Part shown: piece by piece, positions 1 through 64,000 of the stretch | Position numbering within the stretch: the first letter of the stretch is position 1 | Layout of the letters: the number at the start of each line of letters is the position of its first letter | NCBI RefSeq assembly: GCF_015711015.1 | Contig: NZ_CP064653.1 | Location: 930,001 to 994,000, forward strand | From: Methylomonas sp. LL1 | GTDB taxonomy: Bacteria; Pseudomonadota; Gammaproteobacteria; Methylococcales; Methylomonadaceae | DNA length: 64,000 nucleotides | Direction: 5' to 3' | Notes under the pieces: generated by a model | Told to the model about the DNA's origin: nothing | Databases searched by the model: none | What the model saw: only the letters and a program-made list of their open reading frames with translations | Position numbers and translations under genes: made by a program

Positions 1-549
1 GTTATCTCGGCCGCTGAAACGGAATCCGTCAAAAATCCCGATCAAGATGAGAGCAAACCGGTCGAGCAACCCGTGGTTGCCGGCGGCGTCAGCAGCTTGC
101 AGATCGATCAGCCGAAAAGCCAAGCGGTAAGGATGGTGGGCAGGGCTTTGAGCCGGCAAAAGCTGGAAGTGGTCGAGCGTAACATCGACAAAGGTTATTT
201 TTATGTCAAATTCGATCTGCATGCCGTCAAGGCCACCGATGAAAGTATTTGGGACGAATTGAATTTCTTTTTTGGCGACGATCCGAGTCAGGAACAAGAA
301 TATCGGATTACCGTGCGGCAAATCGAACCTCAATTGTCTCAAGTCACAATACAGGATAGCGCGGGTGTTTCCTTGTCCGATGCCACGGCCAATGCCTTGT
401 TGAAATTGATTACCGACGCCATCAACGAGGTTCAGACTCAGGACGCGAACAAGGGCCCAGCCGAAGCCGAGCCTAAGCCAGAAACCGAGCCTAAACTAGA
501 ATCCGAGCCCGAACCGAAAGCGCCGGATAATCCCGCCAAGCAGGAATAA
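1..549 (+). CDS. bamC: Outer membrane assembly lipoprotein BamC, 3' part
   Basis: The reading frame is open from base 1, so the N-terminus and lipoprotein signal lie outside the window. The visible part carries one BamC/NlpB-type repeat (QAVRMVGRALSRQKLEVVER, then GYFYVKFD), the fold BamC uses in the BAM complex that inserts beta-barrel proteins into the outer membrane. The last ~30 residues are a low-complexity tail rich in Glu, Pro and Lys (repeated EPK/EPE) that looks disordered. A bamC beside a purine-synthesis gene is a common gammaproteobacterial arrangement (dapA-bamC-purC in E. coli; here purL follows). The identification rests on the repeat and this context and is fairly sure. An internal GTG at 73 is not needed as a start, because the frame continues upstream. 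Confidence 0.75.
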   Translation, partial: VISAAETESVKNPDQDESKPVEQPVVAGGVSSLQIDQPKSQAVRMVGRALSRQKLEVVERNIDKGYFYVKFDLHAVKATDESIWDELNFFFGDDPSQEQEYRITVRQIEPQLSQVTIQDSAGVSLSDATANALLKLITDAINEVQTQDANKGPAEAEPKPETEPKLESEPEPKAPDNPAKQE

Positions 550-796
550 TCAGGTTTTATATTTTGTCGATCTTGAGGCGTGGACATCGCCATTGGGATC
601 ACGAACATTAACCGGCGGCGAATTTCCTTGCGCCCTTGGGAGATTTGCCCTTTAGTTTCAAGCGGGCGAATATACCTGGGGTATTTAAGTTAATTTGCTC
701 CTATCCCGAACTTCGCTGAATAGTCAGGTTAATTTTTACAGTTAACGAACCTTCATCAGCTATTTCTAAACGCTTTACCCATAATTCAAGATCGCC

Positions 797-3700
797 ATGT
801 TGACACTTCCCGGAACCGCAGCCCTTTCATCGTTTCGTATCGAAAAATTACTCACCCAGTTGCAAAGTCTGGATAGTGGCATACAAGCCGTGTCGGCCCG
901 TTTCGTGCATTTTGTCCAGCTCGAGGCCGGATTGGCGGATGCGGAAGTTGAAATGTTGAAGCGGTTGCTGGATTACGGATACGCCACGCCGGTAGCGGAC
1001 TTGCAGGGTGACAAGTTGTGGGTCGTTCCGCGTCTGGGCACTATTTCACCCTGGTCCAGCAAGGCCTCTGAAATCGCCGAACGTTGCGGTTTGACAGCGG
1101 TAAAGCGCATCGAGCGCGGTATCGAATATACCATCGTCTCATCCTCGGAATTGAGCGACGCCGTCAAACACCAACTGGCGGCCTTGCTGCACGACCGGAT
1201 GATTCAACAGGTCGTCTATTATGAAGCCGAGCTGGATTTGTTCGCCGAGCATGAGCCCAAACCGCTGCAAAGCGTCGCCATCATAGAACAGGGCAGGGAG
1301 GCTTTGGTCAAGGCCAATACCGAATTGGGTCTGGCTTTGTCGGCCGATGAAATCGATTACCTGACCGACAGCTTTACCAATCTGGGCCGCAACCCGACCG
1401 ATGTCGAGCTGATGATGTTTGCCCAGGCCAACTCCGAACATTGCCGGCATAAAATCTTCAATGCCAGCTGGACCATAGACGGCGAGGAACAAGCCAAGTC
1501 GCTGTTCGCGATGATACGCAACACCCACACTCTGAACCCGCAAGGCGTGTTGTCGGCCTACAGCGACAACTCCTCTGTTCTGGAAGGCCCGACCACTAAG
1601 GTATTCATCCGCGACGCGGCTAATAACTATGCCTACGGCTATGTCGAGGAACAGGCGCACATGTTGATGAAGGTGGAAACCCACAATCATCCGACCGCGA
1701 TTTCCCCGCATCCCGGCGCGGCGACCGGTTCCGGCGGTGAGATTCGCGACGAAGGCGCCACCGGCAGAGGTTCGGCGACCAAGGCCGGCTTGACCGGTTT
1801 CAGCGTTTCGCATCTGAAAATTCCCGGTTTCGAGCAACCTTGGGAAGCCGATTACGGCAAGCCGGAACGTATCGTCTCGGCCTTGGACATCATGCTGGAA
1901 GGCCCGATAGGCGGCGCGGCGTTCAACAACGAATTCGGTCGTCCCAATATCGCCGGTTATTTCCGCAGCTTCGAACAGCCTTCGGAAACTGGAGAGCCCA
2001 ATCAATATCGCGGCTATCACAAGCCGATCATGATCGCCGGCGGCATGGGTAACATCCGGCCGATGCTGGTCGACAAGCATCCAATTCCGGCCGGTTCCTT
2101 GATCGTGATCCTCGGCGGTCCGGCGATGCTGATCGGTTTGGGCGGCGGTGCGGCATCGTCGCAAACCTCCGGCGAAAGCGCGGCGGAGCTGGATTTTGCT
2201 TCGGTGCAGCGCGAAAACCCGGAAATGGAGCGCCGCTGCCAGGAAGTGATCAATCACTGTAATTCCTTAGGGCACAATACGCCTATCGTCTCTATCCACG
2301 ACATCGGCGCCGGCGGGCTGTCCAACGCCGTGCCTGAGATCATTCACGATTGCGACCGTGGCGGCCGTTTCGAACTGCGCAAGGTGCAAAATGCCGATAA
2401 GGGCATGTCGCCTATGCAAATCTGGTGCAACGAGGCCCAGGAACGCTATGTGGTGGCGATCAAACCCGAGTCGCTGGAACTGTTCGAGTCCTTTTGCAAA
2501 CGCGAGCATTGTTTGTATGCGGTGATCGGCCATGCCACCGACGAGGAATATCTGACTTTGAGCGACGAATGGCTGGGCGGTAGTCCTGTCGACTTGCCGA
2601 TGTCGGTGCTGTTCGGCAAGCCGCCGAAAATGCACAGAGATGTAAAACGACTGCAAAAAAAATTGCCGGACTTGGTTCTGCAAAATGTCGAGCTGGCCGA
2701 AGCCGTCAAGCGCGTGCTGGCGTTCCCGGCCGTGGCCGACAAGAGCTTCTTGATCCATATCGGCGACCGTTCGGTGACAGGTTTGGTGGCGCGTGATCAA
2801 ATGATAGGCCCATGGCAAGTACCGGTGGCCGATGTCGCGGTGACGGCCTCCGGTTTTTATGCGCATAGCGGTGAAGCGATGGCGATGGGCGAACGCACGC
2901 CATTAGCCGTTATCGACGGTCCGGCTTCCGGACGCATGGCAATAGGCGAAGCCTTGACCAATCTGGCGGCGGCCCGAATCGGCAAATTGAATGACGTGAA
3001 GCTGTCGGCCAACTGGATGGCGGCTTGCGGTAGCCCCGGCGAAGACGCGGCCCTGTTCGATACCGTCAAGGCGGTGGGCATGGAATTGTGTCCGGAATTG
3101 GGCATCGCAATTCCGGTCGGCAAAGACTCCTTGTCGATGAAATCCGTTTGGAAGGATGGCGGAAGCGGTCGCTCTCAGCATCCTGCTTCCCGCGACACTA
3201 GCACATCCATGTCCGTCGGTCGTTCACAACATCCTGTTTCCCACGACACTAGCACATCCTTATCCGTCGAAAAGACCATGACTTCGCCGTTGTCACTGAT
3301 CATCACCGCTTTCGCTCCGGTGCTGGATGTTCGCAAGACGCTGACGCCGGAACTCAAGGATTCGGATAGCGTGCTGCTGCTGATCGATCTGGGGCAGGGC
3401 AAAAATCGCCTCGGCGGCTCGGTGCTGGCCCAGGTCTACAACCAGATCGGCAACCAAGCGCCGGATTTGGACGCCGCCGGTTTATTCAAACGTTTTTTCG
3501 ATACCATCCAATCCTTGAACGAACAAGGCTTGATTTTGGCCTATCACGACCGCGCCGACGGCGGCTTGCTGGCGACCGTAACCGAGATGCTGTTTGCGGC
3601 CCGCAAAGGCGTCGATCTGGATATTTCCGAACTGGGCGGCGACGCCTTGGCGGCCTTGTTCAACGAAGAGTTGGGCGCGGTGCTGCAAGTTAAAAAATCC

Positions 3701-4768
3701 GAGCTGGATCATATCGCCCGCCTGCTGGATCAAGCCGGACTCGATGAGTTCACGCACATCGTCGGCAAGGTGGTCTCAGGTCAACGGCTGCGTATCGTTC
3801 AAAACGGTAATGAACTCTTTAGCGCCGAACGCGCCGAACTGCAGCAAACCTGGTCGGAAGTCAGTTACCGGATGCAGGCTCTGCGCGACAATCCCGATTG
3901 CGCCCGCCAGCAATTCGAGCGTATCGCCGACGATAGCGATCCTGGCTTGTCGGTCGTCTTGACTTACGACCTCAACGACGACATCGCCGCAAAATTTGCT
4001 GGTGCGGCGCGGCCAAAAGTCGCGATCCTGCGCGAGCAGGGCGTCAACGGCCATGTCGAAATGGCGGCGGCCTTCGATAGGGCCGGTTTCGCGGCGATCG
4101 ACGTGCACATGACCGACATCATCAGCGGCAGGGTTAGCTTGAGCGAGTTCACAGGTCTCGTGGCTTGCGGCGGCTTTTCCTACGGCGACGTGCTGGGTGC
4201 CGGCGGCGGCTGGGCCAAGTCGATTTTGTTCAACGCCAAGGCGCGTGACGAATTCGCGGCTTTCTTTGCCCGCAAGGATACCTTTGGTTTGGGCGTCTGC
4301 AACGGTTGCCAGATGATGTCGGGGCTGAAAGACATCATTCCCGGTGCCGAGCATTGGCCGCAGTTCAAGCGCAATTTGTCCGAGCAGTTCGAGGCGCGGG
4401 TGGCGATGGTCAAGGTACAGGCATCGCCGTCGATTTTCTTTACCGGCATGGAAGGTTCAATGCTGCCGGTCGTCGTCGCACATGGCGAAGGGCGGGCGGA
4501 GTTCGGTGAGCAAAATCCCGCTAGCGCGCAGGTTGCGATCAACTATGTCGACAACTACGGTAACGAAACCGAAGCCTTCCCGGCCAACCCCAACGGTTCG
4601 CCGAATGGCATCACCGGCCTGACTACTTCCGACGGTCGTTTCACCATCATGATGCCGCATCCCGAGCGTTGCTTCCGCGCCGTGCAGAACTCCTGGCATC
4701 CGGCTGATTGGTCGGAAGACGGCGCTTGGCTGCGGATGTTCAGAAATGCACGGGTTTGGGTGGGGTAA
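797..4768 (+). CDS. purL: Phosphoribosylformylglycinamidine synthase (FGAM synthase)
   Basis: Converts FGAR, glutamine and ATP to FGAM in de novo purine synthesis. It is the large single-chain PurL of gammaproteobacteria (1323 aa; about 1295 in E. coli). The order is an N-terminal domain, the ATP-binding synthase halves ([19 protein letters not shown]; later [11 protein letters not shown]), and a C-terminal class I glutamine amidotransferase from about residue 1072. The amidotransferase has its nucleophile Cys near 1168 ([11 protein letters not shown]) and His/Glu near 1288-1290 (PHPERC). Residues about 791-824 are an insertion made of two near-identical 17-residue units, sitting between [10 protein letters not shown] and the conserved [11 protein letters not shown]. 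The E. coli protein has only a short linker there. The frame is intact across the insert, so the enzyme is probably functional. Confidence 0.97.
3167..3268 (+). repeat. Two tandem 51-bp units inside purL
   Basis: Units 3167-3217 and 3218-3268 match at 44 of 51 positions by my count. Each encodes 17 residues of the form GRSQHPxSxDTSTSxSV. The length is a multiple of three and leaves the purL frame open. Much of it is Ser, Thr, His and Gln, unlike the flanking conserved enzyme sequence. Origin unknown: either a duplicated short insertion or a dispersed repeat that landed in a tolerant loop. Confidence 0.85.
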
Positions 4769-4781
4769 ATCAGTAGCCGCC

Positions 4782-5264
4782 ATGGCTAGGCTGGCGGCGG
4801 TTTTGATGGTCTTTTTTTCCGCTTCGATGCCGGTGGCAGCGGTTGCCGACGGCGTCAGGATTTACAAGGCGGCTCATAAGCTACAAGTGTTGGACGGTCG
4901 CCGAGTGCTTTACGAGTTTCCGGTCAGTCTGGGGCGCAATCCGCAAGGCCACAAACTTCAGGAAGGCGACGGACGCACACCGGAAGGCATGTACCGGCTG
5001 GATTACAAAAATCCGGCCAGCGCCTTTTATAAAGCTATTCACATTTCCTATCCTAATTCGAAAGACGTTGCCGCCGCCAAGCAACGCGGCGTCGATCCCG
5101 GCGGACAAGTCATGATACACGGCCAGCGCAACGGTCTGGGTTGGCTGTGGTTTATCAGCCGCTTTTTCGACTGGACCCAGGGCTGTGTGGCGTTGAGCGA
5201 CGATGATATGGATTTACTCTGGAATGCCGTTGATGCGGGCACGACGGTTGAAATTTTGCCGTGA
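4782..5264 (+). CDS. L,D-transpeptidase family protein (YkuD domain)
   Basis: Predicted periplasmic enzyme of about 160 aa that would act on peptidoglycan cross-links or protein-peptidoglycan links. It starts with a signal peptide (MARLAAVLMVFF, cleavage probably after AVA). The YkuD domain follows, with the signature His near 113 (MIHGQ) and catalytic Cys near 135 (TQGCVAL). I chose the ATG at 4782 because it puts the signal peptide at the extreme N-terminus. An in-frame ATG at 4746 would add 12 residues and overlap the end of purL. It lacks the LysM domain of the larger ErfK/YbiS proteins. It follows purL closely and may be co-transcribed. The exact reaction (3-3 cross-linking or other) cannot be told from sequence. 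Confidence 0.88.
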   Translation: MARLAAVLMVFFSASMPVAAVADGVRIYKAAHKLQVLDGRRVLYEFPVSLGRNPQGHKLQEGDGRTPEGMYRLDYKNPASAFYKAIHISYPNSKDVAAAKQRGVDPGGQVMIHGQRNGLGWLWFISRFFDWTQGCVALSDDDMDLLWNAVDAGTTVEILP

Positions 5265-5487
5265 ATTTAGTTGGCGATACATAATGCGCCAAACTATCCG
5301 GAGCCAACCTGAGCGCAATATAACTCGCGCCTATTGATATTCCATGGGTTTGTAGCCAACCAGTTGGCTTTTGATAATAGTTGCCCCTATATTTTTTCTG
5401 GTATATAAAGTTATCCCGCACCGACCACAATTTGTCAGCGCCGTGACACTGCCTTCAGTGCCCACTGTGTCCAAGGGGAGAAGAACG

Positions 5488-5952
5488 ATGGCAATCAAAC
5501 TTGATGTTCCGCTGTTGGCGCAGGAAATGCCTAACTGCTGCTGGCACACTGCGGCTATGATGATCTGGTTGTACCACCAACAGAAGACTCATCGTCAGGG
5601 ACCAATGAATACGGTGCCCGAGGCTTACGCGCGGGCCGCAACGCAACCGCTCTACTGGGCCGAATTCATCACGTTGGCTAAGAACGTCGGCATGATCGGC
5701 TTGCCAATGGCCAACAACTACAGCGTAGAGAGTCTCACCCAAATGCTGACCAATTCCGGCCCGCTCTGGTGCTGCGGGATGTGGTACGGTGCCTGTCATG
5801 TAATCGTGCTCACCGGCGTCGAACCGGGTATCGTCTACCTCAACGATCCGGACAGAGGTGTTAGGAAGACCGGTACGATCAACTGGTTTAACCAGAAGCT
5901 TTATAGTGCCGCGAGTTGCTCCATCATGGTGAAAGACCCAACCAGATATTGA
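5488..5952 (+). CDS. Papain-like cysteine protease (AvrRpt2/C70-like)
   Basis: A 154-aa single-domain protein. I chose the ATG at 5488 because AGGGGAG lies just upstream; the frame is open further back but only from a TTG. Catalytic elements resemble the C39_2/C70 papain-like families: VPLLAQ then a Cys-Cys-Trp with the likely nucleophile at Cys18, a His near 104 (GACHVIVLTG) and Asn-Asp-Pro near 119-121 (YLNDPDRG). There is no signal peptide, transporter or prepeptide gene nearby, so the bacteriocin-processing role typical of C39 enzymes is not supported. The family includes a plant-pathogen effector (AvrRpt2) but also many uncharacterised bacterial proteins. Cellular role unknown. Confidence 0.75.
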   Translation: MAIKLDVPLLAQEMPNCCWHTAAMMIWLYHQQKTHRQGPMNTVPEAYARAATQPLYWAEFITLAKNVGMIGLPMANNYSVESLTQMLTNSGPLWCCGMWYGACHVIVLTGVEPGIVYLNDPDRGVRKTGTINWFNQKLYSAASCSIMVKDPTRY

Positions 5953-6247
5953 TCACGGCGGGGAGCTTAAGCGTTTAAACGTATTAATGTCGGACGCCAA
6001 TATGTGCGCAATACGACGGTTGCCCATTCACTGATTAAAACTGCATCCGTTTCGGGCGTGCGAAATTGTCCAAGCGGCGAGAGTTGATGCACAAAAGGTA
6101 AATCCCATCGGACTTACCAAACCCCGAAGGGTCTATAATAACCTTACGTCGGCCATTGTTTAGTTTTGGCAGCTGGCTGGCGGCGTATTTTCCGGAATGG
6201 CCTTCGTTGTGTCGCCCAGTTCTAATGTTTTAAAAGGATAAAAAACT
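5953..6247. other. Intergenic region before the cyclic-nucleotide-binding gene
   Basis: About 295 bp without a convincing reading frame. The only clear signal is a perfect -10 hexamer at 6134-6139 (separate entry). No terminator with a T-run follows the protease gene. Confidence 0.5.
6111..6139 (+). promoter_or_regulatory. Possible sigma-70 promoter for the gene at 6248
   Basis: TATAAT at 6134-6139 is a perfect -10. The matching -35 at 17-bp spacing (GACTTA, 6111-6116) is poor, so either an activator helps or the hit is fortuitous. It would leave an untranslated leader of about 100 nt. Confidence 0.35.
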
Positions 6248-6706
6248 ATGCAAAAATTAACCGCGCTGTTCTCCGATCCCGACTTTATTGCCACGGTTGC
6301 TTCTGAAAAAATCTCCTATCCCGCCAATAGCCCCATAGTCGAAGAAGGCGACGAAGGGCAAGATTTGTTTATCATTAGACACGGAGAAGTAGAAGTCAGC
6401 TACAACCTGCATGACGATGCCTACGACCAGCCGGCACGCATCACCCGCTTGGCGGATGGCGACGTTTTCGGCGAACTCTCCATGTTTGATGGCGGGCCGC
6501 GTAGTGCGGAGGTTAAGGCATTAACCGATTGCGAAGTCTTTAAGGTAGACGGTCCCGCGTTGATCGCTTACCTCGATGGCCATCCCGCGACAGGCTATTT
6601 TGTGCTGCGGGAGTTGTTCATGCGTTTGATTATGCAGATGCGCCAAAACAATTTACGCACAAAAATGGCTCTGCAAATGTACTTTCATGAGCACGCCGAC
6701 GACTAA
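6248..6706 (+). CDS. Cyclic nucleotide-binding domain protein
   Basis: A 152-aa protein that is essentially one cNMP-binding (CRP/PKA-type) beta-barrel domain followed by a helical tail; there is no DNA-binding helix-turn-helix or enzyme domain. The phosphate-binding cassette is visible as FGELSMFDGGPRSAEV, keeping the Glu and Arg that contact the cyclic nucleotide in true binders, so ligand binding is plausible. The ribosome site AAGGA precedes the ATG. Stand-alone cNMP domains may act as regulatory subunits in trans, but no partner enzyme is visible nearby. Role unknown. Confidence 0.85.
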   Translation: MQKLTALFSDPDFIATVASEKISYPANSPIVEEGDEGQDLFIIRHGEVEVSYNLHDDAYDQPARITRLADGDVFGELSMFDGGPRSAEVKALTDCEVFKVDGPALIAYLDGHPATGYFVLRELFMRLIMQMRQNNLRTKMALQMYFHEHADD

Positions 6707-6734
6707 TTTGTACTGGTGAGTTATCTCGATAACC

Positions 6735-6772
6735 TAGGGCTGTTCGGATAGCGTAGCCCTATTACGAACAGC
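6735..6772 (+). other. Interleaved inverted repeats (pseudoknot-like)
   Basis: TAGGGCT (6735-6741) pairs with AGCCCTA (6755-6761). GCTGTTCG (6739-6746) pairs with CGAACAGC (6765-6772). The two stems interleave, so the RNA could fold as an H-type pseudoknot or switch between two hairpins. It lies 29 bp after the cyclic-nucleotide-binding gene. No T-run follows, so an ordinary terminator is not supported. Confidence 0.5.
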
Positions 6773-6995
6773 TTGGGCATGCCTCGTGCCTAGGTTTCAC
6801 GGTTTTTCTAATTCCGCCGATTGCTTTTGGGGGTCGCGAATATAGCCTTTCATCTTGCGTCGATCGCCTGAGTTACAATCTATTATTTCCTAATCAACAA
6901 TAAAGCATCAATAAATATCGGTATTGTATATTTATTGTAAGCCTTTATAGTTAAGCCGCACTCATTAATCGACTGAACTCAGTCTAGGCGGCGGT

Positions 6996-7187
6996 ATGGG
7001 CAAATCGCAAAATCCGTACAAATATATTATTTTCGGACTGGTTTCTTTGATCGGTCTGTTTAGTTTTCTTCCGGGCGAATTCGTGATTTCCACGCTACTC
7101 TTTGCCGCGGTGACTTATGGTGGCGTGTTGATGATCCAATCCGCAATAGCACGCGACTTGAAAACCAAAAAGACCAACAAGACTTAA
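6996..7187 (+). CDS. Small membrane protein, unknown function
   Basis: A 63-aa protein with two hydrophobic segments (about residues 9-24 and 29-48) and a basic C-terminal tail ending in Lys/Thr, as expected for a two-pass inner-membrane miniprotein. A purine-rich GGCGG lies just before the ATG. I do not recognise a family. It is probably real, given the clean two-segment layout, but short enough that chance cannot be excluded. No neighbour suggests a function. Confidence 0.5.
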   Translation: MGKSQNPYKYIIFGLVSLIGLFSFLPGEFVISTLLFAAVTYGGVLMIQSAIARDLKTKKTNKT

Positions 7188-7416
7188 TGCCATGACGGGG
7201 GCTTTCTTCCGCAAGGGTTGTTAAACAAGCTCGGGCGAATGGTAACATTTCGCGCCGAGCTTCATCCGGGAGCGGAACCAGCTTGCCTTATTGGCGTTTC
7301 GAGACACTTTTGAACCTTTGACCGGGGCAGTTAATCGGATAATTGGGTTTAGCCGCATGGCAAAGGCTTTATTACCCTAGCGCAAAAAACCGCCGATAAA
7401 GGTCCGGAGGCTCGTC

Positions 7417-9012
7417 ATGCGTCTTAAGTTCATCTTTTTCACGGCTCCTTCCGACAAGCTCGGCTTTCTTGCGTTGTGGCGATGTCGGTCCTTGGCCGAG
7501 GGCCATCAATTAATCGGCTTTATGATGAAGCGTAGCCTGCTGGTCTCATCATTGGTCGCTATCCTTGCCTTAACTCTTTCAGCCTGCGCCGGATCGAAAT
7601 GGTTTTCTCCCGCTGCGCCGGCGATGCGGGAAGTAGACTGCGAGCGCCTTTTTACTGAGTTTGACCGGTTGGTAGCCGAGCAGGGCACCGCAGATGCCGG
7701 GGCGGTTCGGGTGCCTGACTTTCCCGAGCTTCGACTCGACCGCTTTCTGGCGTCCTTCGCGGAAGACAAACCGACAGGGAAGGCTTATGCCGCCTGGTTT
7801 GAGCGCATGCGAAAGCTGGATGAAACAGTCCGTTTGATCGAATGGCGCAACCTGCCGCCCGAAGCCGTATCCTCGCTGATAGCTTCTCATGGGCCTAATG
7901 TTGGGACGGTATTGAATGTCTGCGGACAAATCCTGGCCGAGCGGGATCTGAATTCGGCGGATCGGCGAGCGCGCTTGCTTTCGGCGGTAGAACCACCCGA
8001 CGCTTATTCGACTTGGCGGCGCTTGTTCGGATTCTATTTTTTGAGCCGTTGGGCCATCGTCGGTGGCGTTTGGCGGGTGCAGCGGGAAATGCGCGAACCC
8101 TTCATCACGCCGGTATTGCCCCACTCCGCCGCAGGGCTATCGATCCGCTATGGGCCGGCCAAGCCGGAAACGCTGGATGCGGCCGAAGTTGCCGAGATTC
8201 TGCAACAGTCGACTGCTAACCCGTTGCGTATTCCGGAGCCTTCCACGGAGCAATTGGCTCGATTGTTTTCCGGTTTTGCGCCGGTATGGGTCATCGACAC
8301 GGAAAATGACAACGATAGGATCGGTAGCGCCCGCATCGACGCAAATGGAATTAATTTCATAGATACCACACAAGCCAGCGTTTATCGCCTACCTTCCCAT
8401 ACCCGCTACGGCGGACAAGTGTTGCTGCAACTGAATTACCTGATCTGGTTTCCAGCTCGCCCAGCAGCAAGCCGAATCGATATTTACGCCGGCCGTTTCG
8501 ACGGACTGATTTGGCGCGTCACCCTGGGGCCGGACGGCAAGCCACTGGCTTATGACAGCATACATCCCTGCGGTTGTTATTATCAGATCTTTCCGGGCGA
8601 AGGGGTCAAGGTTGTACAACCCCAAGACGGCAGCGAACCGATCTTGTCGCCGATGCCGATTCTTGGCCTAAAGCGCGGCCAGCGGCTAGCCATCCATCTC
8701 GGTTCAGGAAGCCATTTTATCCATCGCATCTCGGTGGAAAAAAGCGCGCCTGAATCCGTGGTGTATGACTCGCTTGATTACGACCAACTCCGCTCGCTGA
8801 CTTTGCCCAACGGTCGGCAACGCAGTTTTTTTGATCAGGATGGTTTGGTAACGGGCAGCGAGCGAGCGGAAAGATTCCTGCTCTGGCCTATGGGCGTGCC
8901 GAGCGCCGGCGCCATGCGGCAATGGGGAACCCATGCCATTGCTTTCCTGGGTAAACGCCATTTCGATGACCCATGGCTATTGGAAAAGCTAATCCGGCCA
9001 CTGTGGAAATAG
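7417..9012 (+). CDS. Putative lipoprotein of unknown function
   Basis: Large protein with a lipoprotein-type signal: MMKRSLLVSSLVAILALTL followed by the lipobox LSAC, then Ala-Gly. The start is ambiguous. The ATG at 7417 has a strong ribosome site (GGAGG at 7406-7410, 6 nt away) and gives 531 aa, but buries the signal 35 residues in. The ATG at 7522 puts the signal first (496 aa) but has no visible ribosome site. The mature part is soluble, mixed alpha/beta and rich in Trp and Arg, with a pair of close cysteines (HPCGCYYQIF). I recognise no catalytic motif or named family. It stands alone between a small membrane protein and the convergent ypeA gene. Probably outer-membrane anchored if the lipobox is used. 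Confidence 0.7.
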   Translation: MRLKFIFFTAPSDKLGFLALWRCRSLAEGHQLIGFMMKRSLLVSSLVAILALTLSACAGSKWFSPAAPAMREVDCERLFTEFDRLVAEQGTADAGAVRVPDFPELRLDRFLASFAEDKPTGKAYAAWFERMRKLDETVRLIEWRNLPPEAVSSLIASHGPNVGTVLNVCGQILAERDLNSADRRARLLSAVEPPDAYSTWRRLFGFYFLSRWAIVGGVWRVQREMREPFITPVLPHSAAGLSIRYGPAKPETLDAAEVAEILQQSTANPLRIPEPSTEQLARLFSGFAPVWVIDTENDNDRIGSARIDANGINFIDTTQASVYRLPSHTRYGGQVLLQLNYLIWFPARPAASRIDIYAGRFDGLIWRVTLGPDGKPLAYDSIHPCGCYYQIFPGEGVKVVQPQDGSEPILSPMPILGLKRGQRLAIHLGSGSHFIHRISVEKSAPESVVYDSLDYDQLRSLTLPNGRQRSFFDQDGLVTGSERAERFLLWPMGVPSAGAMRQWGTHAIAFLGKRHFDDPWLLEKLIRPLWK

Positions 9013-9076
9013 GCGAGGGGAAGGTTTGCCGAAATCGGAAACGAGAGGAAACAACAACAGCGGCGAGCGAGCCGGA

Positions 9077-9508
9077 TTATTCCGGTGCCCGGTCGTGAAT
9101 TAGCCGTTTGCCGAGGCTGATGACGTCGTCCTGGACGTAGCCGAGTTTGCGATAGAATTCCAGCACATCCAGGTTGCCGGTGCGTACTTGCAGGTTTAGT
9201 TTCGGGCAGCCGCGTGCCGTCAGCAAGCGTTCCGCTTCATTCATCAACTGCCGACCCAGCGACAGGCGACGTTTGTCGGCCGCGACGGCCAGATAATTGA
9301 CCCAGCCGCGATGGCCGTCGAAGCCGACCATCGCGGTAGCGATAACATTCTGCTCGGCATCGATACCGACCAGAAACAGTTCCGGTTGCACGCCAAGCTT
9401 GCGCTCGATGTCGCGGTCGGGATCGTTCCAGGGCCGGAGCAAGCCGCACTCATCCCACAACCTGATCACGGCGTTTCGGTCGGCGGTTTGAAACGGGCGG
9501 ATTTTCAT
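9077..9508 (-). CDS. ypeA: GNAT-family acetyltransferase YpeA
   Basis: A 143-aa single GNAT domain that would transfer an acetyl group from acetyl-CoA. It matches E. coli YpeA closely as I recall it: the N-terminal LWDECGLLRPWNDPDRDIER, the acceptor-side VGFDGHRGWVNYLAV, the ARGCPKLNLQV strand and the C-terminal SLGKRLIHD. The acetyl-CoA loop (normally Q/RxxGxG/A) reads RRLSLGRQL, a slightly relaxed form. The physiological substrate of YpeA is not settled. It is convergent with the lipoprotein-like gene upstream and lies close to dtd on the same strand. Confidence 0.85.
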   Translation of the reverse strand: MKIRPFQTADRNAVIRLWDECGLLRPWNDPDRDIERKLGVQPELFLVGIDAEQNVIATAMVGFDGHRGWVNYLAVAADKRRLSLGRQLMNEAERLLTARGCPKLNLQVRTGNLDVLEFYRKLGYVQDDVISLGKRLIHDRAPE

Positions 9509-9597
9509 TTAGGCGATTTATTTCAATAAATGTACTCAAGCCAAGTAATTTAGCGTTGAACTAGCTGAGCCGACGTCAACTCTTCGCTTCCTGGCGG

Positions 9598-10035
9598 CTA
9601 ACAACGCAGGGTAAACGTCACCGGACCATCGTTGATCAACGCTACTTTCATATCCGCGCCGAATTCACCGAATTGCGAACCCGGATAAAGCAAAGCGGCT
9701 TGTTGTTGAAAATAGCCGAACAGTTCGCGCCCCAGTTCCGGTGGCGCGGCCGAAGTGAAACTGGGCCGGTTGCCTTTTTGAGTGTCGGCGGCCAGGGTGA
9801 ACTGCGGTACAACCAGCAAACCGCCCTGAATGTCGCGTAGGCTGAGATTCATCTTGTCGTCGGCATCGGCGAATATGCGGTAATTCAGAATGCGTTCCAA
9901 CAGCCGATCCGCTTGGGCTTTGCCATCGTTTTTTTCCACCGCCACCAGCACCATGATGCCTTGATCGATAATACCGATGTCGTTGCCGCCGACCGTGACT
10001 TTGGCTCGGCTGACCCGTTGAATGATGCTGATCAT
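9598..10035 (-). CDS. dtd: D-aminoacyl-tRNA deacylase
   Basis: Hydrolyses D-amino acids wrongly attached to tRNA, keeping D-residues out of proteins. The 145-aa length fits the DTD family. The two family motifs are present: VPQFTL (the SQxTx active-site strand, with Thr) and the Gly-cisPro motif NDGPVTF near the C-terminus. MISIIQRVSRAKV is the standard N-terminus, so I chose the ATG at 10035; the frame runs 33 codons further upstream into the kdp intergenic region but those residues look non-coding. Confidence 0.95.
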   Translation of the reverse strand: MISIIQRVSRAKVTVGGNDIGIIDQGIMVLVAVEKNDGKAQADRLLERILNYRIFADADDKMNLSLRDIQGGLLVVPQFTLAADTQKGNRPSFTSAAPPELGRELFGYFQQQAALLYPGSQFGEFGADMKVALINDGPVTFTLRC

Positions 10036-10269
10036 GCGTATATTGGTTCCGGTTGTAGTGCTACTGGCCGGGCATTTTATCGTTTTTGGCCCGTGTCTGA
10101 TCAGTTGGCCTATAAAAATCCCCAATAACCGCAAAATTTTATTTTTTCTTGATACCGGCCCAAGGAATTTTTAGGACATTTTTATTCGCCGCTCCGTAGA
10201 CTGAAGTCATGGCAATTCGGTCGAGTCGCCATGTTGATGAAAGATTACGAATCGTTGAGGGGGGTAGTC

Positions 10270-10359
10270 ATGAGTGGAATATATTGGCTGAGCGGAGGCT
10301 TGGCACTGGCCGTGTTTATTTATCTGGTCGTGGCCTTGTTTTATCCGGAGAAGTTCTGA
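10270..10359 (+). CDS. kdpF: Potassium-transporting ATPase subunit KdpF
   Basis: A 29-residue single-pass membrane peptide beginning MSGIYWLSGG and ending FYPEKF. It is the small stabilising subunit of the KdpFABC potassium pump. It has a G-rich ribosome site upstream, and its TGA overlaps the kdpA ATG (TGATG at 10357-10361), the translational coupling usual in this operon. It lies in a different frame from the longer open frame that reads through to kdpA. Size, sequence and position make the call secure despite the short length. Confidence 0.93.
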   Translation: MSGIYWLSGGLALAVFIYLVVALFYPEKF

Positions 10360-12137
10360 TGACGGCGCAGGGGTTTCTACAAATTAGTATTTATATCGTC
10401 ACGTTGCTGGTATTGGCCAAGCCATTGGGTGTTTATATGGCCAAGGTGTATCAGGATCAACCGGTGGGCTTGAATCGTTGGTTTGCCGGCATCGAAAAGC
10501 TGTTTTATCGATTAAGCGCTATTCAACCCGAGCAGGAGATGCGTTGGACGCAATATGCGCTGGCGATGTTGCTGTTCAATTTGGCGGGCTTGTTGGCGGT
10601 TTATGCCCTGCAATGCTTTCAGGATTTATTGCCGCTCAACCCGCAAGCCTTGCCGGCGATCAGTCCGGATTCCGCCTTTAACACCGCCGTCAGTTTCGCC
10701 AGCAATACTAACTGGCAGGGCTATGCAGGCGAGACTACGATGAGTTATTTGACTCAGATGCTGGGCTTGACGGTGCAAAACTTTCTGTCGGCCGCCTGCG
10801 GCATGGCGGTGTTGGTGGCGTTGATTCGCGGTTTTAACCGCCGAAACAGCAATAGCATCGGCAATTTCTGGGTGGATATGACGCGCGGTACTTTGTACAT
10901 CTTGTTGCCTTTATCCATGATATTGGCCGTGGTTTTGGTCGGGCAGGGCGTGGTGCAGACTTTCAAGCCTTATCAAAACGTAATGCTTTTGCAAAGTGGT
11001 AGCGAGCAGTCGATCTCCTCGCCCTCCGCGGAGGAGATTCAAAATGGCAAACCGAGCACTCAAACCCTGGCGCTAGGCCCGGCGGCGGCGCAAATTGCGA
11101 TCAAGCAATTGGGCACCAACGGCGGTGGCTTTTTTAATGCCAATTCCGCGCATCCGTTTGAAAACCCAACGCCGCTGTCCAACTTTTTGGAAATGCTGGC
11201 GATTTTGTTAATCCCTGCCGCTTTGTGCCACACGTTTGGCGTGATGGTCGGCGATACCCGGCAGGGTTGGGTGATATTGGCGGCGATGACGCTGGTGTTC
11301 GTCGCGCTGGTTTTTGTGGCGATCCCGGCCGAGCAAGCTGGCAATCCGGTGTTCAGCAGTTTGGGTGCAGACCAAACCGGGTCCGATCGCCAAGCCGGCG
11401 GCAATATGGAAGGCAAGGAAACCCGTTTCGGCATCGTCAACTCGGCCCTGTGGGCGGTAGCCACCACGGCGGCGTCCAACGGTTCGGTCAATTCCATGCA
11501 CGATTCCTACACGCCCATTGGCGGCATGGTGCCTATGTGGCTGATACAACTGGGCGAGGTGATTTTCGGCGGTGTCGGTTCCGGGCTGTACGGAATGATC
11601 GTATTCGCCATCGTTGCGGTGTTTATCGCGGGATTGATGATAGGCCGTACTCCGGAATATCTGGGTAAAAAAATCGAAGCCTACGAAATGAAAATGGCGG
11701 CTGTGATTATCCTGATTCCGCCGTTGCTGGTGCTGGGCGGCAGCGCGCTGGCCTTGATGCTGGATGCCGGCAAGGCTTCGATCTTTAATCCCGGCGCTCA
11801 CGGTTTTAGCGAAGTGCTGTATGCCTTTTCCTCGGCCGGCAATAATAACGGCAGTGCCTTCGCCGGCTTGTCGGCCAACGTGCCGTTCTATAATTTTATG
11901 TTGGGGCTGGCGATGCTGGTATCTCGCTATGGGCTGATGATACCGGTGCTGGCGATTGCCGGATCGTTGGCCGCCAAAAAGACTGTTCCGGTCGGTCCCG
12001 GTACCTTGCCCACGCACACTCTGTTATTCGGACTATTGCTGATCGTCACCGTGTTGATGGTCGGGGCATTAACCTTTGTCCCGGCGTTGGCCTTGGGTCC
12101 TATCGTCGAACATCTGCAAATGCTAGGCCATCACTAA
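10359..12137 (+). CDS. kdpA: Potassium-transporting ATPase subunit KdpA
   Basis: A 592-aa polytopic inner-membrane protein that forms the potassium-selective pore of the high-affinity KdpFABC pump. It belongs to the superfamily of K+ transporters, and the four pore repeats can be seen: [31 protein letters not shown], a third around [17 protein letters not shown] and a fourth at [12 protein letters not shown]. The start at 10359 (MTAQGFLQI) matches the family; the in-frame ATG at 10209 would add about 50 unlikely residues across kdpF. It is 19 nt ahead of kdpB. Confidence 0.97.
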
Positions 12138-12156
12138 TTTTGCTACAGGTACAGTC

Positions 12157-14229
12157 ATGACTGATAAATCAAGTGTCACCTCCATGTTTGATCGAGACAT
12201 TCTTCGGCAAGCGATCATCGATGCTTTTTACAAATTAACGCCGAAACAGCAATGGAAAAATCCAGTGATGTTCGTCGTTTATCTAGGCAGCTTGTTGACC
12301 ACGCTGTTATGGTTGCGGGCGTTGAACGGCGACAGCGAAGAACCGGCCGGTTTTATTTTGGCGATTACCCTGTGGTTGTGGTTTACCGTGCTGTTCGCCA
12401 ATTTCGCCGAGGCGGCGGCCGAAGGCCGTAGCAAGGCGCAGGCGGCATTCTTGCGAACCGCCAAGCGCGATATTGCCGCCAAGAAACTTGACGAGCCGCG
12501 CTACGGTAGTCGTTATACCAACCTGGCCGGTTCGGACTTGCTCAAGGGCGACGTAGTGCTGATCGAAGCCGGCGATTTCGTGCCGGGCGACGGCGATGTG
12601 ATCGAAGGCGTGGCCTCGGTCGATGAAAGCGCCATCACCGGCGAAAGTGCGCCGGTGATTCGCGAATCGGGCGGCGACTTCAGCTCGGTTACGGGGGGAA
12701 CCAGGGTGTTGTCCGACTGGCTGGTGGTCAGGATTTCCACCAATCCCGGCGAGACTTTTCTGGACCGGATGATTTCGATGGTGGAGGGCGCCAATCGGCA
12801 GAAAACCCCCAACGAAATCGCATTGACCATTCTGTTGGTGGCCTTGACGCTGGTGTTTTTAATGGCAAGCGTGACCTTGTTGCCGTTTTCGTTGTACAGC
12901 GTCGAAAGCGCCGGGACCGGTCGGCCGATTTCGATTACCGTGTTGGTCGCGTTGCTGGTGTGCCTGATACCTACTACCATAGGCGGATTGCTGTCGGCGA
13001 TCGGCGTGGCCGGCATAGGCCGGATGATGCAGAAAAATGTTATCGCGACTTCCGGTCGGGCGGTGGAAGCGGCTGGCGATGTCGATGTATTGCTGTTGGA
13101 CAAGACCGGTACCATCACGCTCGGTAACCGGCAGGCGGCTGCGTTCATGCCGGCCAAGGGCGTCAGCGAAAAACAGCTGGCCGACGCCGCCCAATTGGCT
13201 TCGCTGGCCGACGAAACTCCGGAAGGACGCAGTATTGTGGTGCTGGCCAAGCAGAAATTCGGGATTAGAGCGCGCGATGTGCAGTCCTTGGGCGCCACCT
13301 TCGTGCATTTCAGCGCTCAAACCCGGATGAGCGGTGTCAATCTTCAAGGCCGGCAAATTCGGAAAGGCGCCGAGGATGCGATACGCGGTTATGTGACCGA
13401 ACAAGGCGGACGTTTTCCCGATGAAATCCAGACTATGGTGGTCGACGTGGCCCGGCGCGGCAGTACGCCGCTGGTGGTGGCGGAAGGCAAGCGGGCGCTG
13501 GGAGTGATCGAATTAAAGGACATCGTCAAGGGTGGCATCAAGGAGCGCTTCATCGAACTGCGGCAGATGGGTATCAAAACCATCATGATCACCGGCGACA
13601 ACCGCTTGACCGCCGCCGCGATTGCCGCGGAAGCCGGCGTCGATGATTTTCTGGCCGAAGCTACTCCGGAAGCCAAACTGGCTTTGATCCGTCAACATCA
13701 GGCCGACGGCCGCTTGGTGGCGATGACCGGCGATGGCACCAACGACGCGCCGGCCTTGGCTCAAGCCGATGTCGCGGTGGCGATGAACAGCGGCACCCAA
13801 GCCGCCAAGGAAGCCGGTAATATGGTCGATCTGGATTCCAACCCGACCAAACTGATCGAAATCGTCGAGACCGGTAAACAGATGCTGATGACCCGCGGCG
13901 CGTTGACCACCTTCAGCATCGCCAACGACGTCGCCAAGTACTTCGCGATCATCCCGGCCGCGTTTGCCAGCACTTATCCGGCCTTGAATGTGCTGAACGT
14001 GATGGGCCTGGCGACACCGGCCAGCGCGATCCTATCGGCGGTCATCTTCAATGCGCTGATCATCATCGCCCTGATTCCACTGGCGTTGAAGGGTATCCGA
14101 TACCGGCCGGTGGGTGCCGAGCAACTGCTGCAAAACAACATGCTGGTCTATGGTATCGGTGGACTGATCGTGCCGTTTGTCGGCATCAAGGCGATTGATT
14201 TAGTCCTGGTTACGATGAATTTGGTGTAA
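12157..14229 (+). CDS. kdpB: Potassium-transporting ATPase ATP-binding subunit KdpB
   Basis: The P-type ATPase (690 aa) that energises potassium uptake through KdpA. Visible P-type motifs are the actuator TGES ([13 protein letters not shown]), the phosphorylation site [10 protein letters not shown] with Asp about residue 315, and the hinge [21 protein letters not shown]. Membrane segments flank the cytoplasmic loops. Length matches the family (about 680). It begins 19 nt after kdpA and ends 6 nt before kdpC. Confidence 0.98.
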
Positions 14230-14235
14230 AGGAGT

Positions 14236-14832
14236 ATGAATATGACGAGCTATGTAAAACCCGCCCTAATGCTGTTATTAACCTTGACGCTTGTAACCGG
14301 CGCTATTTATCCGGCGCTGGTTACACTGATCGCGCAAACGGCATTTCCAGCGCAAGCCAACGGTAGTCTGATAACGGATAAACAAGGCCAAACCATCGGC
14401 TCTAGCCTGATCGGTCAGACCTTCGATCGGCCGGAATATTTCTGGGGTCGGCCGTCGGCTACCGCGCCAGTTCCTTACAATGCCGCCGCTTCCGGCGGTT
14501 CAAACTTGGGGCCGACCAATCCGGCTCTGCGCGACGCCGTATCCGCCCGTATTCAGGCCTTGAAACAAGCCGATCCGGATAACAAAATGCCGGTGCCGGT
14601 CGATTTGGTCACGGCTTCCGCCAGCGGTTTGGATCCGCATATCAGCATTGCGGCAGCCGAATACCAGATCAAACGCATTGCCAAGTCCGGTAAAATCACC
14701 GAAGCCGCGCTATACGAATTGGTCAATGCGCATACCCAGGATAGGCAATGGCAGGTGTTCGGCGAACCCAGGATCAATGTATTGGAGCTCAATTTGGCTT
14801 TGGACCGGTTCAAGCCGGGTAAGCGCAAATGA
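14236..14832 (+). CDS. kdpC: Potassium-transporting ATPase subunit KdpC
   Basis: A 198-aa subunit with one N-terminal membrane segment (residues about 8-28) and a periplasmic domain; it assembles with KdpB and KdpA. Conserved KdpC pieces are [43 protein letters not shown] and the C-terminal [12 protein letters not shown]. The stop overlaps the kdpD start by four bases (ATGA), so sensor and pump are translationally coupled. Confidence 0.96.
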
Positions 14833-17564
14833 ATGATCAACGGCCTAACCCCGATCAACTGCTGGCGCGGGTCGAACGTGAACAGGCCAAGGCCAAGCGC
14901 GGCCGCCTGAAGATCTTTTTCGGGGCGGCGGCCGGCGTCGGTAAAAGCTATGCGATGTTGCTGGCGGCGCGGGAACGGCGGGCGGAAAATGTCGACGTGG
15001 TGGTTGGCTTGGTGGAAACCCATGGCCGCAAGGAAACCCAGGCCTTGCTGAATGGCCTGGAAGTGCTCCCTACCCGTAAAATCGATTACAAAGGTACCGT
15101 ATTGCATGAGTTCGATCTCGATGCGGCGCTGAATCGGCGGCCGGGGATCATGTTGGTTGACGAACTGGCGCATACCAATGCGCCGGGCTCTCGACACCCG
15201 AAACGCTGGCAGGACATTCACGAATTGTTGGAAGCCGGTATCGATGTTTACACCGCGTTGAACGTGCAACATCTGGAAAGTCTGAACGACGACATAGGCC
15301 AAATTGCCGGAATACGAATCTGGGAAACCGTGCCGGACACGGTATTCGAGGACGCGGACGAAGTCGAGCTGGTGGATTTGCCGCCGGACGAGCTATTGGT
15401 GCGGCTGAAGGAAGGCAAGGTCTATCTGCCGCAACAAGCACAGCATGCGATCCAGAATTTTTTCCGCAAGGGGAATTTGATTGCGTTGCGAGAATTGGCG
15501 TTGCGCCAGACCGCCAGCCGGGTCGATGCCCAGATGCTGGACTACCGCGAAGACAATGCGATCCGCGAGGTCTGGCAGGTTAGCGAACGGATTTTGGTTT
15601 GCATCGGCCCCAACATGCTGGCTGAACGCCTGGTACGGGCGGGCAAGCGGTTGGCGGCTAGCCTGCGTTCGGAGTGGGTCGTTGTCTATGTCGAGACACC
15701 GGAACTGGCGCGGATGCCGGCCGAGAAGCGTGATGGCGTGTTACGGATTTTACGGCTGGCGGAACAACTCGGCGCCGGCACCGTTACCCTGAGCGCGCCG
15801 GCGATGGGCGAAGCGATAATCCGCTTTGCCCGCGAGCGCAACATCAATAAAATCGTGGTCGGTAAGCCTAGCCGCCGCGGTTGGAGGCGCTGGTTGTTAG
15901 GGTCGGTGGTGGATGTGTTGATTAGCCATGCCCACAATATCAATATTTATCTGCTGGGTAGTCCGCAGTTGGGCGAGCGCGAGGAACTGGAAGCCGAGCT
16001 ATCTCTGTTCAAGAAAAAGCCCTTGCCGGGGCTACGCCAGCGTATTCCCTCCAAAACCCGGAAACGTTATCGTGGCTATATCTGGGCGCTTGCGGTAACC
16101 TTGCTGAGTACCGCGGTCGGCCGCTTGTTGTTCGGGCGGGTGGAACTGGCTAATGTGGTGATGGTGTTTTTACTCGGTGTGGTGTTCATCGCTACTCGGT
16201 TTGGGCGAGGACCATCGATTTTGGCATCGGTGTTGAGCGTCGGGATACTCGACTTGCTGTTTGTACTGCCGTTTTACAGCTTTTCGGTATCGGATAGCCA
16301 GTATCTGATTACCTTGCTGGCGATGCTGGTGGTGGCCATCGTCATCAGCAATCTGATGGTCAATGTGCGCGCGCAGGCCAAGGTAGCCGCGCATCGGGAG
16401 CGGCGGGCGGCGGCGTTGTATGCCATGAGCAAGGAGTTGGCGGCGGCACAGAATGAGGATCAGATCGTGCAAATCGCCGTCAGACATTTGCATGCCGAAT
16501 TCAGTAGCCGTAATGTCATTCTGTTTGCCAATGCCGCTGGGCGCTTGGTTTATCCCAGACGGCAAAGTCTGGCGGAATCGTTGCGTGGCGCGGATTTGAG
16601 CGTGGCACAATGGGTGTTTGAGCACAACGAAATGGCCGGACAGGGTACCCATACCTTGCCCGGCGCCGACGCCATTTACTTTCCGATTCATGATGAAGAC
16701 AAAGCGGTCGGCGTATTGGCTTTATTGCCGGTCAATTTACGCCGGGTGTTTCTGCCGGAACAGCAAAAATTGCTGGAGACTTTTTTGCGCCAGATCGGCC
16801 AAGCGGTAGCACGCTTACGCTTTTCCGAGCAGGCTAAATCGATACAAATGCAGATCGAAGCCGAGCGTTTGCGCAATTCGCTGCTGAGTGCCATTTCCCA
16901 TGATTTACGCACGCCGCTGTCGACTATCATAGGCTCGGCTAGTGTACTGGCGGAGGACGATGGCCATCTGCAGGCGCCACACCGGCTCGAACTTAGCCGA
17001 GGCATCGTAGATGAAGCCGAGCGCATGGCTGATTTGATTAACAATATTTTGGACATGGCCAGGTTGGATGCCGGCATGGTGGAGTTAAACAAGCAATGGC
17101 ATCCGGTCGAGGAAATCATCGGAGTGGTGCTGACCCGCCTGCGCAAACATGCCGCCGGCAGGCCGATTAAAGTCAAATTACCGCCGGGTATTCCGATGGT
17201 ACACGTCGATGCGGTCATGATCGAACAAGTGTTGATCAATTTGTTGGAAAATGCGTTGCGTTATACGCCGTCCGCTACTGAATTGGAAATCACTGCGGAA
17301 AGCGTCGGCGATAGAATGGAAATCAGCGTGGCCGACCATGGGCCGGGCATCCCTGATGGGCAGGAGGATAAATTGTTTGAAAAATTTTACCAGGCCCGGC
17401 ATGAATCGGCGCAAAGCGGGGTCGGCTTGGGGCTGGCGATTTGCCGGGCAATCGTCGAAGTGCATGGCGGCCGGATTCGGGCACAAAACCGGCAGGGTGG
17501 CGGGGCGGTGTTTACCTTCACGTTGCCGGCCGATCAGCCGCCGAGATTGGAGTCGGAAGAATGA
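14829..17564 (+). CDS. kdpD: Sensor histidine kinase KdpD
   Basis: Full-length 911-aa sensor that responds to potassium limitation and phosphorylates KdpE. In order: the N-terminal KdpD domain with a Walker A (GAAAGVGKS, about 32-40) and [20 protein letters not shown]; a USP-like domain (about 250-370); four membrane segments (about 415-515); a GAF-like region; the HisKA domain with phospho-acceptor His about 691 ([11 protein letters not shown]); and the ATPase domain (N box ENALRYTP, G1 [10 protein letters not shown]2 [11 protein letters not shown]). All catalytic boxes are intact. Confidence 0.97.
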
Positions 17565-17588
17565 AACTACTGTCGCTGAATCCGCGCC

Positions 17589-18284
17589 ATGGCTAAAACC
17601 AATCCCGTCATTATTTTGATTGAAGATGATCCGCCGATCAGGCGTTTTTTACGTACCAGCTTGGCCTTGCATGAATTTATCGTATTCGAAGCCGACTCGG
17701 GTAAACAAGGCCTGATTGAAGCCGGCGTGCGTAAACCGGATTTGTTGATACTCGATCTGGGACTGCCGGACATGGATGGCGTCGATGTGATCAAGGCCAT
17801 ACGTGGTTGGTCGGCCGTGCCGATCATCATCCTCTCCGCCCGTAGCAACGAGCAACAAAAAATCGAAGCCTTGGATGCCGGCGCGGACGATTATCTGACC
17901 AAACCGTTCGGATTCGGCGAGCTGTTGGCGCGAATTCGGGTGGCGCTACGCCATTCGAGCCGGCCCATGGAGCAAGTCCAGGCCGATGTGTTTAATATCG
18001 ACAATCTGAAAGTAGATTTCCTGAATCGGTTGGTGAGCCTGGATGACAAGGAAGTTCATCTGACCCCGATTCAATACCGCTTGCTTTGCGTGCTGATCAA
18101 ACATGCCGGCAGGGTATTGACCCATCAGCAGATTTTGAAGGAAGTATGGGGGCCGTCCTATCAGGAGAATCCGCATTATTTGCGGATTTACATGAGCCAA
18201 TTACGGCAAAAGCTGGAAGCCGATCCGACCCAACCCAGGTATTTGCTGACCGAATCCGGCGTCGGTTATCGGTTCAAAATTTAG
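17589..18284 (+). CDS. kdpE: Response regulator KdpE
   Basis: OmpR/PhoB-type regulator of 231 aa that activates the kdp operon. The receiver domain has the acidic pair (EDD), phospho-acceptor Asp56 (LILDLGLPDMDG) and the conserved Lys (LTKPFGFGELLARI). The C-terminal winged helix ends with RYLLTESGVGYRFKI. It follows kdpD by 24 nt and closes the kdpFABCDE set. No T-rich terminator was seen after it before the convergent gene at 18428. Confidence 0.97.
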   Translation: MAKTNPVIILIEDDPPIRRFLRTSLALHEFIVFEADSGKQGLIEAGVRKPDLLILDLGLPDMDGVDVIKAIRGWSAVPIIILSARSNEQQKIEALDAGADDYLTKPFGFGELLARIRVALRHSSRPMEQVQADVFNIDNLKVDFLNRLVSLDDKEVHLTPIQYRLLCVLIKHAGRVLTHQQILKEVWGPSYQENPHYLRIYMSQLRQKLEADPTQPRYLLTESGVGYRFKI

Positions 18285-18427
18285 CAGATTAGTAAGGGGG
18301 ATTGGTAAATCCGAGTGCGTTTTTCGTTTTCAGGCGATTTCCAACAATCAATAGGCTTGAATGGCGCCGGATTCTTATGGATGGGTAAAAAATCCGTCAC
18401 TCGGCTGTATCTTTATCGGGAAATTGC

Positions 18428-20650
18428 CTAAAGTACCTGGGGGCCCAGTACCCGCAGCACCTCGTCACAAGTGGTCAGCCCCTGGCTGACTTTTTCGACG
18501 GCATCGTCGAGAATGGTTTTATAGCCGCTGGCGATGGCTACTTTCTTGAATTCCAGATGGCCCGCCTGCCTGACTATCAGGTCGCGCATTTCTTCGTTGG
18601 GTATCAGTAGCTCGAATAAACATAGGCGGCCGTGATAACCGCTATTGCCGCAACGTTCGCAGCCCTTACCTTTAAATAGCGGTTGTCGGAGGCTGACAAA
18701 CCCTGGTCCGAGTTGTTGTAGTAGACTGGTATCCACCGGGTCGGGCGCTTTGCAATGCTCGCAGATACGCCGTACCAGCCGCTGGGAAATAATGCCTTCC
18801 AGGCTGCTGGATAGAATATAAGGTTTCAAGCCCAGGTCAAATAAGCGGGCAATGGTGGCAATGGCCGAGTTTGTGTGCAGGGTCGAGAACACCAAGTGGC
18901 CGGTCAGGGCGGCTTGAAAAGCCACTTCAGCAGTTTCCAGGTCGCGAATTTCGCCGAGCAGAATCACATCCGGGTCCTGCCGTAAAATAGCCCGCAACAC
19001 CACCGGAAAGGTCAGTTCGATTTTGCCCTTGATATTAACCTGGCCGGCGGCATCCAGATAATACTCGACCGGTTCTTCGAGGGTAACGAAGTTTTTGGTC
19101 GGTGTCGCCCCATGCTGCAAAAACGAATACAGGGTAGAGGTCTTGCCGCTACCGGTCGGCCCGGTACACAGAATAATGCCCTGCGGTTTATTGATCAGCC
19201 TGTCGATCTTGAGCAGATCGTCCGCTGAAAATCCCAGTTTGTCGATAGGCTGGATCGAGGCGTTTTGATCTAGTATCCGCATCACTACTTTTTCGCCGTT
19301 GATGATCGGCAAGGTCGAGATGCGCAAATCGATAATCCGGGTGGGGGTTTTTACGGTCACCCGGCCATCCTGGGGCCTGCGGCGTTCGGAGATATCCATC
19401 TCGGCCATGATTTTGATCCGCGACACCAGCGGTCCATGAAAGTGGTGAGGGAAATAAATCTTGTCCTGCAAAATGCCGTCTATCCGGTAACGCACCACCA
19501 CATTTTTAGCTCGCGGCTGAATATGAACGTCGCTGGCGCCCAAGTGAATCGCTTCTATGATCACGGCGTTGACCAAACGAATGGCCGGCGGCTCGGCGGT
19601 TTGTTGCAATAGCTGGCCGAGCGGCACGGCATCGTCTTCTTCGATGATGATCTGGATGCTTTCAAAGGGATCGTTACCGTTAACGATTTGGTCGACATCG
19701 TTAAAACTATGCACTGCGCCGTACACTTCATCGATTTTCTTCTGAATGTCGGCGACATTGGCCATCACGACTCGCAGCGACAAACCACTCATGAAGCGCA
19801 GTTCGGCTTGCAAATCCATATTGACCGGATCGGCCATCGCCAATAGCAACAGGCCGCTTTCGATTTTTAACGGCAATACCGCATGTTGTTCGCAAATCGA
19901 ACGGGGCAACAGGTTGTGCACATCCGAATCGATTTGAAATTCGGCCAGCGAGACTTCTTCCACCATCAAGTCTTTGCGTAAAATCGCCCGGATAGCGGAT
20001 TCATCGACCCATTGCCGGTTCAGAATCAGCTTTAGCATCGATTGATTGCTGTTTTGTTTGAGCTTGAACAGTTCCTGCAGTTGGTTGTCGCTGAGCAGGT
20101 TTTTTTTGTTGAGCAGGATGGCGATCTCGCCGCTATCGGAGCCTATCAGTTTTTTTAGGCTTTTGATTTCCTTGGTTTTGTTGTTGTTATCGACCTTTAG
20201 CTTATTGTTCTTTTCGATCAGGTCGTATTGCTCGAGCGCCAGACCGACGGTGATGCGCAAATCATCGTCGTTCCAAGGTTTTAGAATGAATTTGTAAACC
20301 GCGCCCTCGTTTATGGCCCCCAGCACCGCGCCGGTATCGGCTTCGCCGGTTAGCATGATACGGATGGTGGCCGGATGCAGGGCCTTGACCCTTTTTAGCA
20401 GTTCAGCTCCGTTCATGACAGGCATCTTATAATCGGAAATTACCAGTTGATACGGATTATCCTTGAGTAATTGCAGAGCCTCCGCGCCGGACAGAGCGGT
20501 ATCGATGTGGTAGTTTTCGCGGCGGAATATCCGGCGTAACGCACTCAGGATGTTGGGTTCGTCGTCGACAAACAGGATCCGGTAAGCGGCTTTTGCCGCA
20601 TGGTCTTCCTCGGCATTGCCGCCGGTAAACAGCGAGCTATAGCGTGACAT
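18428..20650 (-). CDS. Receiver-domain fused PilB/GspE-type ATPase
   Basis: A 740-aa fusion. Residues 23-140 are a CheY-like receiver with phospho-acceptor Asp73 (VISDYKMP) and the conserved Lys-Pro (ILKPW). A charged, probably coiled-coil linker covers about 145-170. Residues about 200-310 look like an MshEN/T2SSE N-terminal domain, a fold that binds c-di-GMP in some members. The rest is a type II secretion/type IV pilus ATPase with Walker A GPTGSGKT (497-504), Walker B DPDVILLGEIRD (559-570), the His box TGHLVFSTLHTN and a zinc-type set at Cys630/633 and Cys664/667. All motor motifs are intact, so it should be an active hexameric ATPase. No pilin, platform or secretin genes are adjacent. 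It is last in an operon with the kinase upstream. Confidence 0.9.
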   Translation of the reverse strand: MSRYSSLFTGGNAEEDHAAKAAYRILFVDDEPNILSALRRIFRRENYHIDTALSGAEALQLLKDNPYQLVISDYKMPVMNGAELLKRVKALHPATIRIMLTGEADTGAVLGAINEGAVYKFILKPWNDDDLRITVGLALEQYDLIEKNNKLKVDNNNKTKEIKSLKKLIGSDSGEIAILLNKKNLLSDNQLQELFKLKQNSNQSMLKLILNRQWVDESAIRAILRKDLMVEEVSLAEFQIDSDVHNLLPRSICEQHAVLPLKIESGLLLLAMADPVNMDLQAELRFMSGLSLRVVMANVADIQKKIDEVYGAVHSFNDVDQIVNGNDPFESIQIIIEEDDAVPLGQLLQQTAEPPAIRLVNAVIIEAIHLGASDVHIQPRAKNVVVRYRIDGILQDKIYFPHHFHGPLVSRIKIMAEMDISERRRPQDGRVTVKTPTRIIDLRISTLPIINGEKVVMRILDQNASIQPIDKLGFSADDLLKIDRLINKPQGIILCTGPTGSGKTSTLYSFLQHGATPTKNFVTLEEPVEYYLDAAGQVNIKGKIELTFPVVLRAILRQDPDVILLGEIRDLETAEVAFQAALTGHLVFSTLHTNSAIATIARLFDLGLKPYILSSSLEGIISQRLVRRICEHCKAPDPVDTSLLQQLGPGFVSLRQPLFKGKGCERCGNSGYHGRLCLFELLIPNEEMRDLIVRQAGHLEFKKVAIASGYKTILDDAVEKVSQGLTTCDEVLRVLGPQVL

Positions 20651-20662
20651 AGATGGTGGTTG

Positions 20663-21907
20663 TCATGATGAGGCTTGACGAACCGGTTTCAGCGGCAAGA
20701 CGATGCTGACCAGCGTGCCGACATTGGGTTTGCTTTTGATTGCCAAGTTGCCGCCATGGGCCTGAATGATATTGCGGCAGACCGTCAAACCCAAGCCCAT
20801 GCCTTTTCCAACTTCCTTGGTGGAAAAAAACGGATCGAATACATGCGGCAGATCGGTTTCGGCAATACCGCAACCGTTGTCGCGCACTTCGATGTGAATC
20901 CGCTGATCCTTGGAATAGGTGCGAAATTGAATCATACCGGTGGTGTTGATCGAATCGACTGAATTGATCAGCAGATTCAAGAATGCTTGCCCCAGTTCCC
21001 CTGGCTGACAGTAAAAAGGCGGCAGCACGGCTAAATCCAACGATAACTTGACTTTGTCGCGTAATTCGGCGATGGCGATATTACAAATTTGCCGAATGAT
21101 TTGATTCAAATCGGCGCTTTCCCGAGCGGAATCGTTGATGCGGGAGAAGCCTTTTAAATCCTTGACGATGGCGGCGATTCGCTCGGTACCCTGGATGCTC
21201 TCGTTGAGAATATCCTGCATATCCTGCTGTACAAAAGCCATATCCTCGGCTTGCCAGGCGGCTCGTAGCGCGGCAGTGTTGGCGCTAGCCTCGAACAGTA
21301 CTCCGATTTTTTTCAGTGATTCCAGGTAACCGACCGCAGTCGTCAGATTACTGCGGATAAAACCGATCGGATTGTTGATCTCGTGAGCAATGCCCGCCGC
21401 CAAACGTCCGACCGAGGCCAGCTTTTCGCTTTCATAGAGTTTCAGTTGCGCGCTTTCTATGGTTTTGACTTGTTGTTCGACCCGTTGCTCCAAGGTTTCG
21501 GACAAGGCTTTATAACGTTGTTCGGATTTTGCCAGGGCGAGATGCCGGCGTTGCAGTTCCTCATAATCGGCGCGCTGGGTTTGCAGATGCAAATCGGAGG
21601 CCATCAGGTAACGGGCATTGGTGCGCAATAACAAGGTCAACAGTTCCGCTGCCGCTTGAAGGTGTTGCGGCGCGACATCGGCGTTCAGGCTGCCTATGGC
21701 TTCCAGTTCAACGATGATCGGTAGACAGGGGGCCTCTCGCGTTACTTCAGTCTCGCCTAGCAGGCGGACCCCCTTGGTATCGAAGATCGCCAGCGGGGCA
21801 TTCAGCAGGCCTTGCAAGGCGGAGAGCAGGCGGCGGCCATCGATACCGCGCAATAAGTCGTCTAGCGCCAGTTCCCGCTCGAAATCGTTGAAGGGTTCGG
21901 TCGACAT
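20663..21907 (-). CDS. Soluble sensor histidine kinase
   Basis: A 414-aa kinase without membrane segments. The N-terminal ~95 residues form a small domain of unknown type (LDDLLRGIDGRRLLSALQ). A coiled coil (about 115-165) leads to the H box AGIAHEINNPIGF with phospho-acceptor His175. The ATPase part has N box LNLLINSVDSIN, G1 DNGCGIAETD and G2 GKGMGLGLTVCRNI. I chose the ATG at 21907, two bases past the stop of the GTPase gene; a TTG at 21913 would overlap it. With no other regulator nearby, its likely target is the receiver domain of the ATPase encoded 12 nt downstream. Confidence 0.9.
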   Translation of the reverse strand: MSTEPFNDFERELALDDLLRGIDGRRLLSALQGLLNAPLAIFDTKGVRLLGETEVTREAPCLPIIVELEAIGSLNADVAPQHLQAAAELLTLLLRTNARYLMASDLHLQTQRADYEELQRRHLALAKSEQRYKALSETLEQRVEQQVKTIESAQLKLYESEKLASVGRLAAGIAHEINNPIGFIRSNLTTAVGYLESLKKIGVLFEASANTAALRAAWQAEDMAFVQQDMQDILNESIQGTERIAAIVKDLKGFSRINDSARESADLNQIIRQICNIAIAELRDKVKLSLDLAVLPPFYCQPGELGQAFLNLLINSVDSINTTGMIQFRTYSKDQRIHIEVRDNGCGIAETDLPHVFDPFFSTKEVGKGMGLGLTVCRNIIQAHGGNLAIKSKPNVGTLVSIVLPLKPVRQASS

Positions 21908-21909
21908 GA

Positions 21910-22575
21910 TCAAGTTACCTCATTGCCTAACTGCCCGGTGGATTGCCGGATGAATTCGTCGCGAGACAGCTTGTGGGTTTGTTGAAAATCAAATTCCTGA
22001 TTCAGATTGTCATACACTTGAAGCAGTAGAGCGTTGAAGGTTTCTATCACGCCGCGGCCGTCCAGCGCGGCGCTGAACACAACCGGCCAAGGTGCCTCCC
22101 GCCAACGGTCCATGACTTCGTCTTCGCTCAGAATATTGGCCATGTCGCGTTTGTTGAATTGCACCACTAGCGGCAGATGATCAAAGTCTATGCCGACGCG
22201 GGCGGCGTTTTCTTCCAGATTGGCAAAGGCCTCGCCATTGTTGATGCTTTGGGTGCGTTGCGAGTCGGCGACGAACACCACGCCGTCGGCGCGCGACAAT
22301 ACCGCCTTACGGGTGCTGTCATGCACAACCTGGCCCGGCACGGTGTAGAGCTTGAACTTGATCAACAGACCCGATGGCGCCTTAAAACCGACCGGTAGCA
22401 AGTCGAAAAACAGGGTGCGGTCGTTGGCGGTCTCCATCATCATGATTTCGCCCTTCAGATCGGTACGCAGCAGGTCGTGTAGCCGCATCAGGTTGGTGGT
22501 TTTACCGCTCTGCGCCGGGCCGTAATATACCAGTTTGATGCTCAAGCGCTTGTTTTCGTCGTCGTATAATGCCAT
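21910..22575 (-). CDS. MglA-like small Ras-type GTPase
   Basis: A 221-aa GTPase resembling MglA, the bacterial polarity switch that controls type IV pili and gliding in Myxococcus. Visible motifs are the P-loop GPAQSGKT (19-26), TLFFDLLP, the DxxG-equivalent LYTVPGQV typical of MglA, the GVVFVADSQ strand and NKRD (141-144). An MglB/roadblock partner gene, the usual GTPase-activating protein, is not visible in the window. First gene of a three-gene operon whose last member is a pilus/secretion-type ATPase, which strengthens the MglA comparison. Confidence 0.9.
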   Translation of the reverse strand: MALYDDENKRLSIKLVYYGPAQSGKTTNLMRLHDLLRTDLKGEIMMMETANDRTLFFDLLPVGFKAPSGLLIKFKLYTVPGQVVHDSTRKAVLSRADGVVFVADSQRTQSINNGEAFANLEENAARVGIDFDHLPLVVQFNKRDMANILSEDEVMDRWREAPWPVVFSAALDGRGVIETFNALLLQVYDNLNQEFDFQQTHKLSRDEFIRQSTGQLGNEVT

Positions 22576-23039
22576 GGCGATAATGTCCTGGGTCTGACTA
22601 TTACAGTCAAGTTTACGGGAATCCCGTTAGTATTTCAGCTTGTTGGAACAGGCCGGCTTCACATTGCAATTGGCAAGCTGTGTCTAACAGGCGCATTGTT
22701 GCTCGGCTCGGTCTGGCTCGATTTGGTACGCATAATTTTGCCGCATGGATGATTTTATTCAGTACCTGTTCTCGCTGCGCTGGCTGAAAAACGGTTCGAC
22801 TAGACAAGGGCAAAGTCTTGTCCAGTGGCTATCCAGTATGTTGGCGGGACTCGCCCCCATGCCATGATGCATCAGGATACTCTTACATTAATGTTGGCTT
22901 GTTGTATTTCTGATTGCCTAACTCCGGCTATTAGGTGTAGCGATATAGACTGATTACGCCTGACCACCATCCGGACCAGCTCGTTTTTTTAGGCATGCAT
23001 TTTTACGAGTCTGAAGAAGTATTATCAACTTGTGGCCGG
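22576..23039. other. Gene-poor region upstream of the GTPase operon
   Basis: About 460 bp with no supported gene. It holds two operator-like inverted repeats: ACGGGA-A-TCCCGT at 22615-22627, about 40 bp before the GTPase start, and GACAAG (22803-22808) facing CTTGTC (22817-22822). A 66-codon frame at 22613-22813 has no ribosome site or recognisable composition and was not called. Confidence 0.45.
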
Positions 23040-23345
23040 TTATTTTTCGAACAGTTTTTGCGAGAAAAATCCAATCACCGCAATTACGATTAAACCGGAA
23101 AAAACGGCTAACCCAATTTCATCTTCTTTTGCGACTTGATGGCTTCTTTTGGCGGCCAGAACCGAGGCGGATGTTCGGCCATCAACGGAATAGCCCGCTT
23201 TCAACGTGGCAATTTTTGAAGATTTTTCCGTGGGTTTTGCCGGGCCGGCTTCTAAGGACTGGGTGGCTGCAGTGCTTGTTCCCAAGATTGAAACCATCAT
23301 CAATAGAGCCAAAAGTAAACCTTGTAAACTGAAAAAATGTCTCAT
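23040..23345 (-). CDS. Small exported or membrane protein, unknown function
   Basis: A 101-aa protein with an N-terminal signal peptide or anchor (FFSLQGLLLALLMMVSILG, with a possible cleavage after STA), a middle part rich in Ala, Lys and Ser, and a C-terminal membrane segment (about 78-95) ending in a basic tail. The two-ended layout suggests an inner-membrane protein with a periplasmic loop. It lacks the Pro-Glu-Pro signature of PEP-CTERM proteins. Family not recognised. It sits alone beside an AT-rich stretch. Confidence 0.6.
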   Translation of the reverse strand: MRHFFSLQGLLLALLMMVSILGTSTAATQSLEAGPAKPTEKSSKIATLKAGYSVDGRTSASVLAAKRSHQVAKEDEIGLAVFSGLIVIAVIGFFSQKLFEK

Positions 23346-24148
23346 TTTTCTACCCCATCAAACAACTAAACCTGATATTGGCCTACTTTTTTGTAGCGAT
23401 TTTTATGTTGCGTTTTTATTCGGTGCTTGGTGTGACCTGCCCGGACAAGACGTTTTTGAGCCTGTTTCAGTCCCCGGTAGTCTGCAAACAACACTAACGT
23501 TGTAACCCAATCTTAACTGATAGTCTACAACGTTTGCGGTAAGTTGATGGTCAAGGATGCTTTATCGAGAATTCAGCGGAGTTTACTAAAGCAAAAGCTT
23601 TTATGTAATTATTAATTAATAAAAAACAATTATTTAACAAATATATTTAATGTTATTTGTATGATTTTTGGCGAGGGAAGGCCGGACGTTTAAATGGTGT
23701 TCAGAGAAGCCTGTAAGTTAAGATTTACCCGAGCAATGCAATAATTCAGCAGGTTTTATAGTCTGGTCAGGTCTTGTTGTCTAATCCCGTAGACGTTTTT
23801 CTGATTTTTAGTGAAATGTGAATGCGTGGGCATGACATCAGGCGCGAATATTAGGCGGCTCAAGCAGAATCACGATCTATTCAATCAATTTTGCCGGCAA
23901 TGGTTTCACGGGGAACTCTTAATATTTAGGATTAACCCACTTTAACAATATGCTGTAACTTACTTTAATAATGTTGTGCAATATATTGATACTAAAGTAA
24001 TAATGTTAATTGTTATTTGTAGTTTTATTTAGAGAGGCAGGTGGAGATGCGGTGTTTTTGCCGATCGAATAAGTATTGGCGCTGGCTTATTCGTTGATGT
24101 GTTTTATTCATGGTCTACAATGAACAAAATGATAATGGGGGAGCTGCT
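23346..24148. other. AT-rich region without genes
   Basis: About 800 bp, notably A+T rich at 23600-23660 and 23930-24030, with no frame I can support on either strand. The part next to the SDR gene holds a direct repeat and an inverted repeat (separate entry). It could carry regulatory sites or a small RNA, but no specific RNA family was recognised. Confidence 0.5.
23960..24007 (+). promoter_or_regulatory. Repeat cluster upstream of the SDR gene
   Basis: TTACTTTA (23960-23967) faces TAAAGTAA (23993-24000) as a perfect 8-bp inverted repeat. TAATAATGTT occurs directly repeated at 23966-23975 and 23998-24007, 32 bp apart (about three helical turns). This pattern is typical of paired operator half-sites, but the regulator is unknown. 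Confidence 0.4.
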
Positions 24149-24844
24149 ATGCAAACCATATTGATTACAGGTGCTAATCGAGGTTTGGGATTTGAGTTTT
24201 GCCGGCAATATGCCATGGCCGGATGGCGGGTGATTGCCGCTTGTCGCGATCCTTCCGCCGCGATTGGATTGGTAGCTTTGGCGGAGCAATATCCGTCGCT
24301 ACAAATCGAGGCATTGGAAATTGCTAATTTTGCCCAGATCGATGCGCTTAGTCTACGTTTGGCCGATCAATCCATTGATGTGTTGCTGAATAACGCCGGA
24401 GTATATCCAGACAAGCCCGAGCAGGGTTTTGGTTGGATTGATTATCCGGAATGGTCGAAGACTTTGTTGATTAACACCATGGCGCCAGTGAAATTGGCCG
24501 AAGCGTTTTTGCCTCAACTTGAGCGCGGCCACAAAAAGTTGATTGTCGCCGTCAGTAGCTTAATGGGCAGCATAGCTGACAATAGTAGCGGCAGTAGTTT
24601 GTTGTATCGCACCAGTAAAGCCGGCTTGAATGCCGCAATGAAAAATTTAGCTATTGATTTGGCCGCTCGTTCGTTGGGTGTGCTGATTTTGCATCCTGGT
24701 TGGGTTAAGACCGATATGGGGGGCCAAAATGCGTTAATCGAAGCCAAGGAAAGCGTAACCGGCATGCGAAAACAGATTGATGCATTCTCACTCGAGCAAT
24801 CCGGTTGCTTTATTAAGTATGACGGTAGCCGTTTACCCTGGTGA
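24149..24844 (+). CDS. SDR-family oxidoreductase
   Basis: A 231-aa short-chain dehydrogenase/reductase. The Rossmann NAD(P) motif is TGANRGLG at the N-terminus, the structural motif is NNAG, and the catalytic Ser-Tyr-Lys are visible as VSSLMGS and LLYRTSKAG (Tyr-x-x-x-Lys). Closest in style to the CsgA/carbonyl-reductase-like SDRs. I chose the ATG at 24149, with GGGGGAG just upstream; the frame extends to 24110 but the extra residues are not Rossmann-like. The substrate cannot be predicted. It stands alone between two long non-coding regions. Confidence 0.88.
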   Translation: MQTILITGANRGLGFEFCRQYAMAGWRVIAACRDPSAAIGLVALAEQYPSLQIEALEIANFAQIDALSLRLADQSIDVLLNNAGVYPDKPEQGFGWIDYPEWSKTLLINTMAPVKLAEAFLPQLERGHKKLIVAVSSLMGSIADNSSGSSLLYRTSKAGLNAAMKNLAIDLAARSLGVLILHPGWVKTDMGGQNALIEAKESVTGMRKQIDAFSLEQSGCFIKYDGSRLPW

Positions 24845-24908
24845 TTGGGGATGGATTTGTCTATTTTAACCTGGAGTTTGGCTGTTACCGTTGCCCCTTG
24901 TTCAGGGG

Positions 24909-25134
24909 TTATGCACAGAATGTTGGCGTTTTTTCTAAATAAAAATGCTTGACAACGCAACCCTTTGAATTGCTGTGTAAAAATCTTAAGTTATTGATTT
25001 GTAATATTTATGCTTGGTTGTTCAAGTTCGATGCAATCTAACGAAAACCCAGTAAAATCGAGGTTTAGCATTCGTTTACGACATTTAATACACAGAGTTA
25101 TCCACAGTTTCTGTGGGTAACTTGGTTTTTCACA
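24909..25134. promoter_or_regulatory. DnaA-box cluster with an IHF site (candidate origin or DnaA-binding locus)
   Basis: Four 9-mers fit TTWTNCACA exactly: TTATGCACA (24909-24917, +), TTTTACACA (24974-24982, -), TTATCCACA (25098-25106, +) and TTTTTCACA (25126-25134, +). TTACCCACA (25112-25120, -) has one mismatch. The last three start exactly 14 bp apart. Between the groups, 24987-24999 (minus strand) matches the IHF consensus WATCAANNNNTTR in full. A run such as TTTTTTCTAAATAAAAATG (24929-24947) is AT-rich and could open. Roughly 0.03 exact boxes would be expected by chance in 491 bp on both strands, assuming equal base use. DnaA boxes plus IHF are the hallmark of oriC, datA or DARS loci. 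Confidence 0.65.
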
Positions 25135-25254
25135 AAACTAGTAATCATACCTAGAACTTACCGAATTTTCCTCGGCAAAACGTTAATAGGGGTAAATTTC
25201 AGGGTTTGCGGGTACCGCAGACATAAATCGTCTCGTTTGCTAGTTGCGCTGACT

Positions 25255-25260
25255 TATAAT
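25255..25260 (+). promoter_or_regulatory. nifJ: Possible -10 element for nifJ
   Basis: A perfect TATAAT lies 75 bp before the nifJ start. No good -35 is found at 16-18 bp spacing, so an activator or chance are both possible. The AAAGG ribosome site for nifJ is near 25325. Confidence 0.3.
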
Positions 25261-25335
25261 CGGTGTAAAAGGGTTATGTGCCATTAGCACGGCTATAAGT
25301 CCGGTCTTTTCTTTCAGTTAATAAAAGGTTGTTCT

Positions 25336-28300
25336 ATGCAAAATCAGCAAACACTTACCATTGACGGCAACCAGGCCGCGGCTAGCGTCGCGCATAAATT
25401 GAACGAAGTGATTGCCATTTATCCGATTACGCCTTCGTCGGCAATGGGGGAGTGGGCGGACGAATGGTCATCGCGCGGGCAGAAAAACCTCTGGGGTACC
25501 GTACCCCAGGTCATCGAAATGCAGAGCGAGGCCGGCGCGGCCGGCACCATACATGGCGCGTTGCAGGCCGGTACCATGGCCACCACCTTTACCGCCTCGC
25601 AGGGCTTGCTATTAATGCTGCCCAATATGTACAAAATCGCCGGTGAATTAACCCCGACGGTGTTTCATATCGCCGCGCGGTCGCTGGCTTGCCAGGCCTT
25701 GTCCATTTTCGGCGATCATAGCGACGTAATGGCGGCGCGCATGACCGGTTTTGCGATGCTGTGCTCCAACTCGCCCCAGGAAGTACAGGACTTCGCCTTG
25801 ATCGCTCACGCCGCCAGTTTGGAAGGCCGAATTCCGTTCATGCATTTCTTCGATGGTTTTCGAACCTCTCACGAAGTGGCCAAATTGGTGACCATTGATG
25901 ACGGCGTGCTGAAGGGCATGATCGATCAGGAATGGATTAGCGCATTCCGTAACCGGAGTTTGACGCCTGATCAGCCGATGTTGCGCGGCACCGCCCAGAA
26001 TCCCGACGTGTATTTTCAAGCCAGGGAAGCGGTTAATCCGTTTTATCAAGCATTGCCCGGCATTGTGCAGCGGGCAATGGATAGGTTCGCCGGTTTGACC
26101 GGCCGCCAATATCATTTGTTTGATTATGTCGGATCGCCCGATGCGGAGCGGGTGATAGTGCTGATGGGCTCGGGAGCCGAAGCGGTGGAAGAGACTCTGG
26201 ATTATCTCAATCGTCACGGTGAATCAGTGGGTATGCTGAAAGTACGGCTATACCGGCCTTTCGCGGCAGATGGTTTGATTGCGGCGCTGCCGGCCAGTTG
26301 CCGCAAGATTGCGGTATTGGATCGCACCAAGGAACCCGGTTCCGATGGCGAACCCTTGTATAAGGACGTGTTGGGCGCCATTGCTCAGGATGTTATTGCC
26401 GGCAATGGCAAATTTTCAGTGATGCCTAAAGTCGTCGGTGGCCGTTACGGTTTATCGTCGAAGGAATTCACGCCGGGCATGGTCAAGGCAATTTTTGACC
26501 AACTCAACAACGATCGGCCCAAGAATCATTTCACCATCGGCATCGATGACGATGTGTCCAACAGTAGCTTGCCATGGGATGCGGGTTTTAGAACCGATGT
26601 ACATGCCGACATTTTTCAGGCCATGTTTTACGGCCTTGGTAGCGACGGCACGGTTGGAGCCAATAAAAATACTATTAAAATCATTGGCGAAGAAACGGAA
26701 GATTTTGCCCAAGGCTATTTTGTCTATGACTCGAAAAAGTCCGGCGCGATTACCGTATCGCATTTGCGTTTTGGCTCCAAACCCATTAAATCGACATATT
26801 TGATCGGCGAAAACGACGCCAATTTCATCGGCTGCCATCAAACTATCTTTCTGGAACGTTACGACATGTTGATCAACGCCGCCGACAACGCGGTATTCTT
26901 GTTGAACACGCCGGAGCCAGTGGATCAGGTCTGGGACAGCCTGCCCAAGAAGATGCAAGAGCAGATGCTGGCCAAGAATATCCGTTTTTTTGTGATCGAT
27001 GGTTATGCGGTGGCGGAAAACTGCGGGATGGGGAAACGCATCAATACCATCATGCAGACCTGCTTTTTTGCCATTTCGGGCGTGTTGCCTCAGGATCAGG
27101 CGATTGAGGCCATTAAACATGCGGTCGAAAAGACTTACGGTAAAAAAGGCCGTCGTATCGTTGAGTTAAACTTCAAGGCTATCGATGACACACTGGCCGG
27201 TTTGCATCAGGTGACTTTACCAAAGCATACCAGCAGCAACTTCGACATCATGGACCATGTTGCCGAATCGGCCCCTGACTTTGTCAAACGCGTCACCGCC
27301 GAAATCATCGCCGGGCGCGGTGATTTACTGCCGGTCAGTGCGATGCCCATAGACGGCACATTTCCAACCGGTACCACCGCCTATGAAAAACGTAATCTGG
27401 CACTGGAAATTCCGGTCTGGGAAATCGACTTATGTACCGAATGCGGTAAGTGTGCGATGGTTTGCCCGCATGCCTCCATACGCAGCAAAATCTATCCGCT
27501 CGAAGCCCTAGACAATGCGCCGGCCACTTTCAAGCATGCGCCGATGCTAGGCAAGGATTTTCCGGCCGGTTTGGCGATGACCTACCAGGTAGCGCCGGAA
27601 GACTGTACCGGCTGCAGTTTGTGCGTGGACATCTGTCCTATCCGCGACAAATCCAATGCCAGCCGCAAGGCCTTGAACATGCGTCCGCAAGCGCCGCTGC
27701 GCGAACCGGAGCGTGAAAACTGGGATTTCTTCCTGTCACTGCCGGAATACGATAGGCGTCATTTGAAAACCAACACCATCAAGGGGGCAATGGTGTTGCA
27801 GCCTTTGTTCGAATTTTCCGGCGCCTGTGTCGGTTGCGGCGAAACCCCTTATATCAAACTGGCTTCGCAATTGTTCGGCGACCGGATGATAGTCGCCAAC
27901 GCCACTGGCTGTTCATCAATTTACGGCGGTAATCTGCCGACCACGCCTTGGACTAAAAACAGCGAAGGCCGAGGTCCGGCCTGGAGTAATTCCTTGTTCG
28001 AGGATAATGCCGAGTTTGGTCTGGGCATGCGGGTGTCTATCGATAAACAGACTGAATTTGCAACCGAACTACTGTCGAGTCTGCGTGAACCATTAGGTGG
28101 AGAGTATGTCGATGCCGTCCTGCAAGCCGATCAATCGGACGAAGCCGGTTTATACGAGCAACGTCAACGCGTGGCGGAATTAAAACAGCGCCTGCAAGCC
28201 ATGACAGAGCCCGCCGCAAAAACACTGCTAGAACTGGCCGATTATTTATGCAAGAAAAGCGTCTGGATCATCGGCGGCGACGGCTGGGCCTATGACATCG

Positions 28301-28974
28301 GTTACGGTGGTTTGGATCATGTGCTGGCCAGTGGTCGTAACGTGAATATCCTGGTGCTGGATACCGAGGTTTATTCCAATACCGGTGGCCAAACCTCCAA
28401 ATCCACGCCGCTGGGGGCGGTGGCCAAGTTTTCCGCCAGCGGTAAAGCCACGGCAAAAAAAGATCTTGGCTTGCTGGCCATGGATTACGGTAATGTCTAT
28501 GTGGCGCATGTGGCCTATGCCGGCAAAGACATTCAGACCCTGAATGCGTTTATCGAAGCCGAAGCGCATGACGGGCCATCCATCATCATCGCCTATGCGC
28601 CTTGTATCGCGCACGGAGTGGATATGTCCAACAATCATCGCCAGCAAAATTTGGCCGTGAAAAGTGGTCACTGGCCGCTGTTCCGCTTCAATCCGAATCG
28701 GATCAAGCAAGGTAAAAATCCGATGCAACTGGATTCGGCGGAACCCTCTATCCCGTACCGGGAATTTGTGATGAGCGAAACCCGCTTCAGCATGCTTTGG
28801 CAGTCCCATCCGGATGCGGCCGAAGCCTTTTTACAGCAGGCCCAGCAGGATGTGAAAAGCCGCTACCGTTATTACAAACAACTGTCGGAGCTGGAATGGA
28901 ACGAAGCCACCAGCGTTTCGGCGGTAAAAGCGCAGCTGATTACCGAAACTGCCAAGGAGACTCAAAATGGTTGA
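25336..28974 (+). CDS. nifJ: Pyruvate:ferredoxin (flavodoxin) oxidoreductase
   Basis: Single-chain 1212-aa PFOR that interconverts pyruvate + CoA and acetyl-CoA + CO2 with reduced ferredoxin or flavodoxin. Domains in order: the pyrimidine-binding domain (AIYPITPSSAMGEWADEW), the transketolase C-like part, the gamma domain, a ferredoxin-like pair of 4Fe-4S motifs (CTECGKCAMVCPH near 700; CTGCSLCVDICPI near 757), and the TPP domain with CVGCGETPY near 831, GGDGWAYDIGYGG near 979 and NTGGQTSKSTP. All cofactor residues are present. The enzyme is oxygen-sensitive in most hosts, and the reduced electron carrier it makes can serve nitrogenase. It overlaps its downstream partner by 8 nt. Confidence 0.97.
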   Translation: MQNQQTLTIDGNQAAASVAHKLNEVIAIYPITPSSAMGEWADEWSSRGQKNLWGTVPQVIEMQSEAGAAGTIHGALQAGTMATTFTASQGLLLMLPNMYKIAGELTPTVFHIAARSLACQALSIFGDHSDVMAARMTGFAMLCSNSPQEVQDFALIAHAASLEGRIPFMHFFDGFRTSHEVAKLVTIDDGVLKGMIDQEWISAFRNRSLTPDQPMLRGTAQNPDVYFQAREAVNPFYQALPGIVQRAMDRFAGLTGRQYHLFDYVGSPDAERVIVLMGSGAEAVEETLDYLNRHGESVGMLKVRLYRPFAADGLIAALPASCRKIAVLDRTKEPGSDGEPLYKDVLGAIAQDVIAGNGKFSVMPKVVGGRYGLSSKEFTPGMVKAIFDQLNNDRPKNHFTIGIDDDVSNSSLPWDAGFRTDVHADIFQAMFYGLGSDGTVGANKNTIKIIGEETEDFAQGYFVYDSKKSGAITVSHLRFGSKPIKSTYLIGENDANFIGCHQTIFLERYDMLINAADNAVFLLNTPEPVDQVWDSLPKKMQEQMLAKNIRFFVIDGYAVAENCGMGKRINTIMQTCFFAISGVLPQDQAIEAIKHAVEKTYGKKGRRIVELNFKAIDDTLAGLHQVTLPKHTSSNFDIMDHVAESAPDFVKRVTAEIIAGRGDLLPVSAMPIDGTFPTGTTAYEKRNLALEIPVWEIDLCTECGKCAMVCPHASIRSKIYPLEALDNAPATFKHAPMLGKDFPAGLAMTYQVAPEDCTGCSLCVDICPIRDKSNASRKALNMRPQAPLREPERENWDFFLSLPEYDRRHLKTNTIKGAMVLQPLFEFSGACVGCGETPYIKLASQLFGDRMIVANATGCSSIYGGNLPTTPWTKNSEGRGPAWSNSLFEDNAEFGLGMRVSIDKQTEFATELLSSLREPLGGEYVDAVLQADQSDEAGLYEQRQRVAELKQRLQAMTEPAAKTLLELADYLCKKSVWIIGGDGWAYDIGYGGLDHVLASGRNVNILVLDTEVYSNTGGQTSKSTPLGAVAKFSASGKATAKKDLGLLAMDYGNVYVAHVAYAGKDIQTLNAFIEAEAHDGPSIIIAYAPCIAHGVDMSNNHRQQNLAVKSGHWPLFRFNPNRIKQGKNPMQLDSAEPSIPYREFVMSETRFSMLWQSHPDAAEAFLQQAQQDVKSRYRYYKQLSELEWNEATSVSAVKAQLITETAKETQNG

Positions 28975-29980
28975 TTTGACAACACATTATCTAGGCCTGC
29001 GGTTGGCGCATCCCTTAGTGCCGTCCGCCTCGCCGCTTAGCAAAAATTTGGATAGCGCTCGGCAACTGGAAGATGCGGGCGCATCCGCCCTTGTGATGCC
29101 GTCACTGTTCGAGGAAAAAATCGAGGCCGAGCAACAGCAAATGGAGCGGTTTTTTTACGGTCAGGCTATCGGCTATGGCGAAGCGGATTCTTTTCATCCG
29201 GTGCCCGATCATATTCTGACCTATCAGGAGCAATACCTCGAACATTTGCAAAAACTGAAAGCCAATTTGCAAATACCGGTGATCGCCAGTCTGAACGGTA
29301 CTTCCCTCGGCGGCTGGATCGAATACGGGCAGGCCTTGGAACAAGCGGGGGCCGATGCGCTGGAATTGAATATTTATCATTTGGCGGCCAATTCCGAGGA
29401 AAGCAGCGGAAGCGTGGAGCGGCTTTACCTGGATATTTTGCAGGAATTGAAAGGCAAGGTCAGCATTCCTCTCGCCATGAAACTTTCGCCGCAGTTCAGT
29501 TCTCCGATCAATTTCGCTCAGCGCTTGCAAGCCGCGGGTGCTGACGGCATTGCCATCTTCAATCGATTTTATCAACCCGACATTGACCTGGAAACCTTGC
29601 AAGTCGTACCTAAGCTGGAACTTTCAACCGCGGCCGAAGCCCTGTTGCGTATCCGTTGGACGGCGTTGATGTTTGGGCGGGTCAAGATGTCGCTGGCCGT
29701 TACCGGCGGTTTTCATCAAACCCCTGATGTGCTCAAAGCCTTGCTGGCTGGTGCCGATGTGGTGCATTTGTGTAGTGTATTGCTGGAACATGGGGTGGGG
29801 CGCTTGACCGAAATCCTGAATGAAATGCGGCAATGGTTGGAAGAACATGAGTATCAATCGATCAGCCAACTGAAGGGTAGTGTCAGTCAACAACATGCCA
29901 TTGATCCGAGTGCCTATGAACGTGCCAATTATGTTCAGGTCTTGGATAGCTACACGCCGGCTAGCGGAGTTTTGAGATAG
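28967..29980 (+). CDS. Dihydroorotate dehydrogenase-like protein
   Basis: A 337-aa TIM-barrel flavoprotein of the class I dihydroorotate-dehydrogenase fold, resembling PyrD-like proteins often found next to nifJ. Visible are the substrate/FMN strands (HPLVPSASPLSKN; MKLSPQF; VTGGFHQTPDVLKALLAGAD). The start ATG overlaps the end of nifJ by 8 nt, so the two are translationally coupled. This coupling suggests a job linked to PFOR rather than pyrimidine synthesis, but the reaction is not known. Confidence is high for the fold and low for the role. Confidence 0.88.
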   Translation: MVDLTTHYLGLRLAHPLVPSASPLSKNLDSARQLEDAGASALVMPSLFEEKIEAEQQQMERFFYGQAIGYGEADSFHPVPDHILTYQEQYLEHLQKLKANLQIPVIASLNGTSLGGWIEYGQALEQAGADALELNIYHLAANSEESSGSVERLYLDILQELKGKVSIPLAMKLSPQFSSPINFAQRLQAAGADGIAIFNRFYQPDIDLETLQVVPKLELSTAAEALLRIRWTALMFGRVKMSLAVTGGFHQTPDVLKALLAGADVVHLCSVLLEHGVGRLTEILNEMRQWLEEHEYQSISQLKGSVSQQHAIDPSAYERANYVQVLDSYTPASGVLR

Positions 29981-30035
29981 GGATGGTTAAAGTTCGCTGG
30001 CTGGAAAAGCCGAACCGCGCCCGGTGTGCGGTTGC

Positions 30036-31232
30036 ATGACGGATCATTATCAGAGTTCTGTTGACGTTATCATTATTGGTGCCGGCGCTTCAGGTTTAAT
30101 GTGCGCGATAGAAGCAGCCAAACGCGGCCGTAAGGTGCGCGTGTTGGATCATGCCAACAAGGCCGGTAAAAAAATTCTGATGTCGGGAGGAGGACGCTGT
30201 AATTTCACTAATTACCACGTCGATGCCGATAATTACCTTTCGCATAACCCGCATTTTTGTAAATCCGCTCTAAAGCGCTTCAGTCAATGGGATTTTTTGG
30301 CGTTGGTGCAGCTCTATCGGATTCCATTTCACGAGCGATTGCATGGCCAGTTATTTTGCGACGATAGCGCCAAGGATATTCTAAATATGTTGCTGTCCGA
30401 ATGTCGTCAGTTTGGCGTGACTATCAGCTTGCAAACGCCCATAGAGCGAGTTTCCGCCGATGCGGGCGGCGGTTTCGCCGTGCATACGCCATCGGCTAAG
30501 CAGCATTGTCAATCGTTGGTGGTGGCAACGGGCGGTTTGTCGATTCCGAAGATGGGCGCCACGCCTTTCGGTTATCGGATTGCCGAACAGTTCGGGATCA
30601 AGGTGTGGCCAACTCGCGCAGGCTTGGTGCCGTTGACGCTGCATCCCGATGATAAACAGATCTTTTCGGCCTTGACCGGCATAGCCGTGCCCTGTGAAGT
30701 GACCTATCAGCGTCACAGTTTCAAGGAAAACCTGTTGTTTACGCATCGCGGCCTGAGCGGACCGGCCGTCTTGCAAATATCGTCATATTGGCGGCCGGGA
30801 GACGTGCTGACGATTAATCTATTACCCGAGCATAATCTTTTGCGGATGTTGAAACAAAGGCGCAATCAAGGCAATAAAGTGAAAGTCAGAAATTGGCTAA
30901 GCGATTATTTGCCGAAGCGTTTGATTCAAGCTTTGTTGTCTGAGTCGTCGTTGGAAATGTTGTTGGCCGATTGTTCCGATAAACAACTACAGCATATCGT
31001 CGATAGTCTGCAAGCCTGGCGAATCAAGCCTAATGCCAGCGAAGGCTATCGGACCGCCGAGGTTACGGTGGGTGGGGTGGATTGTGATGCGCTTTCTTCC
31101 AGAACCCTGGAATGTCTGCAAGTTCCCGGCTTGTATTTTATCGGCGAAGTGCTCGATGTAACGGGTTGGCTGGGTGGCTATAATTTTCAATGGGCCTGGT
31201 CGTCGGGGTGGTGCGCGGGTCAATACGCCTAG
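30036..31232 (+). CDS. FAD-binding oxidoreductase of the HI0933/BaiN family
   Basis: A 398-aa flavoprotein with the dinucleotide-binding N-terminus IIIGAGASGLMCAIEAAKRG, the family signature GKKILMSGGGRCNFTN, and a C-terminal FAD-contact segment (FIGEVLDVTGWLGGYNFQWA). Members are annotated as aminoacetone-oxidase or BaiN-like; physiological substrates are mostly unknown. I chose the ATG at 30036; a GTG at 30024 adds four residues. It sits between the nifJ pair and gltA on the same strand, 55 nt after the former. Confidence 0.88.
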   Translation: MTDHYQSSVDVIIIGAGASGLMCAIEAAKRGRKVRVLDHANKAGKKILMSGGGRCNFTNYHVDADNYLSHNPHFCKSALKRFSQWDFLALVQLYRIPFHERLHGQLFCDDSAKDILNMLLSECRQFGVTISLQTPIERVSADAGGGFAVHTPSAKQHCQSLVVATGGLSIPKMGATPFGYRIAEQFGIKVWPTRAGLVPLTLHPDDKQIFSALTGIAVPCEVTYQRHSFKENLLFTHRGLSGPAVLQISSYWRPGDVLTINLLPEHNLLRMLKQRRNQGNKVKVRNWLSDYLPKRLIQALLSESSLEMLLADCSDKQLQHIVDSLQAWRIKPNASEGYRTAEVTVGGVDCDALSSRTLECLQVPGLYFIGEVLDVTGWLGGYNFQWAWSSGWCAGQYA

Positions 31233-31236
31233 CGGG

Positions 31237-31265
31237 TTGGAGTAATTCACCGCCTGTGTGATAAT
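31237..31265 (+). promoter_or_regulatory. gltA: Probable sigma-70 promoter for gltA
   Basis: TTGGAG (31237-31242) and an extended -10, TGT then GATAAT (31257-31265), are separated by exactly 17 bp. The leader would be about 40 nt before the gltA ATG at 31312. Fits a housekeeping promoter starting the gltA-sdh block. Confidence 0.45.
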
Positions 31266-31311
31266 CCTGATTACCTTTCATGGGACATTGATACGGGATA
31301 TAGAGAACACT

Positions 31312-32619
31312 ATGGCAAATGATACCTTGCTGGTAAAACACAGCGGTACCGGAAAACAGGTTGAATATCCACTCCTGAAAGGCACTTTGGGGGCCGATAC
31401 CGCCGACATTCGCAATCTCAATAAGGATCTGGGCTGTTTCACCTATGATCCTGGTTTCATCGCAACGGCGGCTTGTAAAAGCAAGATTACCTACATCGAT
31501 GGCGATAAAGGCATCCTGTTGTATCGCGGTTATCCGATCGAACAACTAGCCGAACACTGCGAATTTACCGAAGTGGCTTATTTGTTGATGAACGGTGAGT
31601 TACCTAATCAGACTCAATTGCGCGATTTCAACGAGGAAATCAGCGATCGCGCCATCATTCACGAAGCCTTACGTAAATTTTTCGACGGTTTTCATTACGA
31701 TGCTCATCCGATGGCGATGCTGGTCGGCGTGGTGGGTTCCTTGTCGGCGTTTTATCACAGCGATCTGAATATCAAGGATCTCAATAGTCGCCGGATTTGC
31801 GCGACACGCATGATAGGCAAAATGCCGACCATCGCCGCCGCATCGTATCGGCATTCCGTGGGGAGGCCTTTCGTTTATCCGCGCATGGACTTGAGTTATT
31901 GCGAAAACTTTTTGAATATGATGTTCTCGCGCTCATCGCAAAACTACATTGACCAGGATCATTACATCGATCCTAATTTGGTCAAGGCCTTGAATTTGCT
32001 GTTCATTCTTCACGCCGATCACGAACAAAACGCCAGTACATCAACCGTGCGTCTGGCGGGTAGTACCGGGGCCAATCCTTACGCCTGTATCGCCGCCGGT
32101 ATCGCGGCGTTGTGGGGGCCGGCCCATGGCGGCGCCAACGAGGCGGTACTGAATATGTTGGCACAAATCGGCAGCGTCGAAAACGTGCCCAAATATATAG
32201 CCAAGGCCAAGGACCATGATGACCCCTTCCGTTTGATGGGTTTTGGTCATAGGGTTTATAAAAATTTCGATCCCCGAGCCACCATCATCCGCAAGACTTG
32301 TTACGATGTCCTGGCGCGAACCCAAAAGAACGAACCTCTATTTGAACTGGCCTTGGCGTTGGAAGAACATGCATTGAAGGACGAATATTTCATCGAGAAG
32401 AAGCTTTATCCGAATGTCGATTTTTACTCGGGGATTATTTATAAGGCTTTGAACATTCCGGTGGATATGTTCACGGTGATGTTTGCGATCGCTCGCACCG
32501 CCGGTTGGGTTTCGCATTGGCTGGAAATGATGGAAGATAGCGTGACTCCGATCAGCCGCCCCCGGCAACTGTATGTCGGTTCGCCGCGCCGCGATTTAAT
32601 AGCGATCAATAGTCGTTAG
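31312..32619 (+). CDS. gltA: Citrate synthase (hexameric type)
   Basis: Condenses oxaloacetate and acetyl-CoA to citrate, the entry step of the TCA cycle. At 435 aa it matches the long gammaproteobacterial type with an N-terminal domain ([20 protein letters not shown]). Catalytic residues are in HGGANE (His near 273), [12 protein letters not shown] (His near 312) and DFYSG (Asp near 371). I chose the ATG at 31312 (MANDTLL); an upstream GTG at 31258 would add 18 residues of no family likeness. It precedes the SDHAF4 and sdh genes, giving a TCA-cycle gene cluster. Confidence 0.97.
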
Positions 32620-32637
32620 TTTTTTCATAAAAACGAC

Positions 32638-32814
32638 ATGAAAAAACTAGAGACTATCCACGAACAAGCATCCGAACCGGCACCAGCCGGATTGCCGGAT
32701 CAGGCATTAACTTCTTCCCCGGTTCCGGAATTAAAAGAAATCAACGGTCCCAAGGGACTGGAGCCCACCCGCTTCGGCGATTGGGAACGCAAGGGGCGCT
32801 GCGTTGATTTTTAA
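32638..32814 (+). CDS. SDHAF4-type succinate dehydrogenase assembly factor (DUF1674)
   Basis: A 58-residue protein, easy to miss because of its size. Its C-terminus carries the DUF1674/SDHAF4 signature GPKGLEPTRFGDWERKGRC followed by Val-Asp-Phe and the stop. In mitochondria SDHAF4 binds flavinylated SdhA and promotes its joining to SdhB; bacterial members are thought to act alike. The N-terminal half is Ala/Pro/Glu-rich and probably flexible. It lies 18 nt after gltA and 31 nt before sdhC, the expected context for that role. Confidence 0.88.
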   Translation: MKKLETIHEQASEPAPAGLPDQALTSSPVPELKEINGPKGLEPTRFGDWERKGRCVDF

Positions 32815-32845
32815 CCTAACGTCTTGGTAATTTCATAGGGTAACC

Positions 32846-33235
32846 ATGCCAGTCAACAGACCTCTTTCACCTCATCTGCAAGTCTATCGATTACCCTTGA
32901 CAGGGCTGGTGTCCATCACCCACCGCGTGACGGGTGTTTTGCTATCGATTGGACTGGCGTTGTTCGTCTATCTGTTATATGTGCTAGCGGCAGGCGAAAG
33001 TATGTATCTGGCCATGCAGACCTTCATGGCTTTTTGGTGGTCGAAATTGGTTTACTGGGGGTTTATTTATGCCTTGTTTTTTCATCTCTGTCATGGCATT
33101 CGACATTTGATTTGGGATGTAGGCAAGACTTTAGATCGTGCTAGCCTGAATTCCTATGCCGTTTTGGAATTGCTTGCTTCGGTAGCACTGACTCTGGGCG
33201 CTTTCTTATTGCTTGACGGAGCTTGCTATGTCTGA
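32846..33235 (+). CDS. sdhC: Succinate dehydrogenase cytochrome b556 subunit
   Basis: A 129-aa membrane anchor with three hydrophobic helices. It shows the SdhC motif RPLSPHLQVY then SITHRVTG, and the haem-ligand region HLCHGIRHLIWD. With SdhD it binds haem b and quinone and holds the catalytic SdhAB pair on the inner membrane. Its end overlaps the sdhD start by 8 nt. Confidence 0.95.
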   Translation: MPVNRPLSPHLQVYRLPLTGLVSITHRVTGVLLSIGLALFVYLLYVLAAGESMYLAMQTFMAFWWSKLVYWGFIYALFFHLCHGIRHLIWDVGKTLDRASLNSYAVLELLASVALTLGAFLLLDGACYV

Positions 33236-33593
33236 CAAAGCCCTGCGGGTAAAATCAGCTCATCCCGCCACCAGTCATTTTTGGTATCAACGCCTGACCG
33301 CCATTGTTTTAATACCATTGACGGCCTGGTTGATCGTGTTTTTTCATAAATCCTTAAATGCGCCCCATGCGGAAACCTTGGACTGGCTGAGGTCGCCGGT
33401 CAATGCCGCCGCTGCCTGCGTTTGGGCTATCGCGGCGACCTATCACGCCGCCCTGGGTATGCAGGTGGTGATAGAAGACTATGTATCGACTATCCCGGTC
33501 AGACGCTGGGCGATTCGTGGTAGCCATCTGATTTTTTTAGTTCTGGGGGTTGCCGCGCTAGTTGCGATCGCCTTCATTCTGTTTCCAAGGTAA
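33228..33593 (+). CDS. sdhD: Succinate dehydrogenase membrane anchor subunit
   Basis: A 121-aa protein with three membrane helices and the quinone/haem-site motif HAALGMQVVIEDYV. I chose the ATG at 33228 (MSDKALRV), preceded by GGAG. It overlaps sdhC by 8 nt and ends 3 nt before sdhA, so the four structural genes are tightly coupled. Confidence 0.93.
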   Translation: MSDKALRVKSAHPATSHFWYQRLTAIVLIPLTAWLIVFFHKSLNAPHAETLDWLRSPVNAAAACVWAIAATYHAALGMQVVIEDYVSTIPVRRWAIRGSHLIFLVLGVAALVAIAFILFPR

Positions 33594-33596
33594 CTC

Positions 33597-35381
33597 ATGG
33601 CCTCAGCATATAACATCATCGAACACCAACACGACGTGGTCGTGGTAGGCGCGGGCGGAGCCGGTTTGCGCGCCACTTTCGGCATGGTGGAAAAAGGCCT
33701 GAAAACCGCCTGCATCAGCAAGGTGTTTCCCACTCGCAGCCACACGGTTGCCGCTCAAGGCGGCATTAGCGCCGCGCTGGGCAACATGGGCGAGGACGAC
33801 TGGCGTTTTCATATGTACGACACCATCAAGGGGTCGGATTGGCTGGGTGATCAGGATGCCATTGAATATATGTGCCGCGAAGCGATCCCGGCTGTTATTG
33901 AGTTGGAGCATTACGGCGTGCCGTTTTCCCGCACTCCGGAAGGCAAGATCTATCAACGCGCCTTCGGCGGCATGTCGACTCATTACGGCAAGGGCCAGGC
34001 CCAACGCACCTGCGCGGCGGCCGACGTCACGGGTCATGCGATTCTACATACTCTTTACCAGCAGGCCTTGAAACATAAGGCCGAATTTTTTGTCGAGTAC
34101 ATCGCGCTGGATTTGATCATGCAAGATGGCGAGTGCCGAGGCGTGTTGGCCTGGAGTCTTGACGACGGCTCGATTCATTTGTTTCGCGGCCACCAAACGG
34201 TTTTGGCAACTGGCGGTTATGGCCGCAGCTATTTCTCCTGCACTTCCGCGCACACCGTTACCGGTGACGGCAATGGCATGGTATTGCGAGCAGGATTGCC
34301 GCTGCAAGACATGGAATTCGTGCAATTTCACCCCACCGGCATCTATGGCGCCGGCTGTTTGATGACCGAAGGCGCGCGAGGCGAGGGAGGGTTTTTGACC
34401 AATTCCGAAGGCGAGCGCTTCATGCCGCGTTACGCACCGCATGCCCAGGATTTAGCTTCGCGCGATGTGGTTAGCCGGGCGATAACCATCGAAATCGGCG
34501 AAGGCCGCGGTGTCGGACCTAAAAAAGATCATGTGCTACTGCATCTGGAGCATCTTGATCCCGCCGTGATTCATGAACGTTTGCCCGGCATCACCGAAAC
34601 CGCGCGCATCTTTGCCGGCGTGGACGCCACCAAACAGCCCATTCCGGTATTGCCGACCGTGCATTACAACATGGGGGGCATTCCGACCAATTACAAAGCC
34701 GAAGTCGTCACATTGAAGGATGGTAACCCGGACACCGTGGTGCCGGGCTTGATGGCGATAGGGGAAACCGCCTGCGTATCGGTGCATGGTGCCAATCGCT
34801 TGGGTTCAAACTCGTTACTGGATATTGTGGTGTTCGGCCGGGCGGCGGCGATACGTTGCTCCGAGTTGGTCAAGCCAGGCATGCCGCTCAAACCCTTGGC
34901 GAGTGAGGCTTGCGAATCAGCACTGGCACGTTTCGATAAAATTCGTCATGCCAATGGCAGTCGCTCAACCGCCGAAATCCGGATGGATATGCAAACCACC
35001 ATGCAGGCTAAGGCCGCCGTTTTTAGGACAGAGGCCACCTTGCAAGAAGGCATACAGCGTATCGGTGAAATCGCGGCATCGTTCGACGATGTTAAGGTTG
35101 GCGATAAGTCGCTTATCTGGAATACCGATTTAGTGGAAACCCTGGAGTTGGATAACTTACTGGGTCAGGCGCAAGTTACGATTACCGCGGCCGGCAATCG
35201 CCAGGAAAGCCGGGGAGGGCATGCGCGGGAAGATTTCCCTAAACGGGATGACGAAAATTGGCTGAAACATACACTGACTTGGCGCGAGAATAATCAGGTC
35301 AAGATCGATTACCGCCCGGTGCATCTGTACACGCTGACCGATGAAGTCGAAGTCGTCGCACCCAAAGAGAGGATTTACTAA
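33597..35381 (+). CDS. sdhA: Succinate dehydrogenase flavoprotein subunit
   Basis: A 594-aa subunit that oxidises succinate to fumarate on a covalently bound FAD. The FAD-linked His is near residue 49 ([10 protein letters not shown]). Substrate-site motifs include [20 protein letters not shown] and [34 protein letters not shown] is the alphaproteobacterial/mitochondrial form of a segment that in E. coli reads PTCHYMMGGIPT. Its stop and the sdhB start share one base (TAATG). FAD attachment would use SdhE, encoded just downstream of sdhB. Confidence 0.97.
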
Positions 35382-36217
35382 TGGTCGAGTTCTCATTGCC
35401 GAAAAATTCCGTGGTCAAGAAAGGTAAGGCTTACAAGGCTGCATCGAGCGCCAAAAACGTTCGCAAATTCGAGGTGTATCGTTGGGATCCCGATTCCGGC
35501 GAAAACCCGCGTATCGACCTATACGAAATCGATATGGATACGTGCGGCCCCATGGTGCTGGACGCAATCTTGAAAATCAAAAATGAGATCGACAGCAGCC
35601 TGACTTTCAGGCGTTCTTGCCGGGAAGGTGTTTGCGGTTCTTGCGCGATGAACATCAACGGCAAGAACACCTTAGCTTGTACCAAGGCTATTTCCGACTA
35701 CAAAGGCACGGTCAAGATATTTCCATTACCGCATATGGCCGTGGTGAAAGATTTGGTGGCCGACATGAGCCATTTCTTCGAACAATATGCGTCGATCAAG
35801 CCATGGTTAATCGACGAAACCGAAGCGCCAGCCGATACCGGCGACGCGGGTTCCCTACCGACTGCCGCACTTCCACCTTCCATGGCGGTCGAGCGCCTGC
35901 AAAGCCGGGAGCAGCGCGCGAAGCTAGACGGTTTGTATGAATGCGTGCTGTGCGCCTGCTGCTCAACCAGTTGTCCCAGTTACTGGTGGAACGGCGACAA
36001 GTATCTTGGCCCCGCCATTCTGCTGCAAGCTTATCGCTGGTTGGCCGACAGCCGTGATCAGAGCGACCAGGAAAGGCTGGACGAACTGGACGACGCGTTC
36101 AAGCTTTATCGTTGTCACACTATCATGAATTGTACCGATACCTGTCCTAAAGGCCTGAATCCCGCCAAAGCTATTGCCGAAATCAAAAAGCTGCTGGTTC
36201 AACGCGAGCATTTGTGA
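35381..36217 (+). CDS. sdhB: Succinate dehydrogenase iron-sulfur subunit
   Basis: A 278-aa subunit that passes electrons from FAD to quinone. The 2Fe-2S ligands lie in [14 protein letters not shown] (Cys80, 85, 88) and at Cys100. The 4Fe-4S and 3Fe-4S ligands lie in [17 protein letters not shown] (from 188) and [17 protein letters not shown]. It is longer than the E. coli protein because of an N-terminal extension and a low-complexity insert (about 145-165). Sequence style ([15 protein letters not shown]) is mitochondrial/alphaproteobacterial. The stop overlaps the sdhE GTG start. Confidence 0.97.
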
Positions 36218-36477
36218 GCGAACTGAATAAGCTGCGCTGGCGTTGTCGGCGCGGGACGCTTGAACTGGATTTGATGCTAATCAGGTATCTGGACTTATGC
36301 TATCGGAATGCCGACACTCGGGAAAAGCAATCTTTTTTGGCATTACTGGAATTGGAAGATACGGAATTGCTACGCTATTTGATGGGAGAGGTTTTGCCCG
36401 ACAACCCATTGTTAGCTCAACAGGTTTCTATCATCAGAGCGTTACCGGCGCATGATGATTTTGACCTGCGACCATAA
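36214..36477 (+). CDS. sdhE: FAD assembly factor SdhE
   Basis: An 87-aa helical protein that helps attach FAD covalently to SdhA (SDHAF2/YgfY family). The key RGxxE motif is visible as [11 protein letters not shown], with the typical C-terminal acidic helix. Starts with GTG at 36214, overlapping the sdhB stop by four bases (GTGA), which supports the start. Together with the SDHAF4-type gene, the locus encodes both flavoprotein maturation factors. Confidence 0.93.
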
Positions 36478-36820
36478 AAAGCTAAATCACACTTTACCAT
36501 TCCTGCCAGCGGTGTCATGCAGTTGGATGCCGCGCGGCTTAACGTTATAAAATCAATGCATTGGGTTATTGTTTTATCGTAGCGCTATTGGCTACACGGT
36601 CAGGATTCTCGCCCGGTAATGGGAGTTCGAACGGTAAGTCAGGCATGACACACTTGTCAGTTCAAGTGTCAAATTTGGCATTGGCAAGGTAAAAATGTGA
36701 ACTAATTCACGACAATCGGCGACGCTTGAGCTCTATTTGATTGATTCGAAGAAAATTTAAGTACATGGCTCGGCTTATGCTTGGTATTTAATGAGTTTAA
36801 TCAATCAATAGGTGGCCGTC
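36478..36820. other. Intergenic region after the sdh operon
   Basis: About 340 bp without a gene. It contains an operator-like inverted repeat, ACACTTG (36650-36656) facing CAAGTGT (36663-36669) across a 6-nt centre, flanked by a TGACAC/GTGTCA partial extension. No terminator with a T-run was seen after sdhE. Confidence 0.45.
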
Positions 36821-37030
36821 ATGGAAACCTTCAGTGAAATCAATGATATGTACGTGGAGCGATTCGCTTTTATCGAAATGTTGAGTCGTGAATTTGTTGC
36901 AATGACTGGATGCGGGGTTTATGTTTATCTTAACCCGCTGGATGTTGATCAGTTGTTCAATAACTATCAGAATCTGCGCATGCCTATTAGAGCTTTCGCG
37001 CGGCAATGCATCAAAAATGTTGCCGGTTAA
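36821..37030 (+). CDS. Small hypothetical protein
   Basis: A 69-aa protein beginning METFSEINDMY. It has a plausible ribosome site (AGGTGG, 36810-36815) before the ATG; a GTG at 36812 is less likely. Mostly helical in composition, with a Cys-Gly pair (MTGCGVYVYL). No signal peptide or membrane segment, and no family recognised. Normal amino-acid make-up favours a real gene, but this is not certain. Confidence 0.5.
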   Translation: METFSEINDMYVERFAFIEMLSREFVAMTGCGVYVYLNPLDVDQLFNNYQNLRMPIRAFARQCIKNVAG

Positions 37031-37201
37031 GTTTCGGCGGCTGGCTGGCTAGCGGAGAATTGACCAGCATTCAAAAGCAATCTGCCCGTCAAGCTAGATG
37101 TTATCACGCAGTCACCTGTGATCGAGAACCGCATATTGAGCGGATCGAGCATGGCAAGAAAGCCAGCCGGTCGGCGGATATGCGGATTCATTTGCCGCTA
37201 G

Positions 37202-37226
37202 CGGGGCTTTGAAAAAGCAAGCCCCG
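37202..37226. terminator. Hairpin between two convergent transcripts
   Basis: CGGGGCTT (37202-37209) pairs with AAGCCCCG (37219-37226) across a 9-nt loop, 35 bp beyond the end of the minus-strand reductase gene. There is no T-run on either strand, so a bidirectional terminator is only possible. Confidence 0.35.
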
Positions 37227-37260
37227 TAACCCCGGTCTTGAAGATCGGCAAAATTTTGGC

Positions 37261-39066
37261 TTAATAGACATCCCTAACATAGCGTTTGTCTTTTTTCAGT
37301 TGATTGACATAATCAACAGTTGTGGTGACGGTTTTTTTGCCGTGTATACGTATCACATCATGCAGGGCTTGATCGACATCCTTGGCCATCCGGTAAGCAT
37401 CTCCGCAGACGAAGAAGTAACCGCCTTGTTCCAGCCAGGCATACAATTCGGCGCCATTTTCCAGCATCCTATCCTGGACGTAGATCTTCTCGGCTTGGTC
37501 GCGGGAAAAGGCCAAATCCAGCTTTGTCAGCAGGCCCGATGCTTGCATGGCTTCGATTTCATCACGGTAGATAAAATCAGTCGCGGCGTTACGGTCGCCG
37601 AAGAATAGCCAGTTTTTACCGGAGGCCTTGCGGAATTCGCGTTCTTGCAGGAATGCGCGGAATGGAGCGATACCGGTTCCGGGGCCGACCATAATCATCG
37701 GTAGACTGTCGTTATTGGGTACCCGGAAGTTGTTGTTGGGAGTAAAAAAGATCTTAACATCGGTTTCTTCACCGACCAAATCGGCCAGATAAGTCGAGCA
37801 AACGCCTTTGTGATGCCGTCCGTGCGCATCGTAGCGGACACTGGCGACAGTTAAATGCACGCTATCCGGATGTTTTTTGCCGCTGGAGGAAATGGAGTAA
37901 GCCCGGTGTTGCAGGGGTTTTAGCAAACGCAGGAATTCGGCGGCGGAAAATTCAACGCTTGGAAATTGCAGCAATAAATCCAGTGTATCGCGACCCCACA
38001 GATAAGCGGTCAATTTGTCTTTGTCGCCATTATTAAGCAAGGCATTGAGTTCTTGATCACCTGAGCGCCTGGCGATTTCCTCGATCAGCTCCTTGCTCGG
38101 TAGTTTGATCTCGAAGTGAGTGCGTAGGGCTTCGGACAGCGTCATCAATTCGCTGTTAACCGGTTCCTCCTCATTACCGCTACAACCCAACACTTCCAAA
38201 ATCCGAGCGACCAAGTCCGGACAGTTGGTGGGGACGACGCACATCGCGTCGCCGGCTTCGTAACTAAGACCTGAACCTGCAATCGAGATTTCGTAATGGC
38301 GGGTTTCCTTGGACGAATCCAACGCGGTGACGATGCGGTTGACGCGCATTTTGGCCGGGAACGGATTTTTACGGTTATAAGCCGATTTGGTCGGTTGCGT
38401 TTCACCGCCGATGACCGAGACAGTGGCAGCGCCTTCCGCCATCAAGGGAATCACTTCGCTAATCCATTTTTCCGCCGGTGCTTCGAAATCGACGTCGCAA
38501 TCGACGCGCTCTAACAGGCGTTTACCACCCAGTTCATCCAGGCGCTTATCCCAATCGATGCCGGCCTGGCAGAACAAGTCGTAGCTGGTATCGCCCAAGG
38601 CCAATACCGAATAGTTGACCTTATCCATGTGTGGGGCAACTTCGCTGCTGGCGGATTCCCACAGCATCTCGGCATTATCCGGCATCGCGCCTTCACCGTA
38701 GGTACTGGTAATGATCAACAAATACTCCATGGCCGCTAATTGGCCGATTTCCACTTCGTCCATGCTTTTGACCACCGGGACCAAACCGTGGCTTTTGGCG
38801 CGCGCGGCGGCATCGTTGGCCACTGATTCCGAATTGCCGGTCTGGCTGCCATAAAGAATATGCACGGTGCGGGCATCGGCCTGATTGATGCTGCCCGCGC
38901 TATGCAGCATATGGCTGTGCATGCCGGCAAAAAAGCCGCTTAGCCAGGCGCGTTGAGTATCACTGTAAGGTGCGTTTAACGGGATAAAAGGTGCTTTCAT
39001 TTTGTTACCAACTTTGGGCCGATTTTCGTCGGCCCTGTCACTTAATAAATCAACGTAGGGATTCAT
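37261..39066 (-). CDS. CysJ-like diflavin reductase (sulfite reductase alpha-type)
   Basis: A 601-aa NADPH-dependent diflavin reductase. In order: an N-terminal segment like that of CysJ (PLNAPYSDTQRAWLSGFFAG), an FMN flavodoxin domain (YGSQTGNSESVA near 71; TSTYGEGAMPDNA), an FAD domain with connecting insert (RAYSISSSG; GVCSTYLADL), and an NADP domain (MVGPGTGIAPFRAFLQER; FFGDRNAATDFIYRDE). The C-terminus is KRYVRDVY, as in CysJ, which in E. coli feeds the haem protein CysI. No cysI is present; it follows the glutamate synthase gene by 76 nt on the same strand. Start may be 39066 or the ATG at 39000. Confidence 0.9.
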   Translation of the reverse strand: MNPYVDLLSDRADENRPKVGNKMKAPFIPLNAPYSDTQRAWLSGFFAGMHSHMLHSAGSINQADARTVHILYGSQTGNSESVANDAAARAKSHGLVPVVKSMDEVEIGQLAAMEYLLIITSTYGEGAMPDNAEMLWESASSEVAPHMDKVNYSVLALGDTSYDLFCQAGIDWDKRLDELGGKRLLERVDCDVDFEAPAEKWISEVIPLMAEGAATVSVIGGETQPTKSAYNRKNPFPAKMRVNRIVTALDSSKETRHYEISIAGSGLSYEAGDAMCVVPTNCPDLVARILEVLGCSGNEEEPVNSELMTLSEALRTHFEIKLPSKELIEEIARRSGDQELNALLNNGDKDKLTAYLWGRDTLDLLLQFPSVEFSAAEFLRLLKPLQHRAYSISSSGKKHPDSVHLTVASVRYDAHGRHHKGVCSTYLADLVGEETDVKIFFTPNNNFRVPNNDSLPMIMVGPGTGIAPFRAFLQEREFRKASGKNWLFFGDRNAATDFIYRDEIEAMQASGLLTKLDLAFSRDQAEKIYVQDRMLENGAELYAWLEQGGYFFVCGDAYRMAKDVDQALHDVIRIHGKKTVTTTVDYVNQLKKDKRYVRDVY

Positions 39067-39142
39067 AGGCTGTTTTTTACCCGGTAGGGCAAACCGATGT
39101 AAAGCCTGCTGGTGGATTGCCTATTGCGAATCCAGCCTTACG

Positions 39143-42100
39143 TTAAGCTGTTTCGTTTTCCAACATATCTTTGACGATTGCCAAACTTTCCAAGCTGGCC
39201 AGATTTTTATCGACGGTCGGTACCCCGGCCAAGGCTTGGCGGTTGAGGTTGTCCTGCTCGATAATCCAGGCGGTGGAGCCTATGGAATAGATACTTTGCA
39301 CATCGCGCAGCATCAACGTGGTTTTATAGTCGTGCAAGCGTTTTTCCGCCATCAGCGTGGCGAGTTGGGCGTCGTCATACTGGCTATAGGCTTCCCGGAT
39401 GTTTTTGACCAAGGCATCCTGCAGCTTGCGCGGGCGCTCCATGATCAATTTGCGGGCATGTTGGTCTATTAAGACTTCGCTAACGGGCAGGCCAGCCTTG
39501 TTCAACTGATCCTTGGCGATCTGTTGAGCCTTGTCGATCACGGCGTAGCTGTTGATCAGTTTCAAGGTCAACTCGCCATCGACATCGCCGTAACCGGGAA
39601 TCGCGCCGTTAAACAAAGTCGTTTGGCTTTGATAAGCCTGTTTGATTTGCGCGATTTGCTTTTGCGCAAAGGCAACCGATAGTTCTTCGATCATGACTTT
39701 ACGGTCCATGGATTGGCTGAGGAACTCGGCGGTTTGGGTTCTGTTCAGCCACAAGGGTAGGGCAAACTTAAAGTGCTGGCGCTCTTGTGGCCAGTTCGCC
39801 AGGATGGCTTTGGCTTTTTCGGAACCCGTGTATTCGATGTGCAGTTCCAGCATGTACAAAATAAATTGTTCATGAGCAGCCGCGACATCGCTACCTTCGC
39901 CCAGACTGTGAATACTGACCGAGGTTTTGTCGTACAGAGTTTGCAAGCGGTTTTCCGGATCATATTGATAGGCATTGCCGCCGGACATGCCGGTGCAGAA
40001 ACCTTTGCCGAATCCGCCCAGATTCAATACCGCGCCATTGATCATGTATTCGCAGGCGAAATCACCGACACCTTCCACAACGGCCATAGCTCCTGAGTTA
40101 CGCACCGCGAAACGGTCGCCGGCTTCGCCGTTGATGAAGGTTTTGCCGCCGGACGCCCCAAACAAGGCGAAGTTGCCGATCAGCACGTTTTCGCCAGGCA
40201 ATTTAGAGCCACCGCCGGGCGATTTGATGATGATAGTACCACCGCAAGCGGTTTTGCCGACGCCGTCGTTACAGGTGCCGGTATGTTCCATACGGATGCC
40301 GTCGTTGTTGAACGCGGCATAACTTTGACCCGCCGAACCGTGGGTACGGACGATGATGGTGTCATCGGCAAGGTAACGCCGGCCATGCTGGTTGGTGTAA
40401 ATGATTTTGGACGCGGTAATTTGCTCGGCGCTCAGTTCATATTGCAACAAGCGCTCCAGGTCGATCGCGGTTTGTCCGCCGACGGTTTTGTTGCGATTGT
40501 TCAGTTTGAATGCATCGCCTTCCACAATCACTTGCTGTTGGCCTTGTTCGAACAAGGCGGTTTTGACCTGGGCAAAAATCTTGTCGTCGATGGCAAAATC
40601 TTTTTCCAGATAGATTGGTTTTTCGATTTTGACTTCCTTGACTTCGGCCAGCAATTTTTGCAGATGAATTTGGCCAACCATGCTGGAATGATTGATCAAA
40701 TGCAACAATTCGGTTTGTCCCCGAATCTCGCGTAGGCTGGTATAACCCAGGTCGGCCAGAATCTCGCGTACTTCGTGCGCCAGATTCATGAAGAACTGCG
40801 CCAGAACCCGTGGATCGCCCTTGAACTCTTCATGTGCGGTGGTCAAGCCGGCCGGGCAGCGGATATTGCAGTTTTTCGCCATTACGCAGCGCAGCATCAT
40901 CAGCGCGGTAGTACCGAACTCGAACGAATCACCGCCCAATATGGCGGATTTGACCACGTCGACGCCGTTTTGATGGGCCGCGCTACAGCGCAAAACGACT
41001 TTGTCGCGTAGGCCGTTGGCGGCAAGGGCCTGATGGACTTCGGCGATACCGATTTCCGGTGAGCGTCCGGTGTTTTTCAGGCTGGTGACTGCCGCGGCAC
41101 CCGTGCCGCCGGTGTTGCCGGCTACGTTGATCACATCGGCGCCGGCCTTGGCCACGCCAACCGCGATGGTGCCTATGCCTTCGGATGAAACCAGTTTGAC
41201 GACGACTTTGACTCGCGCGGCCTTGGCGTCGTGAATCAATTGACCTAAGTCTTCGATCGAATAGGTATCGTGATGCGGAGGCGGGCTAACCAGTTCCACT
41301 TTAGGCGTGCCGCCGCGCAGGGCCGCAATTTCAACCGATACTTTAGGTGCCGGCAGTTGGCCTCCTTCGCCGGGTTTTGCTCCCTGGCCAATTTTGATCT
41401 CGATTTCTTCAATGGTCGGATCGGCCAAGTAGCCGGCCCATACGCCGAAACGGCCCGAGGCAAATTGTTTGATCTTGCTGGAACGCAGGGTGCCGAAGCG
41501 GCTGGAATGTTCGCCGCCTTCACCCGAGTTACTTTTGGCGCCGGCTATGTTGGTGCCCTGTGCCACGGCTTCGTGAGCTTCCGCCAGCAAAGCGCCGTGA
41601 CTCATCGCGCCCGACGCAAAAGCCGGGGTGATTTGATGCGCGGGTTGCACGTCAGCAATGGCTATGCCGGAACGGGCGGGGCGGATATTGCCGAGATAGC
41701 GGTAAATATCGCTATCGCCGTCGTTGGCGCGCAGGCTGATGGCGTCGTTTTCAACCGTCAAACCAAAGTCGTTACCGCTAAAACGGGCTTTCAGGTGTTC
41801 GGCCAATTGTTCCAGGCGCGCCTTGCTGCTGTTGCTGGTCAAACTCAGGCTAAACACGACATCATTGGATTTTTCGACCTTGAGGCCGCGTACCAGGAAA
41901 TTGTTATTACCGTACAGATTTTGACTGCCCAACAGGCGATCGAAATCAGCCTTGCTAGTGGCTGACGAAATATCAACCGGAAAATCCATGACATCGCGCA
42001 AGGCGGCCGGACGGTTTGCCCGTTCTTGAGACAAATTACGGGAAAAACTGCGATAGGCCGGGGTAATTCCAAAGGCGTCGATTTGTTCCGGTGTGCGTTT

Positions 42101-44626
42101 GTCGTAACCGAAATCCCGGTAAGCCGTGTCGCTGGCTTCCGCGGCTTGCTGCTCGGCTATATACAGAATCGGTTCATCGGTCATGTTGATGTATTCACGT
42201 ACCGCCGTATTACCGAAGGTATGGCCGGCGCCTTCCTGACGTTCCTTGAACAGTCCCAGGAATGGGATGTCGTTTTCATCCTTAACCGATAGTGCTTTGT
42301 GATGCCATTCGGTGGTGCTGGCGGCAATGTCGGTATAACGCACGCCACCGACCGATGCATTGATGTTGGGAAAATAGGCTTGCAACTTGGGTTCGTCGGT
42401 ATCCAGATAGTTGGATTCAAAAAATTCGCCGCCGATATAGCTTTCCGCCGTACACAGGCCGAATTTGCCCATGGTTTTCATCAGCGATTTTTCGACGCCT
42501 TTCTGGAAGTTATACAAGGCTTTTTTACGCGCGTCGCTGTCGCTGTATTCGGTCATCACCCGGTTATGTACGCTTAGCGGACAAATAGCCGATGCGCCGA
42601 AGCCAAGTATGGTGGCGACATCATGCGGGCTGGCGGCTTGTCCGGTTTCCAGAATTAGCGATGAGTTGAACCGCAAGCCGTGCTTGACCAGGTGTTGGTT
42701 GGCGGCGGCCACCATCAGTAGGGCCGGGATGGCGGCCTTGTGTTTGCCGATGTTGGCGTCGCTTAGAATGATGATGCCGGTGTTGCCGCGCGCCGCTTGT
42801 TCGACCTGGTCGCAAACTGCTTGCAACGCTTGCTCCAGGGATTTTTCATTTTGCGCGGCATTATCGAAATCCGGGCTATACAACATGTCGAAGGTGATGG
42901 TTTTCACCTGATTCTGGCGGCGGATTTGTTCCAGCTGGGTCCGTTGCAGGATCGGTGATTCGATCATCAGCTGTTTGCTATGGCTAGGCGCAAAAGTCGG
43001 TTTGGCGCCTAGCGCCACGCGCAAGGTCATGCCGTCGCTTTCACGCAAGGAATCCAGCGGCGGATTGGTGACTTGAGCGAAACGCTGGCTGAAATAGCGC
43101 GACATACCGCCTTCCGCCGCGCTCAGTGCGTTGGGGGCCAGACCGTAACCCATGGCCGAGACTTTTTCCAGGCCGGTTTGCAGGATAGGATCGAGCAGGA
43201 ATTTAAAGCTTTCCTGATTCAGCGAATAAGCGGTATGGCGTTGGTCGATATTCAATTCGTGGTCGTTGCCGATTTCCGATAGCTCAACCTTGGGCAGGTC
43301 ACCAATGTGCATGCAACGTTGCGCCAACAAGGTTTTGTAATCCTTTTCCGTGGCCAACCGCTCCATGACCTGATGGCTGTCATAAGACAGGCCGGTGCCG
43401 TGGTCGAAATACAGCATGCCGCCAGCTTCGATCCGGCCGCGTTTTAACACCTGTTCCGGCGGGAAATCGATCTGCCCGGCTTCCGACATGACCGCCAGAT
43501 AGTCGGCGGTTTCCACCGAACGCAAGGGACGCAAGCCCAATCGGTCCAGTCGCGCGCCGACCCGAATACCATCGTTGAAAATCAAGGCGGCCGGGCCGTC
43601 GTTTTTCTCTTCATAGAGGCTGAAGTATTCCAGCATCGCCCGGACTTCATCCGACAGAGTGGTGTCGTTTTCCCAGGCCGGCGGCATCATCGCCAGAATC
43701 GCGGTGACGATGTCCAGTTCGTCTTCATTGATCCGGCGAGTCAGGGTTTGGTCGAGGCGGCCGGAGTCGGACTGGCCGCAAGGAAAAATGACGTGTTTGT
43801 TATTTTGCCGGGCAATCGCATTTTCGCTGAGGCGGTTTTTCTTGTCCGTGTTCAATTCACCGTTATGCGCCATGTAGCGGAAGGGTTGCGCCATCATCGT
43901 GGCGGGCGCGGTATTGGTCGAAAATCGGGTGTGGAAAAACAGCGTGCGGATTTCGTTGTTTTTGTCGTAAAGATCGACAAAATACGGAATCACCTCGAAC
44001 GAGTTTAGGCGGCCCTTGTAAACCAGGGTGCGCGAACTCATCGACAGCGGGTAAAAGCCTTGAAGTTCGGGGCGGCTGAAGCCGTCGGCTTCGATCGTCA
44101 GCAAAGCCTTTTGAATGTGTCTTTCAAATTCGGTATGGCTGGCATCTTGCAATGCGGCTGGTCGGCCGAAAATAACCTGTTTGATCGGTAACTGGGCTTT
44201 GACCGCGGCCGCATTCAATACCGAATTGTCGACCGGAACTTCGCGCCATTTGATGATCGGCAGGGCGAATTCCTTGAAGTGTTCTTCAACCAATTGCGCC
44301 GCGCTGGAATCGTAATGAACGTGATCTTCCGGGAAAAAGAAGTTGGCAACACCGAATTGCCCAAGTTCCAAGCTGTTGTCGCCAGTGATTTTACGGAAAA
44401 AATTTAGCGATAGGTCGATGTTGACGCCCGCGCCATCACCTATGCCTTCGGCGCTCATGCCGCCTCGATGAGGGATGGTACATAATGCTTCATGTGACTT
44501 GATCAGTAGATCATGGGTTTGTTTGCCGTCCTTGCGGGTAATAAAACCAACTCCGCAGCTATCCTGGGATAAGTCGGCGTCATAAAGCATATGTACTGTA
44601 TTGATTTTCTGGGCGTTTTTAATCAT
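39143..44626 (-). CDS. gltB: Glutamate synthase large subunit, extended variant
   Basis: A 1827-aa enzyme making two glutamates from glutamine and 2-oxoglutarate; E. coli GltB has about 1500. The N-terminal class II amidotransferase has its nucleophile Cys24 after a short propeptide (SQDSCGVGFI). The central domain, FMN synthase domain (SGEGGEHSSRF; GQGAKPGEGGQLPAPKVS) and GXGXG domain (GGTIIIKSPGGGSKLPGEN) follow in order. The iron-sulfur motif reads CVMAKNCNIRCP, C-x5-C-x3-C, where E. coli has C-x5-C-x4-C. About 100 extra residues precede the FMN domain and about 210 follow the usual end. No gltD is adjacent; a diflavin reductase gene follows instead. Confidence 0.93.
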   Translation of the reverse strand: MIKNAQKINTVHMLYDADLSQDSCGVGFITRKDGKQTHDLLIKSHEALCTIPHRGGMSAEGIGDGAGVNIDLSLNFFRKITGDNSLELGQFGVANFFFPEDHVHYDSSAAQLVEEHFKEFALPIIKWREVPVDNSVLNAAAVKAQLPIKQVIFGRPAALQDASHTEFERHIQKALLTIEADGFSRPELQGFYPLSMSSRTLVYKGRLNSFEVIPYFVDLYDKNNEIRTLFFHTRFSTNTAPATMMAQPFRYMAHNGELNTDKKNRLSENAIARQNNKHVIFPCGQSDSGRLDQTLTRRINEDELDIVTAILAMMPPAWENDTTLSDEVRAMLEYFSLYEEKNDGPAALIFNDGIRVGARLDRLGLRPLRSVETADYLAVMSEAGQIDFPPEQVLKRGRIEAGGMLYFDHGTGLSYDSHQVMERLATEKDYKTLLAQRCMHIGDLPKVELSEIGNDHELNIDQRHTAYSLNQESFKFLLDPILQTGLEKVSAMGYGLAPNALSAAEGGMSRYFSQRFAQVTNPPLDSLRESDGMTLRVALGAKPTFAPSHSKQLMIESPILQRTQLEQIRRQNQVKTITFDMLYSPDFDNAAQNEKSLEQALQAVCDQVEQAARGNTGIIILSDANIGKHKAAIPALLMVAAANQHLVKHGLRFNSSLILETGQAASPHDVATILGFGASAICPLSVHNRVMTEYSDSDARKKALYNFQKGVEKSLMKTMGKFGLCTAESYIGGEFFESNYLDTDEPKLQAYFPNINASVGGVRYTDIAASTTEWHHKALSVKDENDIPFLGLFKERQEGAGHTFGNTAVREYINMTDEPILYIAEQQAAEASDTAYRDFGYDKRTPEQIDAFGITPAYRSFSRNLSQERANRPAALRDVMDFPVDISSATSKADFDRLLGSQNLYGNNNFLVRGLKVEKSNDVVFSLSLTSNSSKARLEQLAEHLKARFSGNDFGLTVENDAISLRANDGDSDIYRYLGNIRPARSGIAIADVQPAHQITPAFASGAMSHGALLAEAHEAVAQGTNIAGAKSNSGEGGEHSSRFGTLRSSKIKQFASGRFGVWAGYLADPTIEEIEIKIGQGAKPGEGGQLPAPKVSVEIAALRGGTPKVELVSPPPHHDTYSIEDLGQLIHDAKAARVKVVVKLVSSEGIGTIAVGVAKAGADVINVAGNTGGTGAAAVTSLKNTGRSPEIGIAEVHQALAANGLRDKVVLRCSAAHQNGVDVVKSAILGGDSFEFGTTALMMLRCVMAKNCNIRCPAGLTTAHEEFKGDPRVLAQFFMNLAHEVREILADLGYTSLREIRGQTELLHLINHSSMVGQIHLQKLLAEVKEVKIEKPIYLEKDFAIDDKIFAQVKTALFEQGQQQVIVEGDAFKLNNRNKTVGGQTAIDLERLLQYELSAEQITASKIIYTNQHGRRYLADDTIIVRTHGSAGQSYAAFNNDGIRMEHTGTCNDGVGKTACGGTIIIKSPGGGSKLPGENVLIGNFALFGASGGKTFINGEAGDRFAVRNSGAMAVVEGVGDFACEYMINGAVLNLGGFGKGFCTGMSGGNAYQYDPENRLQTLYDKTSVSIHSLGEGSDVAAAHEQFILYMLELHIEYTGSEKAKAILANWPQERQHFKFALPLWLNRTQTAEFLSQSMDRKVMIEELSVAFAQKQIAQIKQAYQSQTTLFNGAIPGYGDVDGELTLKLINSYAVIDKAQQIAKDQLNKAGLPVSEVLIDQHARKLIMERPRKLQDALVKNIREAYSQYDDAQLATLMAEKRLHDYKTTLMLRDVQSIYSIGSTAWIIEQDNLNRQALAGVPTVDKNLASLESLAIVKDMLENETA

Positions 44627-44876
44627 TGCTTTCCAGATCCTGTCTTGCTGATCAAATGCGCTACCCGTTATTTGTGTGAACGGCAGCGCTGTTTATGGTT
44701 TTTCTACCTGCTGCGTGTTAGAGTCAGCCGATGCAGCGAAAACCTTACGATTTTATACGGAATTTCGGTTAGTGAAACTTGCTAATGATAACACGTGGCG
44801 CCGTTTCTGTCATTCCGCCAATATTGAACCCGGCATTTGCTTGCCTAATCTTGCGATTTAGACTCTTTAGACAATT

Positions 44877-46106
44877 ATGAAAGAACATTTTGATGTGGTA
44901 ATTATAGGCGGTGGCATGGTGGGTGCGGCCGTGGCGTGCTGTTTGGGCAATAGTGATTTACGGGTGGCATTGATAGAGGCGCAGCCGCCCGAGCCGTTTC
45001 ATGCAGATCAGCCGCATGATTTAAGAGTCTCCGCCTTGAGTATCGCTTCCAGAAATATCTTGGAAACAGTCGGTGCTTGGGAGGGTGTGACATCAAGACG
45101 CTACTGTCCGTTTAAACGTATGCGGGTTTGGGAAAATGCCGGTGATACCACGTTTAATAGCGATGATATTCGCGCGGCCGAGCTAGGTTATATCGTCGAA
45201 AATCGGATTACGCAATTGGCATTGCTGGAAAAATTACCGAGCTTCGATAATGTGCAAGTGTTGATGCCGGCCATGATCAGTAAAATCAATTATGACGGTA
45301 GCGCCAGTGAAATCTCGTTGAGTGATGGCCGGGTATTACGGGCTCAATTGGTGGTTGCCGCCGATGGCGGGCAGTCGCGGGTTAGGCAGGCGGTTGGATT
45401 GGGCGTCACCAGTTGGGATTATAATCAACATGCCCTGGTAATTTATGTCGAAACGGCTTATCCGCAGCAGGACATCACATGGCAGCGTTTTGTGCCCAGC
45501 GGCCCGCAAGCCTTCTTGCCATTAACCGGTAATTACGGATCTATCGTCTGGTACCAGTCACCCGACGAAGTACGCCGATTACAAGCTTTACCTTTTGAGG
45601 CATTGCAAGCCGAACTTATCGCGGCTTTTCCGGATTGCCTGGGCGAGATAAAGCAAGTCTTGGGGGTCGCCAGTTTTCCGTTGAAACGCCAGCATGCGCA
45701 GCACTATGTCAAACAAGGCGTGGCTTTAGTGGGGGATGCGGCGCACATGATTAATCCATTGGCTGGGCAGGGCGTCAATATCGGTTTGCTGGATGCCGCG
45801 GCCTTGGCCGAAGTGTTGGTGGACGCGCATAACCGCGGCAAAAACATTGCCGATCTTGCCGTTTTAAAACGTTATGAAGCCATGCGGCGAAATGAAAATC
45901 TGAAAATGATGACGGTGATGGATTTGTTTTATCAGTCCTTCAGTAACGATATTTTGCCGGTCAAGTTGATCAGGAATCTGGGGCTGGGATTGGCGCAGCG
46001 TTTGACGCCGGTCAGGAACAAAGTCATGAAGGCGGCAATGGGGCTGGAGGGTAGTAGGTTGCCGAAATTGGCGCGCGGGGAAAGTTTGTCCGCCAGATCA
46101 AGCTGA
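44877..46106 (+). CDS. UbiF-like ubiquinone-biosynthesis hydroxylase
   Basis: A 409-aa FAD monooxygenase of the UbiH/UbiF/VisC family that hydroxylates the ubiquinone ring. Motifs: N-terminal GxGxxG (IIGGGMVGAAVACCL), the DG motif (VVAADGGQSRVRQAVG) and the second FAD site (ALVGDAAHMINPLAGQGVN). Several segments recall E. coli UbiF specifically: ENRITQLALLEKL, SIVWYQSPDEVRRLQ and MDLFYQSFSND. UbiF is preferred over UbiH or UbiI, but these are hard to separate by eye. It is divergent from gltB (250-bp gap) and convergent with glnD. Confidence 0.85.
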   Translation: MKEHFDVVIIGGGMVGAAVACCLGNSDLRVALIEAQPPEPFHADQPHDLRVSALSIASRNILETVGAWEGVTSRRYCPFKRMRVWENAGDTTFNSDDIRAAELGYIVENRITQLALLEKLPSFDNVQVLMPAMISKINYDGSASEISLSDGRVLRAQLVVAADGGQSRVRQAVGLGVTSWDYNQHALVIYVETAYPQQDITWQRFVPSGPQAFLPLTGNYGSIVWYQSPDEVRRLQALPFEALQAELIAAFPDCLGEIKQVLGVASFPLKRQHAQHYVKQGVALVGDAAHMINPLAGQGVNIGLLDAAALAEVLVDAHNRGKNIADLAVLKRYEAMRRNENLKMMTVMDLFYQSFSNDILPVKLIRNLGLGLAQRLTPVRNKVMKAAMGLEGSRLPKLARGESLSARSS

Positions 46107-46124
46107 GGGCCGAATTTTAGCCCT
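46106..46124. terminator. Weak hairpin between convergent ubiF-like and glnD genes
   Basis: AGGGC (46106-46110) pairs with GCCCT (46120-46124) over a 9-nt loop with an AATTTTA core. Only a 5-bp stem and no T-run, so it is a doubtful terminator. Confidence 0.25.
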
Positions 46125-46168
46125 ATGTATTAGCGGCGTTTACGGGGCATGGTTTGAGCGACCCTGAT

Positions 46169-48814
46169 TTACTCCTTCAATGCCAGGTAGCGCTGTAGCG
46201 TAGTGCTGATCCGCTGCTTTTCGTGATCGTCCATGATGGGCAGCGAATCCTGGTTGCTGACATAAAACATGTCTTCCGCGCGGCTGCCGATGGTGGTGAT
46301 TTTGGCGTCGTGCAGTTGAATGTCCAACTCGGTGAATGCCCGGCCTATCGTGGACAACAGGCCGGCGCGGTCGGTGGTAACCAACTCGATGATGGTGTGT
46401 TGGTTTGATGGATCATCCAGAAAGGTGATGCTGGTGTCGATTGGAAAGTGGCGCGCCTGTCTGGATTGTTTATGAATGTTTTTCGACACTTTGACTTGCT
46501 TGGTAATCAAGCCTTGGCGCAATGCGTCGCAGATGTGGATTTCCCGGTGCAAATCGTTGATGGCCGCGCCGGATTGTTCCAATACCTGAAAGCTGTTCAA
46601 CACATATTGATCGGCGGTAGTAATGATGCGTGCGTCGAGAATAGTCAAGCCCAGTTGGTCCAGTGTCGCGGTGCAAATCGAAAATATCTGCGCTTCATTG
46701 CGGGTGTAAATGAATATTTCGGCGCTGCCGCGCTGGGTTTGCGGGCGCAGTAGTACCAGCGGTAATTCGGATTCGGTGGAGGCGGCGATGGCGATGGTGT
46801 GCCAGGCAATTTCGTCCGCGGAATAGCGCAAAAAATAATCGTCGCTCAAATGCTGCCAGGATTTTTTCAGCGTGGCTTTGGAAATGCCGAGCTTCAGTAG
46901 CTCGTCCTGCGCCTCTTTCTTGACGTCGTGGATTCGCTCGGAGCGGGCGACGGGGTTGTGCAGACCGCGATGCAAAGCCTTATGGGTGGAAATATATAGC
47001 TCTTTCAGTAGCGCATCTTTCCAGGCGTTCCATAGGCTGGGATTGGTGGCACGAATGTCGGCGACGGTCAGCAGATACAGATAATTCAAGGATTCGATGC
47101 TGCCGACCTGCAACGCAAAAGTATGTATTACGTCCGGATCGCTGATGTCCTTGCGTTGCGCGGTCATTGACATCAGCAAGTGATTGCGCACTAGCCAGAT
47201 AATGATTTTGCTGTCATGTCTGGGCAGGTCATGCTGCCGGCAAAAGTCGCTGGCGATCTTTTCGCCCAAGATCGAATGGTCGCCGCCCCGGCCCTTGGCG
47301 ATATCGTGGAACAAGGCCGCGATATAGAGTACGTCAGGCTTTGGTGTCAGCAGAAAGATGTTATTGCAAAACGGCAGTTCCTTGCTGTGTTTGTCCAGTG
47401 CAAAGCGGCGCAAATTTCGAATCACGAATAGAGTATGTTCGTCGACCGTGTAAATGTGGAACAAATCGTACTGCATGCGGGCGACGATATTGGCGAAGTC
47501 CGGCAAGTATGCCGCCAACACCCCATAGCGATTCATCCGTTTCAGCTGATGGGTGATGCCGCGTGGTTGCCGCAGAATTTCAATGAACAGGCGATTGGCA
47601 TCCTTGTTGTGGCGAAAGTCGTCGTCGATTAACGGCAGACTCTTGCGGATCAAGCGTATGGTGCCGGCGCGTATCCCTTTCAAGGATGGTGACTGCTGCA
47701 GGAGTAGAAAAATTTCCAGTAAGGCCAGGGGATGGTTTTGGAACACATCATCGCTACTCACTTCCAGGTAACCGGCAATGGATGAAAAGTTTGCGGTAAT
47801 AGGCGTCGGGGTCAGGGCTTCATGGCTGCCGATCAGTCTTTCATTAAGCAATTGCAACAGCATTTCGTTCAGGCGCTCAATATCGACCACGGTCTTGAAG
47901 AAAAACTGCATGAATTGTTCGACATCGGGTTGTTGTTCCGGGTCGACAAAACCGAACAGCGTGGCCAGTTCGCGCTGATAGTCGAATAAAAGCCGGTCTT
48001 CGCAACGGTTGGTCAAGGCGTGTAAGGCAAAACGCAGGCGCCAGAGGATGTCTCGCGATGCGACCAGGCTGTCGTATTCCGATTTGGGCAGAAAGCCGTA
48101 TTTGATCAGTTCGCGTAGGGATTGCGCGTTGTAGTGATGCTTGAAAACCCAGCTTATGACTTGAATGTCCCTGAGTCCGCCGGGACCTTCCTTGATGTTG
48201 GGTTCCAGGTTATAGGCGGTGTCATGGTATTTGCTGTAGCGTTGTTCCTGCTCGTTCATTTTGGCCAGGAAGAACCGCTCCGACGACCAAAGCTGTGTGT
48301 TGATTATTTGTTTTCTGAGCTGCTTGAACAGGTCGTTATTGCCGGTGATTAGGCGCATTTCCAAGCGACTGGTGAATATGGTCTGATCCTGAGAGGCAAA
48401 TGCCACGCATTCGTTCAGAAAGCAGGTGCTCAGTCCAGGTTTAAGGCCGATATCCCATAGAAAATTACTGAAGCCGGACAGGCTGTCCTGAGTGCTATCG
48501 CAATAGTCCGGATTCAGAATGATCAGAATATCAATATCGGAATGCGGAAATAATTCGCTTCTACCATAGCCCCCGGTTGCGATCAGGGCGAGATTGTCCG
48601 ACTCGCCGGCCAGAAAATGCTTCCAGCTGGCCGATAGCAGGCTGTCCATGAAATGGGCTTTCTCGCTAAGCAGGCTTGCGGCCGATTGTTCGGGGTGAAA
48701 GCGCTGCTTTAGATGTTCGTTTTCCTGGCTAATGGCGCTTTTGAAACTGGCGACAGGGCTGCTGTCTAAAAAGCCTCTAGCAAAATCGGCTTCGGTAAAC
48801 AAGTAAGAGGTCAC
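46169..48814 (-). CDS. glnD: Bifunctional uridylyltransferase/uridylyl-removing enzyme
   Basis: An 881-aa nitrogen sensor that adds UMP to PII proteins when glutamine is low and removes it when glutamine is high, setting glutamine synthetase activity. The nucleotidyltransferase motif is GGYGRSELFPHSDIDILI (about 80-98), the HD hydrolase motif is ALFHDIAKGRGGDHS (about 500), and two ACT domains fill about 700-880 and bind glutamine. All catalytic motifs are intact. It overlaps map by four bases (ATGA). Confidence 0.97.
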   Translation of the reverse strand: MTSYLFTEADFARGFLDSSPVASFKSAISQENEHLKQRFHPEQSAASLLSEKAHFMDSLLSASWKHFLAGESDNLALIATGGYGRSELFPHSDIDILIILNPDYCDSTQDSLSGFSNFLWDIGLKPGLSTCFLNECVAFASQDQTIFTSRLEMRLITGNNDLFKQLRKQIINTQLWSSERFFLAKMNEQEQRYSKYHDTAYNLEPNIKEGPGGLRDIQVISWVFKHHYNAQSLRELIKYGFLPKSEYDSLVASRDILWRLRFALHALTNRCEDRLLFDYQRELATLFGFVDPEQQPDVEQFMQFFFKTVVDIERLNEMLLQLLNERLIGSHEALTPTPITANFSSIAGYLEVSSDDVFQNHPLALLEIFLLLQQSPSLKGIRAGTIRLIRKSLPLIDDDFRHNKDANRLFIEILRQPRGITHQLKRMNRYGVLAAYLPDFANIVARMQYDLFHIYTVDEHTLFVIRNLRRFALDKHSKELPFCNNIFLLTPKPDVLYIAALFHDIAKGRGGDHSILGEKIASDFCRQHDLPRHDSKIIIWLVRNHLLMSMTAQRKDISDPDVIHTFALQVGSIESLNYLYLLTVADIRATNPSLWNAWKDALLKELYISTHKALHRGLHNPVARSERIHDVKKEAQDELLKLGISKATLKKSWQHLSDDYFLRYSADEIAWHTIAIAASTESELPLVLLRPQTQRGSAEIFIYTRNEAQIFSICTATLDQLGLTILDARIITTADQYVLNSFQVLEQSGAAINDLHREIHICDALRQGLITKQVKVSKNIHKQSRQARHFPIDTSITFLDDPSNQHTIIELVTTDRAGLLSTIGRAFTELDIQLHDAKITTIGSRAEDMFYVSNQDSLPIMDDHEKQRISTTLQRYLALKE

Positions 48815-49575
48815 CGTTCTTCCTGGCGCAAAGTCAAAATTTCATAGCCGTTGTCGGTCACTAATATGGTGTGCTCCCATTGAGCAGACAGGCTGCGGTC
48901 CTTGGTCACCGCTGTCCATCCGTCGGGTAGGATTTTCATGTGCCGCTTGCCGATGTTGATCATCGGCTCTATGGTGAAAATCATGCCGGGCTGTATGACT
49001 GCTCCATCGCCGCGTTTGCCGAAATGCATTACATGCGGTTCTTCGTGAAAACTTTTACCGATACCATGTCCGCAAAACTCACGCACCACCGAGTAGCGGT
49101 TGCTTTCGGCGCATTGCTGGATAGCGTAACCAATATCGCCAAAATGGGCGCCGGGTTTGACTTGTTCGATGCCTAGAAACAGGCATTGGCGAGTGATTTC
49201 AACCAGTCTTTTCGCGTGCTGGCTGACTTCGCCCACGCAGAACATTTTGCTGGTGTCGCCATGATAACCGTCTTTGATCACGGTAATATCGACGTTGACG
49301 ATGTCGCCATTCTTCAGTTTTTTATCGCAAGGGATGCCGTGACAAATCTGATGATTGATAGAGGTGCAAATCGATTTGGGAAAACCGCGATAATTCAGAG
49401 GAGCCGGAATGGCTTGTTGTTCGTTGACGATATAATCATGGCAAAGCTGATCGAGTTCGTCCGTGGTGGCGCCGACCACCACATGAGGCGCTATCATTTC
49501 CAATACCTCGGCGGCCAGCTTGCCGGCAACCCGCATTTTATTAATTTCGTCGGTGGTTTTTATTACAATGCTCAT
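48811..49575 (-). CDS. map: Methionine aminopeptidase, type I
   Basis: A 254-aa metalloprotease that removes the initiator Met from new proteins. Metal ligands are seen in the pita-bread fold: NVDITVIKDGYHGDTS (two Asp), FCGHGIGKSFHEEPHVMHFG (His), FTIEPMI (Glu) and QWEHTILV (Glu). It is divergent from rpsB, the arrangement common in gammaproteobacteria, and leads the map-glnD pair. Confidence 0.97.
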   Translation of the reverse strand: MSIVIKTTDEINKMRVAGKLAAEVLEMIAPHVVVGATTDELDQLCHDYIVNEQQAIPAPLNYRGFPKSICTSINHQICHGIPCDKKLKNGDIVNVDITVIKDGYHGDTSKMFCVGEVSQHAKRLVEITRQCLFLGIEQVKPGAHFGDIGYAIQQCAESNRYSVVREFCGHGIGKSFHEEPHVMHFGKRGDGAVIQPGMIFTIEPMINIGKRHMKILPDGWTAVTKDRSLSAQWEHTILVTDNGYEILTLRQEER

Positions 49576-49664
49576 CAGGCGGTTGGGGTTTTGTTTAGGT
49601 TATTAATGCGATACGCGGGCCGTTATGTTGCCCGGTTATCGGACCAGTCTATCAGACTTGCTAT

Positions 49665-49692
49665 TGTTGTGAAATCGTAATCATGGTATAAA
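49665..49692 (+). promoter_or_regulatory. rpsB: Probable rpsB promoter
   Basis: TTGTTG (49665-49670) and TATAAA (49687-49692) are 16 bp apart; TGG directly before the latter makes an extended -10. The leader to rpsB would be about 140 nt, long enough for the fold listed next. Confidence 0.5.
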
Positions 49693-49794
49693 GTGAAGTT
49701 CACTATGTTTAATACTCACGCCTGTCGACACGATTGATGGGGTGCCGGTTAAAGTCCTAGGGCATTAACGGGTCATCAGTCGGGACGGAGCGGA

Positions 49795-49822
49795 GGCGTA
49801 ACCCAACGCCGAATCATTCGGC
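49795..49822 (+). promoter_or_regulatory. Possible S2 autoregulatory leader structure
   Basis: GGCGT (49795-49799) pairs with ACGCC (49806-49810), and GCCGAAT (49808-49814) faces ATTCGGC (49816-49822). The stems share three bases, so only one can form at a time. They end just before the AGGAG ribosome site (49831-49835). Ribosomal protein S2 represses its own mRNA in E. coli, and this could be the site. Confidence 0.4.
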
Positions 49823-49841
49823 AAAATCTTAGGAGAAATAC

Positions 49842-50585
49842 ATGGCAGCAGTGTCAATGCGTCAAATGCTAGAAGCGGGTGTTCACTTCGGACACCAAAC
49901 TCGTTACTGGAATCCCAAAATGGCTTCCTATTTGTTCGGAGCCCGTAACAAAATCCATATCATCGATTTGGAACAAACGCTTCCAATGTTCAACGACGCG
50001 ATGAATTATTTGGGCCAAATGACCGCCAATAAAGGCAGCATTCTGTTTGTCGGCACCAAAAAGGCCGCGCGTAAAGCCGTGGCGGAAGAAGCCAAACGTT
50101 GCGGCATGCCTTATGTCAACCATCGCTGGTTGGGTGGTATGTTGACCAACTTCAAAACCATCAAAAAATCCATTAATCGCCTGAAAGAACTGGAAGCGAT
50201 GAAGGCCGATGGTACCCTGTATCAACGTTTTAGCAAAAAAGAAGCGTTGGGCATGGAGCGTGAATTGGAAAAACTGGAGCGCAGTCTGGGCGGTATCAAA
50301 GACATGCGCGGCACGCCGGACGCGATTTTCGTGCTGGATGTCGGCTATGAGAAAAACGCTATCATGGAAGCCAAAAAACTGGGTATCCCTGTTATCGGCG
50401 TGGTTGACTCCAATAACTCGCCTGAAAACATTGACTATGTCATTCCTGGCAACGATGACTCGATTCGCGCGGTCACTCTGTATTGCCAAAGTGCTGCCGC
50501 GGCGGTTTTGGAAGCCAAGGCATTGCGTATGGATGCCGGTGCAAAATCGGATGACTTCGTCGAGGAAGTTGTAGCGGAAGCGTAA
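49842..50585 (+). CDS. rpsB: Small ribosomal subunit protein uS2
   Basis: A 247-aa S2 protein with the standard N-terminus [20 protein letters not shown] and the [33 protein letters not shown] and [19 protein letters not shown] signatures. It binds late on the 30S head-platform junction. AGGAG precedes the ATG at a good distance. First gene of the rpsB-tsf set; three hairpins separate it from tsf. Confidence 0.98.
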
Positions 50586-50592
50586 GTTTTAT

Positions 50593-50644
50593 GCATCCCG
50601 GCCGCATAAAGCCGGGTATGCTTGAGCCTGATTCGACCAGGCTC
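50593..50644 (+). other. Two hairpins in the rpsB-tsf spacer
   Basis: GCAT-x-CCCGGC (50593-50602) pairs with GCCGGG-x-ATGC (50611-50621). GAGCCTG (50624-50630) pairs with CAGGCTC (50638-50644). They precede the terminator-like hairpin at 50659 and may protect the rpsB 3' end or tune tsf. Confidence 0.5.
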
Positions 50645-50658
50645 CGATTTAGTCTTTT

Positions 50659-50686
50659 AAACGCCTCCTTAGTGAGGCGTTTTTTT
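50659..50686 (+). terminator. Rho-independent terminator/attenuator between rpsB and tsf
   Basis: AAACGCCTC (50659-50667) pairs with GAGGCGTTT (50674-50682) over a 6-nt loop, followed by T's to 50686. It would end part of the rpsB transcripts and lower tsf expression relative to rpsB. Confidence 0.8.
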
Positions 50687-50710
50687 AGTTAATAAACTTG
50701 AGGAAAAAAT

Positions 50711-51589
50711 ATGAGTATTAGTGCGGCTATGGTTAAGGAACTGCGTGAGCGTACCGGTTCCGGCATGATGGAATGTAAAAAAGCCCTGGTTGAAGCTAAT
50801 GGCGATATGGAATTAGCCATCGAGAATATGCGCAAAGCGGGTTTGGCTAAAGCCGATAAAAAATCCGGCCGTATCGCCGCCGAAGGCGTGATCGGTGTAA
50901 AAGTCTCCGATGACGGTAAAACCGTCGTGATGGTGGATGTCAATTGCGAAACCGATTTCGTGGCCAAGGGCGATGATTTTTCAGGGTTCGTCAACGATGT
51001 GGTTAATGCAATGTTGTCCGCCGATGTTGAAAGTGAAGAACAATTACAAGCCATGACTCTGGCCAGCGGCGTCACGGTTGATGACACTCGCCGCGCGTTG
51101 ATTGCCAAACTGGGCGAGAACATCACCGTTAGACGCTTTAAAAAGTTTTCCACCGCCGAAGGTGGCCAAGCATGCTATTTGCACGGCAGCAAAATCGGCG
51201 TTATCGTAGAACTGTCGAAAGACGACAGCGCGCTGGGTAAGGATATTGCGATGCATATCGCCGCATCCAAACCGGAATATGTGTCCGAAGATCAAGTATC
51301 CGCCGACGTGATTGCCAAGGAAAAAGAAATTTTCTCCGCCCAAGCCTTGGAAAGCGGCAAACCGGCCGAAATCGTCGAGAAAATGATCGGCGGTCGCATC
51401 AGCAAATTCCTGGCCGAAATTACGTTGGTTGGGCAGCCTTTCATTAAAGACGATAGCATGACGGTCGGTAAACTGCTGTCTTCCAAAGGCAATTCCGTGG
51501 TGCGCTTTGCCCGTTTTGAAGTCGGCGAAGGGATTGAGAAAAAAGAAGAAGACTTTGCCGCCGAAGTGATGGCGCAGGTAAGAGGTTAA
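50711..51589 (+). CDS. tsf: Translation elongation factor Ts
   Basis: A 292-aa nucleotide-exchange factor that recycles EF-Tu by releasing GDP. It shows the N-terminal UBA-like part (VKELRERTGSGMMECKKAL), the CETDFVA motif that contacts EF-Tu, and the core halves with VEKMIGGRISKFLAEI. Length is near the E. coli 283. TGAGGA precedes the ATG. A strong terminator follows. Confidence 0.98.
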   Translation: MSISAAMVKELRERTGSGMMECKKALVEANGDMELAIENMRKAGLAKADKKSGRIAAEGVIGVKVSDDGKTVVMVDVNCETDFVAKGDDFSGFVNDVVNAMLSADVESEEQLQAMTLASGVTVDDTRRALIAKLGENITVRRFKKFSTAEGGQACYLHGSKIGVIVELSKDDSALGKDIAMHIAASKPEYVSEDQVSADVIAKEKEIFSAQALESGKPAEIVEKMIGGRISKFLAEITLVGQPFIKDDSMTVGKLLSSKGNSVVRFARFEVGEGIEKKEEDFAAEVMAQVRG

Positions 51590-51601
51590 CCTCATCCGAT
51601 A

Positions 51602-51627
51602 AAAACCCGGTTTTTACCGGGTTTTTT
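51602..51627 (+). terminator. Rho-independent terminator after tsf
   Basis: AAAACCCGG (51602-51610) pairs with CCGGGTTTT (51617-51625), loop TTTTTA, followed by further T's. It marks the likely end of the rpsB-tsf transcript. Confidence 0.85.
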
Positions 51628-51677
51628 CTGTTCTGAATTGATTACTTTAACCTATCAGCCTTGGGATACTATCGAAT

Positions 51678-52397
51678 ATGAGTCACACGATTTGCCAGAG
51701 AATTTTACTTAAATTAAGCGGCGAAGCACTGATGAGCGAAAAAGGGGGTAGTATTGATCCCGATATCGTTCAGCGTTTGGCGCAAGAAGTTAAAGACTTG
51801 TGTGATGCCGGTATTCAGGTGGGCTTGGTGATTGGCGGCGGCAATATCTTGCGGGGTGGCGAGAAAGCCTCGGAAGGGCTTAATCGCGTTACCGGCGATC
51901 AGATGGGGATGTTGGCAACCGTGATTAACGCCTTGGCCATGCAGGATGCACTGGAATACCTGGGCCAGCCGGTGCGGGTGATGACGGCGCTTAAAATCAA
52001 TCAGGTTTGCGAGGACTACATTCGCCGACGGGCGGTCAGGCACTTGGAAAAAGGCCGGGTCACCATCTTTGCCGCCGGCACCGGTAATCCGTTTTTTACC
52101 ACCGATACCGCGGCCAGTTTGCGCGCCATTGAAATCGACGCCGAGTTGATGATCAAGGCCACCAAGGTCAAGGGCGTTTATTCGGCCGACCCTAATAAAG
52201 TCGCCGACGCCGTGTTTTATTCGCGTTTGACCTATGACGAAGCCATAGACCAGCGTTTGAACGTGATGGATACCACGGCGTTGGTGTTATGTCGTGACAA
52301 TAACCTGCCGATGCGGGTAATGAACATTTTTGAGCCGGGAGCGGTAATGCGTTTGATGCGCGGTGAAGACATCGGCTCTCTAATCGTGAGGAAATAG
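51678..52397 (+). CDS. pyrH: UMP kinase
   Basis: A 239-aa bacterial UMP kinase of the amino-acid-kinase fold, converting UMP to UDP for RNA and cell-envelope sugar synthesis. Visible motifs: [39 protein letters not shown] and the C-terminal [10 protein letters not shown]. It starts the pyrH-frr-uppS-cdsA-dxr-rseP run, with frr one base after its stop. Confidence 0.98.
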
Positions 52398-52398
52398 A

Positions 52399-52956
52399 AT
52401 GATCAGTGATATTCAACAAGATGCGGCGGCGCGGATGGTAAAAAGCATCGAAGCCCTGCAAAAAGCGTTCACCAAAATCAGAACCGGGCGGGCACATCCT
52501 AGCCTGCTGGATCAAATCAGTGTCAGTTATTATGGTTCGGAATCGCCCTTATCCCAGGTAGCCAATGTCTCGGTGGAAGATGCCAGAACTTTGAAAGTGG
52601 TGCCCTGGGAAAAGGGTATGATACAAGCCATCGAAAAAGCCATTTTGTCGTCCGGTTTGGGCTTGAATCCGGCTACCCAAGGCACGGTGATTCGTATCCC
52701 GTTACCAGCCTTGACCGAGGAGCGTAGACGCGACTTGGTGAAAGTGGTTAAAAACGAAGCCGAACAAGGCCGGGTTGCGATCAGAAACATCCGCCGCGAT
52801 GCTAATGCGGCAGTCAAGGATGCGCTGAAGGAAAAGTTGATTTCAGAAGACGATGCGCGGCAAGCCGAAGACAAAATTCAAAAGCTCACCGATCAATACA
52901 TCAAAGAAGTGGAAAAGCATCTTGAAGAAAAAGAAGCCGATCTGCTGTCCATGTAG
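52399..52956 (+). CDS. frr: Ribosome recycling factor
   Basis: A 185-aa two-domain protein that, with EF-G, splits the 70S ribosome after termination. It shows [38 protein letters not shown] and [10 protein letters not shown], and the full family length. It lies one base after pyrH, so the two are co-translated. Confidence 0.98.
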
Positions 52957-52973
52957 ATTAACCGAGAGTGCTT

Positions 52974-53738
52974 ATGTCAGATGAGCTTGGTAGCCCATTG
53001 TTAGTTAACAACGATAATCCCCGGCATATTGCCATCATCATGGATGGCAACGGCCGCTGGGCGCAAAAACGATTGATGCCAAGAATCATGGGGCATCATG
53101 CCGGCGTCAAAGCGGTTAGAAAAATTGTCGAGTATTGTGCCAAGCAAAACATCGAAGTGTTGTCGCTGTTTGCCTTTAGCAGCGAAAATTGGCGGCGTCC
53201 CAAGGATGAAGTCAGTTTGCTGATGGAATTATTCATGAGCACGCTGCAAACCCAAGTCGATAAACTGGACAAAAACAATATTCGCTTGCGTATCATCGGC
53301 GACAAGGAAGCATTCCCGGAAAAATTGCAGGAAAAAATCCGTGCCGCCGAAGCCCAGACAGCCCATAACACCGGGCTGACCCTGGTGATTGCCGCCAACT
53401 ACGGCGGCCGCTGGGATATTACCCAGGCTCTGCAAAAAATTGTTGCTGCTATCAAAGCCGATGAAATCCAGGAACAAGCCATTACCGAAGACTTGATCAA
53501 CCAATATCTGGTAACGGCCGATCTGCCGGAACCGGATTTGTTTATCCGTTCCGGCGGCGAGGAGCGGGTCAGTAACTTTTTGTTGTGGCAACTGGCTTAC
53601 ACCGAGTTTTATTTTACCGACGTGCTGTGGCCGGATTTCGATCAGGCTATGATGCAGAAAGCCATAGACAGTTTTAAGGGCAGGCAAAGGCGTTTCGGCC
53701 ACACCGGCGAACAAATCATCGACAAACGTATTCTCTAG
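52974..53738 (+). CDS. uppS: Undecaprenyl diphosphate synthase
   Basis: A 254-aa cis-prenyltransferase that adds isoprene units to farnesyl diphosphate to make the C55 carrier for peptidoglycan and polysaccharides. The catalytic Asp is in IAIIMDGNGRWAQKR, followed by FAFSSENWRRP and SGGEERVSNFLLWQ, where most family members read SGEQRISNF. I chose the ATG at 52974; a GTG at 52968 is two codons upstream. Confidence 0.97.
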   Translation: MSDELGSPLLVNNDNPRHIAIIMDGNGRWAQKRLMPRIMGHHAGVKAVRKIVEYCAKQNIEVLSLFAFSSENWRRPKDEVSLLMELFMSTLQTQVDKLDKNNIRLRIIGDKEAFPEKLQEKIRAAEAQTAHNTGLTLVIAANYGGRWDITQALQKIVAAIKADEIQEQAITEDLINQYLVTADLPEPDLFIRSGGEERVSNFLLWQLAYTEFYFTDVLWPDFDQAMMQKAIDSFKGRQRRFGHTGEQIIDKRIL

Positions 53739-53773
53739 GCACTTTTCACAACCATAATAATTAAAAGCACACT

Positions 53774-54697
53774 ATGTTAGTACAACGCATCCTAACGGCC
53801 TCGGTGTTGGCGGCCGTCGTTATCCTGGCGGTTTTTCAATTGCCCTCCATTTATTTTTCATTGTTCATCGCTATCGTCACATTAGGTGGGGCCTGGGAAT
53901 GGCTGTCTCTGACCGGGGTCGAAAAAATGAGCAACAAACTGCTGTTTTTGGCGCTGCTGATTTTCCCGATGTTCGGAGTCACTTACTGGACGGTTTTTCT
54001 GGAATTGCTCGGCGAAGCCATGGAATGGCCGGAAGTCAAGGATTACTCCGATGCGCTGGAATGGCTGGTGATTGCCCCGGTATTGTTCTGGATTTTGGCG
54101 ATGATAGTCATCAGACAATCGGCGCCGCAATTATTGAAAATGGAGTTCAAACCACGCTTGCAAGCTTTTCTCGGCTGGCTGGTATTGTTGTCGGCCTGGA
54201 TGTTTTTGAGCAAATTGAGAGCTTATTACGGTCCCGGTATGGTGTTGTATTTTCTGATATTGATATGGGCGGCCGATATCAGCGCCTATTTTGTCGGTAA
54301 AGCATGGGGCAAGGACAAGTTGGCGCCTGAAATTAGCCCCGGCAAGACAGTGCAAGGCATGTATGGCGCATTGAGTTCCGCGGTAATTTGCGGTATCGGT
54401 TTTCACATTTATGGCCGGTTAACTTCGGACGATTCCTCCGAAGCGCAAGACGGAATGTTAAGGTTCCTGGATGAGCTGGTGTTTGTGGATATGCTGGTGT
54501 TATCGGTTTTCACTGTATTGGTTTCAATTTATGGTGATTTATTTTTCAGTTTGATTAAGCGGCGCAGTGGGGTAAAAGATAGCGGTAGCTTGCTGCCCGG
54601 TCATGGAGGCATATTGGATAGAGTGGACAGTATCATCGCCGCCGCCCCGTTTTTTTATGCGGGTATTGTATTGATCGGTAGGATTTTCTACTCATGA
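53774..54697 (+). CDS. cdsA: Phosphatidate cytidylyltransferase
   Basis: A 307-aa polytopic membrane enzyme making CDP-diacylglycerol from phosphatidate and CTP, the branch point of phospholipid synthesis. About seven to eight hydrophobic segments are visible, with the signature [20 protein letters not shown] and then DRVDS near the C-terminus. The stop overlaps the dxr start by four bases (ATGA). Confidence 0.97.
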
Positions 54698-55878
54698 AAG
54701 GTATCTGCATTCTCGGAGCGACTGGCTCGATAGGCGTTAGCACCTTGGATGTCGTGGCTCGGCATCCGGATAAATACCGTATCGTCGCGTTGACCGCCAA
54801 CGGTAACATCGAGACGCTCTACCAACAGTGCCTAACTCATCATCCCGAATACGCGGTGGTCGTCACCGAAAGCAAGGCCGAAGAATTCAGGCAAAGAATT
54901 GCCGTATCCCCGGTGGCGGACATCAAGGTTTTGGCGGGCAGCGATGCCTTGCAACAAGTCGCCACGCTGGATAATGTCGATGCGGTGATGGCGGCGATTG
55001 TCGGCGCGGCCGGACTATTGCCGACGTTGGCGGCGGCCAAGGCCGGTAAGACGGTATTGCTGGCCAATAAGGAAGCGCTGGTGATGTCCGGTCAAATTTT
55101 CATGCAAGCCGTCAGCGATTCGGGCGCGGTGCTGTTGCCGATCGACAGCGAGCATAACGCCATTTTTCAATGCATGCCGGCCGGTTATACACCGGGGCAT
55201 AGCGCGAAGCAGGCGCGGCGGATTTTGTTGACCGCGTCCGGCGGTCCGTTCCGAAAAACTCCGCTGGAAACCTTGCCGAGCGTCACCCCGGATCAGGCCG
55301 TCGCCCATCCAAAATGGGACATGGGGCGGAAAATTTCGGTGGACTCGGCTACCATGATGAACAAAGGCCTGGAACTGATCGAGGCCTGTCTGCTGTTCAA
55401 CATGGATCCCGATCAGATTCAGGTGGTGATCCATCCGCAGAGCATCATTCATTCGATGGTGGATTATGTCGATGGCTCGGTTTTGGCGCAAATGGGCAAT
55501 CCCGACATGCGTACCCCTATCGCGCATGCCATGGCTTGGCCCGAGCGTTTTGATTCCGGCGTGGCGCCGTTGAATATCTTCGAAGTCGGGCACATGGATT
55601 TCGAACAACCCGATCTGCAACGTTTTCCGTGCTTGAAGCTGGCCTACGACGCCATCAAGGCTGGAGGTATCATGCCGACGGTATTGAACGCGGCCAATGA
55701 AATCGCGGTCGAAGCGTTTTTAAACCAAGAAGTGAAGTTCACCGACATCGCCATCATCATCGAACGCAGCATGGCCCAATTTGCCCCTGACAATGCCGAT
55801 AGCTTGGAATTGGTATTGCGGGCAGATAGCCAGGCGCGCGAGGTGGCTAAAACCGTGATCGGAGCCCTGGCGGCCTAA
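54694..55878 (+). CDS. dxr: 1-deoxy-D-xylulose 5-phosphate reductoisomerase
   Basis: A 394-aa NADPH enzyme of the MEP isoprenoid pathway that makes 2-C-methyl-D-erythritol 4-phosphate. It has the N-terminal NADPH motif [13 protein letters not shown], the metal ligands in [10 protein letters not shown], the flexible loop SGGPFRK and [20 protein letters not shown]. It supplies precursors for UppS next door. Its stop shares one base with the rseP start. Confidence 0.98.
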
Positions 55879-57242
55879 TGGAAACTCTGCATACTCTGTT
55901 TTATTTCAGCATCGCGATTGCGGTGCTGGTCGCGTTTCATGAACTGGGCCACTTTTTGGTGGCGCGTAAAACAGGGGTCAAAGTCATTCGCTTCTCGATT
56001 GGCTTCGGCAAAAAATTATGGGCTTACCAAAAGTCGCCCGACCAAACCGAGTTTGTGCTGTCCGCCATCCCCTTGGGAGGGTACGTGAAAATGGTGGATG
56101 AGCGCGAAGGCGAGGTTAAACCGGAAGATTTGCCCTATGCATTCAATAGGCAATCGGTTGGTGTTAGAACGGTTATCGTGGCGGCGGGCCCGCTGTTTAA
56201 TCTGATACTGGCCGTGGTTCTATTTTGGCTGGTTCTGGTCATCGGCGAAACGGGTATCAAGCCGATATTGGGTCCCGTCGCCATCGGTACGTTGGCGGCG
56301 GACGCCGGATTCCAAGCCGGCGATCAAATTGTTAGCGTCAACCAAAAGCCGACCCCAACGTGGGCGATGGCTTTGGATGAAGTTTTTTCATCGGCTATCG
56401 ATGGTCAGCGCGATATTGTGGTCGACGTTAAAACCAACGACGAGCAACAGCAGTTTCGTGTAATCACGCTGAACGACGATGATGTCAAAACTCCGGAAGT
56501 ATTTAATGATCGGCTTGGATTGAAACCCTGGATGCCGGTGATCAAACCTGTTATCGGCAAATTGCTGGAAGATGGCCCCGCAAAGCAAGCCGGTTTGCAA
56601 ACAGGTGATTTGATCCTCAGTGCCGATGGTCAAGCCATCACGGATTGGCAGCATTGGGTCGATTATGTGCAAGCCAAGCCCGACATGCGGATTGATGTCG
56701 CCATCGAACGCAATGACGTGCGGAGCGAGTTGCAGCTGACGCCTCGTGCCGAGACTCAGCCTGATGGCAAATCCATCGGCAAAATCGGCGCCGGCGTGGA
56801 TATACCGAAAGAGTTGCTGGATAGCTTGCAGGTCGAATATTCGCTATCGCCCTTGGAGGCCGTGCCGGCGGCATTTGAAAAAACCCGGTTTTACGCGCTG
56901 AGTACGCTAAAAATGATAGGCAAAATGTTTATCGGGTCGGCCTCGGTCGATAATTTAAGCGGCCCCATCAGTATCGCGCAATATGCCGGACAATCGGCCG
57001 AAATGGGATTGACCGCCTTTCTGAAGTTTTTAGGTTTGGTCAGCGTTAGCCTTGGGGTTTTGAATTTGTTGCCCGTGCCGGTTTTAGATGGTGGGCATTT
57101 GTTGTTTTTTGCCGTGGAAGCCATCAAGGGCAGCCCGGTTTCCGATCGCTTGCAAATGTATTTTCAGCAAATCGGCATGTTTTTGTTGATTTCCTTAATG
57201 GTACTCGCCATGTTCTTGGATCTGGGGCGTTTGTTTCAATAA
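55878..57242 (+). CDS. rseP: RIP metalloprotease RseP
   Basis: A 454-aa site-2 protease that cuts RseA in the membrane during envelope stress, freeing sigma-E, and clears signal-peptide remnants. The zinc site HELGH (His21, Glu22, His25) lies in the first membrane helix, two PDZ domains follow (about 125-310), and the second zinc motif is LLPVPVLDGGHLLFF. In many gammaproteobacteria bamA comes next; here a dsbC-type gene does. Confidence 0.97.
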   Translation: METLHTLFYFSIAIAVLVAFHELGHFLVARKTGVKVIRFSIGFGKKLWAYQKSPDQTEFVLSAIPLGGYVKMVDEREGEVKPEDLPYAFNRQSVGVRTVIVAAGPLFNLILAVVLFWLVLVIGETGIKPILGPVAIGTLAADAGFQAGDQIVSVNQKPTPTWAMALDEVFSSAIDGQRDIVVDVKTNDEQQQFRVITLNDDDVKTPEVFNDRLGLKPWMPVIKPVIGKLLEDGPAKQAGLQTGDLILSADGQAITDWQHWVDYVQAKPDMRIDVAIERNDVRSELQLTPRAETQPDGKSIGKIGAGVDIPKELLDSLQVEYSLSPLEAVPAAFEKTRFYALSTLKMIGKMFIGSASVDNLSGPISIAQYAGQSAEMGLTAFLKFLGLVSVSLGVLNLLPVPVLDGGHLLFFAVEAIKGSPVSDRLQMYFQQIGMFLLISLMVLAMFLDLGRLFQ

Positions 57243-57308
57243 GGCTGAACAAAGTACCGGATTTAAAGTCCACTTCATTTCCTTCAAATCAAACCATTAG
57301 TCTTCATT

Positions 57309-58019
57309 ATGAAAAAAATCACTCAACTATTGATATTTGCGGCCGGTGTACTGATGGCAAGCAGTTGCATGGCCGACGAAGCGGCGATTAAGAAAGCCTT
57401 GGCCGAATTCATCCCCGGTGCTCAAGTCGATTCGATTAAAGCGACGGAAATCAAAGGCCTGTACGAAGTCGTTGCCGGCGGTAACATTTTTTACGCTTCC
57501 GAGGATGGCCGTTATTTGTTGCAGGGCCAATTGTTTGATGCGGTAGACAAAAAAAATCTTACCGAAAGCAAGCTGGCTGATGTGCGCAAACTGGCGCTCG
57601 ATAAAGTCGGCGAAAAAAATATGATTATCTTTAAGCCCGAAACCAGTAAACATTTCGTTTCGGTGTTCACCGACATCGATTGCGGTTACTGCCGCAAATT
57701 GCATTCAGAAATCGACCAGTATCTGGCTCAAGGTATCACCGTGCGTTACTTGTTCTTCCCGCGCGCCGGCAAGGGTTCCGAGTCTTACACCAAAGCGGTT
57801 TCGGTTTGGTGCGCGGCCGATAAACAAAAAGCCCTTACTGCGGCGAAAAAGGGCGAATCACTGGAATCAAAGTCTTGCGACAATCCTATCGACCAGCATA
57901 TGCAATTGGGTGAATCGTTCGGCATGAGCGGTACGCCGATGATCATTACCGAGAAAGGCACGGTACTGCCGGGTTATGTGCCGGCGGCACAATTGGCAAA
58001 AGTTCTTGGCAGCGAGTGA
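57309..58019 (+). CDS. dsbC: Thiol:disulfide interchange protein DsbC
   Basis: A 236-aa periplasmic disulfide isomerase that corrects wrong disulfides. Signal peptide MKKITQLLIFAAGVLMASS, a DsbC dimerisation domain (about 25-80), and a thioredoxin domain with the CxxC active site Cys125-Gly-Tyr-Cys128 and cis-Pro in GTPMIITE. It lies 66 nt after rseP, with a strong hairpin after it. Confidence 0.95.
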   Translation: MKKITQLLIFAAGVLMASSCMADEAAIKKALAEFIPGAQVDSIKATEIKGLYEVVAGGNIFYASEDGRYLLQGQLFDAVDKKNLTESKLADVRKLALDKVGEKNMIIFKPETSKHFVSVFTDIDCGYCRKLHSEIDQYLAQGITVRYLFFPRAGKGSESYTKAVSVWCAADKQKALTAAKKGESLESKSCDNPIDQHMQLGESFGMSGTPMIITEKGTVLPGYVPAAQLAKVLGSE

Positions 58020-58027
58020 GTTGACAC

Positions 58028-58056
58028 GAGGCGGCTTAGGTTTTTCAAGCCGCCTC
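58028..58056. terminator. Bidirectional hairpin between dsbC and the OmpA-like gene
   Basis: GAGGCGGCTT (58028-58037) pairs perfectly with AAGCCGCCTC (58047-58056) over a 9-nt loop. It lies in the 44-bp gap between convergent genes and could stop both transcripts, though the T-runs are poor. Confidence 0.65.
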
Positions 58057-58063
58057 AAAGTCC

Positions 58064-58657
58064 TTATCTTATCGTGACTTCCACCCGGCGATTTTTAGGT
58101 TCGGAGGTTTCATCGCCGGTTTTTACCAGTAAATTTTTCTCGCCATGCGAGGTTACGGTAATTTCCTTCACATCCATCTGGCTTGGATCAAACAGCTGAC
58201 TGACTTGCTCGGCCCGCTGCCGAGCCAGTTTTGCATTCAGTCTATCTTCGCCAACCGTGTCGGTATGGCCTATCACTGAAATATCGGCCGCGGGATGTTT
58301 TTTAGCGGTTTCGATAATCTTCGGTAACAAGGCATTCGATTCCGGGGTTAGTTGGGTACCGCCGGTTTCAAAATACAGTAAAAAGGTTTCCGGTAAAACA
58401 GGTTCAGAAGCCAATGCTCCGGCAAAATCCGATTTGATCTTTTGTTCATCGACTTTGAAAGCCTTATGGCTGGGGTCTTTTAGATTCGCGCCATAACCGG
58501 CCTGATCGATTACGGTTTCTCCTTGGTTGCTCTTGAAAATAACTTGTCCGGTGGAGCCGTCGTGATCTTCCAATAACACCAGATAGGATTGGTTACAGCC
58601 GGATAAAAGCAGGCTAAGGCCGACTACAAAAGTTTTGCTTGGAAAGTTTTTTGTCAT
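58064..58657 (-). CDS. OmpA-family lipoprotein
   Basis: A 197-aa lipoprotein. Signal VVGLSLL then lipobox LSGC at about residue 21. The C-terminal half is an OmpA-like peptidoglycan-binding domain (VIGHTDTVGEDRLNAKLARQ, with Asp and Arg ligands; KNRRVEV at the end). It probably tethers outer membrane to cell wall, or senses envelope state. Last gene of a CHASE2-FecR-OmpA set, 12 nt after the FecR gene. Confidence 0.9.
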   Translation of the reverse strand: MTKNFPSKTFVVGLSLLLSGCNQSYLVLLEDHDGSTGQVIFKSNQGETVIDQAGYGANLKDPSHKAFKVDEQKIKSDFAGALASEPVLPETFLLYFETGGTQLTPESNALLPKIIETAKKHPAADISVIGHTDTVGEDRLNAKLARQRAEQVSQLFDPSQMDVKEITVTSHGEKNLLVKTGDETSEPKNRRVEVTIR

Positions 58658-58669
58658 GGCAAATACTCA

Positions 58670-59116
58670 CTAATCTTCAAGTTTGACCAGAAAACGAGTG
58701 CCTCTGACCGCAATCACGCCGGTGGGGGTTTTCACGCTAACGGCTTCGGGTTTCAGCTTGGCGATCACGCCTGAAATATATTGCAAGGTGCCTTTTAGCA
58801 AGCTTGCACTGAGTTCCAGCTTGTCGTCCTCGGGCGCGAATTGGTAAGCATCGATGCTGAATTCGGTGTTGGGGCCAATCGACAATAGGGTGTTGTCTTT
58901 TAAGGTCAATCCGGCTGAACCATGCTCATCGGTTTTGATCAGACTGCCGATATGCACTGGGGAGCCCTGGCTAGCCCTGCTGGTGTTGCCATCATCGACA
59001 ATGTAGGCGATGTCACTGACGGTTTTAATATAACCAATGACCGAGGCGTCGGCGGCTGCGTTGCCCGGTATCAGTAGCACGACAAACAGTGCCGAGCACG
59101 GTGAAAAAGCTTTCAT
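58670..59116 (-). CDS. FecR-domain periplasmic protein
   Basis: A 148-aa exported protein: signal peptide MKAFSPCSALFVVLLIPG then a FecR-like beta domain (GSLIKTDEHGSAGLTLKDNT; LKGTLQYISG; VKTPTGVIAVRGTRFLV). I chose the ATG at 59116 because it gives a clean signal peptide with a GAGG ribosome site; an upstream start would add 17 residues. Unlike FecR anti-sigma regulators, it has no cytoplasmic part and no nearby sigma factor. Same operon as the CHASE2 and OmpA-like genes. Confidence 0.88.
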   Translation of the reverse strand: MKAFSPCSALFVVLLIPGNAAADASVIGYIKTVSDIAYIVDDGNTSRASQGSPVHIGSLIKTDEHGSAGLTLKDNTLLSIGPNTEFSIDAYQFAPEDDKLELSASLLKGTLQYISGVIAKLKPEAVSVKTPTGVIAVRGTRFLVKLED

Positions 59117-59202
59117 GTTAACCTCAACTATCAAGGGTGTGGGAACAGGCATCAATACATCCAGCATTGAAATCGCCCTGCAAGTATAGACAGTATTGGT
59201 AT

Positions 59203-60765
59203 TTAATCAGGCGGCGAGTCGCTTGCCCGGCTAGTGCTGTTGCTACGGTGTTTACGGATAACGATATTTTCAACGCCGTTGATGGTTAACACCGAGCCGA
59301 TCAAATTGCCGCCCTTGGCAAACAAAGGCGCAACCACTAAATTCGCCGTCATGCTCTGCCTATCCAAAATAGATAATTCGCAGGCAGGAAATTTCAATGG
59401 TTCGTGATGAGTGATGGATTGCCGGATCAATTCACCAAGTTTATAGCGATGCTCATTCACCGCCACGCAGAAAACCTGGTCGACATTTAGCCGTGGTAAG
59501 CGAGGCAGGCTATTATCAAGTAGATTGAGCGCCGCCGGATTCATGTAATCGATAAAGCCTTCGGCATTGGTGGTGATCACGGCGTCGACTATCGAATTTA
59601 ACGTAATGTAGGCTAGCTTCCTTTCCACGAATAAGGAATGGATTAGCTTCTCGAATTGCCCCCAACTGCGTAAGGGATAACCGAGCAATAACACGAACAA
59701 GATCGCGGCGGGCGCAAACCAAAAGCCGGCAAAATAAAGCAGAGCAAGGCTGAAAAGCAAGATCACCGCGGCGATTTGAGCTATCACGAGCGGCAGCCAG
59801 CGCGGCGAATAGCGTGCGCAAATACTCATCGACAGGGTGACGAAACATAACGTGACGAACAGTTGCCACTTCATTGGCAAGGGTTGCCAGAGAGTGTTTT
59901 TGAGCAGGCCATCGAGCGTGGCGGCAGCGAAGTCCACGCCGCTCATAGGCTGGCTGCCGGTGGATACCGGTGTGGTGATGCTAGTATCGATGCCGTTGGC
60001 GGTCACACCTACCAGCACGTATTTCCGGTGGAAAAACTGGCTTGGTATGCTTCCCGACAATACGTCTATATAAGAAACCCGGCTGAAGTGGCTACTCGGA
60101 TCATAAAACGGCAGCCATACTCGATAGTCACCAACCAAGGTGTTGTTCTCGGCGTTGGCGGCGGCAATGACTCGCTGCCCGGGTAAGGCCTGTTGAATTT
60201 CGGGATGATGCGGCGTAAACATGGCTAGCGCCAAGGCCGGCCAGCGCCTGGTACCCAAGCCGATTTGTAAAAATACGCTACGGCTGACACCGTCCTTGTC
60301 CAACTCGACATTGGCGTGGCCCATGACCGCATGATCGGAAAAAGCGGGTATGGGCAAGGTTTCCACAAAATTCGGGCCGTTGCGTTCGATAATAACCGGT
60401 AGAACGACTGATTCGGCGGCGGCCAGTGCCTTGCCAAACTGAGTATCAGGATCGGGGTTGTATTGATCTGCCTCGGAGAACAGCAGGTCGAAGCCGATGG
60501 CTTGTGGTTTTGCCGATGCCAAGATTTGCAATAATTGGGCATGAATATCTCTAGGCCAGGGCCAACGGCCGATTTTATTCAGGCTCTTTTGGTCGACTTC
60601 GATGATGACAATCTCTTTAGAGGCCGGTGTGGCGAGTAGCTGTAATTCGGCGTCATAAATCCAGCGGTCGAATCGCCACAATAGATCGGAATAACTGAGT
60701 GCGGCTGCCAACAGCAACATCAGTAGCGGCGCAAATGACGATTGTTCAAAATAGCGTTTTGCCAT
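59203..60765 (-). CDS. CHASE2-PAS membrane sensor lacking an output domain
   Basis: A 520-aa protein. N-terminal membrane helix (about 10-28), a CHASE2 extracytoplasmic sensor domain (about 30-290; IVIIEVDQKSLNKIGRWPWP; VLVGVTANGIDTSITTPVS), three membrane helices (about 300-375), then a PAS domain (about 385-500; LNSIVDAVITTNAEGFIDYMNPAA). CHASE2 proteins usually end in an adenylate cyclase, GGDEF or kinase domain; this one stops after PAS with a polar tail. No frameshifted remainder was found in the next 40 bases. First gene of the CHASE2-FecR-OmpA operon. Confidence 0.9.
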   Translation of the reverse strand: MAKRYFEQSSFAPLLMLLLAAALSYSDLLWRFDRWIYDAELQLLATPASKEIVIIEVDQKSLNKIGRWPWPRDIHAQLLQILASAKPQAIGFDLLFSEADQYNPDPDTQFGKALAAAESVVLPVIIERNGPNFVETLPIPAFSDHAVMGHANVELDKDGVSRSVFLQIGLGTRRWPALALAMFTPHHPEIQQALPGQRVIAAANAENNTLVGDYRVWLPFYDPSSHFSRVSYIDVLSGSIPSQFFHRKYVLVGVTANGIDTSITTPVSTGSQPMSGVDFAAATLDGLLKNTLWQPLPMKWQLFVTLCFVTLSMSICARYSPRWLPLVIAQIAAVILLFSLALLYFAGFWFAPAAILFVLLLGYPLRSWGQFEKLIHSLFVERKLAYITLNSIVDAVITTNAEGFIDYMNPAALNLLDNSLPRLPRLNVDQVFCVAVNEHRYKLGELIRQSITHHEPLKFPACELSILDRQSMTANLVVAPLFAKGGNLIGSVLTINGVENIVIRKHRSNSTSRASDSPPD

Positions 60766-60817
60766 ATGAGGTTGCAGCGAATGATGTCGGTTAGGGTGGG
60801 AGTTAATTAAAGTCGCC

Positions 60818-63403
60818 CTACAATAGCGTCTTCAAGCGATAGAGTGTATCCAAGGCTTGTCTAGGACTTAAGTTATCGGGATCGATTTCTTCCAGCAAAC
60901 ATACCGCGGGATGGCATTCCTGACTAGTAAATAAATCAAACTGATTCACCTCGCTGTGGCTTTGCTGCTCGATATAAGCGGTATTCTCCAGTTGCAGCAA
61001 CTTGCTTTTAGCGTTGGCAATCACCGATTGCGGCACGCCGGCCAGCGCCGCCACCTGTAGGCCGTAACTCTGGCTGGCGGGACCGTCTTTCACCGCATGC
61101 AAAAACACGATCTTGTCGCCGTGCTCCATCGCATCCAGATGGATGTTGTGGATGTTGCTTTGCTCCTCGGCCAGCGTGGTCAGTTCGAAATAGTGAGTGG
61201 CGAACAGCGTGAAAGCCTGGGTGTGGCGGGCCAGATAATCGGCGCAGGCCCAGGCCAGCGACAAGCCGTCGAAGGTGCTGGTGCCGCGGCCGATTTCGTC
61301 CATCAGGATCAGGCTGTTGCTGGTGGCGTTGTGCAGGATGTTGGCGGTTTCCGACATTTCCACCATGAAGGTCGAACGGCCGCTGGCCAGATCGTCCGAC
61401 GCGCCGATGCGGGTGAATATCTTGTCTATCGGCCCGCAACGCAAGGATTGCGCCGGCACATAACAGCCGATATGCGCCAGCAGCACGATCAATGCCGCTT
61501 GGCGCATGTATGTCGATTTACCGCCCATGTTCGGGCCTGTGATCACCAACATCCGTCGTTCGGCGGAGAAATTTAGATCGTTGGCGACGAAGGGGATACT
61601 GGACAAAGCCTCCACCACCAGATGCCGGCCGGCAACAATTTCGATCCCGGCTTGCTGATCCAGAATCGGTTGCGCCAGATTCAGGGTATCGGCGCGTTCG
61701 GCGAAGTTCACCAAAACGTCCAGCTCGGCCAAAGCGTTGGCGCAATGTTGTAAATCGATCAGCGCATCGCTCAGCGTGGTCAACAATTCGTCGTACAAGG
61801 CTTTTTCGAAAGACAGTGATTTTTCTCGGGCGCTGAGGACTTTGTCTTCAAAGCTTTTCAGTTCCGGCGTGATGTAACGCTCGGCGCCTTTCAGGGTTTG
61901 CTTGCGGGTGTAATGCACCGGCACCTTATCGGCCTGGGCGTTGGATATTTCGATGTAATAGCCGTGCACCCGGTTGTAATTGACCTTGAGCGTGGCGATG
62001 CCGGTGCTGGCGCGTTCGCGCTGTTCCATGTCGATCAGGAACTGGTCGGCGTTCTGGCTGAGGTTGCGCAGCTCGTCCAGCTCGGGATGATAGCCCGGCG
62101 CGATGACGCCTCCGTCGCGGATCAACACCGGCGGATTGTCGATGATGGCGCGTTGCAGCAATGCCAGCAAATCAGGTTGTTCGCGCAGTTGCGTGCGCAG
62201 GTTTTCCAGATGAGGGTTCTCACTGTCGGCTAGCTGGGTTTGTAAGTTGGGCAACACCGCCAAAGTGTGACGCAACACCAGCAAGTCGCGGGGACGCGCG
62301 GATTTCAAGGCAATTCGCGAGCTGATGCGCTCGATGTCGCCAACCTGGCGCAGGCTGGCTTGTAAATCGCGATAGAGTTGATCGTCCAGCAAACTGGCAA
62401 CGCAGGCATAGCGGCCATTGATGATGCCGTGGTCGCGCAACGGCCGGTGTATCCAGCGCCGCAGGCAGCGGCTGCCCATCGCGGTGGCGGTCTTGTCCAG
62501 CACGCCCAGCAAGGTGTATTGCAGCTGGCCGCTGGGGTGGCTGTCCAGCTCCAGGTTGCGGCGGCTGGCGGCGTCGAGGCTGATGCTGTCGTCGCAGTTT
62601 TCGACGCTGATGCCCTGGATGTGGGGTAGGGCGCTTTGCTGGGTATCGCGGACGTATTGCAACAAGCAGCCGGCCGCGCAAATCGCCGCCGGCAGATGTT
62701 CGCAGCCGTAGCCTTTCAAATCGTGGCTGTTGAATTGTTTCAATATCAATTGCCGGCAACTGTCCAGGTCGAAATGCCAGGGCGGCCGCCTGCACAGGCC
62801 TTTGCGTTCCTTGACGGCGGCCGGCAATGCTTGGTCTTCGCTAAACAGCAATTCGGCCGGATTCAGGCGTTCGATCTCGCTGAGCAACTGGGTTTCGGTC
62901 TCGAGTTGTTGCAGCACGAACTTGCCACTGCCCAGGTCCAGGCAAGCCAGTCCGTAGAATTTATCGAACGCCGCCAGCGCCACCAGCAAATTGTCCTTGC
63001 GATCCTCCAGTAAGGCCTCGTCGGTGACCGTGCCCGGCGTGACGATGCGTACCACCTTGCGTTCCACCGGTCCCTTGGATTTTGCCGGGTCGCCGATCTG
63101 CTCGCAAATAGCAATCGACTCGCCTTGTTTCAATAGGCGGGCGATATAGTTTTCGGCGGCGTGATAGGGAATGCCGGCCATCGGGATAGGCTGTCCGCCG
63201 GAATGTCCGCGCGCGGTCAGCGTGATGTCGAGCAATTGCGCGGCCTTCCTGGCATCGTCGAAAAACAGCTCGTAAAAATCGCCCATCCGGTAGAACAATA
63301 GTGTCTCCGGGTGTTGCGCCTTGATGCGGAGAAATTGTTGCATCATTGGCGTGTGTTGTGTTTCGTTGCCTTGCTTGCTTTCTTGTATTGTTTGGAGATT
63401 CAT
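60818..63403 (-). CDS. mutS: DNA mismatch repair protein MutS
   Basis: An 861-aa mismatch-recognition ATPase. The mismatch-binding Phe-x-Glu motif is FYELFF near the N-terminus ([17 protein letters not shown]), the Walker A is [13 protein letters not shown] about residue 620, and [12 protein letters not shown] is the Walker B/signature region; FATHYFELT follows. I chose the ATG at 63403 ([10 protein letters not shown]), which gives the E. coli-like HTPMMQQFL start; the frame extends to 63475 but reads unlike MutS. No recA neighbour, which is the usual partner in some relatives. Confidence 0.97.
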
Positions 63404-63558
63404 TCGTAAATTAATGAAATAACAGATAATTGTTCTATGACTATGGGTCAGGTTTTCACCAGCTACACTTTTCAAAACTTCCCTGTGCTTTGCTGTTTAG
63501 TATAGGTTTTTTAGAGTTATCCTTGCGTCATCGAACAACATAAAAAACCTATATTAAA

Positions 63559-63864
63559 ATGCAATTCCATGCCTGCACCGCTAAAGCTTTGAGGCTAGGA
63601 CAGCATATGGCTTTTGACGATTACCCAGGGCTGCATTTGTCTGCCATGGCAAAGGTGAGAACTTGGTTTTATCGATATAGAAGCTCCTTTGATGGACGCC
63701 TTAGGCAGGTGTCCATTGGCCATTGGCCGCCTATGTCATTTTCAGCGGCTATTGTCGCTTGGGAAGCTTTGAAAAACCAGCGTGATTCTGGTAATGATTC
63801 TGTATTAGAAGTAAAGCAAGTTAAATTAGAGACAAAAGCTTTCCTGATTAGCAAGCTCCTTTAG
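63559..63864 (+). pseudogene. Truncated tyrosine-integrase N-terminal fragment
   Basis: A 101-codon frame whose product resembles the arm-binding (DUF4102-type) N-terminal domain of phage/island integrases: KALRLGQHMAFDDYPGLHLS, TWFYRYRSSFDGRLRQVSIG and WPPMSFSAAIVAWEALK. It ends at a TAG and no catalytic core (R-H-R-Y) follows in the remaining 136 bases. So it is a decayed or broken integrase gene, a remnant of an element inserted beside mutS. No tRNA is adjacent, and att repeats cannot be judged from this window alone. Confidence 0.7.
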
Positions 63865-64000
63865 CAATCGGCGGAATCCAAGTGATCCCCGATTAAAACG
63901 CACATACTAAGTTCAAATTCCAAGGAGACATTCGTCATAGCAGTGTTGGGAGCCGGAATTTGTATTCGGTTGTTGCAATACCTACACTATGTGACGTCTA
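63865..64000. other. Window end without a gene
   Basis: 136 bases with no supported frame. This may be the continuation of the decayed integration element, but too little is visible. Confidence 0.4.

Follow-up and report, generated by a model that had tools for sequence, protein, structure and literature searches.

What could be the purpose of an operon in which an MglA-type GTPase and a soluble histidine kinase are encoded next to a pilus- or secretion-type ATPase that carries a phospho-receiver of its own? Such an operon lies on the minus strand of the window (the whole 64-kb stretch of DNA analysed, C2:930001-994000 of the window genome). The GTPase gene comes first (21910..22575, 221 aa); it is followed after 2 nt by the histidine kinase gene (20663..21907; 414 aa counted from the ATG, the ORF list beginning two codons earlier at a TTG) and, after 12 nt more, by the gene of a REC-MshEN-T2SSE ATPase of the PilB/GspE family (18428..20650, 740 aa). 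The preliminary description of this DNA had claimed three adjoining genes with these gaps, and the ORFs, frames and gaps are all as claimed; there is no fourth gene in the operon. The operon is convergent with kdpE (17589-18284). Upstream are a 101-aa ORF (23040-23345) with a signal-like start and no match in Pfam or NCBIfam, a short-chain dehydrogenase-like ORF and a large ORF (25336-28974) that reads as pyruvate:ferredoxin oxidoreductase; the names of kdpE, the dehydrogenase and the oxidoreductase come from reading the sequence. Maximum hydropathy over 19-residue stretches is 1.36, which is below the transmembrane level in all three proteins of the trio. As stated earlier, there are no local MglB or pilus genes: neither a T2SSF platform gene nor a roadblock/MglB gene was found in the 64-kb window, those of the window genome being located far away.

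The GTPase has a Pfam match to Arf (4.2e-7), and its best solved relatives are MglA of Thermus (E 5e-41) and of Myxococcus (about 1.4e-40 to 1.5e-40), over residues 6-190. By these matches it is a member of the MglA family of small GTPases, as its initial reading as a polarity-type GTPase had it. We observed the P-loop GPAQSGKTTN and the NKRD motif. The intrinsic Arg53 (codon 22417-22419, minus strand) and Gln82 (codon 22330-22332, minus strand) bear the same numbers as the two catalytic residues of MglA (PMC6785124) and are invariant across ten aligned orthologues. No coupled MglB/roadblock GAP gene occurs in the window within a few genes of the GTPase. Roadblock proteins are present elsewhere in the window genome; in two other carriers of the trio (G078 and G093) none was detected genome-wide at E 0.01, thus a classic MglB is not required as a partner. 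Another type of small GTPase (MSQYKIIFTGPVGAGKTTA, 179 aa), unrelated in sequence to the trio, is encoded near a roadblock protein in the window genome (C2:4556300-4559200, L166:7301-9397), and in other family carriers, too, GTPases of this type have roadblock genes as neighbours.

The second protein has matches to HATPase_c (3.7e-24) and HisKA (1.2e-5) and no transmembrane-grade stretch, in agreement with the soluble kinase described before. It has the hallmarks of an orthodox histidine kinase (DHp His, N-box and G-boxes): in ten aligned orthologues the predicted phospho-acceptor His175 (codon 21383-21385, minus strand) and N315 are invariant, and DNG at 343-345 and GxGLGL are invariant or nearly so. 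The N-terminal domain (about residues 1-110; 21578..21907, minus strand) is the least conserved part and is predicted to consist of two helices, four strands and a long helix (model pLDDT 84). Fold comparison of the model gave Z 7.4 to GAF 3hcy (2.6 A, 85 residues) and Z 6.1 to roadblock MglB 3t1r (2.4 A, 74 residues); as modelled, the fold is tied between GAF and roadblock/MglB. Neither assignment is backed by sequence: profile comparison with roadblock proteins was negative, a profile search of PDB sequences gave nothing, and the domain matched no sequence family.

The third protein is, as the preliminary description had it, a pilus/secretion ATPase with an N-terminal phospho-receiver. Its Pfam matches are Response_reg (6.6e-24, residues 25-133, 20252..20578), MshEN (3.8e-20, residues 230-313, 19712..19963) and T2SSE (2.5e-126, residues 351-733, 18452..19600), all on the minus strand; the receiver and the motor domain are the best conserved parts. 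The receiver is RpfG/HD-GYP-like (best NCBIfam receiver match NF053512) and, in the alignment, has the complete set of response-regulator residues: the acidic pair D29 and D30, the phospho-acceptor Asp73 (codon 20432-20434, minus strand), T101 and K124 are invariant in ten aligned orthologues. Likewise invariant in these ten are Walker A (GPTGSGKT), the GEIRD box and the four C-terminal cysteines; with intact Walker A, GEIRD/His boxes and four-cysteine zinc site, the motor domain fits the PilB/GspE extension ATPases as judged by its residues. The protein scored 550 bits against the type IVa PilB equivalog TIGR02538 (curated cut-off 676) and 534 bits against the GspE equivalog model, below the curated cut-off in both cases. 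The closest named relatives are from Methylomonas sp. WSC-6 (80%) and SURF-2 (78%), on which ground we take the window genome for a Methylomonas.

The MshEN match covers the C-subdomain; the N-subdomain before it (about residues 165-229) has lost its c-di-GMP motif residues. Of the tandem motif RLGxx..G..L..L..Q, 5 of 11 positions per half are kept, the level of the best chance offset, while the window genome's own MshE-like ATPase has the motif well kept (9 and 8 of 11 positions); the motif is degenerate in the REC-ATPases of the other carriers too, and also in the normal PilB of this genome. It is known that imperfect MshEN motifs can still bind c-di-GMP (PMC5013675). As the motif is absent, we rejected control of the REC-ATPase by c-di-GMP through MshEN; phosphorylation probably takes the place of c-di-GMP as the input to this ATPase.

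To what extent does the trio behave as a unit? In searches with each protein against 151 genomes of the family, full-length REC-ATPase, GTPase and close kinase matches were found in the same eight genomes, with the trio adjacent and in the same order in 8/8. A search of the GTPase profile against 369 genomes of the class gave seven strong carriers; the receiver-plus-linker of the ATPase, searched against the same 369 genomes, returned the identical seven (∼400 bits, open frames of 744-760 aa), all other matches of this search having ≤166 bits and covering the receiver part only. If carriers were drawn at random, such agreement would have a probability of 1/C(369,7) = 6e-15, a figure that ignores shared descent. 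The five class carriers outside the family belong to five different families, and GTPase, kinase and REC-PilB are adjacent there; in a phylum sample the trio was also seen in G639, G674 and G870, adding two further families. Over 15 loci the intergenic gaps range from -8 to 16 nt and from 1 to 39 nt, with the order kept. The preliminary description had staked its reading on the recurrence of the trio in relatives: co-occurrence is perfect and the order unchanged.

Values of dN/dS for the trio genes (0.03-0.20) indicate purifying selection. Pairwise distance matrices of the three proteins are correlated (r 0.89-0.91), which fits joint inheritance of these sequences, with the reservation that shared descent alone would also correlate. 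The REC-ATPases form one clade (support 100/100), apart from the T4aP PilB, T2SS GspE and MSHA MshE of the same genomes; by this grouping, the receiver joined the ATPase in a single ancestral event. The association goes beyond chance, because the carrier sets are identical and the genes are under purifying selection, and by these genomic data the trio is a real unit in scattered Gammaproteobacteria.

Incomplete forms also exist. Weak GTPase matches were seen in G186, without the rest of the trio, and in G485 (L165:8549-9236), where GTPase fragments are followed by the C-terminus of a REC-ATPase in a decayed remnant that looks as if left by a deletion through the kinase. In G881 (L202:4607-9759) GTPase and kinase are kept, and where the ATPase would be there is a protein of 1069 aa that has similarity to receivers and is EAL-like in part; judged from this locus, GTPase and kinase may as a pair have further outputs.

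In most relatives the trio is situated within a larger signalling island. Genes of the islands encode sensor kinases (hemerythrin-PAS or GAF-PAS), a REC-HD-GYP phosphodiesterase, a stand-alone REC, another REC extended at its C-terminus, and DUF6901. The most complete arrangement, seen in distant carriers, is sensor kinase, REC-HD-GYP, REC, GTPase, kinase, REC-PilB. The island receivers are 40-50% alike and the kinases 35-40% alike. Since several further receivers and kinases are encoded in the islands, phosphotransfer is probably branched. There are no other receivers beside the trio in the window genome, WSC-6 and SURF-2; in the latter two an EAL protein precedes the trio. The sensor kinases adjacent to the trio were considered as possible diguanylate cyclases, an assignment rejected upon Pfam analysis, which identified them as hemerythrin-PAS and GAF-PAS kinases.

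The window genome has a second locus (C2:1708200-1714470, L136:3204-9468) with genes for a hemerythrin-PAS kinase, REC-HD-GYP, DUF6901, a stand-alone REC and an orphan 593-aa MshEN-T2SSE ATPase, families that in relatives share one island with the trio. That this one genome has a stand-alone REC beside an ATPase here and a REC fused to an ATPase in the trio is suggestive of receiver control of such ATPases. DUF6901 (PF21842; L136:6281-7003 and orthologues) recurs beside the trio or its partner genes, has invariant cysteines (58, 61, 71 and 127) and is not mentioned in the literature searched. We rejected it as a PilZ-like protein or pilus adaptor, the best fold match of its model (pLDDT 84) having Z 4.1 and giving no lead.

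Next comes the question of which machine the ATPase could drive. The preliminary description had suggested looking at the pilus and secretion loci that accompany the trio: a T2SSF platform and PilT-sized ATPases are present in all eight carriers tested. The window genome (4.92 Mb) has seven extension-type ATPases and five T2SSF platform proteins, T2SS and MSHA-like loci among them. The distant carrier G380 (1.9 Mb, 99% complete) has a single T2SSF protein, the PilC of a PilB-PilC-PilD locus, while PilT and PilU are encoded at other sites; it also has a second orphan ATPase. Therefore, provided that REC-PilB acts as a motor, its likeliest machine is the type IVa pilus, as indicated by this one nearly complete genome. 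The carriers examined also have a normal PilB, thus REC-PilB is dispensable for pilus making as such. The orphan T2SSE ATPases of G380 (L189:3797-6220) and G392 (L192:7164-9599) belong to another type, about 810 aa long, whose N-terminus is unrelated and which forms a clade of its own.

We think it fairly probable that the trio kinase phosphorylates Asp73 of the ATPase, gating its action on the type IVa pilus, and that the GTPase gives a spatial or licensing input. In the scheme that we infer, which extends to the phosphotransfer from the trio kinase, the partner of the GTPase, the pilus as target and the sign of the effect, the operon would encode a dedicated, phosphorylation-gated auxiliary pilus extension motor (an auxiliary PilB) that needs no MglB. 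A cytoplasmic signal would be sensed at the small GAF/roadblock-like N-terminal domain of the soluble kinase, and phosphate would pass to Asp73 in the receiver part of the PilB-like ATPase. Phosphorylation would alter the docking of the hexameric motor on the PilC platform of the type IVa pilus, or its driving of that platform, and so do for REC-PilB what c-di-GMP does for MshE-type motors. The GTPase in its GTP form would recruit or permit the motor, as MglA does for PilB via SgmX in Myxococcus; it may also be read by the kinase or act on it. A branched phospho-network probably has the motor as one of its outputs; in the window genome, the other half of this network would be the second locus. 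In this form the trio looks like a ready-made kit for switching pilus growth on or off upon a signal. The initial proposal, phosphorylation control of a PilB/GspE motor tied to MglA, has gained from the co-occurrence, the kept order, the preserved catalytic and phospho-residues and the single fusion event. It was incomplete in that the larger module, of which the trio is only half, comprises other receivers and kinases as well, and its unspecified PilB/GspE machine gives way to the type IVa pilus as the likely output.

A more far-reaching variant, which we consider quite unlikely, takes the N-terminal domain of the kinase as a divergent roadblock-like partner of MglA: the kinase would read the state of the GTPase and pass phosphate to the receiver of the motor, replacing MglB, SgmX and c-di-GMP in a portable polarity-and-motor cassette.

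A serious rival, even if we judge it the less likely case, is that the trio kinase has its target elsewhere in the island, in the receiver of REC-HD-GYP or in the stand-alone REC, while the receiver of the ATPase is served by, e.g. the hemerythrin-PAS kinase; the trio would then be the remainder of a larger c-di-GMP circuit. The operon order of the distant carriers and the likeness among the island receivers and among the kinases speak for such branching, which is compatible with the auxiliary-motor reading. However, the window genome, WSC-6 and SURF-2 have the trio without adjoining receivers, so that kinase and REC-PilB appear as the pair that stays linked. Somewhat further down in probability, REC-PilB could be a signalling output and not a motor, with the GTPase as partner: when phosphorylated, it would enter mixed hexamers with normal PilB or sequester the latter, or report the state of the ATPase to surface-polysaccharide or c-di-GMP pathways. 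It is always extra to a normal PilB-PilC-PilD set where looked at, c-di-GMP enzymes surround it in relatives, and PilB of Myxococcus was reported as an exopolysaccharide signalling protein (PMC5544727); still, the invariant Walker A, GEIRD box and four-cysteine site in a highly conserved motor domain suggest that ATP hydrolysis is needed.

We see little chance of the ATPase being the motor of type II secretion or of an MSHA-type system. Although T2SS and MSHA-like loci are among the five platforms of the window genome and the GspE and PilB models score nearly equally, G380 has the trio with only a T4aP PilC, and the REC-PilB clade joins neither GspE nor MshE. As for chance neighbours or a decaying remnant with no joint function, the patchy distribution and the G485 locus, with its GTPase and ATPase fragments joined by deletion, could be cited in favor; for the unit as a whole this explanation is refuted by perfect co-occurrence and order in intact genes under purifying selection, and we give it practically no weight.

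Several known systems share parts of this design. In Myxococcus xanthus (MglA-SgmX-FrzS-SopA; PMC11580455, PMC7519303, PMC7668184) an MglA GTPase and a receiver-domain protein act on the extension ATPase PilB and license pilus growth, as we propose for the trio, MglA and SgmX recruiting PilB (PMC11580455). There, SgmX and the pseudo-receiver FrzS, which has no phosphorylation residues, are separate proteins, whereas the trio has a complete receiver fused to the ATPase; mglA is not beside these partners and MglB is the GAP, whereas the trio has the kinase gene in the operon and no linked MglB. The proposed working is similar to MglA-SgmX-PilB control, in a fused and portable form. The actinobacterial conservon CvnA-D (PMC4316618, PMC13343842) is also a conserved unit with a histidine kinase and an MglA-family GTPase side by side; it comprises a membrane kinase, a roadblock protein, CvnC and the GTPase, while the trio has a soluble kinase, no roadblock protein and no CvnC, and possesses the response regulator output that the conservon lacks. 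MglA-family GTPases near two-component genes are indeed known, from these conservons and from Group 3 systems (PMC4316618). MshE-type c-di-GMP-gated ATPases have MshEN in front of a T2SSE motor, as here, and MshEN-REC combinations have already been listed (PMC5013675); the trio ATPase differs by loss of the motif residues and addition of a phospho-receiver. In Xanthomonas (PdeK-PdeR-FimX-PilZ-PilB, PMC11656802) a two-component system and c-di-GMP turnover act on PilB, but indirectly, via FimX and PilZ, with no GTPase and with a PilB that has no receiver. A 2024 review of PilB cofactors (PMC11656802) mentions neither MglA, nor any GTPase, nor a receiver domain. Our literature search, which covered few subscription journals, found no description of a receiver-PilB fusion with linked kinase and MglA genes, in line with the earlier remark that no described system is built this way.

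In Myxococcus, where the recruitment of PilB to the pole by SgmX is mechanistically unexplained (PMC11580455), the route from MglA to the extension ATPase of the pilus has yet to be worked out. With GTPase, kinase and motor in one three-gene operon, the link between GTPase and motor becomes accessible with three purified proteins, and direct phosphorylation would join the known ways of PilB control.
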